Positions 1-49,723 of a stretch of 49,723 nucleotides of DNA are shown here, in pieces. The stretch's first letter is position 1; every line of letters starts with the position of its first letter. The position numbers were made by a program, and so were the translations under genes. The notes under the pieces were generated by a model. That model saw only the letters and a list, made by a program, of their open reading frames with translations, had not been told where the DNA came from and did no database searches. The DNA is from Cytophagales bacterium (GTDB lineage Bacteria > Bacteroidota > Bacteroidia > Cytophagales > CCMP332), in the NCBI GenBank assembly GCA_028279065.1, contig JANQSY010000032.1, positions 1 to 49,723 on the forward strand. The letters run 5' to 3'.

Positions 1-1
1 A

Positions 2-679
2 TTCAAATATTTTAATAAGGAATACGAATATAGAGTAGAAAAGGTCGGCGATGTAGGAGCCGGAATCACCGAAATAGAGATGATCCCTTTAAGAGAGGGA
101 ATGGAATTTCTGGCAGGCCAATTTGCATTTTTCAAATTCCCTGACTTCAACAAAAGAGAAAAACATCCTTTTACTATATCCAGTCATCCATCCCAAGAAG
201 GGATCAGGGTTTCAATTAAGGGCTTGGGCGATTTCACTAACAAAATCAAGGGAGCAATTCGGGTAGGGGACATTGTGAAGGTTGAGGGTCCTTATGGACA
301 TTTCTCTTCAAGTTATATCAAGGAAAAGGATCAGGTATGGCTTGCCGGAGGTATCGGGATCACTCCATTCCTCTCTCTCGCCAAGGACAAATACCCCAAT
401 AGGGTCCATTTATTTTGGTGCATGAAGGGTGAGCAAACCGTGCCTTATAAAGAGGAATTCGAGGAAAAGATGGAGCATGATCCAAGGTTTTCGTTCACCT
501 TGTGGAACACCGGAAAATCAGGGAGAATAACAGCAAAAGACCTAGGCATAGATGAGCTGGGTAAAAAAGCCTTCCTTATCTGTGGCCCGGAAGCCATGAA
601 AGGAAATCTAAGGTCCCAACTCATATCAATAGGAGTTAGGAAAAACCTGATCTATGATGAAGAGTTCGCTTTTCGTTAG
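2..679 (+). CDS. Ferric reductase-like FAD/NAD(P)-binding oxidoreductase, 3' part
   Basis: The frame is open to the left edge of the window, so this is the C-terminal 225 residues of a longer protein; the first internal ATG at 80 is not a credible start because the upstream codons read as a normal beta strand. The FAD-binding motif HPFTISS (about residue 55) and the nucleotide-binding loop LAGGIGITPF (about residue 115) are those of the ferredoxin-NADP reductase fold in ferric reductase and NADPH-oxidase-like proteins, and a CGPEAMK motif precedes the C-terminal EEFAFR. By family, it passes electrons from NAD(P)H through FAD to a membrane heme domain, which would lie upstream outside the window. 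The substrate cannot be told. Confidence 0.85.
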   Translation, partial: FKYFNKEYEYRVEKVGDVGAGITEIEMIPLREGMEFLAGQFAFFKFPDFNKREKHPFTISSHPSQEGIRVSIKGLGDFTNKIKGAIRVGDIVKVEGPYGHFSSSYIKEKDQVWLAGGIGITPFLSLAKDKYPNRVHLFWCMKGEQTVPYKEEFEEKMEHDPRFSFTLWNTGKSGRITAKDLGIDELGKKAFLICGPEAMKGNLRSQLISIGVRKNLIYDEEFAFR

Positions 680-749
680 TAGCTAAACCGGTTTCGAAAT
701 GATCCAGAGAGATTGGGAATCAGGGGTAAAAATTCTCAGGGGAAAAAGG

Positions 750-784
750 AATCAATAATCAATAATCAATAATCAATAATCAAT
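750..784. repeat. Tandem heptanucleotide repeat, 5 x AATCAAT
   Basis: Five uninterrupted copies of the 7-base unit AATCAAT run directly into the 3' flank of the SnoaL-like gene fragment. A single related unit is seen in the flank of the intact SnoaL-like gene near 6160. It looks like slippage expansion in non-coding DNA. Confidence 0.9.
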
Positions 785-800
785 AATTTATAATCACCAA

Positions 801-893
801 TCATTTTAGCTTTCGTTCTTCCGGGATCTCCTCGACCTGGTAATAAGTATGGATGGTCTTGATCAGTCCATTCTCAGCATAGATCCATTCGCT
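801..893 (-). pseudogene. 3' remnant of a SnoaL-like gene, duplicate of the gene at 6178-6534
   Basis: On the minus strand this encodes SEWIYAENGLIKTIHTYYQ and the following VEEIPEERKLK, then a stop. It is a near copy of the last 30 residues of the intact SnoaL-like protein 5.3 kb away on the same strand. Similarity also continues into the 3' flank (ATCACCAATCA) and stops abruptly at 893, so the 5' three quarters of the copy are missing. It has no start and is not expressed as a protein by any visible route. The two copies form a direct repeat of about 95-110 bp around the lipoprotein, IS remnant and ParD-like gene. Confidence 0.85.
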
Positions 894-909
894 GTAGATC
901 CCCCAATGT

Positions 910-1170
910 TTAGGACAGCTTTTTGCCACTTTTTTCTGCAGATTCAAGCTTCAATCGAATCCAATCTATCTGTTTTTGTTGTTTTCGGGCTTGTCTTATC
1001 AAATCGTTAATCAATTCACTTTTGCTTGTGTACTCATTGCTTTCGATTTGATTTTTCAACCACTTCGCACCAGAAACAAATACCCCTAGATTTTTCTTAA
1101 TGGTTGGCCGCGGCTGGCAAGGCTTGATGATTGTCTGCCAACGAGATAAGGGTATTAGTCTTTTCCACAT
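910..1170 (-). CDS. Orphan ParD/CopG-like antitoxin, possibly degraded
   Basis: Residues 33-80 match the ParD pattern: a short beta strand (LGVFV), then WLKNQIES, a NEYTSKSE turn and a helix LINDLIRQARKQQ, followed by the helix ending in ESAEKSG. ParD proteins bind their operator through this ribbon-helix-helix and neutralise a ParE toxin through a C-terminal tail. Here the tail ends four residues after EKSG, so most of the toxin-binding segment is absent, and no ParE-like frame is adjacent. The first 25 residues are atypically basic and may not be translated. It could be a solitary regulator or a remnant; it sits directly upstream of the SnoaL-like scrap, in a scarred region. Confidence 0.5.
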   Translation of the reverse strand: MWKRLIPLSRWQTIIKPCQPRPTIKKNLGVFVSGAKWLKNQIESNEYTSKSELINDLIRQARKQQKQIDWIRLKLESAEKSGKKLS

Positions 1171-1317
1171 TAAGTTACGAATTCAAGATTGGTCGGAAAT
1201 CCCTAACACCCTCCCTTCTGCCATTTCAGCTATTCATGCACTCGAGCCTTGGTACCTGAGGACGAGAATCATTGGAGGTATCTTTTGGTTTGATGAGGAC
1301 CTGAAATGGAATTTAAA

Positions 1318-4300
1318 TCATGGAGGGGTGGCAAGAATGATCTTATATTTTGCAATTGTCCCACCTCCAGGCAGATCAATCACTTCGGTCTTGGCCCAAA
1401 CAACATTATTTCCGGAAATATCTAGCTTCACATTAAATCTAGGACCTATGTCATTGGTAATCCTGTAGCTATCCTTTCCATTAAAAAAATATATACTGTG
1501 GTCTAAGTTTTTTCCTTTGGAATAAGCGATGTTATTTCCTGAAATGGAGTGCCAACACTTATTCCTCCCAATTGTGTCAATAACAATGTAGGAATCGGAG
1601 CCTAGCTTTTTGTAATCAAGTGTTTTTTTATCCCCTTCTCTAACTGTTTCACCCCTGAGAAGACTTTTTACAATGGTTGGAACCCTAATCCAAGTTGCTG
1701 CGGTATTCGAAACAAGAATCCGACCGCTTTCAATTTCACTTTGGGGAAATTCAGTAATTCCCAGCTTGGCGCCCTTAATACTTACAATCACATTATGATC
1801 TCCCCGTGGAGCTGGCTCAAGCCTCCAAACAGACCTTTTTATCAGGCCACTAGGTCCGCTATTTCCAATAATCCCATAATACCTTGTTCTAGTAACATTG
1901 AGATTGGAAGCCCGCCAAATAATTCCATTATATCCTGTAGAATCTAAAGTCTTGGATAGTTGATAAATTGTATCAATCAAGTCAAGATGCCAAGGTGCCA
2001 ATACTTTAGGGACTCCTGATCTCAAAAACTTTCGACCATGAATATTTTCCGTTATTCTACAATCTTGTTCACTTACGGTATTTCCATCAAAATAGTAGCA
2101 CTTTATGTTAAGGGTATCTAAAAATTCAGACCACACAGCTTGGGTACCTGAACAGTTTACATTCGATAAAATCCTACTTGAATCTTGTTTTAAACCAACA
2201 ATGTTGCTACCGTTATAATAGTAAAGGTTTTGATTTTCAGTGGTGCTGGACGAAGTTGAAGTATCCATTGCAGTAAATAGAATCTCATTACCTTTTAGAT
2301 TATAGATTTTAATAACTCTTATTCCCATTCCTGCCAATACATTTACCTTGCTAATCCCATCAAATAGATTCAAATTTCCCTGAGGTTCATTTTCAGTCCA
2401 GGCAACATACTTTCCCGATATTTTTAATTCTTGGATGTAATTGGATGACTCATGTATTTCAGTCAATTTGGTGGGGATACTGTTATCAACCGTCAAGCTT
2501 ACAAAGGACCCATAGTCATGTCTGTTCCCTGCCTTATCAATAGCTGAAAGGAATAACCTGTAATTGCCTTCCTCAGCATGCTGTATGGTATAGTATTCTG
2601 GTTTGGTGGGCGTTGTATAAAAGGTTATGGTATTGGACTGCCTGTGCAATTCCTTCACAATCCACGTACCTATTCCTACATTATCGGTGGCGTCAATTTC
2701 AAGGGTCGTGGCGATGGATCCATTGGAATGGTTTGGAGAAAGTTTAAACTCATTAATAATCGGGGGAATATTATCATAGACAATATCAACAGTATCCCTG
2801 CTTATACCGCATATCCCATTGAACAACGTCCATTCAAAGGAATGGGAGCCCACAAAGAATGAGTTCAATGCACTATTTGGGTCAGAAATAGAATCTACAG
2901 TTGCTGTCCCGGAAATTGTTGCCCAAAGTCCAATGGTTTCAGGTGGTAAGGCCGCATTCAATAAGATGCTGTTTTGGTCGGTGTAAATGTCCTCCCCGGC
3001 GTATGCGGCCACACCTGGATCAGAAACAGTTATTCTAATGGAATCTACTACCAAGGGGCAGGCCGGATGTTTAATATTCCAAAGCAGGTAATGCGTTCCC
3101 GATGATATAGAAGTGAGGATTGCCATGTTAGCAGTGGTGTCCACTATAGTGGAAGTATCCTTGAATAACCAATAGGAGGGATATCCGGAGTTGTTCGCGG
3201 AAATGGTGAGCTCCGTTCCACAGATGGACGTGTCACCCGACGAGAACTGCGGAGAAATTGAAACCACTTTCGTGATGGTAATATCGTCGGATTGAGAGAA
3301 AGGCCCATTGGTCACCGTCCAACGAAGAGTGTTTACCCCAACATCCAAATTGTGGACCAGGCAATTGTTGCTATTTGGAAATGATATTGTTGAATTTCCC
3401 TGAACCACCTCCCATTTTCCTACTCCGACAGAGTAAGGCCTTGCATTCAAAGCAATATTGTCCTCACAGATGGTGATGTCATCACCAGCAAATACCGAAT
3501 CCGGATGAGGCGCAATGAAAGGAACAGTGGGATCAAATCCACCGATCACCTCCTGATAGTCATTCCAACCATCGCCATCTGTATCCGGGTTTAGCCTGTC
3601 TGTTTTTAAGTTGTTGCCATACAGGGCACTGTCTTCATAGGCATCACTCAATCCATCGTTATCACTGTCATTCGCTGGATACCCTTCTACCACAAAGGCA
3701 TTTCCGTAATTGTAATTTTCATCCAGGGCAAAAATTGAATAGAAGTAGGTGGTGCCATTGACAACATCGGTGTCAGTATAGGTTCTGGAATCCACCACAG
3801 TGCCTTGCGGCTCTATTCCCTCCGCTATGGTTAAGGGAGGGTTTGTAATTCCTTTTCTGATGACCACTCCCTGAAATTCAGGGTAGCTTGGGTTTTGCCA
3901 GGTTAAGGTTACCTGCTGATCTCCACCAATCGCTATGGCTGATTCTATTTCCGGTGTCGGACCGGTAGGAGGATCAGAAATGCAAAGGGAGGAAGCATCT
4001 GAAGGGCTAAGGTTTCCTGCCTCCTTAAGGATCACCCAATAGTTGGTGTTGATAGTCAAATCTGCCCCACCTTTTCTATTTCCATGGAGTCTTATGGTAT
4101 CGTCTTTTAGGTAGGTTTTTTTATAAATCCCATATAGTCCAACTGCATCGGTGGTTTCAAGGTAATAGTCAGTGGGTACGAAGCCACCTGCCGTGATCCA
4201 GGGCGCATCGCCGCTTTTATCATCGTATGAAACCCCACCCCGGGTATCGTACATCAGGTAAACATCCAAATCCCTGTGTGCCTTGAAGACTATGTAATCA

Positions 4301-5646
4301 TCCCCAGTGTATGTTTTGTGGGTATTTGCAGGCCCACAAGCTCCTCCTCCATTGCAGGTGGCAATTCCCATGGCTCGATGGAATCCCAATTCGTTGAAGG
4401 TTCGGGTGTTTTCCGTTGATTGAGCCAGGGGAACAATGTAATAGTTACGATCCTGGTAGTACTTGAAATAGGGTTCTATTATGGTGAATTGAGTGCCTCC
4501 GCTTCCTTCAATTCCACTGGGGAAATCGGAGGAAATGCAATGGGGAAAATCATGAACATTGCTACTTGAGGCGGGTAGAGCGGTCAGCACAAAAGTGCTT
4601 AAATGGCTTGTAAAAACCGAAATTTCGCCGCTTTTCTCATTAAAGCTGGTGGACAAAACGGGCTCCCATTTATTATTGGACGGATTCCAGGAAAAACCAG
4701 CAAACTCAGGGTAAAACTTAAAAGCTTTTAAGGTTTCTCTGTCGATCTGAAATACCAAACGAGCGTAATGCCTATTGAAATCGACGTGATCCAGAACAAC
4801 GTTGTTTCTGTCAATTGCTTTCACCTCATAAGCCGGAGAAATCACCTGAAACCTTGCATTAATAAATTCAGGAATTTCCATGTTCGAAGGCTCAGATTTG
4901 TAGGAATATGAAGTCGGCATTTGAACCCTTCTGAGGTAGGTGAGTTCATTGGGCTTTTTGTCGACCAGGTGGTTTGGATACCCCAACCTAAGAATGCTTT
5001 CTTCAGTACCGGCATTTCCCATAATGACCTCCGTGGCCACACCAAGTCCTTTTGAATGATCGATGTACGTTTTCTTTTGGAGAAGCAGGCTTGATTTGTC
5101 GTAGAGCAGAACCGAGCATTGAAATTGTCCGAAAGGCAAATGGCTAACAATGAATCGGGACGGCCCATCCCTTTTTTCCAGTTCGGAAATTCCCAATATT
5201 CTTTCTCCTCTCCGGATCACCAACCTTTCCGCATTGTCAGGGGGATTAATTAGCGCCCCGGAAATAGCACCATGACCTTCAGCCAAAGCCAACGAGATGG
5301 AAGGTTTTATCATCCCTGAATAGATGGATGCTCCTATTATGGAATCTCCATTGGTATTGAATTGAAAGGCTTCAATGTGAACCTTTTCTGAATTCTGAAT
5401 TGAAAGGCTTACCTGGCTTTGTCCGGCTACAGCATTATACCTCTTCGATTTTATGTTTTCATAATTGCTGTTGTACACCCGAACCACCAGGGCATGATTA
5501 TTCTTGTTTTGGTTTGGTACAACATTGCTGATGTTTAAGGTTATTTTGTCCTTTGATCCACTCATCTTTGAGGTTGATGAACATCCCGAGGCCAAAAGGA
5601 TTATTGAAATACCCAGGATTAGGTAATCAAGGCAGCTATTTTTCAT
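1318..5646 (-). CDS. Giant multidomain surface lipoprotein (FN3, TSP3, Ig/PKD-like, propeller-like)
   Basis: 1442 residues. The N-terminus has a hydrophobic signal ending LLASGC with Ser-rich residues after the Cys, a lipoprotein signal. In order: unknown beta-rich region (30-355), an FN3-like domain (about 560-650), thrombospondin type 3 calcium loops with DSDNDGLSD and DTDGDGWNDYQE (about 657-705), two Ig/PKD-like units beginning FAGDDITICED and YAGEDIYTDQ (720-975), a further Ig-like domain, and a C-terminal series of repeats with VAWTE, AVWSE and VVWAK (1075-1442) that looks like a TolB-type beta propeller. I see no type IX sorting domain, consistent with lipid anchoring. The role is unknown; adhesion or binding of extracellular material is an inference from the domains. 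No Shine-Dalgarno is visible before the ATG. Confidence 0.85.
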   Translation of the reverse strand: MKNSCLDYLILGISIILLASGCSSTSKMSGSKDKITLNISNVVPNQNKNNHALVVRVYNSNYENIKSKRYNAVAGQSQVSLSIQNSEKVHIEAFQFNTNGDSIIGASIYSGMIKPSISLALAEGHGAISGALINPPDNAERLVIRRGERILGISELEKRDGPSRFIVSHLPFGQFQCSVLLYDKSSLLLQKKTYIDHSKGLGVATEVIMGNAGTEESILRLGYPNHLVDKKPNELTYLRRVQMPTSYSYKSEPSNMEIPEFINARFQVISPAYEVKAIDRNNVVLDHVDFNRHYARLVFQIDRETLKAFKFYPEFAGFSWNPSNNKWEPVLSTSFNEKSGEISVFTSHLSTFVLTALPASSSNVHDFPHCISSDFPSGIEGSGGTQFTIIEPYFKYYQDRNYYIVPLAQSTENTRTFNELGFHRAMGIATCNGGGACGPANTHKTYTGDDYIVFKAHRDLDVYLMYDTRGGVSYDDKSGDAPWITAGGFVPTDYYLETTDAVGLYGIYKKTYLKDDTIRLHGNRKGGADLTINTNYWVILKEAGNLSPSDASSLCISDPPTGPTPEIESAIAIGGDQQVTLTWQNPSYPEFQGVVIRKGITNPPLTIAEGIEPQGTVVDSRTYTDTDVVNGTTYFYSIFALDENYNYGNAFVVEGYPANDSDNDGLSDAYEDSALYGNNLKTDRLNPDTDGDGWNDYQEVIGGFDPTVPFIAPHPDSVFAGDDITICEDNIALNARPYSVGVGKWEVVQGNSTISFPNSNNCLVHNLDVGVNTLRWTVTNGPFSQSDDITITKVVSISPQFSSGDTSICGTELTISANNSGYPSYWLFKDTSTIVDTTANMAILTSISSGTHYLLWNIKHPACPLVVDSIRITVSDPGVAAYAGEDIYTDQNSILLNAALPPETIGLWATISGTATVDSISDPNSALNSFFVGSHSFEWTLFNGICGISRDTVDIVYDNIPPIINEFKLSPNHSNGSIATTLEIDATDNVGIGTWIVKELHRQSNTITFYTTPTKPEYYTIQHAEEGNYRLFLSAIDKAGNRHDYGSFVSLTVDNSIPTKLTEIHESSNYIQELKISGKYVAWTENEPQGNLNLFDGISKVNVLAGMGIRVIKIYNLKGNEILFTAMDTSTSSSTTENQNLYYYNGSNIVGLKQDSSRILSNVNCSGTQAVWSEFLDTLNIKCYYFDGNTVSEQDCRITENIHGRKFLRSGVPKVLAPWHLDLIDTIYQLSKTLDSTGYNGIIWRASNLNVTRTRYYGIIGNSGPSGLIKRSVWRLEPAPRGDHNVIVSIKGAKLGITEFPQSEIESGRILVSNTAATWIRVPTIVKSLLRGETVREGDKKTLDYKKLGSDSYIVIDTIGRNKCWHSISGNNIAYSKGKNLDHSIYFFNGKDSYRITNDIGPRFNVKLDISGNNVVWAKTEVIDLPGGGTIAKYKIILATPP

Positions 5647-5748
5647 ACTAGGAGGTTTCGTGCTATTTGTTTCTACTAAAAAGATTAACTCACAAAATCA
5701 TTTAGCCGTGACATCAATAAAAGTAACAATGAAATCTCACTTGGCTTA

Positions 5749-6109
5749 TTAAGGTTTTGGGAAAGGGGTGGTGGCGAAGATTTTTTTGATGTCAATTTTG
5801 AGCTCCTGTTTAGCGATCTCCATCATCTTTTCCAGGTAATCGATCTTGATCTGTTTTTGCCCAACCATTCCCTCCAACTGCTTGGCCTTTTTTGAGGTGC
5901 TTTCTTTCATCTCAGCAATTCTGAATCCCTTTACTTGAAAAGGTAGAGAATTTATAGATCCATCGGTAAATGACTTGGTTAGCAATTTGGTATAGATTTC
6001 CCAGTTGAATTACACTGAGTTTACGGAATTCAAACTCAGCTACTACTTCACATTTAAAAGCATCAGTAAACTTTCGGGGAGAGCGAACTTTTTTAAGGTT
6101 TGCATTCAC
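5749..6109 (-). pseudogene. Frameshifted IS3-family OrfA transposase remnant
   Basis: The first frame (from 6109) encodes an HTH_Tnp_1-type domain, with RSPRKFTDAFKCEVVAEFE and then LYQIANQVIYRWIYKFS. It stops at 5912, but the adjacent frame continues with FRIAEMKES and the OrfA leucine-zipper segment VGQKQIKIDYLEKMMEIAK. The shift lies near the AAAGGG run around 5932-5940. OrfA binds the IS ends and is paired with an integrase-core OrfB, which is wholly missing downstream, as are recognisable terminal inverted repeats. The element is therefore dead. It lies between the giant lipoprotein and the SnoaL-like gene and could mark how this stretch was rearranged. Confidence 0.85.
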
Positions 6110-6177
6110 GAAAAGTTGACGTTAGTGGTCAACCTATATCAGGGACGTACAACAGATCCTTAATCATTAATCACCAA

Positions 6178-6534
6178 TCACTTCAACTTTCGTGCTTCCG
6201 GTATCTCGCCAACCTGGTAATAAGCATGGATGGTCTTGATCAGTCCACTTTCAGCATAGATCCATTCGCTAACCACCATTGAGAAGCCCTCATTCTTGTT
6301 TTCCAAATGATAGCGAACAGCTGCCCGGTCACCATTATAGAGCTCATCCTGCAGGGTGATCACATTGCCAAGGAATTTACTCTTATTGGGCCTGACCAAG
6401 TCAAGATAGGCTTCTTTTCCCATGATGGTTCCATAGGGGCTGGAATGGCTGAAATCCTCAGATATTGGGAGGTTTTCAATATCACCCTCATCCCATTTTT
6501 TGAACCAGTCAGTTACGACTTTTTTTATTTCCAT
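6178..6534 (-). CDS. SnoaL/NTF2-like protein
   Basis: 118 residues from the ATG at 6534; a GTG at 6561 would add nine residues. The sequence VVTDWFKKWDEGD, followed by FSHSSPYG and a C-terminal WIYAESGLIKTIHAYYQ, is typical of small NTF2-fold SnoaL-like proteins, which serve as cyclases, isomerases or ligand-binding domains; the substrate cannot be predicted. Both starts lie inside the 3' end of the upstream TonB-C gene, so translation is probably coupled. A damaged copy of its last 30 codons lies at 801-893. Confidence 0.8.
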   Translation of the reverse strand: MEIKKVVTDWFKKWDEGDIENLPISEDFSHSSPYGTIMGKEAYLDLVRPNKSKFLGNVITLQDELYNGDRAAVRYHLENKNEGFSMVVSEWIYAESGLIKTIHAYYQVGEIPEARKLK

Positions 6535-7318
6535 GCCGATTTGATTTTCTGCTTGCTTCACTGGATTCAGATCTTGGATCCTTGAAGTCTACGGGTATAG
6601 TCATCCTAACTTTAACAGGATTCTCACCTTGCATTCCAGGCAACCATGGTGGGCTCTTTCCTAAGATGGCAATTGCATTGGAATCGAGTTCAGAATTAAG
6701 GCCCCTTACTACTTTTAATTCCTTTAAATAACCCTTCTTGTTCACAAAGAATTGGACAAAAACCCTACCATAAACCGAATCATGATTCTCAACTTTTGCA
6801 GACTCGGCTTCTATCCAAGAATAAAACTCTCTATACCCTTCTTTTGGGGATGGCGCAGAGCTCATTGCAAAAACCACATGCTCGATTTCATCCTGCTGGC
6901 TTAAATCCAAAAAATATACTGGGAAGGTAAGTCTATGCTTTACGGGTGTACCTCTTTGGAAAGCAGGCACCCATTGGGGGGATCTTTTTACTATTTCTAC
7001 AGCATTTGAATCCAATCCTGCATTCAAGCCCTTTACGGCCTCTATTTCTGTCAGATTTCCCTCCTTATCAACCAAAATTTCAATAAATACCGGCCCAAAA
7101 ACAGAATCGGGATTCGCAACTTTTGCAGATTCTTCATCAAGCCAGATGTTGAATTCTTTCCAGCCGTATTTGGGCTTTGGCATTTCTTCAGGAATGCCTA
7201 CTAATATATCAATTGAATCATTCTGGTATTCTTGAGCCAAAATCCTATTAGAAAAAAGGGAGGAAATAATGAGACAATAGAAAAAAGAGCTTAGGAATAA
7301 AGCCTTAAAAGATGTCAC
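6509..7318 (-). CDS. Periplasmic protein with two TonB C-terminal-like domains
   Basis: 269 residues with a signal peptide (hydrophobic residues 6-27, cleaved after ILA). Two homologous units follow, about residues 45-135 and 155-245, each with a W..ESAKV..PDSV.G.VF segment, a G.L.E...V.GLN..LDSNA signature and a final PVYF or PVDF strand, i.e. TonB_C folds. TonB_C domains normally contact the TonB box of outer-membrane transporters, but this protein has no proline-rich spanning segment or stable membrane anchor, so a periplasmic binding or scaffold role is likelier. After DFKDP the chain runs into a basic Ser/Arg/Lys tail that overlaps the start of the SnoaL-like gene, perhaps read-through of a lost stop. 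Confidence 0.8.
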   Translation of the reverse strand: MTSFKALFLSSFFYCLIISSLFSNRILAQEYQNDSIDILVGIPEEMPKPKYGWKEFNIWLDEESAKVANPDSVFGPVFIEILVDKEGNLTEIEAVKGLNAGLDSNAVEIVKRSPQWVPAFQRGTPVKHRLTFPVYFLDLSQQDEIEHVVFAMSSAPSPKEGYREFYSWIEAESAKVENHDSVYGRVFVQFFVNKKGYLKELKVVRGLNSELDSNAIAILGKSPPWLPGMQGENPVKVRMTIPVDFKDPRSESSEASRKSNRHGNKKSRN

Positions 7319-7518
7319 TTTTTGAATGGATTCATCGATAAATAGAAAGAGGTTTCCTCCAATTTCTAATTTTTTTCCCTTTTCAAAAAATGATGTCGGT
7401 CTTCGGATTACTCATGGAAATCATGGACTTTCGAAGCAGTCCTCAGACTGATTCCTAACATTGGCACTAATGACGCTGATCATTCCATTTTTTAAAGAAA
7501 GGGATTAAATCCAGGGGT

Positions 7519-8493
7519 ATGAAAACTTTGATCATCGGGGCTGGACCCTTGGGCATGCTGTATGCCTACCGCCTCCATAGGGCAAATAAAGATGTCACCC
7601 TTTTGGCCAGGGGTCCTCAAAAGGAATTCATCCGGGAGCGTGGTGTGGTACTGCTTGAAGAATTCTCCCAAGAACAGCTTTCTGCTCCTGTAAAGGTGAT
7701 GGACCGCTCAGCCTTAGATCAGGATTTTGATCTTGCTGTGGTCATAATGAGAAAAAACAGCATTCTGAAGCTTTTGCCTGAGCTCAAAAGGGCAGAAGGC
7801 ATCAAAAACTTCCTATTTCTTGGAAACAATGGTATCGGATTCGATGAATACCTTCAATACCTTCCAACAGAAAAGGTCCTATTTGGATTCCCCGGCGGTG
7901 GAGGAAGCAGAATAGACCATGTTGCTCATTTTGTTGACCGGGAAAAACCCGGTGCTGATAGAATGCCCATGACCATCGGAGAAATAGATGGAAAGGTGCG
8001 GACCAGGACGGAGAAGATCAGAAAACTATTTGTCGACTCAGAGATCCCTGTGAAGGTTGTGGACCACATCGATAGCTGGCTGAAATACCATTTGGCTTTC
8101 GTGCTTCCACTGGCAGGAGCGATCATTAAGGCAGGTGATAATTACAAATTGGCAGAAAACAAAAGGGTTCTGAAAGAATACATTCGGGCGGTTAGGGAAG
8201 CTGGGCGAGTCCTTAAATCCATAGGATATTTGAAAAGCTATAATTTCAAATTCAACCTGTTCTACATTTTCCCTGCGGTCATACTAAGCGGGATCCTCTC
8301 CAAGGTTTTTAGTTCAAAATTCGCCGAAGTAGCAATGATGATGCATATAAATGCAGCAGGAGATGAAATGGGTCATCTGGTAACAGAGTTCGAAAGACTT
8401 GAGGTACTTTCCGCTGAGCCTACGGAGCACCTTGATGAGCTGTTTGGCCAGATACTTTCGTACTCTGAGCAGGAAAGAGTACCTGCGGTCTAG
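7519..8493 (+). CDS. Ketopantoate reductase (PanE/ApbA) family oxidoreductase
   Basis: 324 residues. The N-terminus carries the NADP-binding Rossmann motif GAGPLG (7-12), followed by a VTLLARG strand typical of ketopantoate reductases, and a NNGIG segment near residue 104. The C-terminal half is helical as in the PanE fold (KYHLAFVLPLAGAI, about 194-207). PanE reduces 2-dehydropantoate to pantoate for CoA synthesis, but many family members act on other 2-oxo acids, so the substrate is uncertain. It stands alone on the plus strand, followed after 91 bp by another NAD(P)-dependent reductase. Confidence 0.8.
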   Translation: MKTLIIGAGPLGMLYAYRLHRANKDVTLLARGPQKEFIRERGVVLLEEFSQEQLSAPVKVMDRSALDQDFDLAVVIMRKNSILKLLPELKRAEGIKNFLFLGNNGIGFDEYLQYLPTEKVLFGFPGGGGSRIDHVAHFVDREKPGADRMPMTIGEIDGKVRTRTEKIRKLFVDSEIPVKVVDHIDSWLKYHLAFVLPLAGAIIKAGDNYKLAENKRVLKEYIRAVREAGRVLKSIGYLKSYNFKFNLFYIFPAVILSGILSKVFSSKFAEVAMMMHINAAGDEMGHLVTEFERLEVLSAEPTEHLDELFGQILSYSEQERVPAV

Positions 8494-8584
8494 TCAATCG
8501 GGGTTTTGTGTTTTCCTTTCTGTAATTGGTGTTTAATAACCAATATTGGAATCCCTTGTTTTGAAGGGTAAATACAAGGGTACT

Positions 8585-9655
8585 ATGAAAACAATCGATA
8601 GATCAAAACCGGTAATGGTTACAGGAGCAAACGGATATGTTGCTTCCTGGCTTGTGAAAAAGCTGTTGGACGAGGGACTGACTGTACATGCGGCAGTTCG
8701 AAACCCGGAAAAGACCGAAAAGATCGAACATTTGATCAAAGCGGCAGAAGGTTCTTCCGGAACTATCAAGTTCTTCAAGGGCGACCTATTGACCCCCGGC
8801 TCCTACAAAGAGGCCATGGAAGAATGCGAATTGGTCTATCATACCGCATCTCCCTTCACCATTGATGTAAAGGATCCGCAAAAGGACCTGATCGATCCTG
8901 CGGTCAAGGGAACATCCAATGTTCTTGATGCTGCAAATGAAGTCGACTCCGTGAAAAGGGTGGTGGTAACCAGCAGTTGTGCTGCGATATATACCGACGC
9001 GATTGACACGGTAAATGCACCGGGAGGTCAGCTAACCGAAGAGGTTTGGAATACCACTGCTTCAATGGATTATCAACCCTACTCGCTTTCCAAGACTCAG
9101 GCAGAAAAAATGGCATGGACAATGGTCAAAGAGCAAGATCGTTGGGATCTGGTCGTGATGAACCCTCCTGGGGTTTTTGGGCCACCGATGAATCCCAAAA
9201 ACACCACCTCTGAAAGCCTGAATATTCTAAAGATGTTGGGGGGTGGAGATCTGAAAATGGGCGCCCCAAGGATGGGTGTAGGATTAGTGGATGTCAGGGA
9301 TCTGGCTGTTGCTCATTTCAAGGCTGGATTTACACCTGAAGCACATGGAAGATACATTACAAGCGGGCACAATACCGACTTTCTTGAAATGGGAAAGGTG
9401 CTACTGGAAAAGTATGGAGACAACTACCCCCTTCCTAAAAAGGCACTTCCAAAATGGCTCTTGATGTTGGTAGGACCAATGACCAATAAACTTTTCACCA
9501 GGAGGTTTATCCGGAACAATGTGAATGTTCCATGGAAGGCAGACAATTCTAAGGTCAAAGCAGAGCTTGGAATGGAATTCAGGCCACTCAAGGAAACGAT
9601 GGAGGATTCTTTCCAGGTTTTGGTGGATGCAGGGATCCTAAACCCGAAGAAGTAG
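8585..9655 (+). CDS. Extended SDR: dihydroflavonol-4-reductase-like NAD(P)-dependent reductase/epimerase
   Basis: 356 residues from the ATG at 8585; an upstream TTG at 8546 would add 13 unlikely residues. It has the nucleotide-binding TGANGYVAS motif (about 13-21), the strand VVTSSCAAI, and the catalytic pair YSLSK, i.e. the YxxxK of short-chain dehydrogenases. VMNPPGVFGP is the conserved post-catalytic segment of the DFR/cinnamoyl-CoA reductase group. Bacterial members usually reduce aldehydes or ketones of unknown identity. Nothing in the neighbourhood fixes a pathway. Confidence 0.85.
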   Translation: MKTIDRSKPVMVTGANGYVASWLVKKLLDEGLTVHAAVRNPEKTEKIEHLIKAAEGSSGTIKFFKGDLLTPGSYKEAMEECELVYHTASPFTIDVKDPQKDLIDPAVKGTSNVLDAANEVDSVKRVVVTSSCAAIYTDAIDTVNAPGGQLTEEVWNTTASMDYQPYSLSKTQAEKMAWTMVKEQDRWDLVVMNPPGVFGPPMNPKNTTSESLNILKMLGGGDLKMGAPRMGVGLVDVRDLAVAHFKAGFTPEAHGRYITSGHNTDFLEMGKVLLEKYGDNYPLPKKALPKWLLMLVGPMTNKLFTRRFIRNNVNVPWKADNSKVKAELGMEFRPLKETMEDSFQVLVDAGILNPKK

Positions 9656-9732
9656 CCAGTTGAAGCTTGAAGTTTTTTAGATGCAACGGTTTATCCCGTA
9701 TTTGCATCTAAGAGAGAAAGCTTACAACTCAA

Positions 9733-10398
9733 ATGAATTCCATTGTTCTGGCTGTGCACATTCTGTTTGGAACCATAGCGATCCTATCAGGTTTCGTAGC
9801 ACTTATTCCTAGAAAGGGGGGAAGATGGCATATTCTAATTGGTAAGGTCTTTTTCATTTCTATGATTGGGATGGCAGGGGCAGCAAGCCTTCTGGCGATT
9901 TTTTCGGTTCAGGAGGAGATCAACGCCGCCATTGGACTGTTTACAATCTACCTTCTTTTAACGGCCAGGTTTGCAGCCTCAAATAGGAAGGGGATAGTAG
10001 GTCCCAAAGAAAAAATATCCGCCCTTGCGGGAGCTTTGATTCTGATTGCCTTCACTTTTCTTTCCATTGATGCCTACCAAAGTAGAAAAACCGCAATTGA
10101 CGGGGTATATGTAGAGGCATTCTATGTATATACCATCATCAGCGCTTTGGCATTTGCCCTGGATCTAAGGGTATTGATCAAGGGCAAACTTATTGGGCGC
10201 CAACGTATCGCCAGACATGTATGGCGCATGGTGCTGGCACTCTTTATTGCATCTGGTTCGCTGTTTCTCGGCCAACCCCAGGTATTTCCTGAAGCGATTC
10301 GAACCTCAGGGGCGTTGAATGTTCCGGTCTTGCTGGTTGTTTTAGTACTGTTTTTTTGGTTGATCCGGGTTTATATAGGGAGGCGATTTTCCTATTAA
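9733..10398 (+). CDS. DUF2306-like integral membrane protein
   Basis: 221 residues with about six to seven hydrophobic helices. The opening HILFGTIAILSGFVAL, then a G.WH...GK.FF segment, and later R.HVWRM with polar residues in the middle of the membrane, are the hallmark of DUF2306-type predicted membrane proteins, which may bind heme or a lipid. No experimental role is known to me. The gene ends 1 bp before the oppositely oriented bestrophin gene, so the two transcripts converge with no room for a separate terminator. Confidence 0.7.
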   Translation: MNSIVLAVHILFGTIAILSGFVALIPRKGGRWHILIGKVFFISMIGMAGAASLLAIFSVQEEINAAIGLFTIYLLLTARFAASNRKGIVGPKEKISALAGALILIAFTFLSIDAYQSRKTAIDGVYVEAFYVYTIISALAFALDLRVLIKGKLIGRQRIARHVWRMVLALFIASGSLFLGQPQVFPEAIRTSGALNVPVLLVVLVLFFWLIRVYIGRRFSY

Positions 10399-10399
10399 T

Positions 10400-11455
10400 T
10401 CAAAACTGGACGTGGTGCTGAACCTCAAACTGTTTGGGGATCTCCTCTTTTTTCTCGCCTAAATTCTGCCGGAGATCGATCTCTATACCCCGGGCAATAG
10501 TTGAAATGGGAACATCATTGGAAGTCCCTTCAAAAGGGTTTTCTCCTGTTCTCCCGATCCGTTCCATGGTATGGAAGACCCATCCAACAGCGGTGTAGAA
10601 CGGAATGGACAGCCAGACAAAGTACTTCGAAACAGTAGGGTAAGTCTCCTTCAGGCTTTCCCCGATCTCAGCAAATTGAGGCACCATGGCCATAGGAAGA
10701 AATAGGAGAAGCATCCACATAAAAAAGTGGTTGATGGTTGCATATTGGCGGGGGTAGGGGAAATTCTTGATCCTTTCGGATTGTCCTTGGAGGGTGAACA
10801 GGTCCTTCAAGACTCCTTCCAACTCAAGAAAGGAGAATTCCCAGATATGACCCTTATCCTTGAGGCTGCGAATATGCCTGGATTGTTGGTATAAGATGGC
10901 GGTTTGTTTATTGTCCTTGGACAAAATATCCTTGAGATCCTCAGCTGAAAGGTAGGGCTTCAGGTCATCCTCAAGGCTGGCATCTCTTTCAGGAGGTGTC
11001 AATTGCCATTCCTGATTGGTCTTATGCCGGTGAGTCACCTCCCAAGGGCGCTGGGCCCTCATAGCATGGCGTAGAGCTGTCATCCAGGCGATATGTCTGT
11101 AAGTGATCTTCCGCGCCTCTTCCTTTATTTGATCAGGACTAAGACTTTCATTAGCATGCTCATTGCCGATCATGTCCTGGATCCACATTCCAAGAGTTCT
11201 TGATGTATTGACAATACCTCCCCAGATCTTTCTTGATTCCCATATCCGGCCATAGACAGAATTGTTCTGAAAACCAATCACAAAGGCTACCGCAGTACCG
11301 ATCAGGGCCAATGGGGTCCATGGTATCTTGAGCCAGTCCAGGGGAAGAAAAAAGTAGGCAGCCACCCATACAGTAATGATCCCTATGAATTGGAGGGTGT
11401 CAAACCGGGTCCAGGCTGCAACTTCAATGGCTGAATATATCCTTCTGGTATACAT
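10400..11455 (-). CDS. Bestrophin-family (UPF0187) anion channel
   Basis: 351 residues. The N-terminal MYTRRIYSAIEVAAW, WLKIPWTPLALIGTAVAF and FQNNSVYGRIWESRKIWGG segments are classical bacterial bestrophin signatures: the first transmembrane helix, the neck residues and the NN.ayaRwwEaR-like motif. A second membrane pair lies near residues 235-295, with FYTAVGWVFHTMERIG and the conserved ENPFEG after it. Bestrophins form pentameric channels; bacterial homologs can conduct anions or sodium. A truncated, non-identical relative occurs at 49452-49610. No operon partner is apparent. Confidence 0.9.
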   Translation of the reverse strand: MYTRRIYSAIEVAAWTRFDTLQFIGIITVWVAAYFFLPLDWLKIPWTPLALIGTAVAFVIGFQNNSVYGRIWESRKIWGGIVNTSRTLGMWIQDMIGNEHANESLSPDQIKEEARKITYRHIAWMTALRHAMRAQRPWEVTHRHKTNQEWQLTPPERDASLEDDLKPYLSAEDLKDILSKDNKQTAILYQQSRHIRSLKDKGHIWEFSFLELEGVLKDLFTLQGQSERIKNFPYPRQYATINHFFMWMLLLFLPMAMVPQFAEIGESLKETYPTVSKYFVWLSIPFYTAVGWVFHTMERIGRTGENPFEGTSNDVPISTIARGIEIDLRQNLGEKKEEIPKQFEVQHHVQF

Positions 11456-11698
11456 GGATCTTGATTGTGATTGATTTCAATTAAGTAAAAATCAAAAAAA
11501 GAGGAACAAGTTCACCGAAATCGCTCGCATAAAGTTGAATTGTATCAGTTTCCGGGGGCCACCCTTCAGAGGTATAGAATGCATTAAAAACGGAAGAGTA
11601 AAACAATCAAAAAGGAACTCAGAAATTGGAATACAACTCAACTAAAAGTAAGACATGCTGATTCCATTTCATTGAAAAGTGTTCACATACCCTATGGA

Positions 11699-12283
11699 TC
11701 AAGGCATGGTCGATCCTCCCAATTGTTTGATCTCCAGGGCGTTGTAATAAAGTCCCATTAGCATCCAGATCAATCCACTATAGGTGATCACCTTTAGGTT
11801 TCTTGTCACCAAGCATAATAGCAATAGCAGGGTCATGACAGGTGCATACGAAAGATAAACCCAGGAGATTTCTCTGACACCCGTAACATGCTTTGCATAG
11901 GTATCGGCCCAGTCCATCAGGGCAACAACCAGGATAAGGCTAAATAGCCAGACCCTATTGTCCTGAAAGTACTTTTTAAAATCAAAGTCCTCGCTCATTT
12001 CTTCCGGATACATAACAGCAGCGATCAAATAGATAGCCACGGCATAGACCATCAAAAACAGGAAAAGGCCAAATGTCCATACTTCCAATATGCTCCAGGC
12101 AAAAAAAGTCCACCAAATGGAGAGGAGGTACAAAAAGATGTTCAAGGTCCAAATGGCATGTCCCAAGTAAAAGTTGATCCGCCCACGATGGCGAATAATA
12201 TGAGCTACCCCGATCAGGATGTGGATCACTGCCAACCCGAGAATAATGGAAAAGAAGACTGCTATATACTCGAACTTATTCAT
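11699..12283 (-). CDS. Hypothetical six-helix membrane protein
   Basis: 194 residues, almost entirely hydrophobic, with about six helices: EYIAVFFSIILGLAVIHILI at the start, paired aromatic-rich helices around 45-85, and WVYLSYAPVMTLLLLLCLV near 142-160. Short polar loops such as RHRGRINF separate them. I do not recognise a named family with confidence. The start ATG is preceded by an AT-rich leader, and the upstream region is shared divergently with the S41-like peptidase gene. Confidence 0.7.
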   Translation of the reverse strand: MNKFEYIAVFFSIILGLAVIHILIGVAHIIRHRGRINFYLGHAIWTLNIFLYLLSIWWTFFAWSILEVWTFGLFLFLMVYAVAIYLIAAVMYPEEMSEDFDFKKYFQDNRVWLFSLILVVALMDWADTYAKHVTGVREISWVYLSYAPVMTLLLLLCLVTRNLKVITYSGLIWMLMGLYYNALEIKQLGGSTMP

Positions 12284-12409
12284 AGCGGATAGGGGTGATC
12301 CTATATCCGAATATCACAAAATTTTCGATCTCCCAAAGCATTATTCCTTCTGAAGCGCAACCTTCCTGGAGAATATATTGAAGAAAATGACCGTTCACAT
12401 AAAAACTAC

Positions 12410-12450
12410 AATTAAGTCTTATATATTTAAACTACATTTAGGACTTAATT
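12410..12450. promoter_or_regulatory. Near-perfect inverted repeat upstream of the S41-like peptidase gene
   Basis: Arm AATTAAGTCTTA (12410-12421) is the reverse complement of TAGGACTTAATT (12439-12450) at 11 of 12 positions, with a 17-base AT-rich spacer. The outer nine pairs are perfect. It ends 23 bases before the ATG at 12474 and lies between two divergent genes. It could be a dyad operator or a leader stem-loop; the sequence alone does not say which. Confidence 0.6.
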
Positions 12451-12473
12451 AGATATCTCCAAGCAGCACTAGT

Positions 12474-14045
12474 ATGGAAAACGGAAGAAAGCACATCATG
12501 AAGCACCAAAAATGCCTTTATAAGCAAAAGCTTCTGTTGTACCTGATCATTCAGGGGTTTGCCTTGTCTAACATTTTTACCGCCGAAGCCCAGGATGGAA
12601 AGCCGGACGAAATAAAGTTCCCCGTGCTGACCAGCGAAGAGATGCTTGCCGATTTCGATAGTTATATCGAGACGGTTGTAAACTTCAGCCCGCAGACTCC
12701 TGTCAGGAAGGCAGTTACGGGGATCGATCCTATTGCTGAGTTAAAAAAGATGCGATCCCGGATCTCACAAATTGAATCGACCGAGGAATTTGCAATGTTG
12801 ATCCAATCGGCTATTACCGTTTTGCAGGACGGGCATTCAAGCTTGCTTTGGCCCAAAGGATATCCTCCGGATGAATTGAAGGAATTAGGTATTTCTAATG
12901 AAGCCATTGAACTCTTTCCATCGTACTACGCCCTGAGGAAATCCAAACAGGAACAGAAGAAGTTTAATCTAAAACTCAAGTACATTGAGGGCGAGTATTA
13001 CAGCATCGCTCCTTTTACGCACGAGGGTAATCGTTATGAAGCAGGGTGGAGGCTTACTGAAATTAACGGCCACAGTGCCAAGGTTTTCATCGGCGACCTT
13101 TACCCTTATCTGACAAGGATGCGCTGGGACTACTCGAACAAGAGATATTATTCGGAACAATTCTATAAAGCTTTCAACCTATCTCCCGATCAAGTAATGG
13201 AACTGAAATTTGCCGATGAAAATGGGAAGGTTCTGGCAGGTGAGTTTAAACTGGATGAGGAGTTGGAATACGAACAGGTTGATGATGAGATTAAAAAAGT
13301 CAAGAAAGTAGAATACTTTTCCAATGAGCAAATTCTCTATGTACGCATTCCAAAAATGAATTTGGATCACGTGGATTTTTATCCGACCCAAATAAGATCC
13401 AAGGCTTCAGGCAAACCACTAAAAAAAGTCATTATCGACATCCGCGATAATCCAGGTGGTACTGACAATGTTTGGGTTAAAGTTCTTACCGCCATCATCA
13501 ACAGGCCAATCGATTTTGAGTTGCTTCTCCTGGCAAATCCATCACAAGAAATGAAGGAAGCGTTTCCGCAAGATTCTGAGAGCTGGGAATCCTTCCATGT
13601 TCCATTTTTGGACAACTACGAATACGCGGTCTTTGCCTCGGGCGACAGACAAATTGAACCTTCTGACAGCTCCTTAAACTTCGATGGTAAAATTTATCTG
13701 CTTCAAAACGAAGGAATATACTCTTCAGCAGGCGCCATGGCTGCGATTGGTATGTTAGCGGACAACATTTTTACCGTTGGACAAAGCACAGGATGGCTGC
13801 TGGGCCGAGGTATCAACCCAATTGTTTTCGAACTACCACACTCAAAGATCCTTTACCGAATAGAGCCTGTTATTGATTTCCAGAATGCTGAAAGCGCTGA
13901 AGACGTATACCATGACAAAGTGGAAATTCCCGTTTCATTGACCATTGAACAGTATCTCGAAAGAAGCTATCACCAAGGTGATGTTTTTGGAAGGGAGTTT
14001 TTATTTGATCGTGACCCGGTTTTCATTAAAGCACTTAAGGATTAA
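12474..14045 (+). CDS. Secreted S41-family (C-terminal processing-type) peptidase
   Basis: 523 residues; a second ATG at 12498 gives a more typical signal peptide (hydrophobic LLLYLIIQGFALSNIF, cleavage near AEA). The family features are the helical N-terminal cap with the LQDGHSSL motif, the strand IIDIRDNPGGTDN and a catalytic-region segment GIYSSAGAMAAIG, with the nucleophile expected at Ser417 or Ser418. S41 peptidases clip C-termini of exported proteins; this one is in the interphotoreceptor/tricorn-like subgroup often secreted by Bacteroidota. I see no clear PDZ domain. The long dyad directly upstream may control it. Confidence 0.85.
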   Translation: MENGRKHIMKHQKCLYKQKLLLYLIIQGFALSNIFTAEAQDGKPDEIKFPVLTSEEMLADFDSYIETVVNFSPQTPVRKAVTGIDPIAELKKMRSRISQIESTEEFAMLIQSAITVLQDGHSSLLWPKGYPPDELKELGISNEAIELFPSYYALRKSKQEQKKFNLKLKYIEGEYYSIAPFTHEGNRYEAGWRLTEINGHSAKVFIGDLYPYLTRMRWDYSNKRYYSEQFYKAFNLSPDQVMELKFADENGKVLAGEFKLDEELEYEQVDDEIKKVKKVEYFSNEQILYVRIPKMNLDHVDFYPTQIRSKASGKPLKKVIIDIRDNPGGTDNVWVKVLTAIINRPIDFELLLLANPSQEMKEAFPQDSESWESFHVPFLDNYEYAVFASGDRQIEPSDSSLNFDGKIYLLQNEGIYSSAGAMAAIGMLADNIFTVGQSTGWLLGRGINPIVFELPHSKILYRIEPVIDFQNAESAEDVYHDKVEIPVSLTIEQYLERSYHQGDVFGREFLFDRDPVFIKALKD

Positions 14046-14230
14046 GATGTGGATTTTCTTGCTTCAGGGTCGATCTGCAATTTCCATTTTTTGTATATCG
14101 TTCCGGATTGTGATAGCAAGTCAGAGTTAAACTCAATGATTGACTTTCAAAATAACTATTCTAACAAAGTGTGCTCATGACAACATCAGCAAAAGCTGGT
14201 TATGCTATATGCACCTAACCGTTAAAAATT

Positions 14231-14575
14231 ATGGGAAAATATTCAATGGGGGAGTTTGAGGAGATCGTAATGCTGACAGTCGCTGTGCTGTACGATGAGG
14301 CCTATGGGATCAGCATCAAGAATGAGATCGAAGAAAGGGTGGGGCGCAAGGTCAGTGTTGGAGCCATGCGAACCGCTCTTTCAAGACTTGAAAAGAAAGG
14401 ATTCCTAAGCTCAAACCTTGGTGAAGCCACTGCGGTAAGAGGAGGGAAACGAAAAAGGTATTACAAGGTCACCCCTTATGGGCAAAAAGCCCTGGCCAAG
14501 ACCATGGAGGTCAGAAAGCAGCTTTGGGAGGCAATCCCAAAGGTCGCATGGGATATCAAGCTTCAATATGCCTGA
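14231..14575 (+). CDS. PadR-family transcriptional regulator 1
   Basis: 114 residues forming a winged helix: EEIVMLTVAVLYDEAYG, the recognition region VSVGAMRTALSRLEKKGFL, and the wing GKRKRYYKVTPYG, all characteristic of PadR. PadR proteins are usually repressors of a linked transporter gene. Its stop overlaps the start of the permease gene by 8 bp, so the two are translationally coupled and the permease is the obvious regulatory target. The C-terminal helix is short, as in subfamily 2 PadR proteins. Confidence 0.9.
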   Translation: MGKYSMGEFEEIVMLTVAVLYDEAYGISIKNEIEERVGRKVSVGAMRTALSRLEKKGFLSSNLGEATAVRGGKRKRYYKVTPYGQKALAKTMEVRKQLWEAIPKVAWDIKLQYA

Positions 14576-17171
14576 ACCCCAAAACCATAGACCACCCTCT
14601 TGGGCAAGAAGATTCCTGAAATGGTTTTGCGATCCGGCTATGATCGAAGACCTGGAAGGAGACCTCAATGAACTATTTAATGAACGAAGCAAAACAAACC
14701 CGAAATCTGCCCGAAGGGCCTATATGATGGACGTCCTTAAACTTTTCAGACCTGGGATCATTAGAAATCTTTCCTTCAATAATCAGCTTTCCCATCCGGG
14801 AATGATAAAAAATTACTGGATCACTTCTCTCAGGCACGCCGTTAAGCATAAATCATACACCCTGATCAACATCCTTGGGCTCGTAGTGGGACTGTCCTCA
14901 AGTCTAATGATCAACCTTTGGGTAAACGACGAACTCGCAATGGACCGGTTCCATAGCAAAGGTGATCGGCTTTATGCCGTCTACCGAAACATGGTTCAAA
15001 GCAGTGGCGAGATCAATACCACCAAGGCCGTTCCTCAGCCTCTTCATGCTGTGCTGGAGGAAGAGTATCCTGAAGTTGAAAGGGTTGTGATGATGAGTTG
15101 GTCTTTCGAAAGCCTTATCGAATCAGGAGAGAAAAAGGAATTCGAAACAGGCCGTATGGTGACCAAGGATTTCTTTGAACTATTCAGCTATCCTATAGTG
15201 AAGGGAAATAGAAGAACCGCCCTGTTAAACCCAACTAACATTTTGATCTCTGAAAGGCTTGCTACAAAGTATTTCGGCCCTTCTTGGGCAACTTTGGACA
15301 GTCTGATCGGAAGCAGGATCACTTTGGACAATGAGGAGGCCTTTCAGGTAGCAGGGGTATTTGAGACTCCGGGAACCAATTCAAGCTGGAAGTTTGATTT
15401 TTTGCTTCCGGCTCAACAATACATCAAGGATAACGAATGGATAAGGAGCTGGTATAATGGAGGGTTTAGGATGTACCTGACCCTAAATGACCCGGGACAA
15501 TTTGAAGCGGTAAGCCAAAGGATACGATCCGAGGTCAACGATCACACTGAAAGCGAAGCTGATGAACCCATCATAATGCAAAAATTTTCGAATCGCTATC
15601 TGTTTGGAACGTTTGAAAATGGAGTGCCCGTGTCCGGAAGAATGGAATATGTCAGGATTCTCAGGTTCGTTTCAATCTTCCTGGTACTCATTTGCTCCAT
15701 CAATTTCCTCAATATTACCACGGCAAGATCGGGAGGAAGAGTAAAAGAAACAGGACTACGAAAAGTTCTTGGCTCTTATAAATCATCCCTTCGGTTTCAA
15801 TTCCTGATGGAAGCTTTCATGACGACCTCGGTTTCCGTACTCCTGGCCATACTCGTCGTAAAGCTTATACTGCCAGCTTTCATCAATATCACTGGTAGAG
15901 AGCTGTCCTTCAATCTACTGAAGGCAAACACATCAATTATTTTGATGGCATCACTGTTTATAATAAGCTTATTATCTGCCATTTACCCAATCTTTGTCCT
16001 GCCAAAACTTAATATCTCAGAATCTATAAAGGGGCAGGTCAAGTTTTCTTGGAAAACCCATGGCCTGAGAAAGGGATTGGTTGTTTTTCAGTTCGGCATT
16101 TCGATCTTTCTGATCATTAGCTCAATGGTCATCAGCAACCAGGTCGATTATATTATGAATAAGAATCTTGGGTTGGAAAGAGAGAACATCATCATGATAG
16201 ATCTTATGGATGGCGTACGGAACAAGTTGGGTGTTTACAGGGGAGAAGTAAGCCGAATACCCCAGGTAAGCTCTATGACCACAACCACTGGTAATCCTTT
16301 GAGCATCCGCCGCTCAACAGGAGGAGCAGAATGGGAAGGCAAAGAACCAAATGAGGTTCTTGAGACCTATGTTCTCATCGTAGGGGATGATTTTAAAAAA
16401 ACCCTTGACATCGAAATATTGGAAGGAAGGACATTCGATTCCAAAATGGGCCAGGACACCTCCAAATTCCTTATCAACGAAACGGCCAAAAGGTTGATGG
16501 GGCTTGAGAACCCCATAAATTCAAAATTCTCTGCCTATGGTATCGATGGCCATATAATCGGGGTTGTCAGGGATTTCCATATGGCCAGTCTTTATGATCC
16601 AATTGAACCACTGTTGATCATTTATGACCCAAACAGAACATCATTGGCACATATTAGGATCAAGGGGGATATTCAAAAAGCCTTGAATGATATCGAAAAT
16701 ATCCATGACAAAATGGAACCGGATTTCCCTTTCGAGTATCTGTTCATGGATCAAGAGTATGCAGCAGAATACAAGAATGAACTTATGATAAGCACCTTGG
16801 CCAAAGCATTTACCGTAATTTCAATCTTCCTAAGTTGCTTGGGACTGTTTGGCTTAAGTGCTTTTTCAGCCAGCCAAAGGACGCGGGAAATCGGCATACG
16901 GAAAGTTCTGGGGGCTAATATTCCGGGCATTATGTTCCGCCTTACCAAGGGATACCTTTCCCTGATTCTAGTTTCCTTGATCATAGCCATTCCACTTTCG
17001 TATTACTTTTCGAAAGACTGGTTGCAGAACTTTTCCTTTCGCACAAGCATTGGGGTCGAGATATTCATTTTTTCCGGTTTGGCAGCGATTTTGATCGGGG
17101 CATTAACTGTAAGTATTAAATCCTACCAGGCAGCTAATGCTAATCCTGTGGACAAGCTTAGAACAGAGTAG
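14568..17171 (+). CDS. MacB/FtsX-type ABC transporter permease 1
   Basis: 867 residues from the ATG at 14568 (an earlier ATG at 14478 lies inside the PadR gene). An N-terminal permease-prefix domain (ARRFLKWFCDPAMIEDLEGD) leads into a first helix near residue 105, a periplasmic MacB_PCD domain, an FtsX block of three helices (about 365-490), a second MacB_PCD and a second FtsX block (about 740-865). The REIGIRKVLGA and ETGLRKVLG signatures of FtsX permeases are present. No ATPase is encoded next to it; this family normally borrows a LolD/MacB-like ATPase. A substrate such as a peptide or lipid cannot be predicted. Confidence 0.9.
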   Translation: MPEPQNHRPPSWARRFLKWFCDPAMIEDLEGDLNELFNERSKTNPKSARRAYMMDVLKLFRPGIIRNLSFNNQLSHPGMIKNYWITSLRHAVKHKSYTLINILGLVVGLSSSLMINLWVNDELAMDRFHSKGDRLYAVYRNMVQSSGEINTTKAVPQPLHAVLEEEYPEVERVVMMSWSFESLIESGEKKEFETGRMVTKDFFELFSYPIVKGNRRTALLNPTNILISERLATKYFGPSWATLDSLIGSRITLDNEEAFQVAGVFETPGTNSSWKFDFLLPAQQYIKDNEWIRSWYNGGFRMYLTLNDPGQFEAVSQRIRSEVNDHTESEADEPIIMQKFSNRYLFGTFENGVPVSGRMEYVRILRFVSIFLVLICSINFLNITTARSGGRVKETGLRKVLGSYKSSLRFQFLMEAFMTTSVSVLLAILVVKLILPAFINITGRELSFNLLKANTSIILMASLFIISLLSAIYPIFVLPKLNISESIKGQVKFSWKTHGLRKGLVVFQFGISIFLIISSMVISNQVDYIMNKNLGLERENIIMIDLMDGVRNKLGVYRGEVSRIPQVSSMTTTTGNPLSIRRSTGGAEWEGKEPNEVLETYVLIVGDDFKKTLDIEILEGRTFDSKMGQDTSKFLINETAKRLMGLENPINSKFSAYGIDGHIIGVVRDFHMASLYDPIEPLLIIYDPNRTSLAHIRIKGDIQKALNDIENIHDKMEPDFPFEYLFMDQEYAAEYKNELMISTLAKAFTVISIFLSCLGLFGLSAFSASQRTREIGIRKVLGANIPGIMFRLTKGYLSLILVSLIIAIPLSYYFSKDWLQNFSFRTSIGVEIFIFSGLAAILIGALTVSIKSYQAANANPVDKLRTE

Positions 17172-17172
17172 G

Positions 17173-17985
17173 TCAGGTATTTCCCAGAGCGTAAATTTCT
17201 CCCTCAGCAACTGGAACGCCTCCTCTTTTTTCAAGGGTCACTACAAATGCATCGGCTTTTTCGGTTGGCTTCATTTTTTGCAGAGCAGTACTATCCTCAC
17301 CTACTTCGAATACCCCGGCATCTATGGCCTCTCCATCTACTATGGCCCATAACTGATACTGGAGCTCATCTGAGGGAATGTGCATATGATCCACCTGAAC
17401 GTAAACCTCCTTGCTGGTAGGATTCCAATAGACCAGAGTTAGTGCATCCGGCTTACCTTCAGCCTCGTGCATATGGACTATTTTGTTGTTAGGGTCCTTG
17501 ATTACCGCGTAGTAGGCCTTATTTGCTTCTTGCAACTGTTTTATCAGGGCCTGATCCTCTTCCGAAGCTGAACTGAGTTCCTGGTTTTGACTTAAGGCGC
17601 CCGAAAGCTGTTCGCTCAAGGAGTCAACCTGATTCATAGTATTGAAAAGCACGAAACTCAAAACCAGAACAATTGCGATGGAAGCCGCAACAGCATACTT
17701 CCAGACGCCAGCAGAGGCAGCCCTCATTTCAACAACGTTCTGCAACTCGTCAGCATCCGATAGGTCCTCAAGCTCAGCCAGAATTTTTTGCTTTAAACCT
17801 GTCGGAGGATTAACCCTATGGATTTCAGCATAAGCGTTCATGGAAACCGAAAGGCTTTCCAATTCCTCACGTATCTCAGGATAGATGCTCGCAATGCACT
17901 CCACCTCCCTGCGTTCCTGATCAGAGACGCTTCCAAGAACATAATTCTCAAGTATTCCTGACTGTATGTACTCCTTTACATTCAC
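17173..17985 (-). CDS. RskA-like anti-sigma factor
   Basis: 270 residues. The N-terminal cytoplasmic anti-sigma domain starts EYIQSGILENYVLGSVSDQE. A single membrane helix lies at about 96-115, then a coiled coil (116-160) and a periplasmic RskA domain with VYWNPTSKEVYVQVDHM and QYQLWAIVDGEAIDAGVF. It should hold the cognate ECF sigma factor inactive at the membrane. The start is a GTG placed immediately after the TAG of the sigma gene, with no in-frame ATG nearby. Its stop is one base from the convergent permease gene. Confidence 0.9.
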   Translation of the reverse strand: MNVKEYIQSGILENYVLGSVSDQERREVECIASIYPEIREELESLSVSMNAYAEIHRVNPPTGLKQKILAELEDLSDADELQNVVEMRAASAGVWKYAVAASIAIVLVLSFVLFNTMNQVDSLSEQLSGALSQNQELSSASEEDQALIKQLQEANKAYYAVIKDPNNKIVHMHEAEGKPDALTLVYWNPTSKEVYVQVDHMHIPSDELQYQLWAIVDGEAIDAGVFEVGEDSTALQKMKPTEKADAFVVTLEKRGGVPVAEGEIYALGNT

Positions 17986-18522
17986 CTACACAATGAGTTT
18001 TTTTAATTCACGCAACGCAGTTCTAACCCTGGTTTTTACCGAACCAAGGGGTATGGACAAAGCTTCTGAGGCCTCAGAATGGGTGTAACCACCGAAATAA
18101 ATAATATCGATGATCTCCCTTAATTCAGGATCCAACTTTTGAACCTTCTCCTTTACTCCGATTTTATCGGTCCTTTGAGTTTCGGTGCCAAGGGATCCCA
18201 ATTTTATTTTTTGAATGTCAACATTTCGGTTGAATTCCTTTTTCCTGGTATGATCAATAGCCGAATTCCGCGCGATTGTCAGCATCCAGGTGTATAGATT
18301 AGCCTTTTGGACACTATATGAATCTATATTTCTCCAGATCTTCAAAAATACCTCTTGCAATATGTCGTTGGCATTTTCTTCCTTGGTCACAATCTTCAGG
18401 ATAACTCCATACAAAGTCGGGGCATACCTCTCATACAATAGCTCAAAACCCTTTTGATCCTTTGCTTTCAAAAGGGAAACAAGCTTCTGATTGTCAATGT
18501 TTTTATCTGAGGTAACGTGCAA
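17986..18522 (-). CDS. ECF sigma factor (SigK-like)
   Basis: 178 residues. Region 2 (LYERYAPTLYGVILKI, NDILQEVFLKIWRNID, LYTWMLTIARNSAIDHTR) and region 4 (LREIIDIIYFGGYTHSEASE, IPLGSVKTRVRTALREL) are both complete. It recruits RNA polymerase to stress-type promoters and is held by the anti-sigma encoded directly downstream without an intervening base. The start is read as TTG; the frame has a stop six codons upstream and no better ATG. The regulon is unknown, though RskA pairs often respond to envelope or oxidative stress. Confidence 0.9.
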   Translation of the reverse strand: MHVTSDKNIDNQKLVSLLKAKDQKGFELLYERYAPTLYGVILKIVTKEENANDILQEVFLKIWRNIDSYSVQKANLYTWMLTIARNSAIDHTRKKEFNRNVDIQKIKLGSLGTETQRTDKIGVKEKVQKLDPELREIIDIIYFGGYTHSEASEALSIPLGSVKTRVRTALRELKKLIV

Positions 18523-18610
18523 AAACTTCCCTGATTAATAAATGTGAAATGCTGTACTAGTATGAAAGGCCTTCACAAATAAAATACTATATCATTCCAA
18601 CTAAGCCATA

Positions 18611-19036
18611 TTATGCCATTTTTCTTGATCTAAAAAGCTGTACTTCTGATTTCCAGTTTCCCTTGCTTGACTCATTTTTGTCCAAACTTCCTCTCTCAAT
18701 CCAAAGCCTTGGAAATTGCCCTTCCTCCTCAAATCCCGTTTCCTTATTATCGTCCCGGCTGATGAAAGTTTCTGTTTCACCATCTGAATCAACTTCAATG
18801 TTGCCAAAGCACTTGAATCGAATGCTGATCAACTCACCATTGAAGTTCTTTAGTAAACGCACTAAATCCGACTTTCTAATTTTTCCATTGGATCTGGTTT
18901 CATGAAATTCCTTCCCATCGGTCCAATAGATTGAAACATTTGAAATATTCGGAATGTCTGAAAACTCAAGCAGGTCCATGAATGGTGTTGTCAGAACCAG
19001 GTATCCTTTTGAAGACACATGCTTCACTGCGATCAA
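18611..19036 (-). CDS. Hypothetical protein
   Basis: 141 residues without signal peptide or membrane helix. The first 75 residues look like a compact alpha/beta fold (GYLVLTTPFMDLLEFSDI, SNVSIYWTDGKEF, LVRLLKNFNGELISIRFK). The second half is acidic, then charged and probably disordered. I do not recognise a family. It lies 88 bp upstream of the sigma gene on the same strand, so co-transcription is possible but not shown. Confidence 0.5.
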   Translation of the reverse strand: MIAVKHVSSKGYLVLTTPFMDLLEFSDIPNISNVSIYWTDGKEFHETRSNGKIRKSDLVRLLKNFNGELISIRFKCFGNIEVDSDGETETFISRDDNKETGFEEEGQFPRLWIERGSLDKNESSKGNWKSEVQLFRSRKMA

Positions 19037-19223
19037 TTTTAGACTATTTACGAATCAGCACGATGATCGGATTTAGAAGAAAGAAAAAAATTGAAAAAAC
19101 CCGGCTAGTTGGGATGAAACCAAGGCCTGGGATGGATTCCAAACATAAATCCTTTCCATTTCTGCCATTTATCATAATCCTGTAGTAATAACAGGGGTAT
19201 CCTTGACCCTTAACAGTATTATT

Positions 19224-20648
19224 ATGGATACCCAAACCAGAAAAGAGACCGATCTGATCGGCACCATGGAGATCAATGCCGATTCCTATTATGGCATTCA
19301 TACCCAACGTGCGAAGGAAAACTTTAAGATCTCGAACACTCAGATAGGGGATTATCCGGTCTTCATACATGGGATGGTGACCACAAAAAAGGCATGTGCA
19401 TTGGCCAATAAGGAGATCGGCACCATACCAGCAGACAAGGCTGATATGATCATCCAGGCCTGTGACAAGATCCTGAAGAAACCCAGGAAATATTCGGCCT
19501 ATTTTCCAACAGATGTATTCCAGGGTGGCGCAGGAACTTCGGTGAACATGAATACCAACGAGGTAATTGCTAACCTGGCTTTGGAGCTTAATGGTCATGA
19601 AAAGGGTAGGTATGACATCCTTCATCCCATGGATCATGTCAACGCCTCTCAATCCACCAATGATGCATATCCCACAGGATTTCGGGTTTCCCTTTATTTC
19701 TATGTCAATCACCTGCTTGAAAAGTTGAACCACCTATGCACGGCCCTGGATCTCAAGGGTTCGGAGTTCGAGAAGGTCTTGAAAATGGGAAGGACCCAGT
19801 TGCAGGATGCTGTGCCCATGTCGTTGGGAGATGAATTCTCGGCCTGGGCAACCAACCTTAAAGAGGAGATAAAGAACCTGTTGAAGACTCGGGACCTGAT
19901 CTTGGAGGTAAACCTTGGAGGTACTGCGATTGGAACCGGATTGAATGCCCCGAAAGGTTTTGCGGACATCTCAATCAGTCATTTGCAGGAGCTGACCCGG
20001 GCCAACTTCGTGAAGGCAAGCAATCTCATCGAAGCCACCTCGGATACAGGAGCCTATGTAATGATCTCCGGGGCTTTGAAACGGACTGCGGTTAAGCTTT
20101 CCAAGATTTGCAATGATCTGAGGCTATTGAGTTCGGGTCCGCGTTGCGGGCTGAATGAGATCAACCTACCCGAACTGCAGGCGGGATCATCCATAATGCC
20201 CGCAAAGGTGAACCCTGTGATTCCGGAGGTGGTCAATCAGGTCTGCTTTAAGATCATCGGCAACGATGTTACCATTTCCTTTGCAGCAGAAGGAGGCCAG
20301 CTTCAATTGAACGTTATGGAGCCGGTCATTGCTCAATGCCTTTTTGAGTCCATCGAGCTTCTATCGAATTCAATGATCGCCCTTACCGAGAAGTGCATTC
20401 AAGGGATCACAGCCAATCCGGAATTGACGAAAGAAATGGTTCTGAATTCCATAGGGTTGATCACTTTCCTAAACCCTTATATCGGTCACCAGAAGGGGGA
20501 TGAGATAGGGAAGGAGGCAGCTGAGACAGGCAAGTCCATCAGGGAATTGATCCTTGAGAAAAAACTGATGTCAGAGGAAGAGATCGACAAGATCCTCAGC
20601 ACAGAGAACCTGATCCATCCTGAGTACAAGGCACATTTGTTCAAATAA
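19224..20648 (+). CDS. aspA: Aspartate ammonia-lyase (aspartase)
   Basis: 474 residues from the ATG at 19224; a TTG at 19203 would add seven. This is the fumarase/aspartase superfamily, reversibly deaminating L-aspartate to fumarate and ammonia in the cytoplasm. The opening [18 protein letters not shown], the [14 protein letters not shown] segment, [13 protein letters not shown], and the superfamily signature [11 protein letters not shown] carrying the catalytic-loop Ser are all present. A TGTAIGTG-like stretch reads [15 protein letters not shown]. Length is typical for AspA. Fumarase C shares this fold, but the [18 protein letters not shown]-terminus favours aspartase. It converges with the DUF4287 gene 3 bp away. 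Confidence 0.9.
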
Positions 20649-20651
20649 GAC

Positions 20652-21182
20652 TCATACCGACATCTCGTAAGCCTGTTTCAGCCAGTCGATCACTTCCTGA
20701 TCCACCATATCCAGACTCTCAATCCTGATCCTATGGGTGCACATTGCTCCAAAAGGACCTGAATCTTCAAGACGACCCTCATTGGGTATACCTTTTAATT
20801 TGAGTCCAAGATCGATCCTGGTTTTGGTTGCAGGTTTCACCAGAGCAAATTGGCGCTTTCGAATAAAGCTGACACTATCTTTTTTGGGAGTGATAGTTAT
20901 GTCTGATCCAAACTTCTCCATCTCTTCCCTTAGCTTATCATAGATCGGTTTAAGATCTGCCTTGCCCTCATACTGATTCGACATCAGGTCTAAATCGTCC
21001 ATCGATCCGGCATCCGCACTTCGGGCCTTAAGAGCGACGAAGTTGGCAAAACCATGGGTGAAACCATGTTCCGCTTTGAGGAAATCAATGATGGCTTTAT
21101 GCTTTTCAATGCCAGACGCTTTTACCACTCCAATCCAATGATCCAATGACTTTCCGGTCTTTTCCAATAGTCCTTGTTCCAT
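20652..21182 (-). CDS. DUF4287/DUF5655 domain protein
   Basis: 176 residues in two parts: an N-terminal DUF4287 helical domain (LLEKTGKSLDHWIGVVK, HKAIIDFLKAEHGFTHGFAN) and a C-terminal DUF5655 domain (YEGKADLKPIYDKLREEM, SFIRKRQFALVKPATKTRID, LKLKG). This combination is common in soil and marine bacteria; the second domain resembles the DNA- or transport-associated YdhG-like fold. The function is unknown. It is the first gene after the convergent aspA and is followed by a DUF1761 and an AraC gene on the same strand. Confidence 0.8.
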   Translation of the reverse strand: MEQGLLEKTGKSLDHWIGVVKASGIEKHKAIIDFLKAEHGFTHGFANFVALKARSADAGSMDDLDLMSNQYEGKADLKPIYDKLREEMEKFGSDITITPKKDSVSFIRKRQFALVKPATKTRIDLGLKLKGIPNEGRLEDSGPFGAMCTHRIRIESLDMVDQEVIDWLKQAYEMSV

Positions 21183-21192
21183 AATTTTTCTT

Positions 21193-21603
21193 TTACCAGG
21201 CTCCCAATATCAAACCCATCAGGGTAAGCGAAACTACGCAGTAGCCTGCATTGATGATAAAAGCCTTCATCGACCTCATTTCAAACAAATAGAGGATACC
21301 TATCATAGTGGCTACCCATCCCAATCCGGCCAGAAATCCTGCAATGGCCCCAAAAGCAAGGTCAGCCTCAACCCCGATGAACATTTCAAGATTGACTGCA
21401 GCAATCAATGCGAGCAACAGGGAAAGGCCAAAGGTTTTTGGAACACTCCTTTTTTTCAGGTCCTCTTCCGTAAAACCGAATTCCTTCATCCAGGCAACAC
21501 CAAACATCGGTCCGTACCATATTCCACCCACCAGGAAGGACGATACGGCCGCAACTATCACCGAAAGCCAACTGATATTCGAGAATGCACTTGAGATATC
21601 CAT
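21193..21603 (-). CDS. DUF1761-family membrane protein
   Basis: 136 residues from the ATG at 21603; an upstream start at 21699 would add 32 residues and overlap the AraC gene, and is less likely. Four helices are visible: SWLSVIVAAVSSFLVGGIWY with the family's GxxWYGPxF motif, then LLALIAAVNLEMFIG, GAIAGFLAGLGWVATMIGIL and the C-terminal VVSLTLMGLILG. DUF1761 proteins are small inner-membrane proteins of unknown role. It precedes the DUF4287 gene by 10 bp, so the two are probably co-transcribed. Confidence 0.8.
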   Translation of the reverse strand: MDISSAFSNISWLSVIVAAVSSFLVGGIWYGPMFGVAWMKEFGFTEEDLKKRSVPKTFGLSLLLALIAAVNLEMFIGVEADLAFGAIAGFLAGLGWVATMIGILYLFEMRSMKAFIINAGYCVVSLTLMGLILGAW

Positions 21604-21661
21604 GATCTTTTTTTGGACAAGATTAAACTCCTTTGAGATGGCGGTATAGTAAAAAATTAAC

Positions 21662-22492
21662 CTAAGAGTGATCGAGAGGAAAGAAATTGGGTTCCTCATG
21701 CTGCCTGTCCTGGTCTATGAACTCCTGTGGATTGAAGCCTGAGAAGTGCTTAAATTCCTTGATAAAATAGGACTGATCCGAAAATCCGCATTCGTAGGCT
21801 ATGCTGGCCCAACTCAGCTTTTCCTTGTTTTGGATCTTTGCCAGGATCTCATTGAATCGAATGATCCTGTGAGTATACTTGGGGTTTAACCCCACATACT
21901 TTTTGAATTGATCGATCAAGTGTTTCTGGGAGTTGGGATAGCTTCCACCGTTGTTCATATGACCGTTGATATAGGGCTCTTTCTCAAGCTTTGAATAAAA
22001 CTCAAGTAGGTCGGAGGGGGGAAGGAGATCTGTACTAAGTCTTTTCAAGAGCCAGCTTTCGGTAAGCTGGAATTTTTCATTAGAACTGCCCGCTGACACC
22101 AATTCTTCCCTTAAATCCAACAAGATTCCACCCATGATCTGGTCGCCATGCACCACTTTTTCGCTTATACTATCCAATGGAAGCTGCAGGAATGGAAACG
22201 CCCCAAATGGCTTGAACTGGATAACAAACATTTCTGAATTCTTATGTGCGGAAATCGAAATGTAGTTTCTATGAGGTCCGGATACCCAAACTTTTGTGAA
22301 GGTCTCCTTGGGTTTTAAAGTATCATTATCAAAGGTGTTGCGGGGTATATCATCCAGTTCAAAAATGATATAGGTATGACCTGTCGGCACCACTCTTTCA
22401 ATGGAATGATCCGGCACGAAGTCCTTGAAATGGAAGATTGCCTCCACATATGAAGCTAGGCCCTCGGGTAAAATATGGGTTTCGAAAGTCAT
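21662..22492 (-). CDS. AraC-family transcriptional regulator
   Basis: 276 residues. The N-terminal sensor half is the AraC-type domain that opens HILPEGLASYVEAIFHF and contains FVIQFKPFGAFPF. The C-terminal pair of helix-turn-helices has LSWASIAYECGFSDQSYFIK and FKHFSGFNPQEF, the AraC signature. The ligand is unknown. It lies 58 bp before the DUF1761 gene on the same strand, and its own upstream region abuts the divergent PadR 2 gene. Confidence 0.9.
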   Translation of the reverse strand: MTFETHILPEGLASYVEAIFHFKDFVPDHSIERVVPTGHTYIIFELDDIPRNTFDNDTLKPKETFTKVWVSGPHRNYISISAHKNSEMFVIQFKPFGAFPFLQLPLDSISEKVVHGDQIMGGILLDLREELVSAGSSNEKFQLTESWLLKRLSTDLLPPSDLLEFYSKLEKEPYINGHMNNGGSYPNSQKHLIDQFKKYVGLNPKYTHRIIRFNEILAKIQNKEKLSWASIAYECGFSDQSYFIKEFKHFSGFNPQEFIDQDRQHEEPNFFPLDHS

Positions 22493-22649
22493 GGTCCTTT
22501 TTCAGAATTCAAATTTAGTCGCTGAGAGATTATCAAAAATTAGCCGAAATCAAAAATCCGCCGTTCACCATTCAGCATCCATCATTCATCATTTTTTAAG
22601 CTGTTTTCTGGTCTTAGGTCTTACATTTGAAGATACTTTGGTATTCTAG

Positions 22650-22677
22650 GTATATAGAACAATAGAGTATATAGAAA
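22650..22677 (+). promoter_or_regulatory. Direct repeats upstream of PadR 2, possible autoregulatory site
   Basis: GTATATAGAA occurs at 22650-22659 and again at 22668-22677, a spacing of 18 bases, with the PadR ATG eight bases after the second copy. A related TACTTTG stretch precedes it. PadR regulators commonly bind AT-rich sites at their own promoters, so an operator is plausible; the site has not been tested. Confidence 0.35.
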
Positions 22678-22685
22678 ACAACAAG

Positions 22686-23027
22686 ATGATCTCAAAGAAT
22701 TTAACCGCCGCATCCACCAAACCCATTATTCTGGGAATACTCAAGCAGGGTAATAGCTATGGCTATCTCATCATCAAGAAGGTTAAAGAACTCTCCGGAG
22801 GTAGTATGGAATGGTCGGACGGTATGCTATACCCGGTATTGCACCGTCTGGAGAAGGACAAGCTGATCCAGTCCAAATGGACCATGAGCGACAATGCCAG
22901 GCCAAGAAAGTACTACAGGATCACAGAAGCCGGCAAGAAGGCCCTGGCTGAGGAGAAGAAACAATGGCTTCAGATCAATGCAGTCTTGAACGAGATCTGG
23001 GATATTAAAACCAGCAGGATACTTTGA
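22686..23027 (+). CDS. PadR-family transcriptional regulator 2
   Basis: 113 residues with the PadR winged helix: KPIILGILKQGNSYGYLIIK, the recognition segment WSDGMLYPVLHRLEKDKLI, and the wing ARPRKYYRITEAGKKAL. It is only distantly similar to PadR 1 in this window, so the two cassettes are not a recent tandem copy. Its TGA is 2 bp before the permease ATG, giving the same PadR-permease architecture as at 14231-17171. Confidence 0.9.
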   Translation: MISKNLTAASTKPIILGILKQGNSYGYLIIKKVKELSGGSMEWSDGMLYPVLHRLEKDKLIQSKWTMSDNARPRKYYRITEAGKKALAEEKKQWLQINAVLNEIWDIKTSRIL

Positions 23028-23029
23028 GC

Positions 23030-25651
23030 ATGTTCGATCTCGACCAATCAATAAAGGAATGGCTCAAGCTATTCAGAAGGCACCCGGCCTTCGGACATGG
23101 CTCCGTCCAGGAAATGGAAGTCCACCTCAGGGATCATATCGACGATCTCATTTCAGCGGGAAAAGGGGAAAAAGAGGCATTCGAATTGGCTGTATCAGAG
23201 TTTGGTGAGATCAGACCCATGGCAGAGGAGGAATTCGAAAACCTGAGAAGGAAGTCTCGATTTATTTCCATCAGTCATTCTTCATTGTTTTACAATTACC
23301 TCAAGAGCGCGACCAGGAACATCAAGAAACATAAACTCTTTTCTTTCATTAATCTGCTGGGATTGACAATGGGCCTGACCATAGTCCTGTTGATCGGTCT
23401 TTTCGTATCCGATGAGTTGAGCTTTGATCAATTCCATGCAAAGAAGGACAGAATCTACAGGGTGGTTGAAAATCAGTACTATGAAGGGCAGGAGGTATTC
23501 CCCGTGGCAGTGACCCCAACGGGTCTGGGACCGGCATTGGTAGAGACTTATCCAGAGGTCCTGAATCAAACCAGGGTCAGCAGAGAGGTCTACACGTTTG
23601 AACTGGGAGAAAAAAAGATCCGGGAAAGGGGCGGGGTGATGGTGGATGCGACCTTCTTCGAGATACTCTCATATCCATTGCTTCGGGGAGACCTGGAAAA
23701 ATTCGATAAGCATCTTAACAGCCTGATTCTTTGTGAGGCCATGGCTGAAAAGTACTTCCCCGATGAGGATCCCATTGGAAAAACGATCAGCCTAAGCGGT
23801 GAAGAATATATCATATATGGGATCTTAAAAGACATCCCAAGAAATTCTCACCTCCAATTTAAGTACGCCACCAACTTCAAAAAATACGTTTCCGAAAACT
23901 CGGACCGAGCCAATAACTTCTCAACGAACTGGCTCTATACCTACGTTGAGGTGGTCGAAGACCATCAACTGGATTCGCTCAACAGCAAGGTCGAACACAC
24001 GATCAAGGATAATAATGAAGGCTCTGTAACAGATATCTATTTCCAGCCGGTCCCTGAGATCTATCTGGGCACCGTTGACTTTGTAGTAGAGACCAACACC
24101 AAAGGTGAGATGCTGTATGTCAAGGTATTCTCCATGGTCGCGATCTTCATATTGCTGATATCCTGTATCAATTTCATGAATCTCTCCACTGCCAGATCCA
24201 CCAACAGGGCCAAGGAAGTGGGATTGAGAAAAACCATTGGCGCCAATCGAACTCAGCTGATCTTCCAGTTCTTGAGTGAATCCATCCTTTTGAGCCTGAT
24301 CGCAATGGTTTTCGCGGTGATCATCGCCACCTTGATGCTTCCGAGTTTCAATGAGATCACCCATAAAGAAATGGAGATCAACTCGTTGATCGGGTCTGAT
24401 CTTGGCTTGAAATTGTTCTTGGGATTACTGATCTCCGCCCTGATCACAGGGCTTATAGCCGGAAGTTATCCCGCGATGTATCTGAGTTCAATCCAACCAA
24501 CTCAAATACTTAGTTCACAAGTAGTTATAGTAAAAAAAAGATTCGGATTAAGGCGGACCCTGGTAGTACTCCAATTCATGATCTCGGTGTCTCTGATCAT
24601 TGGGACTATCGTGGTTTACCAGCAACTGGATTATATCCGAAACATGGATATCGGCTTCAACAAGGAAAATATCATCTATCTAGATGTCACTCGGAAAAAG
24701 GCTCGTCTTTTTGCCGCAGAGATGGGGGGTAAGCCCGGAGTGGTTTCAGTTGGACTATCGAATCGACATCCGGCCTATATTCTTAGCAGTTCAAGCGGAT
24801 TTCAATGGCCCGGAAAAGACCTGGAAAAGAAATTCCTGATGCATTACATGTCAATGGATGAGAATTATTTCCCCACTATGGAAATGAGAATGGTGGAGGG
24901 CAGGAATTTCTTCCATACTGATACCCTGGTCGTGATCATCAATGAACGGGCGTTGGCGATGATGGATCTGGAGAATCCGATTGGCAAGAAACTCTATGGC
25001 GCTTATGATGATAGCGTGGCCGCAACCATAGTGGGAGTGGTCAAGGATTTCAATTTCAAGTCCGTTCATACCCCTGTAGAGCCTTTGCTGGTCTTTAAAG
25101 GAGGGCCCGAGAGCTTGGGAATGGTCTTCATCAAATATGAGAATGAAGCAAGGGAAAGTATAAAAGGCACAATTGACGGGGTGTATAAGGATGTATTTCC
25201 AGACGGTGATCTAAACTTCTATTTCCTTGATGATGATTTTGATGAACTTTATGAAGCTGAGGAGGCCACTGGCAAATTGTCCGGCTATTTTGCTGCCTTT
25301 GCCATTCTGATCTCCTGTTTAGGATTGTTCGGTCTGGTATCCTATGCCGCAGAGCAAAGGGTAAGGGAAATCGGTATCAGAAAGGTTTACGGAGCAAGCG
25401 TTCGCAATCTTTTTATTCTTCAAGCCTATGATTTCATCCGATTGGTGGTGCTATCCCTGTTGTTTTCGATCCCCATAGGATGGTACGCCATGAGCGATTG
25501 GTTGGAAAACTACGCTTACAGGGTGGATCTATCGATCTGGGTCTTCATGGGATCGGCCTTGATCGCCATCCTGATATCCATACTCACCGTTAGCTATCAA
25601 ACCATACGCTCAGCCCTAAGAAATCCTGCTGACGCGATCAGGAGCATTTGA
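23030..25651 (+). CDS. MacB/FtsX-type ABC transporter permease 2
   Basis: 873 residues from the ATG just after PadR 2. The first 75 residues are a permease-prefix domain (FGHGSVQEMEVHLRDHIDDL). Then come a first helix (LFSFINLLGLTMGLTIVLLI), a MacB_PCD domain, an FtsX block with EVGLRKTIGA, a second MacB_PCD, and a second FtsX block with REIGIRKVYGAS. The arrangement matches permease 1. No ATPase is adjacent. These permeases span the inner membrane and probably drive extracytoplasmic conformational change. The PadR partner likely represses it. Confidence 0.9.
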   Translation: MFDLDQSIKEWLKLFRRHPAFGHGSVQEMEVHLRDHIDDLISAGKGEKEAFELAVSEFGEIRPMAEEEFENLRRKSRFISISHSSLFYNYLKSATRNIKKHKLFSFINLLGLTMGLTIVLLIGLFVSDELSFDQFHAKKDRIYRVVENQYYEGQEVFPVAVTPTGLGPALVETYPEVLNQTRVSREVYTFELGEKKIRERGGVMVDATFFEILSYPLLRGDLEKFDKHLNSLILCEAMAEKYFPDEDPIGKTISLSGEEYIIYGILKDIPRNSHLQFKYATNFKKYVSENSDRANNFSTNWLYTYVEVVEDHQLDSLNSKVEHTIKDNNEGSVTDIYFQPVPEIYLGTVDFVVETNTKGEMLYVKVFSMVAIFILLISCINFMNLSTARSTNRAKEVGLRKTIGANRTQLIFQFLSESILLSLIAMVFAVIIATLMLPSFNEITHKEMEINSLIGSDLGLKLFLGLLISALITGLIAGSYPAMYLSSIQPTQILSSQVVIVKKRFGLRRTLVVLQFMISVSLIIGTIVVYQQLDYIRNMDIGFNKENIIYLDVTRKKARLFAAEMGGKPGVVSVGLSNRHPAYILSSSSGFQWPGKDLEKKFLMHYMSMDENYFPTMEMRMVEGRNFFHTDTLVVIINERALAMMDLENPIGKKLYGAYDDSVAATIVGVVKDFNFKSVHTPVEPLLVFKGGPESLGMVFIKYENEARESIKGTIDGVYKDVFPDGDLNFYFLDDDFDELYEAEEATGKLSGYFAAFAILISCLGLFGLVSYAAEQRVREIGIRKVYGASVRNLFILQAYDFIRLVVLSLLFSIPIGWYAMSDWLENYAYRVDLSIWVFMGSALIAILISILTVSYQTIRSALRNPADAIRSI

Positions 25652-25746
25652 CTTCAAAGGGATTCTTTTCAACTCATCTTTGGGGCAAACACAATAATGC
25701 TGCCATTGGATTGTGTTCTTCTAACATCAATTTGTATATTTTCCAA

Positions 25747-25938
25747 ATGAAGCACTTCATTATAGTATTGGTTGTAGGAATGCTTACTCTGGCCATTATG
25801 CTGTTGCTATATCGGCCCGAAGTGATGGAGGATGTCTGGCTGTGGTTGATCGGATTGATAGGGACCATTATTGGGGCCTTTAAAAAAATGATCGAAGGCC
25901 TTCAGAAGTACTTCAAAAAATTGGATCCTAATCCATAA
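25747..25938 (+). CDS. Small two-helix membrane protein, first gene of the 25.7-35.6 kb cluster
   Basis: 63 residues from the ATG at 25747 (an earlier start at 25648 runs through the permease stop region and is less likely). Two hydrophobic helices (FIIVLVVGMLTLAIMLLLY and WLWLIGLIGTIIGAFKKM) are followed by a lysine-rich amphipathic C-terminus, FKKMIEGLQKYFKK. The shape is holin-like, but nothing else supports lysis, and I do not assign it. It is followed 15 bp later by a larger membrane protein. Confidence 0.6.
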   Translation: MKHFIIVLVVGMLTLAIMLLLYRPEVMEDVWLWLIGLIGTIIGAFKKMIEGLQKYFKKLDPNP

Positions 25939-25953
25939 ACAAATATTGCTGCT

Positions 25954-26922
25954 ATGGAATCTAAACCTAAACCATCTCTTTTAAAGATCATTTCCTACAT
26001 CGTTCTGGGAGTTCTGTTCCTTTCAATTCTAGGGATATTCTTCATGGACGGATTTATGAAACAGCTTTCCAGAGTTGTAGGACTCCTGAGTTTACTTTTC
26101 TGGATTATTGTTTTCATTGGGATCAAGATCCCGGTCCTTTCCAAAAAGCCTCCGCATGTTCAGATCATTCTAGGGATCACCGTTTTTATTTTGATCATTT
26201 CCGTGGTAGGCACAATGTACCTTCTGGACAGTGGATTGGGTGTATTTACCGCCATTGGTTTTTTGGTGCTAATGGTCTGGATCAATGTCTTCCTTGGCTA
26301 CTTTATATGGGCTACATATTTCTATAACCTCAATTATGGGGTTTCCCAAGGGGTTTGGGCAAAAATTGAAGAAGAGAAAAAGAAGAAAGGGGAAGGAAAA
26401 CCCTATGACCCTGACACCTTGGGTGATGAGCCTCTGTATAACCCGTATGGCGACCAGACTTTCGGACTCCCTCCTGGCACGGTAAGGGGCATGATAGCCT
26501 TTTCCTTGCTTTTTGGGGGAACAGCCCTGCTGTTGGTCAACTTTGGCGTGGAGAGTGAGCTGGAAGCCAACAGCATTTTCAGGGATCAGTTTGAGTTTTT
26601 TAAGACCGCATTTCTGATGATGGTGGCTTTTTATTTTGGCAGCAGGTCACTGAAATATCTTACCGACTCCAAAGAAACCGATACGGATCAAAAGCACACC
26701 CCAAATGCCCAAAAGAAAGGCGAGGAATCCAGGTCTCTGCCTGATCCACCAAAGGATCCCAATGCAGGGGGAGGGAGCTCCTCAGGAGATGCTCCCAATC
26801 CAGTGCCCGGCGATGTAGTGTTGATCGATAGCACCGACCCAACAGGGGACAAAAGAGTTAAACCGGGAACAGAGCAGCCAATAATCCCAATTGATCCTAT
26901 GGCCAAACCCAGCGACTCCTGA
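25954..26922 (+). CDS. Multi-helix membrane protein with FYFGSRS motif, unknown function
   Basis: 322 residues. About four helices lie in the first 125 residues, then a basic loop (EEEKKKKGEGKPYD), then a module with PPGTVRGMIAFSLLFGGTAL and MMVAFYFGSRSLK (about 175-230). A G-T-V-R-x-x-x-A...FYFGSRS pattern recurs in otherwise unrelated bacterial membrane proteins, to my memory without a known role. The last 80 residues are Pro/Gly/Asp-rich and probably disordered. It is separated from the DUF4230 lipoprotein by 3 bp, so they are coupled. Confidence 0.65.
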   Translation: MESKPKPSLLKIISYIVLGVLFLSILGIFFMDGFMKQLSRVVGLLSLLFWIIVFIGIKIPVLSKKPPHVQIILGITVFILIISVVGTMYLLDSGLGVFTAIGFLVLMVWINVFLGYFIWATYFYNLNYGVSQGVWAKIEEEKKKKGEGKPYDPDTLGDEPLYNPYGDQTFGLPPGTVRGMIAFSLLFGGTALLLVNFGVESELEANSIFRDQFEFFKTAFLMMVAFYFGSRSLKYLTDSKETDTDQKHTPNAQKKGEESRSLPDPPKDPNAGGGSSSGDAPNPVPGDVVLIDSTDPTGDKRVKPGTEQPIIPIDPMAKPSDS

Positions 26923-26925
26923 TCC

Positions 26926-27510
26926 ATGAGATTCTTATTTCCCCTGGCTATTCTTTTGGTTTTCACCTGCGTTTCCTGCAAGGAGAAAAGGGGATTGGTA
27001 GTTGGAAAAATTCAGCAGGCCGCAAAATTGTCCACCACGGAGGTTACAGTGGAAAAACTGGTGTGGGGAGTCAAAAACAAAAGGATACTGTGGTTTATCA
27101 AATTGAATCAAGCAGATTTTCTGGCCAGGTCCAAGGCTATCATCAAAGCCGGCGTGGACTTGGACAAGATCAGGGAAGAGGATATCAAAATCGAAGGCAA
27201 CAAGATCAGTGTCACACTTCCTCATATTGAAATTATCAATTTCTCATACCCCGCAGAGGAATTTGAAGAGGTAGATATTCTGACTTCCAACGCATTCTCG
27301 ACCAAAATAAATCTTGACGACCAGGAGAAGTTCTTTCAGCAGGCTGAGATCGACATCCGAAACAGCCTGGAACATATGGGCATAGTAGAAACCACCAAGG
27401 AAAAGACCAGGGTACTGATGGAGGCCATGCTAAGGAACCTTGGCTATAAGGAGATCTACATTCATTTTAAGGATGGGCCACTGATAACCAAAATCCAGCT
27501 GGACTCATGA
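26926..27510 (+). CDS. DUF4230 lipoprotein
   Basis: 194 residues. A short signal ends TCVSCKEK, a relaxed Bacteroidota lipobox, so Cys19 is probably lipidated. The remainder is a complete DUF4230 domain: LVVGKIQQAAKLSTTEVTVE, AIIKAGVDLDKI, KISVTLPHIEII and a C-terminal helix KTRVLMEAMLRNLGYKEIYI. DUF4230 is widespread, membrane-associated and of unknown function. Its stop overlaps the start of the next gene by 4 bp, and the next gene is another DUF4230 member. Confidence 0.85.
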   Translation: MRFLFPLAILLVFTCVSCKEKRGLVVGKIQQAAKLSTTEVTVEKLVWGVKNKRILWFIKLNQADFLARSKAIIKAGVDLDKIREEDIKIEGNKISVTLPHIEIINFSYPAEEFEEVDILTSNAFSTKINLDDQEKFFQQAEIDIRNSLEHMGIVETTKEKTRVLMEAMLRNLGYKEIYIHFKDGPLITKIQLDS

Positions 27511-29456
27511 TAGCCTACCTACTGAAAAACTGGAAACTTTTGTTGGACCTGATCCTGGTTGTGGGGGGGATCGTATTAATTACCCTTTTCGATCCATTTG
27601 GGTTGTTTACCAGCTCAAAGCTCAAAAGCACTGCAAATCTTGTCACGAGCATCCGCGGAATAGGAGAGTTGGTCACGGCAGAATACTACGGAGAAGTTAT
27701 CTCCTCCCTCCATGACACCAAGATCAGCAATGTGGTCAGAGACGATCTGATCTCGAATTTCGAAAAATGCCACCGTGAGCTCAGGTATGTGATTGTAAGT
27801 GTTTTTCTGGATGATAGAAAGATCAATGGTAGCAACTGGAACAAAGTAGCAGATACGATCAAAAGTCGAGGTACCTATGATTCCCTTGAAAGCAATAGCG
27901 AACAGAATTACTTTACCACCCTATACGCCTTTTTGGCCGTACAGTATCTGGGCAAAACACCGGACAAGTATGTAAACCTCAAATCCAGCCCCATCAGTCT
28001 TCAAAAAAATACTGTCAAAAAAGTACTAAAAGAGCTTATTAAGGAAGATTTTAGAAAATACATAAAGGCTCTTGGAAAGAAGAAAAACGACATCGAAGAG
28101 GAGGATCTGGAGAGATTTATAAATGGTTTTCCCGAGGGTTTTGCAGGCATAACAGAGTTTCATCAATTTCTGAAGGATAATTGCATTTACGATAAAAAGA
28201 GCTGGAAAAAGGCCAAGAAAAAGGATATAGTATTTATTGGACGAGGTTGGGTCAAGGCGGGCTTCAGATTTGATCGATTGGATGAGTCCAACTTCTATTA
28301 TGACGAAGACGACAAACTTGTTCAGTTCTATGGATTAACCCCAGTCATTCTGGACAAAGACATCAACCCCTGGTTTATTCCCGAGGAGAAGATCAAGGGC
28401 TTTGAGCTGGTCGATGCTCCCAGAGGGGTAGGTTTCAAGCAAGCCAAATTGGTCAAGAAGAAATGCAAGGAAAAGTTGCTCGACCAAGCCAAGGGAGCAG
28501 GCATTATCAATTCTGCCCGAGACAATGGGAGGGAGGCACTCCGGAATTTTTTCAGCCTCCTGCTGGATGAACCCGAGCTGAGAGTGGAACTGCTGGACTT
28601 GCCCTATAAGGATGAGTATGAAATGATAGCCGCCGATACCCTGGTAACGATTAAGGAGGCTCTACTCATTAGAGACATCTACCAGCAGATGAAGAGTAAA
28701 CAGGAATCCTTCACTCCTGGAGAACAAAAAAGGGAACTACGTAAGTTTCAGATCTTTTTAGGTCAGCTGCAAAAATTGAATTTCCTGAATTCTGATTTCC
28801 AATTCTCCATACTATCACTTGAGGCTGCTGAAGTATTGCAAAGAGGATTATATCTGACTCAAAACGATTATGACTCAATGAAATCCTCCAGAACAAAACT
28901 GGATACCTTGGAAAGCGGTGAACTCTCAACCAAACTGATGGTGGACTACACTTTCTTCGATGACTACAATCAATTTATCCGGCAATACAACCAAATGCTG
29001 CTGGCCATAGATGATCATCTGGATGAGATCGCCTTCTTGAGAGAAGATACCCTGGACATCTCAAAGGATCAGGCACTGATGATCGGGCTAGATCTTGGAT
29101 CTAGCCATTTGTCCACGGAGATAATTAGCAGTTCCGGAGAACAGGCATACAGAATAACTCACAAAGAGGAAAAGGCCCCAAAATTCATCAGGCTTAGATA
29201 CCCGGATATTTCATTGAATAGGATAGATCTGAGTGGTGTCTCGGTATTCGAAACGGACTCTTTGGATTTGCGCGTAGGTGCATTGGTAACAGCATATAAG
29301 GAAGCTCACAAAAGCTCGGTTGACGATGAAACAGTATTTGATGCTGATGTAGACCTGATTTCCAAATTCAAAAGAGACAGCATAGAACGGGCGATCAAAC
29401 TTAAACCACTTCACAATATCCAGGAAGGACTCCGGGTATTGGCCATCAACAATTAA
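27507..29456 (+). CDS. Large DUF4230-related membrane protein with C-terminal extension
   Basis: 649 residues. One N-terminal helix (LLLDLILVVGGIVLITLF) is followed by STANLVTSIRGIGELVTAEYY, and by IGRGWVKAGFRFDRLD, aligning with the IKAGVDLDKI of the preceding gene. Between these two DUF4230 segments sits a large, mostly helical insertion (about 75-240), and the second half of the protein (about 360-649) has no family I can name. It is probably anchored in the inner membrane facing outward. It is 12 bp from the CHAP amidase gene. Confidence 0.7.
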   Translation: MIAYLLKNWKLLLDLILVVGGIVLITLFDPFGLFTSSKLKSTANLVTSIRGIGELVTAEYYGEVISSLHDTKISNVVRDDLISNFEKCHRELRYVIVSVFLDDRKINGSNWNKVADTIKSRGTYDSLESNSEQNYFTTLYAFLAVQYLGKTPDKYVNLKSSPISLQKNTVKKVLKELIKEDFRKYIKALGKKKNDIEEEDLERFINGFPEGFAGITEFHQFLKDNCIYDKKSWKKAKKKDIVFIGRGWVKAGFRFDRLDESNFYYDEDDKLVQFYGLTPVILDKDINPWFIPEEKIKGFELVDAPRGVGFKQAKLVKKKCKEKLLDQAKGAGIINSARDNGREALRNFFSLLLDEPELRVELLDLPYKDEYEMIAADTLVTIKEALLIRDIYQQMKSKQESFTPGEQKRELRKFQIFLGQLQKLNFLNSDFQFSILSLEAAEVLQRGLYLTQNDYDSMKSSRTKLDTLESGELSTKLMVDYTFFDDYNQFIRQYNQMLLAIDDHLDEIAFLREDTLDISKDQALMIGLDLGSSHLSTEIISSSGEQAYRITHKEEKAPKFIRLRYPDISLNRIDLSGVSVFETDSLDLRVGALVTAYKEAHKSSVDDETVFDADVDLISKFKRDSIERAIKLKPLHNIQEGLRVLAINN

Positions 29457-29468
29457 CCTCAAAGAAAT

Positions 29469-30257
29469 ATGGTAAAGAATCACTACATACAAGAGCTGAA
29501 AACAGATTCCCCCTTGATCCGAAAGGGTCAAAAGGGCATGGACGTGATAAAGGTCCAGGAATGGATCAACCTATGGCAATGGGTGGATACTAAGTGGAAG
29601 ATAGGTATTGCGAGGGACGGAGATTTTGGAAGAGATACAGAAGCCGCAGTCAGGAAATTCCAGGATTTTCATGGGCTCTCAAACGATGGCATAGTGGGTA
29701 ACAATACTTGGCGGAAGCTAACCGAGCCAATGAGGAAAGCTTTTACCCGCATTGAAAATGAGAAATCACTAAGAAAACTTATTGTGGCCTATGCCAGGCA
29801 GCACCTTGCCAATTCACCCAGGGAATTCAAATCCAATATTGGGCCTTGGGTACGGGCCTACATGGATGGCAATCAAGGACACTTGCAGCCATGGTGTATG
29901 GGATTTGCACAAACCATACTGGACCAGGCAGCCTTCACTATTGAAGACTCCCTGATTAGTTATATGCCCAGGACGGTCTCTTGTGATGTATTGGGAAAAT
30001 TCGGTTTGAAGAATGGTCAGCTCATCGAGAAAGCCAAGTTAAAGCCCGATCTGATAGAGCCAGGAGACTTCTTCCTGGTTTACGCAAAGGCAAAGGTAGA
30101 TTGGATCCATGTAGGAATAGTGACCGGAGTTGAGGGCGATTGGATCCAGACCATAGAGGGCAACACCAATGATTCAGGAAGCAGAGAGGGAATCGAGGTT
30201 TGCGAAAGAGAACGCAATTACGACACCAAGAAGATCGATATTTATAGGGTGACATAA
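29469..30257 (+). CDS. Peptidoglycan-binding plus CHAP-type amidase
   Basis: 262 residues. A PG_binding_1-type domain (about 15-85; GDFGRDTEAAVRKFQDFHGL, GIVGNNTWRKL) precedes an NlpC/P60- or CHAP-type cysteine hydrolase with WCMGFAQTI (Cys143), DWIHVGIVTG (His214) and IEGNTND (Glu230 or Asn232). Such enzymes cleave peptidoglycan peptides. No signal peptide is visible, so export would need a holin-like or other route, or the enzyme acts after lysis. It is the only gene in the cluster with a clear cell-wall target. Confidence 0.85.
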   Translation: MVKNHYIQELKTDSPLIRKGQKGMDVIKVQEWINLWQWVDTKWKIGIARDGDFGRDTEAAVRKFQDFHGLSNDGIVGNNTWRKLTEPMRKAFTRIENEKSLRKLIVAYARQHLANSPREFKSNIGPWVRAYMDGNQGHLQPWCMGFAQTILDQAAFTIEDSLISYMPRTVSCDVLGKFGLKNGQLIEKAKLKPDLIEPGDFFLVYAKAKVDWIHVGIVTGVEGDWIQTIEGNTNDSGSREGIEVCERERNYDTKKIDIYRVT

Positions 30258-30448
30258 TTGCCATTATGTGATAACTCCTCTGTCGAGTACATCCAGGCAC
30301 TATCCGAAAAATACCTAAACCAATACATCTTTACTTATGAAACTTAAGTTTGAAATAATACCCACCCATATTCAGAACTAGCCTATGATGATAAGTTTGG
30401 TTCTCACCAAACTATATTGTTACAGTGATAATGACTTGAACTAACAGT

Positions 30449-31195
30449 ATGAAGATCCACAAGTACTATTTGCCCATATTCTCCTGGAAATCATCCAAAA
30501 TATTTGCCATCGGTTTGTTGACTTTGGCGATATCCAATGACTCCCTCGTAGCGCAATGTTCGGCGACTGTGAAATCCGATAGCGGATCGGAATTTCCCTA
30601 TCAACACAGATCCAACCGATGCGAAGGATTCTATGAGGCACAGGTTTCAGCTCCAAGCATTGAGGTTGTCGGGTTTTATAATGGTCAATTCGCATTCGAT
30701 CAAAAACAAGATGAAGTGATTACAATTTCTTTGATGCGAGAAGATTTTTCTGAATGGAATATTCAAGCAATAGGAATTCCTCTGGATTACCATTATCGAA
30801 TGGATGCCGGTTTTGGCGATGGCGGCAGACTGCTCTGGTCGACAAGGGAGGTTATCTATCCAAACCTGATTGGCAAAAAGTCCATTGGGGTATATGCATG
30901 GCAGAAGTCAGGAAATGTAACTTACTACTCGCCCTTGTCTGTCAGCACGAAGTACCTAAATGATTTGAGTGATGGAGGGCTACGTTTAATGGTTAGGGCC
31001 GCCACGTCGGTCAATGAGGTATACTGGAGATCCGGTAACGAAAGCTGGAATCGAATCAATAAAAACTATGGAGCTGGTCAAAGTGTAGAAATCCAAATTC
31101 CTTCTTCAGATGAAAAAGAACTAATCATTGAAATTAAGATGAAAGAAAGATCTTCCGGAAGCTGGATTCCCAAGAAGGTTTATCTTAAGCTATGA
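30449..31195 (+). CDS. Secreted hypothetical protein
   Basis: 248 residues. A long signal peptide ends near SLVAQC. The mature part contains a beta-rich repeat-free domain with FYEAQVSAPSIEVVGFYNG, and a WNRINKNYGAGQSVEIQIPS stretch; no family is recognised. It begins 191 bp after the CHAP gene, the widest gap in the cluster, so it may start a second transcript. Its last four bases overlap the next gene. Confidence 0.6.
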   Translation: MKIHKYYLPIFSWKSSKIFAIGLLTLAISNDSLVAQCSATVKSDSGSEFPYQHRSNRCEGFYEAQVSAPSIEVVGFYNGQFAFDQKQDEVITISLMREDFSEWNIQAIGIPLDYHYRMDAGFGDGGRLLWSTREVIYPNLIGKKSIGVYAWQKSGNVTYYSPLSVSTKYLNDLSDGGLRLMVRAATSVNEVYWRSGNESWNRINKNYGAGQSVEIQIPSSDEKELIIEIKMKERSSGSWIPKKVYLKL

Positions 31196-32262
31196 ATCGT
31201 AAAAAAAGGCAGGAACTTACTGCTGCAAAGAACAAGTATGTAGAGGCCTCGGCGAGAGCCATCCTTGAGGGCAATATTCAAGATGCAGAGGAATCGATGA
31301 AAGCAGTCGGCTCTATTGACAAAGTTCTCGTCAATTCTGAAAGATCAAACTTTATCTTCCCCCTAGTTATTGGACTGGTTTGCACCATAATTGTTGGTCT
31401 AGCTGCAACAATCAAAGTTCCAACCACTTTCGTGAGAATTTCCATGGACACCGACTTTGTCTCCTTTGAGATGCTCAGTGATTATAAACCAGATGATGGA
31501 AAAATCCAGGTAGCAGAGGTGACTATGATGAACTTGGGAGGTGTATCCAGTATTTATACCGACCAAGAATTAGAGCGGAAAGAGCTACACAAAATAGATA
31601 TCAGGGAAGGTGGCCCTATTGAATTTCACTTAAAACAAATTGGAAAAAACTCCAGAGTAGAACTTAATAAGCGTGCTGCCAACTATGAAATATGGAATTT
31701 AAAACAAGGAGTATCACTTATTGAAATTCAGGCCGATTCGGCAATTTTTGAAATGGAGTTTGATGAAAAATACATTAATGATACAATTGATGTACCAATC
31801 CCGGAATCCTTTAATATCTCTACAAGGGATTCAACAAACCTACCGACCCAAATAGAATTCTTCCGCCCGTCAGATATTTCACTTGTCAATCTTCAGGGAG
31901 ACAATCTTTCATTTGCAAAAGAAGATCCACCTGGCTCAAGCAATTTTATCTCTGGGATAAGATCTGGAAAAATTCAGTTATTCGATCAAAAATATGTTCA
32001 TGAAGTAACTCAAGGTGACTTTGTTAAATTAAAAGACTTTCAGGGTAAGAGACTTGAGATCAGAAGCAAAGAAGATCAGTATCAAGTGATCTTGGAGGGC
32101 AAGGTTAGCCAACTCAAAGCAGGGCCGGAAGGTCATCTTGAAGAGTTCAAGCCCAGTTGGTTAGAGTATATGTTTAATCAACAGTTCATAGGTTTTCTAT
32201 GGAGTGCTATGGTGTTTGTTTGGGGATTCATTTGGAGTGTCCATAGACTATTTTCAAAATGA
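31192..32262 (+). CDS. Bitopic membrane protein of unknown function
   Basis: 356 residues. A basic, coiled-coil-like cytoplasmic N-terminus (1-52) leads to a helix FIFPLVIGLVCTIIVGLAA (about 55-75), an approximately 250-residue extracytoplasmic domain with beta character (VRISMDTDFVSFEML, VSLIEIQADSAIFEMEF), and a second helix FLWSAMVFVWGFIWSV close to the C-terminus. I do not recognise the family. It overlaps both neighbours by 4 bp, so it is almost certainly made with the secreted protein and the first peptidase. Confidence 0.65.
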   Translation: MNRKKRQELTAAKNKYVEASARAILEGNIQDAEESMKAVGSIDKVLVNSERSNFIFPLVIGLVCTIIVGLAATIKVPTTFVRISMDTDFVSFEMLSDYKPDDGKIQVAEVTMMNLGGVSSIYTDQELERKELHKIDIREGGPIEFHLKQIGKNSRVELNKRAANYEIWNLKQGVSLIEIQADSAIFEMEFDEKYINDTIDVPIPESFNISTRDSTNLPTQIEFFRPSDISLVNLQGDNLSFAKEDPPGSSNFISGIRSGKIQLFDQKYVHEVTQGDFVKLKDFQGKRLEIRSKEDQYQVILEGKVSQLKAGPEGHLEEFKPSWLEYMFNQQFIGFLWSAMVFVWGFIWSVHRLFSK

Positions 32263-34202
32263 TTCGGAGAATTACACTGCTGCTTGGGTGTTTGATGCTC
32301 AGAACAATTGCACTGAGCCAAACCGGCTTTGAAATAAGTCAGCAGTTAGCACACAATACGGTTCGCATCCATACATTGTTCGAGGATGGAAGTGATGAGA
32401 ATGGTTTTGGAATAATCATATCTGAAAGGGAAGGCACCTTGTATGTTGCAACAGCAAATCATGTGGTGGAGAGTGGTCCTCAAGGAAGATCCATTGAAGT
32501 ATCCTTTAACGAGAAACCAGGACAATCTTTCTCCGCCACATACATTAATGGAAACTCCAATGACAATATAGACTTAGCAGTCGTTCGCATCCCGAAACCA
32601 GAGTGGTTGAATTGGAGTCAGAAATGTCTGGCAGAAGAAGCCAAAATTGGTGATGCTGTTTGGTTTATTGGTCGGAACAAGGAGTGGTATATACCAAGTG
32701 TCGCTGAAGCCGGTGCGATCCATTCCATTGACCCATTCTTTGACTTCTTAATAAACGTTGAGATAGACAAAGTTCAACGAGGCTCGTCAGGCGCTCCTGC
32801 GATCAATCATTTGGGAATTTTTGGAATTATCTTAACAGATCAGCAAACCAGTAAGGTTATATCTATCCAAAAATTAAAACAGATAGTACAACAAGCATGG
32901 TCACTACCATTTCATCTCTCAAAATATGAAAGAAACCTGCCGACTTCCTCCAAGGCTGTAAACTGGCTTCATCCTAGCATCGATAAATCATCCTTCTCCT
33001 TTGGAAAGCAAATAGACCTGACCATCGTTACCAGAGGTTTCTGGGAGTGGGTTGATCGGATTGAGTTTTTTGTAAATAATGTTCGTATTGGAATTGATAC
33101 AGAAGTAAGGGAGGAAACCAGCGGTGGTAATCTGTATCACTACGGAGAAAGTTATTGGCATCCGGAATCCGCAGGCACTTACAACCTTCATGCTGTCGCT
33201 TATAGTACCGACGGAAGCGCTCATACCTCTGAAGTAGTTTCAGTAAGCGTACTTAAAAGCATAGATCCAGGAGGACTAATAGTTGCCATAGAGCCATCCA
33301 GGAATGACACATCTATGTTTCTCCTTAATTATGATCTCAAACAGGTCGCGGTATTACACCCTCCAAAGAATAAGATTGTAAAAAGGATAGAACTGCCTCA
33401 TCAGAAACCGGTAGCTATGCAATACTCTCCAAATTCAAATGAATTGTACATAATATATCAGTACCAGGGTGTCATAACTGCTTTGAACACAAACACCTGG
33501 GTTTCCAGAACCTTGAAGTTTTCAGATACCGAAGATGGCCTCGACTTAGCATTGGATGAAGACCAGGATCGCATTCTGGTACTAACACAGTCTAAGGTTC
33601 TGTATTCAATTCAGGTTAGCACAGGAACTGTCCAATGGAGCCAAAATGATTTCATTGGGGACAGGGTCGTATACAATTCTGATGACCAGAGTCTTTTTAG
33701 CGTATTATATGGTCAGAATGTTATGTTATCAAGTTATTCAGTCAGCGAAAGCCATGTTGTACCGAAAAAGAGTATTTCTCAGGTAGGGGTAAATTGTAAT
33801 GACCTGTATCTCTCACCTGATAATCGATTTCTCCTTCTTCCATGTGGTAGTGGGAATAGCGATCAAGGATATGAAGTTCATCAATACAATTCCAAAGATA
33901 TTACTGATAGAATTGGGTCATTTGAATTTGGCGCCTATCCTCAATCTATTTGCTTCTCTGGAATCAATCTGATGTTCGCTAGTAACAGCGACTTTACCGA
34001 CGATTACATATACGCAATTGATTTGAATACAGAGAACACAGACTATAGATTCGACTTTCCTAATTCAGATTGCAATGCAATTCTAAAAACCAGTGCCAGC
34101 AACAAATACCTTCTGGCATTTAGTTACAATAATCATCCAGGCGCAGAATCACCTGACCACCGCATATTCGTCTACGACTTACAACATGAAAATCAAGATT
34201 AG
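32259..34202 (+). CDS. Trypsin-fold serine peptidase with beta-propeller-like C-terminus
   Basis: 647 residues. A signal peptide (1-20) precedes an S1-fold domain whose catalytic triad can be read as His68 (ATANHVV), Asp105 (NIDLAVVR) and Ser177 (QRGSSGAP). An Ig-like segment (about 240-330, KQIDLTIVTRGFWEWVDRI) follows, then blade-like repeats up to the C-terminus (KPVAMQYSPNSNELYIIY, LALDEDQDRILVLTQS, DLYLSPDNRFLLLPC). By family it is a periplasmic or surface protease. It overlaps the next peptidase gene by 17 bp. Confidence 0.8.
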   Translation: MIRRITLLLGCLMLRTIALSQTGFEISQQLAHNTVRIHTLFEDGSDENGFGIIISEREGTLYVATANHVVESGPQGRSIEVSFNEKPGQSFSATYINGNSNDNIDLAVVRIPKPEWLNWSQKCLAEEAKIGDAVWFIGRNKEWYIPSVAEAGAIHSIDPFFDFLINVEIDKVQRGSSGAPAINHLGIFGIILTDQQTSKVISIQKLKQIVQQAWSLPFHLSKYERNLPTSSKAVNWLHPSIDKSSFSFGKQIDLTIVTRGFWEWVDRIEFFVNNVRIGIDTEVREETSGGNLYHYGESYWHPESAGTYNLHAVAYSTDGSAHTSEVVSVSVLKSIDPGGLIVAIEPSRNDTSMFLLNYDLKQVAVLHPPKNKIVKRIELPHQKPVAMQYSPNSNELYIIYQYQGVITALNTNTWVSRTLKFSDTEDGLDLALDEDQDRILVLTQSKVLYSIQVSTGTVQWSQNDFIGDRVVYNSDDQSLFSVLYGQNVMLSSYSVSESHVVPKKSISQVGVNCNDLYLSPDNRFLLLPCGSGNSDQGYEVHQYNSKDITDRIGSFEFGAYPQSICFSGINLMFASNSDFTDDYIYAIDLNTENTDYRFDFPNSDCNAILKTSASNKYLLAFSYNNHPGAESPDHRIFVYDLQHENQD

Positions 34203-35568
34203 ACATCTGCTCTTTGCCTTGACTCTATTGATGAGTTGTGGCTCAGCATTCTCAAAAACGACAGGTGCCCAACTAGCATATGACCTGAAATCCAATATAG
34301 TTCGAGTCACCAGTACCAATAATTGTGAAGCGGATGACGACAACGGATTTGGATTTATAGTTTCGGAAACTTGCGACCATTTCTACATAATCACGGCATA
34401 CCATGTGGTTTGTGGACCAGATGCAGAAGCATTTGTGAGTTTCATTTCTGACCAAAACCAAAAGTATCCAGCCGTAATTAAGAACAGCTATGCAGACATG
34501 GCTCTGCTAAAAGTAGAAAGACCAGCAGGGTATACATGGAATCCATACAGCTTAACTGCTAATTATAAAAAAAGAGACAAACTCAGAATCATCGGCAAAG
34601 AGGGCGCTTGGAGAATTACAACTGATGACCAACTTGGCAAAATCGTTGGTATAGATGAAGTGAATAAGGAGATCAAGATACAAATGGCCGTGGCCAAAGG
34701 TTCTTCTGGAGGTCCCGTACTGAATTCTACCGGGATTATTGGCATGGTTGTTAGAAGCGGAGATCTGGCTACAGTAATTTCTATCGAAGCTATTGCCCGA
34801 CAAGTCAGAGAATGGGATTATCGCTTTCAGCTGGAAGCGACTAATGTTGACCCTAGTGGGGTTAGGATCAGTACAGCCCAGGTTAGAAAGCTAGGATCAG
34901 ATTCAAATTTTGTGGAATTAGAAAAATTTCTGGCCATCTACAGCATACTTTACTGGCAGAGTTGTAATCAAAATATGCCAGAGGTGAGGCCTGGAAACAA
35001 CTTTGGGCGTAGTGATCAAAACTTTGATCTGAGTTGCTATTATGGGACCGATTGGGAACATGCGCCAGGGGGAATTCTACTTGACTGTTTTTTGGAGCCC
35101 ACCACAGTCTATAATCCGGTAACGGGTGAGGAAGTTGAAACAACTCAGCTGATAGCAAACGAAGACTATTGGTACAATTTTAATTGGGATGTTATTCTGG
35201 GCTACCCAGTTGAGATCACGGTTAACCCTCAGCATGGAGATTATAATTTGATCGATGATATCGTTATAGACGAGAACTGCCAGGAAGCGACTGGTGAGAG
35301 TTGTTATTATCCATCCTATGCTTTGGAGCTTGGTGGACTATGGGTGAACTCGAGTATTGAACTGGTCGTTTCAAGAGGTTATACTTTTTGGTATCCTGAT
35401 GGTAATGCTGACTCTAAGGATCATTGGGTTGTGTATTTGGGCAGCAGAGAGCACTTAGGCTATGAAGATCTGAGATCTGAGATCATTGAACGAGCCAGAA
35501 TCATTGGTATTGGCGGAACCGACATTGAACAAATAGCATGGCGGTTTTATACTTATGAGGAGGAATGA
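34186..35568 (+). CDS. Second trypsin-fold serine peptidase, possible lipoprotein
   Basis: 460 residues from the ATG at 34186; longer readings start inside the previous gene. The signal ends at LLMSCGS, so Cys18 might be lipidated. The triad is His73 (ITAYHVV), Asp104 (SYADMALLKV) and Ser174 (AKGSSGGPVLN). The remaining 260 residues have several cysteines (CNQN, LSCYYG, LLDCF, ENCQEATGESCYY) and no family I know; extracytoplasmic disulfides are likely. It differs clearly from the first peptidase outside the catalytic half, so this is not a recent duplication. Confidence 0.8.
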   Translation: MKIKIRHLLFALTLLMSCGSAFSKTTGAQLAYDLKSNIVRVTSTNNCEADDDNGFGFIVSETCDHFYIITAYHVVCGPDAEAFVSFISDQNQKYPAVIKNSYADMALLKVERPAGYTWNPYSLTANYKKRDKLRIIGKEGAWRITTDDQLGKIVGIDEVNKEIKIQMAVAKGSSGGPVLNSTGIIGMVVRSGDLATVISIEAIARQVREWDYRFQLEATNVDPSGVRISTAQVRKLGSDSNFVELEKFLAIYSILYWQSCNQNMPEVRPGNNFGRSDQNFDLSCYYGTDWEHAPGGILLDCFLEPTTVYNPVTGEEVETTQLIANEDYWYNFNWDVILGYPVEITVNPQHGDYNLIDDIVIDENCQEATGESCYYPSYALELGGLWVNSSIELVVSRGYTFWYPDGNADSKDHWVVYLGSREHLGYEDLRSEIIERARIIGIGGTDIEQIAWRFYTYEEE

Positions 35569-35888
35569 GTAAGACTTCCGATGCCCATTAGTCAAGGAAG
35601 GGGCCCTTCCATTCAAACCAATAGACTAGGGGAGTTAATTCGATTATTGAGAAATCCATCTACATAGGGGTGGGGTAAAAGTAAGGCAGGCGGTTTGATA
35701 AGTGCCTCCAATAGTTATGGTAGGGAAGGAGGGGCTGAAATATAAGTTGGTGGTGGCGTGACAAAGCGTTTTTGAGGTATTTCCAATGATCATTATTAAG
35801 GCCTTGGCGGAGTGATTGACATGAATAGATTAAGCAGCTAGTTGAAGTAGACTTGATCAGTTAGAAGATAAAGGCGTTATCGGCGTTT
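35569..35888. other. 320-bp gap between convergent genes with a short hairpin
   Basis: No convincing coding frame. The only structure I see is the inverted repeat GGAAGGGGCCCTTCC at 35596-35610, seven complementary bases around one central G. It lacks a U-tract and is not a standard terminator. The peptidase gene on its left and the serine hydrolase on its right point towards each other. Confidence 0.5.
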
Positions 35889-36947
35889 TCATTCCCACTT
35901 TAGCTTTTTAAAAATCCGGAGTAAAAGATCGTCACTAACAATTCTGTTATCAGTTTGGCTGGAAGAACCCTTCTCGCCGGTATTGCTTTGAACAATAATG
36001 ACCAAATCTTGCTCGGGAAACCATCTAAGGACTCCGTTATGACCAAAGGATTCGTTTCCCCGGGTCCAATACTCCAATTGGCCATTGGCAGCTGTGCTGA
36101 TAAACCATCCATAGCCCATGAAAAGCCCATCTCTGATCTTGAAATGCTCCTGAAGCATCTCTTTTTGTGTTGAACTGGAAATCAACAGCCCGGACTTAAA
36201 CGCAGAATAGAAGGAGAGGAGGTCAGAAGAGCATGAAAAAAGGCCACCAGAGCCCAGGAAATCCCAATTTCGGTCCTGATAGTTCCCCTTGAAGGGTTCA
36301 AGTTTCTGAGCTACAGTTTTGGAATCCTTATGGTCGATTTCGTTCCAAAAGAAGGTGTTGGTCATACCGGTAGAACCAAAGATCCGCTCATGGCAATAAG
36401 CCTCAAAGCTCTGCTCGCTTAACAGCTCAACTATCCTGGCAAGAACCTGATAATTCAGGTTGCTATATCCAAAATCAGTCCCTGGCTTGAACTCCAATCT
36501 AGTCTTCCAGATCTTTTTCATCGCCTTTGCGCCATCCTGGATGTTGCTAGTCACATATTCCTGCGGAAGCCCTGAGCTATGCGTTAGTAGCTGGTGAATA
36601 GTGATCATGGATTTATCTACTGGGACCTCAAAAAAGAGGCTTTTAAGAGGAGTGGAGCTTATCAGTTTTTCTTGCTGGATCAATTGCATGATGGCAATCG
36701 CTGTGACGGTCTTGCTCATTGACGCAATGTTGAATAGGGTTTCCGGACTGTTAGAAAACTCCTTTGACGCAGAAGTGTATCCATAGCCATTGTTAACCAG
36801 TACTGAATCCCTGTAACTGATCAGAGCAGATCCCTGAAAGCCCTGATCAGCCTGTTGTTCAAGAATTCTTTCTGATGCTTTCCGTACTATCGAAAATTCA
36901 TCCGTATAGATGTTCAAGAGTAAGCTAAGGCTAAGAAGAATTGGCAT
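35889..36947 (-). CDS. Serine hydrolase of the beta-lactamase/penicillin-binding family (S12)
   Basis: 352 residues, with a short N-terminal hydrophobic signal. The active-site motifs are SMSK (Ser76 to Lys79), YSN (161-163) and a GHNG triad substitute near the C-terminus, the usual set of class C-like hydrolases. A WFISTAANGQLEYW stretch precedes the third motif. Family members act as D-alanyl carboxypeptidases, esterases or peptidases rather than resistance enzymes, so the substrate is open. It is a single gene flanked by intergenic sequence on both sides. Confidence 0.85.
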   Translation of the reverse strand: MPILLSLSLLLNIYTDEFSIVRKASERILEQQADQGFQGSALISYRDSVLVNNGYGYTSASKEFSNSPETLFNIASMSKTVTAIAIMQLIQQEKLISSTPLKSLFFEVPVDKSMITIHQLLTHSSGLPQEYVTSNIQDGAKAMKKIWKTRLEFKPGTDFGYSNLNYQVLARIVELLSEQSFEAYCHERIFGSTGMTNTFFWNEIDHKDSKTVAQKLEPFKGNYQDRNWDFLGSGGLFSCSSDLLSFYSAFKSGLLISSSTQKEMLQEHFKIRDGLFMGYGWFISTAANGQLEYWTRGNESFGHNGVLRWFPEQDLVIIVQSNTGEKGSSSQTDNRIVSDDLLLRIFKKLKWE

Positions 36948-37116
36948 AGCAGCTTTTAGGCAAAGCTAAATACAGACAGGAGTTTGGAGTTCGAAGTTTG
37001 GGGTGGAAAAAGGTTGGAATAAGGTCTGAAATGAGTGATAGGGAGGAATATTGCCATTTACTAGTTAACATAATATAAATTATACAACAGGTTGAATAAG
37101 AATGAAACAAGGGCTT

Positions 37117-37371
37117 CTAAGAGCTAAGCCAAACTTTGAGGCGTTTAGCCAGGAACAATCTTCCCCAATGGGTTTTAAGATACTTTTCACGGCGAACAGC
37201 ATCATCCTTGGAAACACAAGCCTCAAAGTATATTAGTTCCAGAGGTCTGCGATGTGCAGTGGACCTAACTTTTCCTGACTCATGTTGTTTCATTCTTAAA
37301 TCTAAATCCCTCGTGAAGCCCACATATCGATTCCCATCTTTCCTACTGACCAAGACATAGGTGTAATACAT
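37117..37371 (-). CDS. GIY-YIG nuclease-superfamily protein
   Basis: 84 residues. The fold signature YYTYVLVSRKDGNRYVGF, then RMKQHESGK, LIYFEACVSKDDAVRREKYL and KTHWGR, fits the small UPF0213/URI-like GIY-YIG proteins, usually 80-95 residues long. The catalytic Tyr, Arg and Glu positions are present. Bacteroidota often carry many copies; their substrates are unclear and DNA cleavage is not certain. It stands alone, between palindrome-rich DNA and the S12 gene. Confidence 0.9.
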   Translation of the reverse strand: MYYTYVLVSRKDGNRYVGFTRDLDLRMKQHESGKVRSTAHRRPLELIYFEACVSKDDAVRREKYLKTHWGRLFLAKRLKVWLSS

Positions 37372-37425
37372 CTCAATAAGTTAGCCAAGGATTTAGATTT
37401 ATTCAACCTGTTAGAACAACCATAG

Positions 37426-37602
37426 CAATTCCTGTAGCAGGAGCTTCCAGCGACTGCTTAATCCCGGCCTTCGCCGGGACGGGCTATAAAATCAGTTCCA
37501 TAACTTCAGTAATATAGCGGTATCGATTTGGAGCCTGGCCCGAACTTGTTTCGGGCTTCAAGGAATTGCGGACTCCCTGGATGATCATCCATAGGAATTG
37601 CT
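37426..37602. repeat. Cluster of REP-like palindromes in a 351-bp gap (37372-37722)
   Basis: Four palindromic units follow one another: TCCTGtagCAGGA (37430-37442), TCCCGGCcttcGCCGGGA (37462-37479), GCCCGAActtgtTTCGGGC (37538-37556) and the perfect GGATGATCATCC (37579-37590). GCAATTCCT before the first unit is the reverse complement of AGGAATTGC seen at 37561 and again after the last one. No gene is visible in the gap. The arrangement matches intergenic REP-type elements or a structured leader; the plus-strand end leads into the S9 peptidase gene. Confidence 0.6.
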
Positions 37603-37722
37603 TCCAAGCCACAAACCCTAAATCAAGTTTGGGAGGCCACAACCCGGAATGGTCTCAAGCCATTGACAGCCATGTACAAGTTCCACGTAATTCACTAGAT
37701 TAAACCCTTAACCCATAACCTA

Positions 37723-39609
37723 ATGAAATCCCTTTATACTTTCCTGGTTGCAATCATTTGTGGCCTCCCCGTTCAGGCTCAAGTCATGACTCCGGAGCTC
37801 TTGTGGCAATTGAAAAGAGTCTCCCCTATTGGTCTTTCTGATGATGGCCAAACTGTCCTGTTCAGCGTGACTCAATACAACATTGATGAAAATTCAAAGG
37901 CCTCAAAAACCTATAAAATCCCTATCTCAGGCGGTGATGCGGTGGAAATTAAGGATTATGCCAGCATTTACCGAAATCCTGCCATTTCTCCGAACGGCAA
38001 ATACGAGCTGATCACCAGGGAAGTAAAGATCAAACCCGTTTTGGGATCGGAACATCATCCTGAAATGGAAAAGTCAAATGTGTACATCTATGATAATCTC
38101 AACTATCGTCATTGGGATAAATGGGAAGACGGGTATTTCAGTCACCTGTTCATCAAAGACCGGGAAAACGGTTCAGAAATCGATATAAACGACGGGGAAG
38201 CCTTTGATGTCCCCCAACAACCCTTTGGTGGTGCTGAAGACTACAGCTGGAGTAACGATGGGTCTAAGGTTTACTATGTCTGCAAGAAGGAATATGGCAC
38301 CTCCTATGCCCAAAGCACCAACACTGATATATACCAATATGACTTGGAAACCAAAGAGACGACCAACCTGACCGAAGCTAACAAAGGCTATGACACCAAC
38401 CCGGTGGTTTCAGGAGACGGTTTGTTGGCCTATCTACAAATGGATGAACCTGGCTATGAAGCGGATAAGAACGATATCATGCTGTTTAGTGAAGGTGAAC
38501 CAATAAATCTAACGGAACACTGGGATGGCACGGTGAACTCTTTCATTTTCTCAGAAGATGGCAAGAAAATATACTTCACGGCCCCTATTGGTGCGACAAA
38601 GCAATTGTTCGAACTGCCCATTCCCAAAAAAGGAGATCCGGAGATCAAACAAGTCACAGAAGGACAGTTTGATGTAAATGATCTGGTGGGGATATCAGGA
38701 AATACCCTCGTGGTAACCCGTACAGATATGAACCACGCCTCGGAGATCTATACGGTAAACCTGAAAAATGGCGAGATGATTCAACTGACCAGGCAAAACA
38801 ATGATACCTACAATAAAATCACTTTGAGTAAGGTCGAAAAACGGATGATCAAAACTACCGATGGCAAAGAAATGCTTACCTGGGTGATCTATCCACCCGA
38901 TTTTGACCCAAGTAAAAAGTATCCCACATTGCTTTACTGCCAGGGGGGACCGCAGAGCGCTCTCTCCCAGTTCTATTCTTTTCGTTGGAATTTCCAAGTC
39001 ATGGCCGCACAGGGATATATTGTAGTCGCCCCGAATCGTCGTGGAATGCCTGGGCATGGTGTGGAGTGGAACGAACAGATCAGTGGAGACTGGGGCGGGC
39101 AAAACATGCAAGATTATCTCTCCGCAATAGACGATGTGGCCAAGGAAGATTATGTGGACAAAGAAAGGCTGGGTTGTGTCGGGGCAAGTTATGGCGGCTT
39201 CTCCGCATTCTACCTGGCGGGAATTCATGAAGGTAGGTTTAAGTCTTTCATTGCCCATGATGGTGTTTTCAATTTACGAAGCATGTATGGGACCACTGAG
39301 GAAGTGTTTTTCGCCCACAAGGAGTTTGGCGGAGCCTATTGGGATGAGAAAGCATCGAAAACCTATGATCAATTCAATCCCGTTGACAGGGTTGATAAGT
39401 GGGATACCCCCATTTTGATCATCCAGGGCGGCAAGGACTACAGAGTCCCCATAGGCCAGGGTTTGGAAGCTTTTCAAGCTGCTCAGCTCCAAGGCATCAA
39501 AAGCAGACTCCTTTACTTCCCGGAAGAAAACCACTGGGTTTTAAGCGCCCAAAATGGTGTGATATGGCAGCGTGAATTCTTCAAGTGGCTACAGGAAACT
39601 CTGAATTGA
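37723..39609 (+). CDS. S9-family serine peptidase (acylaminoacyl-peptidase/prolyl oligopeptidase-like)
   Basis: 628 residues with a signal peptide (1-19, LVAIICGLPVQAQ). A beta-propeller gate (about 25-370, with PAISPNGKYELIT and YSWSNDGSKVYYVC blades) precedes an alpha/beta-hydrolase domain (380-628). The triad can be read as Ser489 (GASYGGF), Asp572 (QGGKDYRVP) and His604 (EENHWVL), with an oxyanion-type PNRRGMPGHG stretch upstream. Such enzymes release small acyl or dipeptide fragments in the periplasm. Length and layout are normal for the family. It is monocistronic. Confidence 0.9.
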   Translation: MKSLYTFLVAIICGLPVQAQVMTPELLWQLKRVSPIGLSDDGQTVLFSVTQYNIDENSKASKTYKIPISGGDAVEIKDYASIYRNPAISPNGKYELITREVKIKPVLGSEHHPEMEKSNVYIYDNLNYRHWDKWEDGYFSHLFIKDRENGSEIDINDGEAFDVPQQPFGGAEDYSWSNDGSKVYYVCKKEYGTSYAQSTNTDIYQYDLETKETTNLTEANKGYDTNPVVSGDGLLAYLQMDEPGYEADKNDIMLFSEGEPINLTEHWDGTVNSFIFSEDGKKIYFTAPIGATKQLFELPIPKKGDPEIKQVTEGQFDVNDLVGISGNTLVVTRTDMNHASEIYTVNLKNGEMIQLTRQNNDTYNKITLSKVEKRMIKTTDGKEMLTWVIYPPDFDPSKKYPTLLYCQGGPQSALSQFYSFRWNFQVMAAQGYIVVAPNRRGMPGHGVEWNEQISGDWGGQNMQDYLSAIDDVAKEDYVDKERLGCVGASYGGFSAFYLAGIHEGRFKSFIAHDGVFNLRSMYGTTEEVFFAHKEFGGAYWDEKASKTYDQFNPVDRVDKWDTPILIIQGGKDYRVPIGQGLEAFQAAQLQGIKSRLLYFPEENHWVLSAQNGVIWQREFFKWLQETLN

Positions 39610-39834
39610 TTGGTTCTTGTGGAAAGAATATTCCAATGGACTGCTTCCAATAGAATTGGCTTACTCCCCTAGCAAACATGAGGGCCGGATTGTACTCAGT
39701 GCAGAGAAATACTCACAGGTCATGGCCAAGCTTGTAAAGCATTTCATTACTTGACATCGGATTTTTCATGTTGTGGAGGATCTTGGAGTTTGTTCAGCCC
39801 CCTATTTAGGTTAATTAATTAGGGTTATTGGATA

Positions 39835-40323
39835 CTATTGAACGTTCCAATTTCCGGGAGCGGTAATGAATGACCAAACCCGAAAAGTGAGCATCAAGAT
39901 CAAAAAAATGGCAAATACCGGATTGGTCTTAATTGTTGGAATCACATCCTTAAAAGGAATCACTCTATAAATCCGCAAAGGAACAAGAAGAAAAACCAAT
40001 CCAACAACAAATAAAAAAATGATAGTGATTTTAGAAATTTTTGCCCCTACAAGAAGCCAGACAAATGCCAGCGGGAGAAAGTAGAATAGGAATAGGAAAT
40101 TCTTATTTGATATAATTTTTCCCCCTATGAATATTCTAACTCCAAAAATTATAATGAAGATTGTTTCTATTAGAGAAATAGGCATTGCATAGAAAAACTC
40201 AACTGGGAGATTTAAACCTGGATTCGTAAATTCTCTTTCCAGCGCTGAGTAAAGGCCATAAAGAGATATGAATGCATGCAATAAACCAAAGACTAATATT
40301 ATCCCTCCAAATACCCTATTCAT
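39835..40323 (-). CDS. Small membrane protein, unknown
   Basis: 162 residues with about four hydrophobic helices (FGGIILVFGLLHAFISLYGL; FYAMPISLIETIFIIIFGV; FLFLFYFLPLAFVWLLVGA; IIFLFVVGLVFLLVPL). I recognise no motif. It is more AT-rich than the genes on either side. It follows the 136-residue gene on the same strand at 17 bp, so the pair is probably one transcript. Confidence 0.6.
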   Translation of the reverse strand: MNRVFGGIILVFGLLHAFISLYGLYSALEREFTNPGLNLPVEFFYAMPISLIETIFIIIFGVRIFIGGKIISNKNFLFLFYFLPLAFVWLLVGAKISKITIIFLFVVGLVFLLVPLRIYRVIPFKDVIPTIKTNPVFAIFLILMLTFRVWSFITAPGNWNVQ

Positions 40324-40340
40324 CTGTTCAATAGTTTGGA

Positions 40341-40751
40341 TTATTCAACTTCCAGACCCTCCTTGATTTCAAGGCATTTTTCTTCGATTCTATATTTGAA
40401 AACCTTTTGTTCTGAATATCTAAAAACTTGAAAGGAAAGCGAGTTTTGGTTTTTACTAATTGAATCTCCTATCATTAAATAATCTCTAATTCCACTCAGA
40501 TCTCCTTGAAAATAAACCTGCAACGTATCCTCCTTGGATTGAATTAGCCAAGTCCTCATTCCGTGATAGGTTGAATCCTCAAAAACATTTGAAAATTTCC
40601 CTTGAATCGAAATTCCTTTTAAATACTTCCTGTATTCACAATTCTCTTTTGAAAAATCGATTGGGGAGAGTTTTATCATGATTTGAAAAATGAGAAAAAA
40701 CACGAATCCAATTGAAATTAGCAATCCTATTAAAATCCCCAATATCTTCAT
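40341..40751 (-). CDS. Small membrane-anchored protein, unknown
   Basis: 136 residues. One N-terminal helix (ILGILIGLLISIGFVFFLIF) anchors a 110-residue soluble domain with GISIQGKFSNVFEDSTYHG, and IQSKEDTLQVYFQGD. The domain is likely periplasmic, with beta character; it is not recognised. It heads the AT-rich pair and faces the divergent outer-membrane protein gene across a 310-bp spacer. Confidence 0.6.
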   Translation of the reverse strand: MKILGILIGLLISIGFVFFLIFQIMIKLSPIDFSKENCEYRKYLKGISIQGKFSNVFEDSTYHGMRTWLIQSKEDTLQVYFQGDLSGIRDYLMIGDSISKNQNSLSFQVFRYSEQKVFKYRIEEKCLEIKEGLEVE

Positions 40752-41061
40752 GAAGTATGTTTTTTGTAGACAGAATTAGATTCTTCAGCCATGCAAGGGG
40801 TTCAATAATCTGGTTTTTACCTCTTAAATATCGGAAATATTGTGTTGTATGATCTGCTTTAGATAACCCTATTTGACCAGCTTCTTTACCGCATCTTCGC
40901 TGCTCATTACAGCCGGTTGTGGTCCTATCAATTGCTATCCCCTACAATGAGTGAGAATAGTAGCCCCCCTCCTCTTCTTGGAGCTTTTCAGCTTGGATAA
41001 GCGCGGGGAAAACGGATAGACTCGTTAGGTCTTGATCATTTTCTAACTTAGGGCTGGTTCT
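40752..41061. other. 310-bp divergent intergenic region
   Basis: No intact gene is apparent between the two divergent neighbours. On the minus strand 40869-40934 reads QLIGPQPAVMSSEDAVKKLV plus K and a stop, a short protein-like stretch without a start, perhaps a decayed gene end. Promoters for both neighbours must lie here, but I cannot place them with confidence. Confidence 0.4.
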
Positions 41062-41748
41062 TTGATAATGACACGATCGATATTCATAGTACTCTACCTG
41101 GTTTCATTCTCAAGCCTGGGTCAAACCACATTTACTTTCTCGGTTTTAAGTGCTTATCCGATTGGCGATTATTCCTATGAAAATTCAACTGAATTAGAAC
41201 ATGGTTTTGTCAAACCAGGTTCAGGTGTGGATTTTGCAGTCCTCCACTACCTCAAACCACGATTTGGCCTGGGAGGTTCTATCAAATACTTCGAAATGAC
41301 ACAGGACGGTGAGACTTTTAGGCAAGTCGTAGAGCGCAACAATGTCAATCCCCTATTTGCTCCAAGGAGAAGCGGTGGATTATTTGTGAATTCATTTTAC
41401 ACTTTACCACTGATGGCAAATCAGGCTCTGAGCCTGCAATTCATTGGAGGCCTTGGTTTGGTCAGCACCGCAAATTATGAGATATGGGCAACTGGAGCCC
41501 CTCCGGGTTCGAACCGATTTCCCGGGATCCGAATGGGTAGCAATGACAGTGTAAATCCTGTTTTGAACTTGGGAATGAATCTTATTGCTAAGATCCGTAA
41601 GCAGTTCTTGGTGCAGCTTGGGGCTACCTTTTGGACAGGAAACATTAAGGTCAGATATGGGACCCCGGCAGACAGCGATTATATCAATGTCCGCCAAAAC
41701 GTGTTTTCCCTGAATCTGGGGATCGGGTTTTCTACGAAATCTAACTAA
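41062..41748 (+). CDS. Outer-membrane beta-barrel-like protein
   Basis: 228 residues. A signal peptide (ISIVLYLVSFSSLGQ-type hydrophobic start, cleaved near SLGQ) is followed by amphipathic strands: FGLGGSIKYFEMTQDGE, LSLQFIGGLGLVSTANYE, FLVQLGATFWTGNIKVRYG and a final VFSLNLGIGFSTKSN. This is the pattern of the eight-stranded outer-membrane porin-like families of Bacteroidota, although the final residue is Asn rather than Phe. The ligand is unknown. It is 172 bp upstream of the FN3 lipoprotein on the same strand. Confidence 0.7.
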   Translation: MIMTRSIFIVLYLVSFSSLGQTTFTFSVLSAYPIGDYSYENSTELEHGFVKPGSGVDFAVLHYLKPRFGLGGSIKYFEMTQDGETFRQVVERNNVNPLFAPRRSGGLFVNSFYTLPLMANQALSLQFIGGLGLVSTANYEIWATGAPPGSNRFPGIRMGSNDSVNPVLNLGMNLIAKIRKQFLVQLGATFWTGNIKVRYGTPADSDYINVRQNVFSLNLGIGFSTKSN

Positions 41749-41920
41749 CAAGAAAGTCGACTTGATCCGAGGGGCAGTCTTTGAAGGACTGTTACCCACC
41801 GGATGTTAGCACTCGGCTCAGTCCCCTACCCTTTTTGGAGTTTCGAATGGACCTACCAGTGATCTTGACGGGAAAAGGCAAAGTTTATAACTTCCTTTTA
41901 TCATCTCTACACTACCAGCT

Positions 41921-43054
41921 ATGAAAACCTTCCAGTTCTTATTAACCGGGAAATCATCGTCTGCCCTGTTTCTTTCAATGCTTCTTTTTGTTCAATGCAA
42001 TGCTCCTGACGGAGATGGTATTGACGATGCATGGGTTTCAACTTCCTGGAGCTCCTCAAGCGAGTTTTTCGTTGATCCACCTGAACCAGGTGTGAATCTG
42101 CAAATACTACCCAAGGCCCCAAGTGGCCTTCGTTCAAGGGATCGTGGCACCACAGCACTCACCCTCGAATGGCGAGACAGGTCCACGGATGAAAAAGGAT
42201 TTTATCTGGAAAGAAAAGAATCCCTTTCGGATCAATGGGCGAGGATCATGACCCGAGTCAATGCCATTGGGATGGATCCGACGACCACCGGTTCCATCAA
42301 GTCTTATCGCGATGATGGCTTGGAACCCGGAACCATGTATTGGTATCGTATCTTTGCCTATAACGACTTCGGTACCAGGGGAATGGGGATCATCACCTGT
42401 ACAGCTCTGCCTTCAGGGGAGTATCATGAGATTGACCGAGCCGCCCTACTGGTCACCACCGGGGAGGTAAACCAAAAGGATGGCTATCTTGAGATCGAAC
42501 ATCCAAAGGTTCGGGGCACGGAAAAGACCGATCCTCATTATTCTGCCCGGCTTCAGTTCAGATTCAACGGAAAGACAAGTGAGGAAGAACCTTTGAAATC
42601 AGGACAGATCCCGGAACAGTTCGGCTTTAAGCTTAGGGCAAAGAACTCCTGCAATGTTCTCTATGTGATGTGGAGGTTCCGCGAAAGCACCCAAAATGGT
42701 CCGGAGCAAGTGGTTGTGTCCCATAAAAGAAACCCCGGACTATCCCATAACTGGAGTTGGTGGATCTTTAATGGATGCTCTACTCGGGGCTATACTGTCT
42801 ACCGCAAAGCCGAACAAAGCGAAGAGGATTATGGATTTCCCACAGCCTTGGACAGAAAGATCCACCTCCTGGAAGCCGACCTGTTCTATGTGGAGGGATT
42901 GGGTTATCCTATAGTCGTTCATGCCGATGACCTTATGGTAGCCAGCACCGTCATTCCTACCGATAGCCTGATGGGTTTAAATGGCCCTGTGGGAATAAGA
43001 TCCGATAATGCAGTACTTGATTTCAACCTTTGGTCGGCGAGGAAGGATCTATAG
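41921..43054 (+). CDS. FN3-containing surface lipoprotein with jelly-roll-like C-terminus
   Basis: 377 residues. The signal ends LLFVQCNAP, a lipobox with Cys27, followed by an acidic DGDGIDD patch and a Ser-rich linker. An FN3 domain lies at about 63-160 (APSGLRSRDRGTTALTLEWR; GTMYWYRIFAYNDFG). The rest (180-377) ends GPVGIRSDNAVLDFNLWSAR, which resembles the C-terminal strand of LamG/concanavalin-type domains found in carbohydrate-acting proteins. A binding role for an extracellular glycan or matrix is inferred, not shown. Confidence 0.8.
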   Translation: MKTFQFLLTGKSSSALFLSMLLFVQCNAPDGDGIDDAWVSTSWSSSSEFFVDPPEPGVNLQILPKAPSGLRSRDRGTTALTLEWRDRSTDEKGFYLERKESLSDQWARIMTRVNAIGMDPTTTGSIKSYRDDGLEPGTMYWYRIFAYNDFGTRGMGIITCTALPSGEYHEIDRAALLVTTGEVNQKDGYLEIEHPKVRGTEKTDPHYSARLQFRFNGKTSEEEPLKSGQIPEQFGFKLRAKNSCNVLYVMWRFRESTQNGPEQVVVSHKRNPGLSHNWSWWIFNGCSTRGYTVYRKAEQSEEDYGFPTALDRKIHLLEADLFYVEGLGYPIVVHADDLMVASTVIPTDSLMGLNGPVGIRSDNAVLDFNLWSARKDL

Positions 43055-43221
43055 AATCAGGATTGAATCAGCGTTCCAGGAAGTCAACCGGATAGGCCCC
43101 TACGCTTTTTCTTGGACCAGAAATTGACAGCATGATCGGATCACAGAGCGTACAAATAATGATATAGCAATCGAGGATTAGTTGGTTTATCCCTTTTTTC
43201 AAACCCAACTGGCTCATACTT

Positions 43222-43246
43222 TTTCGTTGGCCTTTCTCCAACGAAA
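43222..43246. other. Perfect 9-bp hairpin downstream of the CBASS cluster
   Basis: TTTCGTTGG (43222-43230) and CCAACGAAA (43238-43246) are fully complementary around the loop CCTTTCT. A second imperfect stem (AGTTGGTTT with AAACCCAACT) lies just to the left. The stem lies between the ends of converging transcripts, but no long U-tract follows on either strand, so calling it a terminator is a guess. Confidence 0.4.
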
Positions 43247-43334
43247 CTTAGCGGAAGCCGCAGGAAAAGCTAGTCCCAAATTCACCAGAGAAGTCGAGAT
43301 TTTTCCAGAATGAAGAAAAATTTGGAAATAACAA

Positions 43335-43739
43335 TTACTGATCCAACGTTCCGGGCCTAAAAATGGCATGTTGATTTTCCAAGGCCACCTTCTCCATGAA
43401 CTCTCGCAACACCGACGGAATTATGCCTTCTAAACCACTATCTCTCAAGTCATAAACAAATATGCTTGTATTAAAATCGCTAGTGTGGTCCTCAACTTTC
43501 ACTTCATATTTTCCTGAATGGTACCTGAGGTGAACAAACACATTCTCAAACTCATCTGTCGAAAAAGAAATTATTGATCCTTCACATTTCTCTTCACCTT
43601 CCTTTTCAAAAAAGATTCCCACATCAATCTCTTCCTCAGCGAGAAGCTTGGCGATGATGGTCTCCAAAATTGCTTCTGCATATTTAAGATGAAAATCAGG
43701 AATGGCAACTAGCTCTTCAATTTCAGGAAACACACCCAT
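43335..43739 (-). CDS. Unknown 134-residue protein downstream of the CBASS operon
   Basis: No signal peptide or membrane helix. The first 35 residues (FPEIEELVAIPDFHLKYAEA) are helical, and the middle is a beta-rich segment (DVGIFFEKEGEEKCEGSIIS, FVHLRYHSGKYEVKVEDH). The fold is not recognised. It begins 134 bp after the second CD-NTase gene on the same strand with no gene between, so it could be the operon's last gene or a separate cargo gene of the island. Confidence 0.55.
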   Translation of the reverse strand: MGVFPEIEELVAIPDFHLKYAEAILETIIAKLLAEEEIDVGIFFEKEGEEKCEGSIISFSTDEFENVFVHLRYHSGKYEVKVEDHTSDFNTSIFVYDLRDSGLEGIIPSVLREFMEKVALENQHAIFRPGTLDQ

Positions 43740-43873
43740 TTCTTAGACATATAATGTGATTCGATTACAAGACTTAAGATACAACATGATGCTGGGATAG
43801 CAAGAAGGCCAGTTCTAAAATTCCTCTTTCAAAAGACCCGACTTAGAAAACGAATAGAGTTGAGGCTGTTGAC

Positions 43874-44824
43874 TTATTTTACTTTCAATTTTTTTGTGCT
43901 AACGAACCTATCCTTGAATACTTTTTTCCAGAATTTGAGAGCTTCATAATGCCTTTCAGTATCAATTGCCCTTTGACTATTTCCAAGTAGACTCGAAATT
44001 CGCTTTTTGAAGTTTCTTTTTTGGAAGCCGCTCAGTTCTTGTGCCAGGTTATTATATGGCTCAACAGGCTTGATCACTCTAAATATGCAGAAGATCCTAT
44101 TATAAAATTCCAGAACGGTATTGTAAAAAGCAATATCATCTCTTTCATGAGGCTGATAATTTTTTCCCATGAGAGTGGTTAATATCATACCATCCGGAAT
44201 TTTCGGAGATTTCGGTTGGACAGTTTTCCAGGACTTTAAGTACTTCACAAGTCTCCGGAGCTGATTTGGGTCATCTTCATTTAAGTAAGATTTCGATTCA
44301 AACCAATCCTCAAAATCCTCTGGACTTGAGTATTCCGACCATTGCTTCTTCCCTTTAAATCCAATAACTGTTTTGACCTCGTCTGACCAAAAGAGTTTTC
44401 GATAAGCATAAATAGGCAAGTCTATATGGTAGGCTAGATCTGCATTATTCTTATATGGTGATTTATAGATAACCCTTACGCAGGACCCTTTATCGATGGG
44501 CTTAATTGATGTTTTTCCCCTAACAGAATTCGCAAGATGCTTATGTACTGTCTCCGTCGTAGGCCAATCTCTAGGGTGACCACATAACTCTTCAAAGTAT
44601 ACGCCTAGATCTAAATCGTAACGACCAGAAACAGGCCTGACAATTGTACCCAGTTCAAACGACCCTTGCCCTCTGAATGTCGGCTCATAGTAGTTAATAG
44701 AATCCAAGTGAACTCTTATTCTCTTTTCAATCGAATTGCGAGAGATCATAAGCCGTTCCTTTTCTTGTTTAGTAAGGCTTATGGTTTTATCAAAGGATAT
44801 GAACTCACTGTGGCAGTCACTCAC
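43874..44824 (-). CDS. Second CBASS CD-NTase (cGAS/DncV-like nucleotidyltransferase 2)
   Basis: 316 residues from a GTG that overlaps the Cap3 stop by 8 bp. The CD-NTase core is complete: GS motif GQGSFELGT (Gly54, Ser55), the Asp pair in RYDLDLGVYF (Asp70, Asp72) and the third acidic residue in AYHIDLPIY (Asp135). The helical lid reads PNQLRRLVKYLKSWK. CD-NTases make cyclic oligonucleotide alarms on phage infection. It differs from CD-NTase 1 in length and sequence and ends VSTKKLKVK, without a long flexible tail. A second intact CD-NTase in one CBASS operon is unusual; it could make a second signal, tune the first, or form a mixed complex. Confidence 0.9.
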   Translation of the reverse strand: MSDCHSEFISFDKTISLTKQEKERLMISRNSIEKRIRVHLDSINYYEPTFRGQGSFELGTIVRPVSGRYDLDLGVYFEELCGHPRDWPTTETVHKHLANSVRGKTSIKPIDKGSCVRVIYKSPYKNNADLAYHIDLPIYAYRKLFWSDEVKTVIGFKGKKQWSEYSSPEDFEDWFESKSYLNEDDPNQLRRLVKYLKSWKTVQPKSPKIPDGMILTTLMGKNYQPHERDDIAFYNTVLEFYNRIFCIFRVIKPVEPYNNLAQELSGFQKRNFKKRISSLLGNSQRAIDTERHYEALKFWKKVFKDRFVSTKKLKVK

Positions 44825-45278
44825 TAATACTTACACTTTTTATTTCATTTCTATCAACCAAACCAACGAAAAGGCCTTTTTGTCCTTGAATTATCAGGAT
44901 CAGAAAGGGTTCATTCAATTCATTTTCTCGAAACTGATCAAAAATCATTTGGAGATCAACGCCCGATGGGCTTGGTCTTTTTTCCGCATGAGTATGCCAC
45001 TCACCTAGATAGATTGTTTTCCTGTTGCTATTAATAAACTCATAGTCTATTATTCCCTGAGCAATTCTTTTATCCCTTTCAAAAGAAGCTCGGCTTGCTT
45101 TGTCATAAAAAGATGAGGTCGATGCTTTCATTATATAAATATTATCACCTGATAGTTGCCCCAAAAGGATGCCCCCTGACTCAGATGATTTCCGCCTAGT
45201 TTGTTTGTGACTCTGCAAAATATTAAGGACTGAATCCAAAATGTGAATTCGGTATTTATCAATTGCAATATCAATCAT
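44817..45278 (-). CDS. cap3: CBASS Cap3-type JAMM/MPN deconjugase
   Basis: 153 residues. The JAMM zinc motif is complete: Glu33 in ESGGILLG, His95 and His97 in EWHTHAE, and Ser105 with Asp108 in SPSGVDLQ. In type II CBASS, Cap3 removes Cap2-attached CD-NTase from its targets. The start overlaps the Cap2 stop by 4 bp and its end overlaps CD-NTase 2 by 8 bp, so all three are translated in one run. Confidence 0.92.
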   Translation of the reverse strand: MIDIAIDKYRIHILDSVLNILQSHKQTRRKSSESGGILLGQLSGDNIYIMKASTSSFYDKASRASFERDKRIAQGIIDYEFINSNRKTIYLGEWHTHAEKRPSPSGVDLQMIFDQFRENELNEPFLILIIQGQKGLFVGLVDRNEIKSVSISE

Positions 45279-47035
45279 AATATGTTCTGATGTACTAAAA
45301 CAACATCATCTAATTCTTTTCCAAATTTGGATAAGTTAAGACCAAGCCTCAGTAGAGCTGATCTATCTCCTACCCAGGAAAAACACTTCGCTCTAGTCTC
45401 ACCATCATGGATAATTTTGGAAATATACGGATAAATCGCCCCTATAAAACTAAGCACCTGATCTGCTGAATACGGAGTAAAATTCGTCTGACAACCCGCT
45501 TCTCTTTGAGAAAGAATAGGGTTTCCAGATAAGTATTCACCATTATCAATAATGTTAAACTTAAAAAGTCCATTTGCATCAAACAGGGCGGTGTAGTTAT
45601 TATCATCTGGAGTAACATAAATACAATGTCCCCCTATAAGATATGGCTCTACCCACACGAATAGAATTGGCACTTTGAGTATTTTAGATTCCAATTTATT
45701 CGCTATCCATTTTTCAATATTTTCCTCACCTATACAAACCACAAGAATATCTGATTCATTGATATACTCAAGCTCGTTCTCTACGATGGCATATATGGAT
45801 GAATCTCTTGCCGAAATTTTACCCGTTGGGTTGGCTCTCATTAAAAACTCCTTAATGCCAAATGCTTTATTTTTATTTACATATTCAAGTCCAAGCAAAT
45901 GTCTACCAAGGTTTTCCACTTTAAGATGATCTTGGTCTACCAAACGAAATTCAGCGCTGTGATCACTACGAAGAAAATGTACGAGATTAGATCCGATGCT
46001 CCCAACCCCTGCAATTGCATAAACCATTGATTTAGGGTTTTCATGCTGAATACCAGCACTTCTTTTATGCAATCTGGCATCATTGAACACTTCTGGACTG
46101 ACCCTCAATATATGCTTGCCCCATTCAAATGTAGACAGCACTTGGAAAGGCTTTAATGAGCCAGGACGAAATCCATTACGTTCTAGGAGTGGTTTTCTGT
46201 GAAACCATCCAAAGAACCTAAGCTCACCATCTATCTTTTTTGAAAATAATACAAGTTTAGGATAGTGATGACTATTGATATACGCTTGGTATTTCTCAAA
46301 ATTTTCAATTGAGCTTTCTTTAGCTAATTGTATAACTTCTTTGTTGGTAAAATCATAAGGCGGTTTAATTTTTTTTACTAATTCGCCGAGGAAGTATCCT
46401 TCCGATTCGGTAAATTTCCTCTTAAAATCACTAAGAAAATCTTTGAACCTGATTGCAATTTCTTCATCTTGATGGATGACATAGGACATATTACTTATTG
46501 GCTTTTCGAGCTTAATAAGTTTGACACCTGAGCTTAACGGCCCTTCTATTAATAAAAGAAGGTCTTTAAGAACTGTATCTTTATCAGAGTATTTGCTTTC
46601 CCAATATGCAATAAACTCATCCTCAAAGTCAAACATATTGACTTTATTAATACCATCTTCGATAATGCGCTTAGCCTTTCTTACAGTTTCAACGACCACC
46701 TCACCTGGCAAATTCGGATTTGGCTTAGCAAGATTGTCGAATGTGCAAACCAAACAGCTAATCTCGACATGTGGTATGAATTTAATTCTTTCATGGTCAT
46801 CCTTCCCTAAAAACACTATCGGGAACGAAAGTGGAAAGTCTTCAAGGAAAAACAGTAATAGACTTATTTCTTCTTGAACCTTGTTTGGCGCAAGAACTTC
46901 TGTACTAACCTCCCACCCTTCTGCATCAAGTTTTGGAAAGAGTTTTTTCCTCTCATGTTCAGGAAGAATTCGAATTTCTTCTATTTTTGACAGGCTCTCA
47001 TAAGCAATTTTTTTTGCTTCTTCATGGCTTATCAT
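45275..47035 (-). CDS. cap2: CBASS Cap2: E2-E1 ubiquitin-transfer-like fusion
   Basis: 586 residues. The N-terminal 130 residues are E2-like, with FIPHVEISCLVCTFDN holding the candidate catalytic Cys94 or Cys97. The C-terminal half is a ThiF/E1-type adenylation domain: YAIAGVGSIGSNLVHFL (nucleotide loop 343-348), VDQDHLKVENLGRHLLG, and REAGCQTNF with the likely E1 cysteine Cys515. In described type II CBASS, Cap2 conjugates the CD-NTase C-terminus to other molecules, which primes cyclic nucleotide synthesis. It overlaps CD-NTase 1 and Cap3 by 4 bp each. Confidence 0.92.
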   Translation of the reverse strand: MISHEEAKKIAYESLSKIEEIRILPEHERKKLFPKLDAEGWEVSTEVLAPNKVQEEISLLLFFLEDFPLSFPIVFLGKDDHERIKFIPHVEISCLVCTFDNLAKPNPNLPGEVVVETVRKAKRIIEDGINKVNMFDFEDEFIAYWESKYSDKDTVLKDLLLLIEGPLSSGVKLIKLEKPISNMSYVIHQDEEIAIRFKDFLSDFKRKFTESEGYFLGELVKKIKPPYDFTNKEVIQLAKESSIENFEKYQAYINSHHYPKLVLFSKKIDGELRFFGWFHRKPLLERNGFRPGSLKPFQVLSTFEWGKHILRVSPEVFNDARLHKRSAGIQHENPKSMVYAIAGVGSIGSNLVHFLRSDHSAEFRLVDQDHLKVENLGRHLLGLEYVNKNKAFGIKEFLMRANPTGKISARDSSIYAIVENELEYINESDILVVCIGEENIEKWIANKLESKILKVPILFVWVEPYLIGGHCIYVTPDDNNYTALFDANGLFKFNIIDNGEYLSGNPILSQREAGCQTNFTPYSADQVLSFIGAIYPYISKIIHDGETRAKCFSWVGDRSALLRLGLNLSKFGKELDDVVLVHQNIL

Positions 47036-48141
47036 GCACTCCTTGAATTGTCACTTTTAATTACTGGAGGCATCGCATAAGCCTTCGCCCCTTCAATTTC
47101 ATCCTTGGCTAAAAAGCAAGGAAATCTATCACCTAGATGCTTCTGCCACTTGAGGCATGCGTCCTTTTGATTGGGGTGTTCCATTGCTTGATTAGCGCTA
47201 CTTATGAAACTGTTGAGCGCATTATTAAGATATTCCTTCCTTGCTTGAGAATAGTCCCGAAACAAATCTTCTCCTATTGGAGTTGTTGGTCGTGGGCAAG
47301 TATAGCCGTTACTATCTAGCCAATTCTTTATGTTGATCAAAGTGTTTCGTAGAGAGACATCATCTCGGTCATCTGGTGCAAAATTTAAATCAGATCCCGC
47401 AAATATTGTCATAACGACGCCTGGAGGCATTTCGCCTTTCAAATGATCGCCCCAAGCCTTTAAGTATCTAACTATTCTCCGTAATTGATGATCTTTCTTT
47501 CTTCTATCATCTAGCCATTGTTCATACTCTTCCGCATAGAGCGTGCTTTCCAAAATGAACCTTGCTTCAAAACCAGATTGGATCAATTCCTCAAACCAAA
47601 CAATAAACTCTATTGGGTTACTTACTTTCCACTTTTCCTTTGTGTCAGCTAATTCGGGTCTGTTCATGTCTAATGCATAGTATATCGGTATATCTACATG
47701 ATAATTAAAATCACCGTTTTCGCCTTTGTATCGAACTCTTACACAAGTATCCTTATCCTCAATATCTTCAATTTCATAGGCTCCCTTCCCTTGAATAATT
47801 GAAGCAATCACGAAGTCATGAAATTCTTGTTCAGAAGGTCGATCATGTTGGTTTCGCCTACCCATGAAATAAACTCCATCATCAATATCATACTCGTCTT
47901 CAATGTTACTTGGATTGATTATGGTATCCATGACGAATGAGCCTTGACTTTGAAACTCCAATTCTTCATCCACCGATACATCTGAACTCTCAAGAAAGTA
48001 CCTCTTCTGTTTAAGTTCTTTAAATCCGCTATTGATCCTATCCCTTAGACTATCCCTTCTCTCTTTTAGCGTTATTCTTCGGTCCTTGTCAAGACGTATT
48101 GTCTTGTTAAATTCTTGAAATAGATTATTGCAATTAGCCAT
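47032..48141 (-). CDS. CBASS CD-NTase 1 (cGAS/DncV-like nucleotidyltransferase)
   Basis: 369 residues. GS motif SQGSFVMDT (Gly67, Ser68), catalytic Asp85 and Asp87 in YDIDDGVYF, and Asp150 in YHVDIPIY. The lid helices read HQLRRIVRYLKAWGDHL. After the helical core the chain has a flexible tail, ending AYAMPPVIKSDNSRSA; an Ala-terminated flexible tail is what Cap2 uses in studied type II systems, so this is the probable Cap2 substrate. It should form a cyclic di- or trinucleotide for the effector; the product cannot be read from sequence. It starts 11 bp after the Cap15-like gene. Confidence 0.92.
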   Translation of the reverse strand: MANCNNLFQEFNKTIRLDKDRRITLKERRDSLRDRINSGFKELKQKRYFLESSDVSVDEELEFQSQGSFVMDTIINPSNIEDEYDIDDGVYFMGRRNQHDRPSEQEFHDFVIASIIQGKGAYEIEDIEDKDTCVRVRYKGENGDFNYHVDIPIYYALDMNRPELADTKEKWKVSNPIEFIVWFEELIQSGFEARFILESTLYAEEYEQWLDDRRKKDHQLRRIVRYLKAWGDHLKGEMPPGVVMTIFAGSDLNFAPDDRDDVSLRNTLINIKNWLDSNGYTCPRPTTPIGEDLFRDYSQARKEYLNNALNSFISSANQAMEHPNQKDACLKWQKHLGDRFPCFLAKDEIEGAKAYAMPPVIKSDNSRSA

Positions 48142-48152
48142 CTCTTTGTGTT

Positions 48153-48782
48153 TTAGAATTCCCCATTAATATTCTTTGATTCAAAAAAAACTTCGATCTC
48201 TCCTCGAGTTTGAGGTTGCCGATTTGTGAAATAGTGTCCAACTAGCTTTTTGAGATTATTTTTTTTAGACGCGATAAACCTTAGGGTATTTGCACCTTCA
48301 TGACAATCAAGCGTACCGTCAACCTTCGATCCGCTATTGAGATAAAAGAAGTAAATATCAAAGAATCCATCGCCACTTCTTTTTATGTCTTCGACTAGGC
48401 TCTTAGATGATGTCTTTTCCTCATTTTCATTATTAAAATAGGAATGTATTTTGATCTTCGATGCAGACTGGATTACCTCTAAAACACAATCCTTTTCTTC
48501 TTTGATACCATTGTACTCATATTGAATCTTTCCCTTATACCTTCCCGCAATATCTGGCACTGTTATTAAGAGGTTAAAAACTGGAAGTCGCCACAAGAAA
48601 CTGTTATAAAAAACTAGAATTCCTCCTATTAGGCTAGTTGTTGTTGGTGCTCTATAATTCTGAAAGCTTAAAACATTCTCAGTAATTGGAGTTAATACGT
48701 TTAACACAATGTGATCAACTACTATTGAGAGAAGAAGAATTACTATTATTAATGGAGTTGTTTTGTAGTAACGCAGATTCAT
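48153..48782 (-). CDS. cap15: CBASS Cap15-type effector (two TM helices plus beta-barrel)
   Basis: 209 residues. Two N-terminal helices (LIIVILLLSIVVDHIVLNVL; TSLIGGILVFYNSFLW) precede a beta-rich domain opening VPDIAGRYKGKIQYEY and ending LVGHYFTNRQPQTRGEIEVFF. The I.GRY.G start, the short strands with DCHEGANTLRF and the L.GHYFT...T.GEI ending are those of the SMODS-associated two-TM beta-strand domain, i.e. Cap15. In studied systems the barrel binds a cyclic dinucleotide and the protein disrupts the inner membrane. It is the first gene of the operon, ahead of CD-NTase 1. Confidence 0.88.
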   Translation of the reverse strand: MNLRYYKTTPLIIVILLLSIVVDHIVLNVLTPITENVLSFQNYRAPTTTSLIGGILVFYNSFLWRLPVFNLLITVPDIAGRYKGKIQYEYNGIKEEKDCVLEVIQSASKIKIHSYFNNENEEKTSSKSLVEDIKRSGDGFFDIYFFYLNSGSKVDGTLDCHEGANTLRFIASKKNNLKKLVGHYFTNRQPQTRGEIEVFFESKNINGEF

Positions 48783-49451
48783 CAGTTGAAAATAAAAAAG
48801 GGGCTTTGGGGCTCCTCAATAAACATATTGAACTTTAGGGCAGCGTTTATATCATTAACACGTTTCCTCCATGGGGAAATAATGGGATGCAGGGGAAAAT
48901 GGAATCTACTTCCGTTTTCGCAGGTATAATGTATTAGAATCATGGCAATTCTTCTTCATTTAGTATGCCAAATTTGGTTTTTGAATAATTCCACAGAATA
49001 CTATGACACAATGACACTTATACACCATATTTTCTATGCATTTTGTCACAACCCCAAAATTATCTTTGGATAACCATCAGAAGCCCATTTTGCCAGTCCT
49101 ACTGTGTGCCACTCTATCCAACAACTGTGGGTGCTAATAGAAAGGAAGCTGGTGTACTTCTGAGAACAAAATAGGCCTTCTTAAGCCGTTCTACACCCCT
49201 TGCAAATGCTTATGGTTTAAAACACAAGCCTTCCTGTTGGGGTCAAGCCTCGCAGACCCTGACGTATATTAATCAAAGCTCCGCACAACCCTATCCCCAG
49301 TCAATCCCCATTTCTTGGGATTTAATCTCCAACAATTGAATGGTGTCCTATCAAAGCCTAGTTCTCGTCCTTTTCTTGGCGGCCCCAGAGCCAGCATCCT
49401 CATGATTAGGGAATCTTCCTATTTTTAGATCCTTCCCATATCCCCTACTCT
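48783..49451. other. 669-bp gap between the CBASS operon and a truncated bestrophin
   Basis: No convincing coding frame on either strand. The CBASS promoter should lie near the left end. One dyad stands out: TGACACAATG at 49004-49013 and CATTTTGTCA at 49039-49048, reverse complements at nine of ten positions with a 25-base spacer. It is about 220 bases upstream of the effector start. Whether a regulator binds it is unknown. Confidence 0.4.
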
Positions 49452-49610
49452 ATGTACACAAAAAAGAAATACAGCGCCAGGCAGATGATCTCCTGGACAA
49501 GAAGAGAATTGAGGTTCTTTATCATCTGGGCCTTGATCGTTACGGTCCTTTTTGATGTGGCCGGCCTGAATTGGCTGCAGGTGCCATGGACTGCCCTTGC
49601 ACTGATCTAA
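49452..49610 (+). pseudogene. Truncated bestrophin-family gene, N-terminal 52 codons only
   Basis: The frame reads MYTKKKYSARQMISWT and continues to NWLQVPWTALALI followed by a TAA. It aligns without gaps to residues 1-52 of the intact bestrophin (MYTRRIYSAIEV... WLKIPWTPLALI), with about 40 percent identity, and ends exactly where that protein continues GTAVAF. The break comes after the CTGATC shared by both genes. It is not a copy of the intact gene, but a second bestrophin cut off by deletion or insertion. The rest is absent in the following 113 bases. Confidence 0.85.
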
Positions 49611-49693
49611 ACGGCTTCACATAAATAAAATGAAGAAAATAGAGGCAGAAACCGGTACAACGTAGAAATGTTTTTATGTGCGTACTATATTTC

Positions 49694-49710
49694 GGCTGGC
49701 CAAACCAGCC
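49694..49710 (+). terminator. Possible terminator hairpin near the right edge
   Basis: GGCTGG and CCAGCC (49694-49699 and 49705-49710) flank the five-base loop CCAAA and are followed by TTCTTC. The stem is GC-rich, but the U-tract is weak. It might be an intergenic palindrome instead. Confidence 0.3.
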
Positions 49711-49723
49711 TTCTTCAGGTACA

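Follow-up and report, generated by a model that had tools for sequence, protein, structure and literature searches.

Do nine tightly packed genes for membrane proteins, a lipoprotein, a wall hydrolase, and two proteases encode one machine, and what might such a machine do for the cell? The genes occupy positions 25747-35568 of the window, i.e., of the whole stretch of 49,723 nucleotides of Cytophagales DNA analysed here. The original prediction read them as a single coordinated system for envelope quality control, antagonism, or programmed lysis or defence. All nine (g1 to g9) are indeed open reading frames on the + strand. The domains initially noted were recovered with Pfam: DUF4230 in g3 and g4, a cell-wall hydrolase in g5 (its CHAP domain scoring below the cut-off), and Trypsin_2 in g8 and g9. 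No Pfam family is above the cut-off for g1, g2, g6, or g7. The tight spacing attributed to the cluster holds for seven of the eight junctions, with overlaps of 4-17 bp and gaps of 3-15 bp, but breaks down between g5 and g6 (from g1 to g9: +15, +3, -4, +12, +191, -4, -4, and -17 bp). The nine genes are two units, not one: unit A (g1-g5, 25747-30257, + strand), a conserved module uniting the membrane, lipoprotein, and wall-hydrolase genes, and unit B (g6-g9, 30449-35568, + strand), where two secreted trypsins and two helpers lie outside that module.

The gap between the units (30258..30448, + strand, 191 bp) contains one hairpin (30394-30413) and two TAAGTTTG elements, which resemble the -7 element of Bacteroidota, at 30345 and 30392. 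There are nine such sites on the + strand of the entire window (24 counting both strands), and the two in the gap compare with about 0.04 expected by chance. A second transcription unit could start there, a consensus match being no proof of a promoter. Downstream, g6 (30449..31195, + strand, 248 aa) encodes a predicted secreted protein with no family match, and g7 (31192..32262, + strand, 356 aa) a protein with transmembrane (TM) segments at both ends and a middle domain between them. The two secreted Trypsin_2 peptidases (PF13365, gathering score 27.6 bits) follow: g8 (32259..34202, + strand, 647 aa; 2e-9, 38.7 bits), which has a C-terminal propeller-like part, and g9 (34186..35568, + strand, 460 aa; 8e-16, 59.4 bits). 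Each has one set of His/Asp/Ser motifs, the two sets being ANHVV/DLAVV/GSSGAP and AYHVV/DMALL/GSSGGP.

Unit B adjoins unit A in two loci only, the window and L056, where the two are divergent. It is missing from L017 and L018, the closest relatives of the window's unit A, and from L061, which the g3 tree places as sister to L056. Among the 390 genomes sampled in the order, g6 is found in three: the window's genome, G006, and G183. In G006, unit B (L101) is far from the genome's own unit A; one of its flanks has transposase and integrase genes, the other FRG and SIR2-TPR genes that match candidate defence models. In G183, which has no unit A, unit B (L106) is near a relaxase and an integrase. 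Given these absences (L017, L018, and L061) and its occurrence in mobile or defence-like contexts where unit A is distant or lacking, unit B (g6-g9) is a separate, mobile set for secreted proteases that happens to adjoin unit A. The loci with g1-g5 and no trypsins (L017 and L018), together with these two genomes and the promoter-like elements of the gap, speak against counting the trypsins as part of the unit A machine.

Unit A, in turn, recurs widely. An initial scan of genome contigs with g4 alone gave no match; a g4 search of 118 related genomes found five further carriers. The gene order in the contigs of g4 carriers is g1-g2-g3-g4, except in G012, where it is g3-g4, hydrolase, g2. A profile of the membrane part of g2 retrieved 80 loci from species genomes, and the full set of 86, once the duplicates were removed (L014=L052 and L016=L087), comprises 84 distinct loci. 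Dedicated profiles for g1-g4 found g1 in 72 of them, g2 in 84, g3 in 69, and g4 in 68. With few exceptions, the genes are adjacent and co-directional, and their order is nearly always g1-g2-g3-g4. The genes g3 and g4 are at most 70 bp apart in every locus having both (median overlap of 4 bp). The prediction would have fallen had homologs never occurred together elsewhere. Those of g1-g5 do occur together: g1-g4 recur across Bacteroidota and a few neighbouring phyla, in almost 70 distinct loci, and g5 is kept at the identical place in L017 and L018, which have the same CHAP architecture and form with the window a starred clade of the g3 tree; g6-g9, in contrast, do not recur with g1-g4 as a rule. 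Loci without g3 and g4 are mostly at contig ends or belong to a second variant (L058, L066, L070, L082, L086, L089, L091, L092, and L094-L096). These loci yielded no DUF4230 pair; instead, a periplasmic protein with a signal peptide, a coiled coil, and a C-terminal TM segment adjoins g2, and in loci that have both g2 and a g1-like protein it sits between the two.

Within the window's order, unit A is patchy (14 of 390 genomes) and is absent from genus and family relatives. At the site compared with two of these, the contig of one (G001) stops at the flank and the gene order of the other (G002) is different. In Cyclobacteriaceae, its chromosomal position is stable and the shared flanks are metabolic genes. 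No consensus promoter shared upstream of unit A emerged, a vegetative -7 element being present in 14 of 69 loci, and a sigma-54 scan of the same regions returned one chance site. Cyclobacterium has a conserved promoter-like footprint at unit A.

The two first genes encode membrane proteins. The product of g1 (25747..25938, + strand, 63 aa) is holin-like in size and in its hairpin: it has an MKR/MKH start, one strong N-terminal TM segment, the motif NPExLxxxWLWxxGxxG, and a basic tail, its topology beyond the first TM segment being uncertain. The W, G, and G residues of the motif are invariant in 20 aligned rows. Most relatives of g1 have a C-terminal DUF5675 domain. In 62 of 67 cases, this domain, which may resemble YkuD-type enzymes, retains its GC motif; searches of DUF5675-bearing g1 against PDB sequences gave weak, chance-level rows only. 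The product of g2 (25954..26922, + strand, 322 aa) is a multi-TM protein with the motif GLPPGTxRGxIA...FLMMIAFYFGxxSL. Across relatives, it has 3-6 TM segments and two invariant motifs, GLPPGTxRG and FYFG. Neither g1 nor g2 matches holin families. In many loci, g2 is extended by a wall hydrolase: Muramidase in 43, in nearly all cases behind the motifs, and Amidase_3, with or without Muramidase, in 13. The region after FYFG is rich in basic residues (3.6 K/R versus 1.6 D/E) and the short loop preceding it is acidic (0.7 K/R versus 3.1 D/E). This charge bias places the C-terminus of g2, where the enzymes are fused, in the cytoplasm according to the predicted topology.

The DUF4230 pair has a spanin-like anatomy. 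The smaller protein, g3 (26926..27510, + strand, 194 aa), is a lipoprotein whose lipobox Cys is invariant in 45 relatives and whose sorting to the outer membrane is presumed; the larger, g4 (27507..29456, + strand, 649 aa; in most loci, between about 450 and 770 aa), is an inner-membrane protein with one N-terminal TM segment. DUF4230 (PF14014, gathering score 27 bits) is recognised with high confidence in g3 (8e-28, 97.8 bits) and closer to the threshold in g4 (8e-7, 29.7 bits), where a helical insert splits it (ITAEYYGEV ... GRGWVKAGF ... DINPWFIP). The AlphaFold model of g3 has a pLDDT of 82.6, and the model of g4 one of 75.4. DUF4230 showed no significant match to spanins or to another solved fold: Foldseek searches of both models against the PDB, and of g3 against BFVD, gave no E below 0.001, and g3 against PDB sequences gave weak, chance-level rows only. 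The VIA rows of the g3 model include the ring-building modules FliF RBM3 (Z 5.2) and SpoIIIAH-SpoIIQ (Z 4.8) amid many unrelated rows. The rows reach at most Z 6.6 and are spread over unrelated folds, so the resemblance is a lead only. The papers on DUF4230 and DUF5675 that we found describe, in their available parts, no such system. The single study of a member that we found reports that deleting a DUF4230 protein of Streptococcus mutans had no significant effect on biofilm (PMC13041782).

The last gene of the unit, g5 (29469..30257, + strand, 262 aa), encodes an endolysin-like protein with PG_binding_1 (5e-13 in Pfam) and CHAP (PF05257; 22 bits, below the 26-bit gathering cut-off) and without a signal peptide. 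The phage endolysin family phrog_9589 matches its CHAP part (9e-12), further endolysin PHROGs match g5, and the sequence shows candidate Cys (QPWCMGF) and His (WIHVGIV) residues. Other loci have different enzymes: the hydrolases of unit A include CHAP, Amidase_2, GH25, Muramidase, and Amidase_3, and 13 changes of class are needed on the g3 tree. This means that the enzyme was exchanged while the scaffold was kept, and because catalytic motifs are retained, selection seems to have favoured cleavage of the wall rather than of one particular bond. That different wall cutters were swapped repeatedly while the membrane scaffold stayed fixed is in itself striking. Most loci have hydrolases attached to membrane proteins. 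When free, Amidase_2+SH3 or GH25+SH3 proteins are encoded just upstream of g1 and PG_binding_1+CHAP proteins just downstream of g4. Like endolysins, the intact free enzymes lack a signal peptide (about 20 Amidase_2+SH3, one GH25+SH3, and three CHAP), as assessed on the longest possible reading frame and with two having ambiguous non-ATG starts. Six g3-bearing loci, some of which are truncated where the contig stops, have none of the hydrolases that were sought beyond DUF5675.

A hydrolase that carries no signal peptide needs an opened inner membrane to get to the wall. Its gene shares the operon with those of a small TM-hairpin protein, another membrane protein, and an outer/inner membrane pair, which makes the logic of holins, endolysins, and spanins, known from phage lysis and type 10 secretion, the simplest reading. 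Until the inner membrane is permeabilised by g1 and/or g2, the hydrolase would be retained in the cytoplasm, either free or tethered to g2 on its cytoplasmic side; it would then cut the wall, and the g3/g4 pair, on the outer and inner membranes, would join or break the outer membrane in the manner of spanins. Cytoplasmic cargo would be freed from a subpopulation of cells. We give just under an even chance to the view that g1-g5 encode the host's own cassette for lysis or protein release, working like a type 10 secretion system (T10SS), with g6-g9 as a separate mobile protease unit. The architecture is well supported: the sequences show the gene set, its conservation, the missing signal peptides, the lipobox, and the single TM segment of g4. 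Pore formation by g1/g2, its timing, disruption of the outer membrane by g3/g4, and release of cargo are inferred from these. Of the three functions first offered, programmed lysis fits g1-g5 best, and nothing specific was found in favour of either envelope quality control or antagonism.

The host lytic cassette of Serratia consists of the genes ChiWXYZ. Like this T10SS and YenLC of Yersinia entomophaga, unit A is host-encoded and combines a small membrane protein, a signal-peptide-less hydrolase, and a pair made of an inner-membrane protein and a lipoprotein, presumably of the outer membrane in unit A (PMC10847048). Such holin/endolysin/spanin cassettes lyse a subpopulation of cells and thereby free toxins (PMC10847048), and unit A lies outside phage genomes, as expected of T10SS cassettes. 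The differences are substantial: the membrane parts of unit A have no detected sequence relation to holins or spanins, its DUF4230 proteins are far larger than Rz/Rz1, its hydrolases are often fused to g2, and its hosts are Bacteroidota and neighbouring phyla. Unit A would resemble a known kind in how it works, with membrane and DUF4230 parts bearing no detectable relation to those of that kind; we do not class it as a member, its holin and spanin features being candidate ones. In a limited literature search, we found no paper joining T10SS and Bacteroidota. Phage lysis cassettes also have exchangeable endolysins, among them phrog_9589 and others that match g5, beside small membrane proteins. 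Nothing points to unit A being such a cassette or a prophage remnant: scans of viral contigs gave no relatives of g2 or g3, those of phage genomes none of g2, and no recurrent phage genes flank the unit.

Several observations sit uneasily with a lysis cassette, i.e., the lack of matches to holin families and spanin folds, a g4 far larger than known i-spanins, and the absence of linked cargo. The main rival is that unit A builds a trans-envelope complex, in which g3 and g4 would form a periplasmic structure, g1 and g2 its inner-membrane part, and the hydrolase would open the wall locally for the structure, or something exported by it, to pass. A large, conserved g4 with a periplasmic domain and a split DUF4230 would suit such a structure, as would membrane-tethered hydrolases, a stable chromosomal position in Cyclobacteriaceae, and the weak fold likeness between modelled g3 and ring-building modules. 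However, the Z values of g3 are under the level expected of unrelated models, the free hydrolases would need an export route of their own, and the module has neither a conserved substrate nor an ATPase to supply energy. We regard this alternative as unlikely, albeit a serious contender. Routine wall remodelling, such as autolysis or cell separation without any release, would account for the recurring peptidoglycan hydrolases and DUF5675 domains and for the promoter-like footprint in Cyclobacterium. Yet, unit A is missing from most genomes of the order, its bond specificity was exchanged repeatedly, and routine autolysins normally have signal peptides, all of which make remodelling quite unlikely.

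Phage-triggered defence by abortive lysis would fit the patchy distribution of unit A, its absence from close relatives, its lysis-like parts, and the adjacency here of unit B, whose relatives in G006 neighbour the FRG and SIR2-TPR genes. It is nonetheless very unlikely, since the unit has no sensor gene, its synteny with metabolic genes in Cyclobacteriaceae is unlike that of defence islands, and PADLOC gave no match for g1, g3, g4, or g5 and only a weak one for g2 (NsnC, E 0.034). A single machine coupling envelope proteolysis to wall hydrolysis, as first proposed, would explain the common strand and the tight spacing on either side of the one gap; G006, one of the two other genomes of the order with unit B, also carries unit A elsewhere. 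Against this stand the 191-bp gap and the independent occurrence of the units (A without B in L017, L018, and L061; B away from A in G006 and without it in G183), and we hold the nine-gene machine to be highly improbable. In its favour, A and B adjoin twice, with different arrangements in the window and in L056 (divergent in the latter), which exceeds what random placement would easily give.

Returning to the lysis cassette, its most ambitious form is that unit A is a non-phage, host-encoded system for programmed lysis and cargo release in Bacteroidota and neighbouring phyla, with the DUF4230 pair as a new and unrelated spanin solution and g1/g2 as a new type of holin able to carry fused endolysins. 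We find this conceivable and lean towards doubting it. If true, DUF4230 would gain a role, host-encoded lytic release would reach beyond enterobacteria into Bacteroidota by means of unrelated parts, and large cytoplasmic cargo in Bacteroidota, e.g., extracellular contractile injection systems, would have a testable exit route. Reviews state that these systems leave by cell lysis; an Algoriphagus study, in its available part, states release upon lysis and does not name the lysis genes. The lysis cassette of Afp and the holin/lysin of R-tailocins free contractile particles (PMC12961389). As with these, sheath genes accompany unit A more often than expected; unlike them, unit A is not adjacent to sheath genes in the genomes searched, and the window's genome has no sheath gene. 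Hydrolases apart, we recognised no gene family that recurs beside unit A in unrelated loci, and saw no linked cargo gene. We rejected contractile injection cargo as the sole purpose: a sheath gene is missing from 14 of the 43 carriers of one family and from the window's genome. This absence, together with statistics uncorrected for relatedness or genome size, makes the sheath enrichment a lead outside our main claim. With that reservation, sheath genes are found in 10 of 14 carriers of unit A versus 108 of 376 non-carriers in the order sample (p 0.0015), in 29 of 43 versus 57 of 153 in the one family (p 0.0005), and in 17 of 22 carrier genera versus 29 of 62 others (p 0.02).

The closest relatives of the window g3, one of the two paired DUF4230 genes of unit A (g1-g5), are found in MAGs labelled Bacteroidales, and the module is absent from one genus relative and one family relative of the window genome. 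Together, these two observations suggest that unit A was acquired horizontally, with the usual doubt attached to MAG labels. The module is also present on a contig labelled as a Rickettsiales MAG (L047), where g3 and its Marinoscillum counterpart are sisters in the g3 tree; this contig is probably misbinned. In the family sample of genome G187, contractile sheath genes are commoner among unit A carriers (29/43) than among non-carriers (57/153). A second variant of the module has the DUF4230 pair replaced by one protein with a signal peptide, a coiled coil, and a C-terminal TM segment, encoded at L058:9477-10019, L066:4771-5277, L070:3409-3903, L086:9137-9610, L089:9305-9775, and L096:5718-6170, among further loci, and its range extends to MAGs labelled Calditrichota, Kapabacteria, and Gemmatimonadetes.

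The trypsin set of unit B is rare, with four loci (window 30449-35568, L056:2662-7992, L101:8437-12596, and L106:5132-9545), and comprises 3-4 genes: g6, g7, and either a single secreted protein with the trypsin fold or two of them. Transposases, integrases or a relaxase adjoin it in two of these, and FRG and SIR2-TPR genes lie close to it in one. The set is a candidate mobile conflict system.

Upstream of g1, a promoter-like footprint, TTTTTTTGA...TTTTTAATAATTAAATTTTG, is kept in Cyclobacterium (loci L023, L031, L032, L036, L038, L040-L042, and L050). A gene pair in which a small PadR-like regulator precedes an FtsX/MacB-like permease occurs twice in the window (14231-17171 and 22686-25651); the second pair stops 95 bp short of g1, with which it could share a transcript. 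Elsewhere in the window, a short ORF on the minus strand (37117-37371) resembles, as judged by eye, a GIY-YIG nuclease domain protein.
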